Shown here: one piece after another, positions 1 to 10,195 of the stretch | Position numbering within the stretch: the stretch's first letter is position 1 | Layout of the letters: each line of letters opens with the position of its first letter | Assembly (NCBI GenBank): GCA_905480565.1 | Contig: CAJQQW010000033.1 | Span: forward strand, 1-10,195 | From: an uncultured Halioglobus sp. | GTDB taxonomy: Bacteria > Pseudomonadota > Gammaproteobacteria > Pseudomonadales > Halieaceae | Direction: 5' to 3' | DNA length: 10,195 nt | Notes under the pieces: model-generated | Told to the model about the DNA's origin: nothing | Seen by the model: only the letters and a program-made list of their open reading frames with translations | Database searches by the model: none | Made by a program: the position numbers and the translations under genes

Positions 1-686
1 GCGCCGGCATCCACCGCGGCCTGAGCGAGCGCGTAGCCCATTTTTCCGGAGCTGTGGTTGGATAGATATCGCACCGGATCCAGTGCCTCCCGAGTGGGCC
101 CGGCGGTGATAACAACGCGTTTGCCTGCCAGCAGCCCGGTGTCGAACACGCTGGCGGCCGCTGCCGCGATCATGGCCGGCGTCTCCATGCGCCCTGGTCC
201 GATATCACCACAGGCCTGTTCTCCGGTTGCTGGTCCAACTATATGAGCGCCTCGCCGCGTGAGTGTCTCGATGTTTACCGCGGTGCCGGCATTCTTCCAC
301 ATTTGCTGGTTCATCGCAGGCGCCAGCATTAACGGCGCCGGACAGGCCAGTGCAACCGTAGACAAGAGATCCTCTGCGCGGCCGCTGCTCAGTCGCGCGA
401 TTACGTTTGCGGTGGCGGGGGCTATTAGCAGCAGATCCGCCCACCGGGCCAGTTCGATATGCCCCATGCCCTTCTCGGCCTCCTCATCGAGCAACTCGGT
501 GTGTACCGGGTGACCTGAGAGGGCTTGCAGGGTCAGTGGTGTAATAAATGCCTGCGCGCCTGATGTCATTATCACGCGCACATTGGCGCCGTGCTCCTGT
601 AACTGGCGGATCAATTCGGCCGCTTTGTAAGCCGCGATGCCGCCGCTGACGCCGAGCAGAATATTGCGATTGAAAAGATGTGCCAT
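1..686 (-). CDS. coaBC: Bifunctional phosphopantothenoylcysteine decarboxylase / phosphopantothenate-cysteine ligase (N-terminal part; runs off the window)
   Basis: CoaBC carries out two cytosolic steps of coenzyme A synthesis: CTP-dependent joining of cysteine to 4'-phosphopantothenate, then FMN-dependent decarboxylation. The 228 visible codons cover the whole CoaC flavoprotein half and the start of CoaB. Seen: the N-terminal [10 protein letters not shown] flavin motif (residues 12-21), the GHIELA active-site histidine (H76), the PAMNxxMW motif with N126, and the [10 protein letters not shown] segment with catalytic-type C159. The CoaB half begins near residue 190 with ITAGPTRE and the [13 protein letters not shown] motif before the sequence ends. 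H76, N126 and C159 correspond to E. coli H75, N125 and C158. The ATG at 684-686 has a weak GGTAGG ribosome site. The gene is divergent from radC, as in E. coli. It is truncated by the window edge, not visibly broken. Confidence 0.97.
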
Positions 687-721
687 TTGCCTACCCAAGC
701 TGGGAAAATAGCGGAGGTGGA

Positions 722-730
722 AAGATACCA
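722..730 (-). promoter_or_regulatory. Candidate extended -10 promoter for coaBC
   Basis: Read on the minus strand this is TGGTATCTT, a TGn-type extended -10. The hexamer 17 bases upstream (TGTCAA) is a poor -35. The start point would lie near 715, giving a leader of about 30 bases before the coaBC ATG. The rpmB and rsmD promoter candidates also carry TGG before the -10. This is pattern matching only. Confidence 0.3.
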
Positions 731-780
731 TTGTGCTGCAGCATTTGACACTGGAGGGCAGTTGCTCACGGAGGGGCCAA

Positions 781-1458
781 TTGAAGCCATTGGGAGGCAT
801 ATCGGCAGAGGGCCCGCGCAGCAGGTTGCTGGAACGAGGCGCAGCGGCATTGTCAGATGAGGAACTGCTGTCTCTGCTGCTGCACTTGGGCTTTGACGGC
901 AATAATGCGCCGCTGCTGGCGCGGAACCTTTTGGCGGATTTCAATGGCCTGATTGGATTGGCGCGGGCCGGGGGGCCTGTCCTGCTGGCTCATCCGGGAA
1001 TGGGGCCAGCGCGCTACGCGAGACTGGCGGCGTCCATGGAGCTGGCCCGGCGGCAAGCGTTGCAGGAGATGCGGGCCAATGGTGATGTGCTGAAAAGCCC
1101 CGGACATACGCGGCGATTCCTGAGGCATCATCTGGGCGCTCGCTCACGAGAGGTATTCACCTGTCTGTTCATGGACAGCCAGCATCGGGTGTTGCGTTGC
1201 GAGGACTTGTTTTTCGGCACGCTCGACGGCGCGGCGGTGTACCCGCGGGAAGTGGCGATCCGGGCGCTGCAGTACGGGTCGGCAGCGGTCATATTTGCCC
1301 ACAATCACCCCTCCGGTGTGTCAGAGCCCAGTGCCGCCGACCGCCGCATCACGGAGCGCTTGGTCGGTGCGTTGGCCCTGTTGGACATTCGGGTGCTGGA
1401 CCACATCATCGTGGGCAGCGGGCAGTCCTACTCTTTCGCGGAGCAGGGGTTGCTCTAG
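781..1458 (+). CDS. radC: RadC family JAB/JAMM-domain protein
   Basis: RadC (UPF0758) is a widespread protein of unresolved biochemical role, historically linked to DNA repair. Seen: an N-terminal helical region, a helix-hairpin-helix-like stretch near residues 67-87 ([13 protein letters not shown]), and a C-terminal JAMM metal-binding motif [14 protein letters not shown] with H174, H176, S184 and D187. I chose the TTG at 781 because GGAGGGG at 770-776 sits at proper spacing and the resulting 225 residues match the usual family length (E. coli 222). A GTG at 733 would add 16 residues, but its nearest purine-rich site (712-719) is rather far away. The gene is divergent from coaBC and upstream of rpmBG, the E. 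coli order. The family assignment is firm. The start is probable and the molecular function is unknown. Confidence 0.93.
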
Positions 1459-1521
1459 GGTGTTCAGCAAGCAAGGTCGGCCCCTGGCGATGGGAGTAAA
1501 AACAGCTTTTTGGCGCTAAAG

Positions 1522-1550
1522 TTGATTAGGTCAGGGTGTTCTGGTATAAA
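1522..1550 (+). promoter_or_regulatory. Sigma-70 promoter with extended -10, driving rpmB-rpmG
   Basis: TTGATT (1522-1527), a 17-base spacer, then TATAAA (1545-1550) preceded by TGG, giving an extended -10. Both hexamers are close to consensus and the spacing is ideal. The start point would be near 1557, leaving an untranslated leader of about 85 bases before rpmB. That leader includes a GGAAATTCC palindrome, but I see no defined regulatory structure in it. The rest of the 1459-1641 gap shows no gene and no convincing radC terminator. Confidence 0.75.
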
Positions 1551-1641
1551 AGCGCGCTCTGTGCGGTCAGGGATTTTCAGAGTTTCTGGATGCCGCCGTT
1601 TATTTCGGAAATTCCCGCCTGTTTTGGGGAGAGTGAGAATC

Positions 1642-1878
1642 ATGGCTAGAGTCTGTCAGGTTACCGGCAAGCGTCCGGTAGCAGGAAATAACGTATCACA
1701 CGCGAAAAACCGCACACGTCGGCGCTTTTTGCCTAACCTGCACCAACATCGCTTCTGGTTACCCTCAGAGAAGCGCTTTGTCAGCTTGCGCGTATCGAGT
1801 AAGGGTATGCGCATCATCGACAAGAAGGGCATTGAGCAAGTGTTGTCAGACATGCGTGCTCGTGGTGAGAAGGTATAA
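1642..1878 (+). CDS. rpmB: 50S ribosomal protein L28
   Basis: L28 is a small basic protein of the large ribosomal subunit. The 78-residue product equals the E. coli length. It begins [12 protein letters not shown], the typical opening of L28 from gammaproteobacteria, and continues with [15 protein letters not shown] and [28 protein letters not shown], all characteristic. The ATG at 1642 is preceded by a GGGGAGAGTGAG purine-rich ribosome site. The same frame is open further upstream, but that extension is not L28-like. It is followed at 12 bases by rpmG, with which it is co-transcribed from the promoter at 1522-1550. Nothing is odd. Confidence 0.97.
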
Positions 1879-1890
1879 AGGAGAAAACTG

Positions 1891-2046
1891 GTGAGAGAGA
1901 AGATCAGATTGAATTCAACTGCGGGTACCGGCCACTTTTATACGACGGATAAGAACAAGCGTACTATGCCGGACAAGCTCGAAATCAAGAAGTATGACCC
2001 GGTTGTTCGCAAGCACGTGGTCTACAAGGAAGGCAAGATCAAGTAG
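1891..2046 (+). CDS. rpmG: 50S ribosomal protein L33
   Basis: L33 is a small protein near the E site of the large ribosomal subunit. The 51-residue product reads [19 protein letters not shown] at its start, then [20 protein letters not shown], and ends [11 protein letters not shown], a full match to the gammaproteobacterial L33 pattern. The four-cysteine zinc-ribbon version is absent, so this is the Cys-free (C-minus) type. The start is GTG at 1891, with AAGGAG at 1878-1883 overlapping the rpmB stop and a 7-base spacer. No in-frame ATG lies near the N-terminus. It is the second gene of the rpmBG operon and is followed by a strong terminator. Confidence 0.96.
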
Positions 2047-2065
2047 CCCGGCCATGCCGCAGCGC

Positions 2066-2110
2066 GCAGACAAAGAAACCCCGGCAACTACCGGGGTTTT
2101 TTGTGTCTGC
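2066..2110 (+). terminator. Rho-independent terminator after rpmG, with extended stem
   Basis: CCCCGG (2079-2084), a 6-base loop CAACTA, then CCGGGG (2091-2096) followed by six T. The flanking AAA (2076-2078) pairs with part of the T run. The outer arms GCAGACA (2066-2072) and TGTCTGC (2104-2110) are also perfectly complementary, so the whole structure can fold into a long, nearly continuous stem. Read on the minus strand the stem is followed by TTTCTTT, so it may also work in the opposite direction. Confidence 0.92.
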
Positions 2111-2138
2111 GTCGAGGAAAACCGGGTGCATCGCCACT

Positions 2139-2951
2139 ATGCCTGAATTGCCAGAAGTTGAAACGACCCGTCGAGGGGTGTCGCCCCACTGTGAAGGTCA
2201 GCGGGTGACTGCCGTGGAGGTGCGTGATCATCGCCTGCGCTGGCCGGTGCCGGATCAGCTTCCAGCGCTGCTAGTTGGACAGGTGTTCCAGAGCGTTGAG
2301 CGGCGGGCCAAATATCTGCTGTTTCGGACCAGTGCAGGCACTTTGCTGGTCCATCTTGGCATGTCAGGTTCGCTCCGGTTGGTGTCCCAAGAAGAGCCGC
2401 CCCGGCGCCATGACCACATAGATATCCTGCTGAAGAATGGTTTGTGCCTGCGCTATCACGATCCGCGTCGCTTTGGCTGCTGCCTCAGGTTGGAGAAGGG
2501 AGAACTACACCCCCTGCTGGGTAAGCTGGGCCCGGAGCCACTGTCCGCAGGGTTTGACGGAGACTATCTTTATCGCTGCTCCCGGGGCCGTAAAGGGCCT
2601 ATAAAGAACTTTATAATGGACGCGAAAGTTGTTGTTGGTGTTGGTAATATTTACGCTAACGAGGCGCTTTTTCTCGCTGGAATCCGGCCGGATCGCGCCT
2701 CCGGACGCATATCCCGTGCTCGCTACGACGACTTGGCGAGCCAAATAAAGCAAGTACTTACTACCGCCATAAGCAACGGTGGAACTACCTTAAGAGATTT
2801 TGTGGGCGGCGATGGTAAGCCGGGATACTTCGCCCAAAAGCTGTTGGTTTATGGTCGAAAGGGAGAGCCCTGTAAGCAGTGTGGCCACACGCTCCGCGAG
2901 GCTCGACTGGGCCAGCGCTCCAGCGTCTACTGCGTGACCTGCCAGCGCTGA
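2139..2951 (+). CDS. mutM: Formamidopyrimidine-DNA glycosylase (Fpg/MutM)
   Basis: MutM removes 8-oxoguanine and formamidopyrimidines from DNA and nicks the abasic site by beta,delta-elimination. Seen: the N-terminal PELPEVE, whose proline (P2) becomes the catalytic N-terminus after Met removal, with E3 beside it. K58 lies in [16 protein letters not shown] follows, then [37 protein letters not shown], and the C-terminal zinc finger with C245, C248, C265 and C268. The length is 270 residues (E. coli 269). The ATG at 2139 is fixed by the need for Pro at position 2; an upstream in-frame start at 2103 would bury that proline. The ribosome site is weak. The gene follows rpmBG as in E. coli but sits behind a strong terminator, so it may depend on read-through or on a promoter I cannot identify in the gap. 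Confidence 0.97.
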
Positions 2952-3007
2952 ACAGGCTAAACTAGGGCAATAAGAGAGGGGAATAAGAACCACTGGGGGT
3001 AATAGTG

Positions 3008-3406
3008 ATGAAAATAAAATCAGCTACACGTCGGGCCACGGCTGCCCTGCTAATCAGTTGTCTGGCGATGCCGCAGATATTATGGGCGCAGCAGGCTGTG
3101 GACGAAAGCCCGAGTGAATGGGCAATGGTGGGTGATCTGCTTGTGGCGAGGCCTATAGGTTTGGTGCTTACCGTGGGCGGAGCTGCAGTGTTTCTGGTCA
3201 GCTTGCCATTCACGCTGCTGGCAGGGCATGCCAGTGAAGCGGCCGATACCCTGGTTGCTGGGCCGGCTGAAACCACGTTTATGCGCTGCCTTGGTTGTCG
3301 ACAGCCCGGCTATACCAACAAGGATAGCGAGGCGATCAAGCGTCGTGAAGAAAGGCGTGCCGCCGAAAAAGCTGATTTGGAATCCGCCGCGCAGACAGAC
3401 TCCTGA
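3008..3406 (+). CDS. Small exported or membrane protein of unknown function
   Basis: I do not recognise a characterised function. The 132-residue product has a basic N-terminus (KIK...RR) and a hydrophobic stretch to about residue 27, consistent with a signal peptide. A lipobox-like LISC (15-18) makes lipoprotein processing possible, while cleavage near A27 or A30 is the alternative. A second hydrophobic segment (about 44-73) contains ARPIGLVLTVGG and SLPFTLLAG. It is followed by EAADTLVAGPAETTFMRCLGC with a CxxC at 94-97, then a charged Lys/Arg/Glu-rich tail. From memory, small proteins with an ARPxGL...VSLPFT core occur next to housekeeping genes in many gammaproteobacteria, sometimes mislabelled as transporters. 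The ATG at 3008 has GGGGG at 2995-2999; a GTG at 3005 is equally possible. A weak promoter, GTGACC-N18-TAAACT, lies at 2934-2963. It converges on coaD with 8 bases between the stop codons. Confidence 0.75.
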   Translation: MKIKSATRRATAALLISCLAMPQILWAQQAVDESPSEWAMVGDLLVARPIGLVLTVGGAAVFLVSLPFTLLAGHASEAADTLVAGPAETTFMRCLGCRQPGYTNKDSEAIKRREERRAAEKADLESAAQTDS

Positions 3407-3414
3407 GGTCTGCA

Positions 3415-4580
<1,166 letters not shown>

Positions 4581-4640
4581 GTGTTCGCGATATCCAAGGG
4601 TGGTAAGATAGGCACCTTCCCGGCGCTCGTGAGGGCGTTC

Positions 4641-4649
4641 ATTTTACCA
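4641..4649 (-). promoter_or_regulatory. Candidate extended -10 promoter for rsmD-coaD
   Basis: On the minus strand this reads TGGTAAAAT, a good extended -10, about 60 bases upstream of the rsmD ATG. The best -35-like hexamer (TTACAA) lies 19 bases upstream, which is longer than ideal. The remainder of the 4581-4751 divergent gap contains the ftsY ribosome site but no clear plus-strand promoter. Confidence 0.4.
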
Positions 4650-4751
4650 CGACCCTGACGGCTTGTTGTAAGCACGAACCGAATGCCCTGTTGGCTCAAA
4701 CCGCAATAGCACCCGGGCGATTGAGATTGATTGATTGTGAGGAGTGACGTC

Positions 4752-6070
<1,319 letters not shown>

Positions 6071-6074
<4 letters not shown>

Positions 6075-6736
6075 TCACCTTCGACCGGGTCAGTAAGCGC
6101 TTTGGGGAGGGCCACGACGCTCTTAGGGAGGTCAGCTTTGAAATAACCCGGGACGAATTGGTATTTCTCACCGGCCACTCCGGTGCGGGCAAAAGTACGT
6201 TGCTGCGGCTCATTATGTTGATGGACCGCCCCACCCGGGGCCAGGTAGTGGTTGACGATCAAAACCTGGGAGAGGTGCGCCCGCGCGGCATACCAAGACA
6301 CCGGCGGAATATCGGCGTTGTATTCCAGAATCATCGGCTGCTGCACGATCGGTCAGTTTTCGACAATGTGGCATTGCCGCTGGTCATAGCAGGCTATGAC
6401 TACCGCGAAGTTGGGCGGCGGGTGAGAGCCGCTCTCGATAAGGTCGGGTTGCTAAAGCGCGAGCATGCTATGCCCGTCACCCTTTCTGGTGGCGAGCAGC
6501 AGCGCGTTGGGATTGCGCGAGCGGTGGTGGGCAAGCCAAAAATTCTTCTGGCCGACGAGCCCACGGGCAACCTCGACCCGGAGCTCTCCGCGGAGATCAT
6601 GAACCTGTTTGAGCAATTCAATCAGGTGGGTGTCACAGTCCTGATTGCCAGCCATGATCTGGTTCTGATTGCCCGCATGCAACACCGTCTCCTCACCCTG
6701 CGTGAGGGCGGCCTCGTCACTGGGGGTGCGCTGTGA
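6071..6736 (+). CDS. ftsE: Cell division ATP-binding protein FtsE
   Basis: FtsE is the cytoplasmic ATPase of the FtsEX complex, an ABC-type mechanotransmitter at the division ring that activates septal peptidoglycan hydrolases through periplasmic partners such as EnvC. The 221-residue protein shows Walker [10 protein letters not shown] (35-43, K41), the Q-loop VVFQN (Q86), the ABC signature LSGGEQQR (138-145), Walker B ILLADEP with D162 and E163, the D-loop GNLD, and the switch histidine in ASHD. Length and motif positions match E. coli FtsE closely. The start ATG overlaps the ftsY stop as ATGA, and the gene overlaps ftsX by four bases, which indicates translational coupling. Nothing is atypical. 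Confidence 0.97.
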
Positions 6737-7713
6737 GCGAACGCCGGGAAAGCTCTTCCCGCCGAGGGGGCGCGAGTCACAGCCGGGCCGGGCTCCGTGA
6801 TCAATACAACGCGTGGTTACAACACCATCGGTTGTCGGCGGCGGATAGTTTGTCGCGTGTGCTGGGCCAGCCGGGAGCGAGTCTGCTCACCTGGCTGGTG
6901 ATCGGTATTGCACTGGCATTGCCAGTGGGTCTGAATATCGCGCTGGATAATATCAACCAGTTAAGAGCCAGCTGGGAGAGCCCCGCCAGTATTTCCGTAT
7001 TTCTCGAGGTGCGGATTAGCGAGGAGGAGGCGCGGCAATTGCAGGTCGAGCTGGCGAGCTGGGAGCAGGTCAGAGAGACGCGTTTGATTGCGCGAGACGA
7101 GGCGTTGGATGAGTTCCGCAGTCTCTCCGGGTTTGCCGACGTCCTGTCCAGCCTAGAGGAAAACCCCTTGCCGCATCTGATTCTGGTAACGCCAGTTGCA
7201 TCCGGTGATGACCAAATGACTGACCTTCATGCGCAGCTGCAACAGCATGAGGGAGTGGCAGAGGCGGTGCTGGACATGGCCTGGTTGCAACGGCTGGCCA
7301 GTGTGATGGAGCTGAGTCGACGACTGGTGATCGCAATTGGCGGCATGCTGGTCATCGGCGTACTGCTCATTCTTGGCAACACTATTCGCCTTGCGATCGA
7401 GAGCCGCCGAGAGGAAATTGTGGTCGTGAAGTTGGTAGGGGGCAGTAATGGCTTTGTGCGCCGCCCCTTCCTGTATACCGGTCTCTGGTACGGCGTGGGC
7501 GGCGGTTTGCTGGCTGGCCTGCTGGTATCCTGTGGCCTGTGGTTTCTTGAAGAGCCAATTGGCGCACTTGTATTGCTCTACGAGAGCGGCTTCAGGCTTT
7601 CTGGCCTCGGCGTGATGGGCATTCTTAACCTGGTCATCATCGGAGGATGCCTCGGTTTGGCGGGGGCTTGGGTAGCGGTATCGCGCCACATCGCCCGCAT
7701 AGAGCCGCGCTAG
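6733..7713 (+). CDS. ftsX: Cell division protein FtsX (permease-like)
   Basis: FtsX is the membrane partner of FtsE. The 326-residue product begins at GTG (6733), which overlaps the ftsE stop as GTGA. It has a basic, Ser/Arg-rich cytoplasmic tail of about 50 residues, a first membrane helix near 50-69, and a periplasmic domain of about 130 residues that would contact hydrolase activators. Three more helices follow near 198-221, 247-272 and 290-316. The segment after the second helix (NTIRLAIESRREEIVVVKLVGG) is the hallmark FtsX region. The length is slightly under E. coli (352). It is the last gene of the ftsYEX operon. No strong terminator follows, only weak AT-rich pairings in the rpoH leader region. 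Confidence 0.96.
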   Translation: MSERRESSSRRGGASHSRAGLRDQYNAWLQHHRLSAADSLSRVLGQPGASLLTWLVIGIALALPVGLNIALDNINQLRASWESPASISVFLEVRISEEEARQLQVELASWEQVRETRLIARDEALDEFRSLSGFADVLSSLEENPLPHLILVTPVASGDDQMTDLHAQLQQHEGVAEAVLDMAWLQRLASVMELSRRLVIAIGGMLVIGVLLILGNTIRLAIESRREEIVVVKLVGGSNGFVRRPFLYTGLWYGVGGGLLAGLLVSCGLWFLEEPIGALVLLYESGFRLSGLGVMGILNLVIIGGCLGLAGAWVAVSRHIARIEPR

Positions 7714-7771
7714 CCAATTTACTTATAACCTAAAAGAATATAAAAAGATGTTCTGATTAGTCTTTTGGCAG

Positions 7772-7798
7772 GGAACTTTGCGCGTGTTAGCACTCTAA
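7772..7798 (+). promoter_or_regulatory. Sigma-E-type promoter for rpoH
   Basis: GGAACTT (7772-7778) exactly matches the -35 consensus of RpoE (sigma-E) promoters. A 15-base spacer leads to TCTAA (7794-7798), matching the TCnnA -10. E. coli rpoH P3 is a known sigma-E promoter of the same form with a 16-base spacer. The start point would be near 7804-7806, giving a leader of about 35 bases. The -10 overlaps the left arm of the CIRCE element. The assignment rests on sequence match and on the known biology of rpoH. Confidence 0.7.
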
Positions 7799-7813
7799 GA
7801 GATTGAGTGCTAA
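7787..7813 (+). promoter_or_regulatory. CIRCE operator (HrcA repressor binding site) upstream of rpoH
   Basis: TTAGCACTC (7787-7795), a 9-base spacer, and GAGTGCTAA (7805-7813) form an exact match to the CIRCE consensus TTAGCACTC-N9-GAGTGCTAA. CIRCE is the operator for HrcA, a heat-shock repressor whose activity depends on GroEL, and is classically found before groESL and hrcA-dnaK. All 18 defined bases match, so chance occurrence is very unlikely. The site overlaps the sigma-E -10 and covers the -35 to -10 region of a possible sigma-70 promoter, a position suited to repression. Confidence 0.93.
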
Positions 7814-7816
7814 AAT
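7787..7816 (+). promoter_or_regulatory. Possible extended -10 sigma-70 promoter overlapping CIRCE
   Basis: TAAAAT (7811-7816) is preceded by TGC, giving an extended -10 whose TG comes from the right CIRCE arm. TTAGCA (7787-7792), 18 bases upstream, is a fair -35. If real, its transcript would start near 7823, only about 17 bases before rpoH. Another AT-rich stretch further upstream (7718-7746; TTTACT and TATAAA, poor spacing) could hold a second weak promoter or act as an UP-like element. Confidence 0.4.
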
Positions 7817-7839
7817 GGGGAAAGACCAAGAGGGGGCGT

Positions 7840-8697
7840 ATGATGACAAACAGCCTACAACCTATTGACCAGATGGTGCCCGGCGCCAATCTGCCTGCTT
7901 ATGTTCAGGCCGTCAGCAGTATTCCGATACTGTCCGTAGCGCGCGAACGCGAGCTCGCGGAAAGCCTGTTTTATAATGGCGAGCTGCAGGCAGCAAGGGA
8001 ACTGGTTATGTCGCATTTGCGATTCGTTGTGCATATTGCGCGCAGCTACTCAGGCTACGGCCTCGCCGAGGCGGACCTCATACAGGAAGGTAACGTCGGC
8101 CTGATGAAGGCGGTGAAACGCTATAACCCTGAGAAGGGCGTGCGTCTTGTTTCCTTTGCAGTTCACTGGATTAAAGCGGAGATGCACGAGTTCATCCTGC
8201 GTAATTGGCGGATCGTCAAAGTGGCTACGACCAAAGCCCAGCGTAAGTTATTTTTCAATTTGCGCAGCGCCAAGAAGTCGCTCTCCTGGCTCAGTGCAGA
8301 TGAAGCCCAATCCATTGCAGATGACCTCGGCGTTGATGTCCGTGAGGTGCAGCGCATGGAGGGCCGTTTGAGCAGCAGAGATCTCGGATACGATCAGCCA
8401 GTGGATGGAGAAGACGACAGCGCCTGGCAGGCGCCGCAGTACTTTTTGGAAGATCAGAGCTCTGACCCCTCCGATATTCTGGAATCCAGTGATTGGCAGA
8501 ACAGCAATGAAGCCCTACTGCATAGTGCGATGGGCGAGCTTGATGAGCGCAGCCGGGATATTCTGGCCCAGCGCTGGCTGTCGGAGAAAAAATCGACACT
8601 CCACGACCTCGCCGATCAGTACGGTGTATCCGCCGAACGCATCCGGCAGCTCGAACAGGCGGCAATGAAGCAGATACGCGTCAGTTTTTCTGCCTGA
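7840..8697 (+). CDS. rpoH: RNA polymerase heat-shock sigma factor RpoH (sigma-32)
   Basis: RpoH directs RNA polymerase to heat-shock genes encoding chaperones and proteases. The 285-residue product (E. coli 284) has region 2 blocks SHLRFVVHIAR, ADLIQEGNVGLMKAV and VSFAVHWIKAEMHEF, the diagnostic RpoH box QRKLFFNLR (134-142), and region 4 with the helix-turn-helix GVSAERIRQLEQAAMKQIR. This separates it from RpoD and RpoS. Two adjacent ATG codons (7840, 7843) are possible starts; GAGG at 7830-7833 spaces better to the first. The region 2.1 residues that in E. coli mediate control by SRP/FtsY and FtsH (L47, A50, I54) are L49, A52 and V56 here, essentially conserved. The gene lies behind ftsYEX as in E. 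coli but has its own control region with CIRCE and a sigma-E promoter. Confidence 0.98.
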   Translation: MMTNSLQPIDQMVPGANLPAYVQAVSSIPILSVARERELAESLFYNGELQAARELVMSHLRFVVHIARSYSGYGLAEADLIQEGNVGLMKAVKRYNPEKGVRLVSFAVHWIKAEMHEFILRNWRIVKVATTKAQRKLFFNLRSAKKSLSWLSADEAQSIADDLGVDVREVQRMEGRLSSRDLGYDQPVDGEDDSAWQAPQYFLEDQSSDPSDILESSDWQNSNEALLHSAMGELDERSRDILAQRWLSEKKSTLHDLADQYGVSAERIRQLEQAAMKQIRVSFSA

Positions 8698-8713
8698 AAT
8701 ATCATCCTCTAGT

Positions 8714-8730
8714 AGGCGGCCCGGCCGCCT
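8714..8730 (+). terminator. GC-rich hairpin after rpoH (weak terminator candidate)
   Basis: AGGCGGC (8714-8720), loop CCG, GCCGCCT (8724-8730) gives a perfect 7-base-pair stem 17 bases after the rpoH stop. There is no U tract on either side, so it is not a standard intrinsic terminator. It may slow polymerase or protect the rpoH mRNA 3' end. It lies just before the DUF423 gene, which shows no clear promoter of its own. Confidence 0.4.
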
Positions 8731-8748
8731 CTCGGTTACACTTCAGCA

Positions 8749-9126
8749 ATGGCAAAATTGTTCATTACCCTGGGTTCACTGAGTGGCATGCTTGCGGTGG
8801 TGCTGGGCGCATTCGGCGCCCATGCATTGAAAAGCAGGCTCGATGAGTATGCCTTGGGTGTTTTCGAGACGGCGGCACAGTACCACTTCAATCACAGCCT
8901 TGCCCTGTTGGCAGTGGGTGTAATTGCACTCAGTCAGCCCCAGACTGTGATGCTGAAAAGCAGTGGTTGGCTGTTTGTTATCGGCATACTGATCTTTTCA
9001 GGTAGCCTGTACCTGTTGAGTGTCACCGGTATCCGCTGGCTGGGAGCCATTACCCCCGTGGGTGGATTGGCATTCATTGCTGGCTGGGCCTGCCTGGCGG
9101 CGACCGGCTGGAAGTTGCTGGTCTGA
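8749..9126 (+). CDS. DUF423 family inner-membrane protein (YgdD-like)
   Basis: A small hydrophobic protein of 125 residues with about four membrane segments (roughly 4-25, 43-62, 70-92 and 97-122). Diagnostic of DUF423 are the N-terminal GxxxVxLGAFGAHALK block (here AVVLGAFGAHALKSRL), the ETAAQYHFNHSLALL segment, and FSGSLYLLSVTG followed by ITPVGGLAFIAGW. The function of the family is unknown. The ATG at 8749 fits the family start, although no Shine-Dalgarno sequence is visible. trmB begins 18 bases after its stop in the same frame, so the two are probably co-transcribed, possibly by read-through from rpoH. Confidence 0.93.
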   Translation: MAKLFITLGSLSGMLAVVLGAFGAHALKSRLDEYALGVFETAAQYHFNHSLALLAVGVIALSQPQTVMLKSSGWLFVIGILIFSGSLYLLSVTGIRWLGAITPVGGLAFIAGWACLAATGWKLLV

Positions 9127-9144
9127 CCGGCTGGTGTAGATGCG

Positions 9145-9831
9145 TTGGAAGACCCTGTAAAAAAGCGAGGCATTCGCAGTTACGTGCTGCGCGTGGGGCG
9201 CATGACGCCTGTGCAAAAGCGCGCTCTGGAGGACAACTGGCCACGGTGGGGTTTGGACTACGATGACGGACCGTTGGATATTGACGCGGCTTTCGGTCGG
9301 CCCGGACGCAGGGTACTTGAGATCGGCTTTGGTATGGGCCACTCCCTGACGCAAATGGCAGCGGCGCGGCCGGATACCAATTTTATTGGCGTAGAGGTAC
9401 ACCGGCCTGGTATAGGTAAGTTATTTCATGGTCTGGAAAATACCGGTGCGAACAATGTCCGGGTCTATTGTCACGATGCGGTAGAGATCCTGCGCGATTG
9501 TATTGCGGATGCGTCTCTCGATACCGTGCAAATATTTTTCCCTGACCCCTGGCACAAAAAACGACATCAAAAGCGTCGCCTGGTGCAGGCGCCGTTTGTC
9601 GGCCTGCTGGTGAAAAAGCTTAAAGAGGGCGGGACTTTGCACCTTGCCACGGACTGGGAGAGCTACGCAGAGCAAATGATGGACGTACTAGGCGCCGAGG
9701 AGTCCCTTGTTAATTCATTTGGTGCGGGTTGCTTCTCGCCGCGGCCCGACGACCGACCTTTAACCAAATTCGAAAAACGCGGAGAACGACTCGGCCATGG
9801 AGTCTGGGATTTGCTGTTTATCCGCACCTGA
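9145..9831 (+). CDS. trmB: tRNA (guanine-46-N7)-methyltransferase
   Basis: TrmB methylates N7 of G46 in the variable loop of tRNA using S-adenosylmethionine. Seen: the N-terminal RGIRSYVLRVGRMTPVQ block, SAM motif VLEIGFGMG (57-65), FIGVEVHRPGIG, CHDAVEIL, the catalytic-type FFPDPWHKKRHQKRR, HLATDWESYAEQM, and the C-terminal RPLTKFEKRGERLGHGVWDL. The 228-residue length is in the family range (E. coli 239). I chose the TTG at 9145 because it is the only usual start codon between the in-frame DUF423 stop (9124-9126) and the first conserved block. The ribosome site is weak. Starting at the internal ATG at 9202 would lose the conserved RGIRSYV region. It converges on hemW, 23 bases apart, with no visible terminator between. 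Confidence 0.95.
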   Translation: MEDPVKKRGIRSYVLRVGRMTPVQKRALEDNWPRWGLDYDDGPLDIDAAFGRPGRRVLEIGFGMGHSLTQMAAARPDTNFIGVEVHRPGIGKLFHGLENTGANNVRVYCHDAVEILRDCIADASLDTVQIFFPDPWHKKRHQKRRLVQAPFVGLLVKKLKEGGTLHLATDWESYAEQMMDVLGAEESLVNSFGAGCFSPRPDDRPLTKFEKRGERLGHGVWDLLFIRT

Positions 9832-9854
9832 TGCCCGCCGCGTGGCCTGCGAAT

Positions 9855-10195
9855 CTAGAAAAACTCTGCCACAACGGTATCAAGGAAACGTCGTCCCAGC
9901 TCGGTCGTCGTCACGTGAGCACCTTGTTGCAAAAGCAAACCACGCTCACATAGCGACGCAAGACGAGGCTCGACCGTGGCGCAGTCCAGTCCGGTCCGGT
10001 CCGCGAACAGTGATAGAGAAAAACCCCCGTTCAGGCGCAGTGCATTCAACATGAACTCCCCGATGATTTCACTTTTGTTTAATACGCGGGTGCTTGAGAC
10101 GAACGCACCGTCGATTGCGGCCATATAGTCTGCAGGCTGGCGGCGCTTCGCGCGGCGCACGATGCGCCCGTCAGGTGATGTGACTTTGCCGTGAG
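9855..10195 (-). CDS. hemW: Radical SAM family heme chaperone HemW (C-terminal part; runs off the window)
   Basis: HemW is a heme-binding relative of the radical-SAM coproporphyrinogen III oxidase HemN and is thought to deliver heme to membrane enzymes. Only the last 113 codons are present, so the radical-SAM cysteine motif lies outside the window. Seen: HGKVTSPDGRIVRRAKRRQP at the left of the visible part, matching the conserved (GA)HGK block, followed by FMLNALRLNGGFSLSLFADRTGL and the C-terminal winged-helix-like tail ending LGRRFLDTVVAEFF. These match the HemN/HemW C-terminal domain and E. coli HemW by pattern. HemW rather than HemN is chosen from the tail and from the frequent proximity of hemW to trmB. 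The open frame continues past the window edge, and nothing suggests disruption. Confidence 0.92.
   Translation of the reverse strand, partial: HGKVTSPDGRIVRRAKRRQPADYMAAIDGAFVSSTRVLNKSEIIGEFMLNALRLNGGFSLSLFADRTGLDCATVEPRLASLCERGLLLQQGAHVTTTELGRRFLDTVVAEFF

Follow-up and report, generated by a model that had tools for sequence, protein, structure and literature searches.

A CIRCE operator overlapping a putative sigma-E-type promoter in front of rpoH in Halieaceae

Described control of rpoH and the operator in Halioglobus

In Geobacter sulfurreducens, a delta-proteobacterium as named in that study, a perfect CIRCE at -51 from rpoH was predicted by computer in 2004, with groESL as another target, as in the genomes analyzed here; unlike here, hrcA-grpE-dnaK-dnaJ also bears a CIRCE there (PMC545781). 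The accessible text of that paper mentions no overlap of the CIRCE with a sigma-E promoter. Extracytoplasmic sigma factors that drive rpoH, as proposed below, have also been described. According to the accessible parts of the two papers, SigE of Bordetella bronchiseptica transcribes this organism's own rpoH (fam) promoter in vitro (PMC3490749; HrcA and CIRCE have no occurrences in it), and in Pseudomonas an AlgU-dependent rpoH promoter is known, cited in PMC4585239, which is like the sigma-E-type promoter proposed here. The P3 region of E. coli (NC_000913; name from the accessible text of PMC3490749) has GAACTT-N16-TCTGA upstream of rpoH and behind ftsYEX, like the sigma-E-type promoter of our locus, and is without a CIRCE, the best match having 8 mismatches. 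No HrcA was reported among the control genomes, E. coli included.

From the accessible text of these sources, a CIRCE at rpoH (as a prediction in Geobacter) and sigma-E transcription of rpoH are already known. Among the titles and abstract openings searched, no description of a CIRCE fused with a sigma-E promoter at rpoH was found; most subscription papers and the beta/gamma heat-shock survey of Permina and Gelfand (2003/4) lie outside this scope, and an earlier prediction of a CIRCE at rpoH in beta or gamma genomes may exist. As far as this search extends, the overlap of CIRCE and putative sigma-E promoter at rpoH would be a new form of HrcA control.

The locus studied here lies in a stretch of 10,195 bp (the window) from an uncultured Halioglobus sp. 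Its RpoH finds its best named matches in Halioglobus, Haliea and Parahaliea records, and some of these share hrcA coordinates with genomes of the sampled family, which suggests Halieaceae. A sequence-only reading of the window had proposed a perfect CIRCE in front of rpoH, and this was borne out: the inverted repeat TTAGCACTC-N9-GAGTGCTAA has 0 mismatches to the consensus (Table 1), and the open reading frame that follows after a gap of 26 bp is RpoH by profile scores (NF005143, 415 bits with a cut-off of 241; TIGR02392, 388 bits with a cut-off of 323). The repeat is the sole CIRCE with 3 or fewer mismatches in the window. A chance origin was rejected, as 0.01 such sites are expected per window and 2 of 200 window shuffles yielded one. 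The rpoH start was placed at the ATG given in Table 1 (or at 7843); the GTG at 7807, which the ORF tool listed as a start, was rejected because it falls within the CIRCE.

The gene order of the window is ftsY-ftsE-ftsX-rpoH-DUF423-trmB, with ftsY named by its SRP54 domains, and E. coli K-12 shares the order from ftsY to rpoH. The QRKLFFNLR motif found in the window's RpoH is presumably the RpoH box, so protein-level control of sigma-32 may persist. No known RNA element matched Rfam at gathering scores anywhere in the window, and the window has no tRNA genes.

Table 1. Coordinates of the features at the rpoH locus of the window
Feature	Position	Strand	Basis
ftsX, upstream neighbour of rpoH	6733..7713	+	gene order as in E. 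coli K-12
-35 GGAACTT of putative sigma-E (RpoE/AlgU, ECF02-type) promoter	7772..7778	+	GAACT at same CIRCE distance in 35/36 Halieaceae
CIRCE, predicted HrcA operator	7787..7813	.	18/18 consensus positions; 0-1 mismatch in 36/36 Halieaceae genomes
-10 TCTAA of putative sigma-E promoter, inside CIRCE	7794..7798	+	in-register TCNNA; N15 spacer to -35
TGCTAAAAT, extended -10 of putative sigma-70-like promoter, over right CIRCE arm	7808..7816	+	T at 7816 in 36/36
Probable ribosome binding site AGAGGGGG	7829..7836	+	sequence inspection
rpoH, heat-shock sigma factor sigma-32, 285 aa, with QRKLFFNLR	7840..8697	+	NF005143, TIGR02392

Promoter-like elements under the CIRCE

Sigma-E promoters have the consensus GGAACTT at -35 and TCNNA at -10, separated by about 15-16 bp; the DNA upstream of E. 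coli rpoH served as a check on it. The putative -10 of the window, TCTAA, is composed of the last 2 bases of the left CIRCE arm and the first 3 bases of the CIRCE spacer. When the 36 Halieaceae genomes were aligned on the CIRCE, the strongly conserved columns were GGAACTTT at -15 to -8, the CIRCE itself, TAA at 10-12 and AAT at 28-30. These islands stand far above their neighbouring columns, those flanking the -35 being near zero bits, and GGAACTTT is the longest conserved stretch outside the CIRCE.

GAACT is in register in every Halieaceae genome except G021. TAA at the spacer columns 10-12 is present in 33/36 (exceptions G021, G024 and G028) and A12 in 34/36; GAACT and TCNNA occur together in register in 34 of the 36 genomes. 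There are counterexamples to the coupling of GAACT and TAA: G028 has GAACT without an in-register TAA, and so has G039, which reads TCTCT. An RpoE-type sigma factor was detected in the window's own genome with 316 bits (cut-off 236), and 53 of 57 genomes, this one included, have RpoE above the cut-off.

The sigma-70-like TGCTAAAAT is the weaker promoter call because no good -35 accompanies it. Its last base, T30 of the CIRCE-aligned columns, is invariant in Halieaceae and is found at 82 of 93 sites of the class survey described below and in 1 of 16 groESL CIRCEs. We considered AAT at 28-30 as a symmetric extension of the CIRCE and rejected this, since the mirror columns -3 to -1 are less conserved and non-complementary, and T30 is not a shared feature of the groESL CIRCEs.

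The loci of G021, L147 (Halieaceae CPC75) and L150 (Luminiphilus, hrcA not found) are without the sigma-E -35 and without TAA and have kept the CIRCE, followed by AAT in L147 and L150 and by TAT in G021. The RpoE match of G021 (G021:C2:22041-22595) is barely below the cut-off, with 233 against 236 bits. Judged by these alignments, the CIRCE at rpoH, lying on conserved promoter-like elements of a heat-shock gene, is real and conserved.

Distribution of the operator, hrcA and further HrcA targets

All 36 sampled Halieaceae genomes, including that of the window, carry the CIRCE at rpoH (31 perfect, 5 with 1 mismatch), and in 34 of them it lies 24-31 bp from the aligned RpoH start. hrcA was found in 35 of these genomes, the exception being the window's own, and in 6 of 21 genomes from other families of the order. 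Outside Halieaceae, the 6 hrcA-bearing genomes of the order all have a CIRCE at rpoH with 0-2 mismatches. Among the 15 without hrcA, 12 have none (at least 7 mismatches), and the remainder comprise G051 with 1 mismatch, G037 (75% complete) with 2 and G036 with a 5-mismatch trace. The repeat noted by the sequence-only reading has thus not been lost upstream of rpoH in the family, and the CIRCE tracks hrcA.

A set of 80 named rpoH loci included 12 with a CIRCE at 0-1 mismatch. hrcA was checked in 30 of the 80, some of which are genomes of the relatives sample (L131 and G019 share hrcA coordinates). All 10 named loci with hrcA carry the CIRCE at rpoH, for example Parahaliea mediterranea TN14-10, Haliea sp. 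E1-2-M8 and a Ketobacter MAG. The 20 loci without hrcA comprise L150 with a perfect CIRCE, Gilvimarinus with a 4-mismatch trace and 18 others without a CIRCE at rpoH (at least 6 mismatches), including Pseudomonas putida, Marinobacter shengliensis and Halomonas gemina.

Gammaproteobacteria in the GTDB sense include the beta group. The class was sampled with one genome per family (n=140), of which 130 had RpoH and 104 had HrcA; leaving out the window's own genome and the 10 in which no RpoH match reached 1e-50 gave 129, and 7 of the 104 hrcA-bearing genomes were among the losses. A CIRCE was counted when it had 3 or fewer mismatches and lay no more than 420 bp ahead of the first RpoH residue in the alignment. 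It was present at rpoH in 88/97 genomes with hrcA vs 5/32 without (Fisher p 2.5e-15, uncorrected for descent), which leaves 9 hrcA-bearing genomes without a CIRCE at rpoH and the 5 hrcA-less genomes with one as exceptions to the pairing. In 76 of the 97 hrcA-bearing genomes the CIRCE had 0-1 mismatch. On the RpoH tree, with the window's genome and G037 not included in the hrcA count, hrcA changed at least 6 times, but well supported branches require only 2 of these changes, a number too small for a sign test; a descent-corrected test of the association was therefore dropped as underpowered.

The overlap of the CIRCE with a sigma-E-type promoter is found again at roughly two thirds of the sites in the class. 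GAAC at -16 to -12 was found at 63 of 93 CIRCE sites (60 of the 88 in hrcA-bearing genomes) and was absent from 30; in 51 sites it lies one base further from the CIRCE than in the window. A12 accompanies GAAC in 57/63 sites (6 are without it), compared with 13/30 sites without GAAC (p 2.4e-6, uncorrected for descent). This association is what one would expect if TCNNA served as the -10. T30 is independent of GAAC, being present in 56/63 sites with it and in 26/30 without. The distance from the CIRCE to the first aligned RpoH residue ranges from 50 to 245 bp across the 93 sites. When a sigma-E-like site was allowed anywhere upstream of rpoH, it was found in 49/97 genomes with hrcA and in 8/32 without, where mononucleotide shuffles lead one to expect 1.5%.

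For other classes of the phylum, 20 genomes from 20 of 23 sampled families were used, each with its best-matching RpoH copy and regardless of hrcA. A CIRCE at rpoH had 1 mismatch in one genome and 4 mismatches in another, and 18 had none (at least 7 mismatches). The one-mismatch case, L342 (G232), is the only one of the 20 with 3 or fewer mismatches and has no sigma-E motif.

Individual loci showed further arrangements. L281 (G064) has a second CIRCE, TTAGCAGTC-N9-GAGTGCTAA (1 mismatch), directly before the perfect one at rpoH, forming a tandem double operator. A CIRCE with 0-1 mismatch at rpoH was seen without a detected HrcA in L117 (G051), L322 (G174), L327 (G070), L308 (G137), L314 (G167) and L150 (Luminiphilus); suggested explanations for such genomes are that hrcA was missed, that it was lately lost or that there is another reader of the CIRCE. 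The CIRCE of L307 (G123, hrcA not detected) has lost one base of its right arm and follows an intact GAACTT, some 92 bp ahead of the first RpoH residue in the alignment; it may be an operator in decay, with the left arm still in use as a -10.

As a control set, 18 CIRCE loci with a GroEL peptide motif were collected; two pairs were the same site, which gave 16 genomes of the order (12 of them Halieaceae). The operator of this classical HrcA/CIRCE arrangement at groESL is the same as at rpoH. However, at groESL it stands in most cases behind a sigma-70-like TTGAC..TAGAAT promoter, unlike the sigma-E-type overlap at rpoH: TTGAC was found in the upstream -35 region in 12/16, GAAC at the sigma-E distance in 0/16, and A12 in 1/16. 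A sigma-32-like site, CTTGA followed by a C-rich part, lies downstream of the groESL CIRCE in 12/16.

With up to 2 mismatches allowed, 29 of the 36 Halieaceae genomes have two CIRCEs and 7 have one, among them the window's genome. One lies at rpoH in all 36, and the second lies at groESL in all 12 of the 29 genomes in which it was identified. Since both CIRCEs belong to groESL and rpoH, there is none at dnaK in those 12 Halieaceae. Of the two places where the sequence-only reading had proposed to search for further CIRCEs, groESL was confirmed in these 12 genomes and dnaK was not. A sigma-32-like motif, CTTGAA..CCCCA, is present at 24/30 hrcA loci (L002-L031), nearly always shortly downstream of hrcA, which is grpE's place in G003. 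Because it sits just behind hrcA, grpE-dnaK-dnaJ may be induced separately from hrcA. From the distribution of these sites, HrcA seems to act on groESL and rpoH only, and the remainder seems to be reached via sigma-32.

Proposed gating of rpoH and alternative readings

We consider it probable that the HrcA operator is fused to the rpoH promoter and that HrcA-GroEL gates both sigma-E and housekeeping transcription of rpoH. HrcA activity depends on GroEL. Kept active by GroEL, HrcA would occupy the CIRCE and block the sigma-E and sigma-70 holoenzymes. Once misfolded proteins fill GroEL, HrcA would release and rpoH would become transcribable, strongly so if sigma-E were also active. Sigma-32 would then raise GroESL, through the sigma-32-like site downstream of the groESL CIRCE, and other chaperones, and replenished GroEL would make HrcA active again and shut rpoH. 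HrcA would have two operators, groESL and rpoH, and the other genes of the heat-shock regulon would be reached through rpoH. The dependence of HrcA on GroEL, taken with these sites, would close a loop from GroEL through HrcA, rpoH and sigma-32 back to GroEL. The two heat-shock circuits in series that the sequence-only reading had proposed are therefore plausible as far as the sites go, with HrcA and sigma-32 at groESL and HrcA at rpoH as such a circuit needs; that reading had overlooked the sigma-E-type promoter under the CIRCE.

In another reading, HrcA would repress the sigma-70 promoter TGCTAAAAT alone, and GGAACTT-TCTAA would be a sigma-E promoter unhindered by HrcA, or no promoter; this would be the simple HrcA control envisaged by the sequence-only reading. 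It would account for the conservation of T30 both with and without GAAC and for the CIRCE being kept at loci without the sigma-E -35. However, GAAC tracks A12 across the class, and in Halieaceae no conserved island outside the CIRCE is longer than GGAACTTT. As the sigma-E -10 lies within the operator, bound HrcA should also exclude the sigma-E holoenzyme, and we regard repression of the sigma-70 promoter alone as unlikely. Still less can be said for the inverted repeat acting chiefly as RNA, that is, as a 5' UTR hairpin that affects the stability or translation of rpoH mRNA, which we hold to be highly improbable. CIRCE has been argued to act as an RNA hairpin in some transcripts, the repeat of the window is perfect and close to the start codon, and read-through from ftsX would transcribe it. 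A hairpin at the ribosome site would not be expected to vary in distance as the class sites do, however, and it is the arm sequence itself that is conserved and the presence of hrcA that the repeat tracks. Transcripts from the predicted promoters would not hold both CIRCE arms, because the predicted starts, near 7805 for sigma-E and 7823 for sigma-70, lie inside or past the CIRCE.

The CIRCE could also be a relic if hrcA had truly been lost in the window's species. No PF01628 match for hrcA was found in the window's assembly (G000; 3.1 Mb, 465 contigs, 74% complete), which has a contig gap at the expected position of the gene; the single CIRCE of this assembly and the good CIRCEs of some genomes without hrcA would agree with a relic. 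The sister genome G003, whose RpoH is 99% identical, has HrcA by Pfam in the order recN-hrcA-grpE-dnaK-dnaJ (other names by eye). Against this query, contig C456 of G000 stops at 4307, about 25 bp short of the hrcA start at 4333, and contig C131 starts directly past grpE, at 6111; both contig ends were deduced from the extents of loci L207 and L208. As the two contigs end on either side, hrcA and grpE were placed in the gap. Only 77 bp of the groESL region of G003 were found in G000, at a contig end. Loss of hrcA in the window's species was rejected on these grounds, with the contigs ending at the gene and nearly all of groESL missing too, and a gap in the assembly best explains why it is absent from G000. 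Considering also that the other 35 Halieaceae genomes, the sister included, have hrcA, a relic CIRCE is the least probable of these readings. The hrcA gene that the sequence-only reading had proposed to search for was missing from this assembly and present in the other sampled genomes of the family.

If HrcA gates sigma-E transcription of rpoH as proposed, a wider evolutionary reading is possible, which we put forward tentatively. The CIRCE-on-sigma-E rpoH promoter would be an ancestral fused element of the Gammaproteobacteria that keep hrcA, by which HrcA-GroEL gates the passage of envelope stress to the cytosolic heat-shock regulon. The bare sigma-E rpoH promoters of lineages without hrcA (E. 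coli P3, Pseudomonas) would be remnants after loss of the gate, with the left arm sometimes surviving as the -10. Textbook control of rpoH derives from E. coli, which is without HrcA, and if its hrcA-bearing relatives commonly carry an HrcA operator on the sigma-E rpoH promoter, the E. coli scheme would be a reduced special case. If true, rpoH would combine two stress signals at the DNA level, the sigma-32 level would depend on GroEL, by way of HrcA, and not on DnaK alone, and about 45 bp of DNA would suffice to test how the cytosolic and envelope stress responses are joined.

Two features elsewhere in the window were also recorded. A 133-aa ORF without a Pfam match lies at 3005-3406 (+), between mutM and coaD (named by eye), and a long 6-bp tandem repeat (GAACCA/GAGCAG) at 4929-5128 encodes an acidic stretch, rich in EP/EQ, in the N-terminal part of FtsY.
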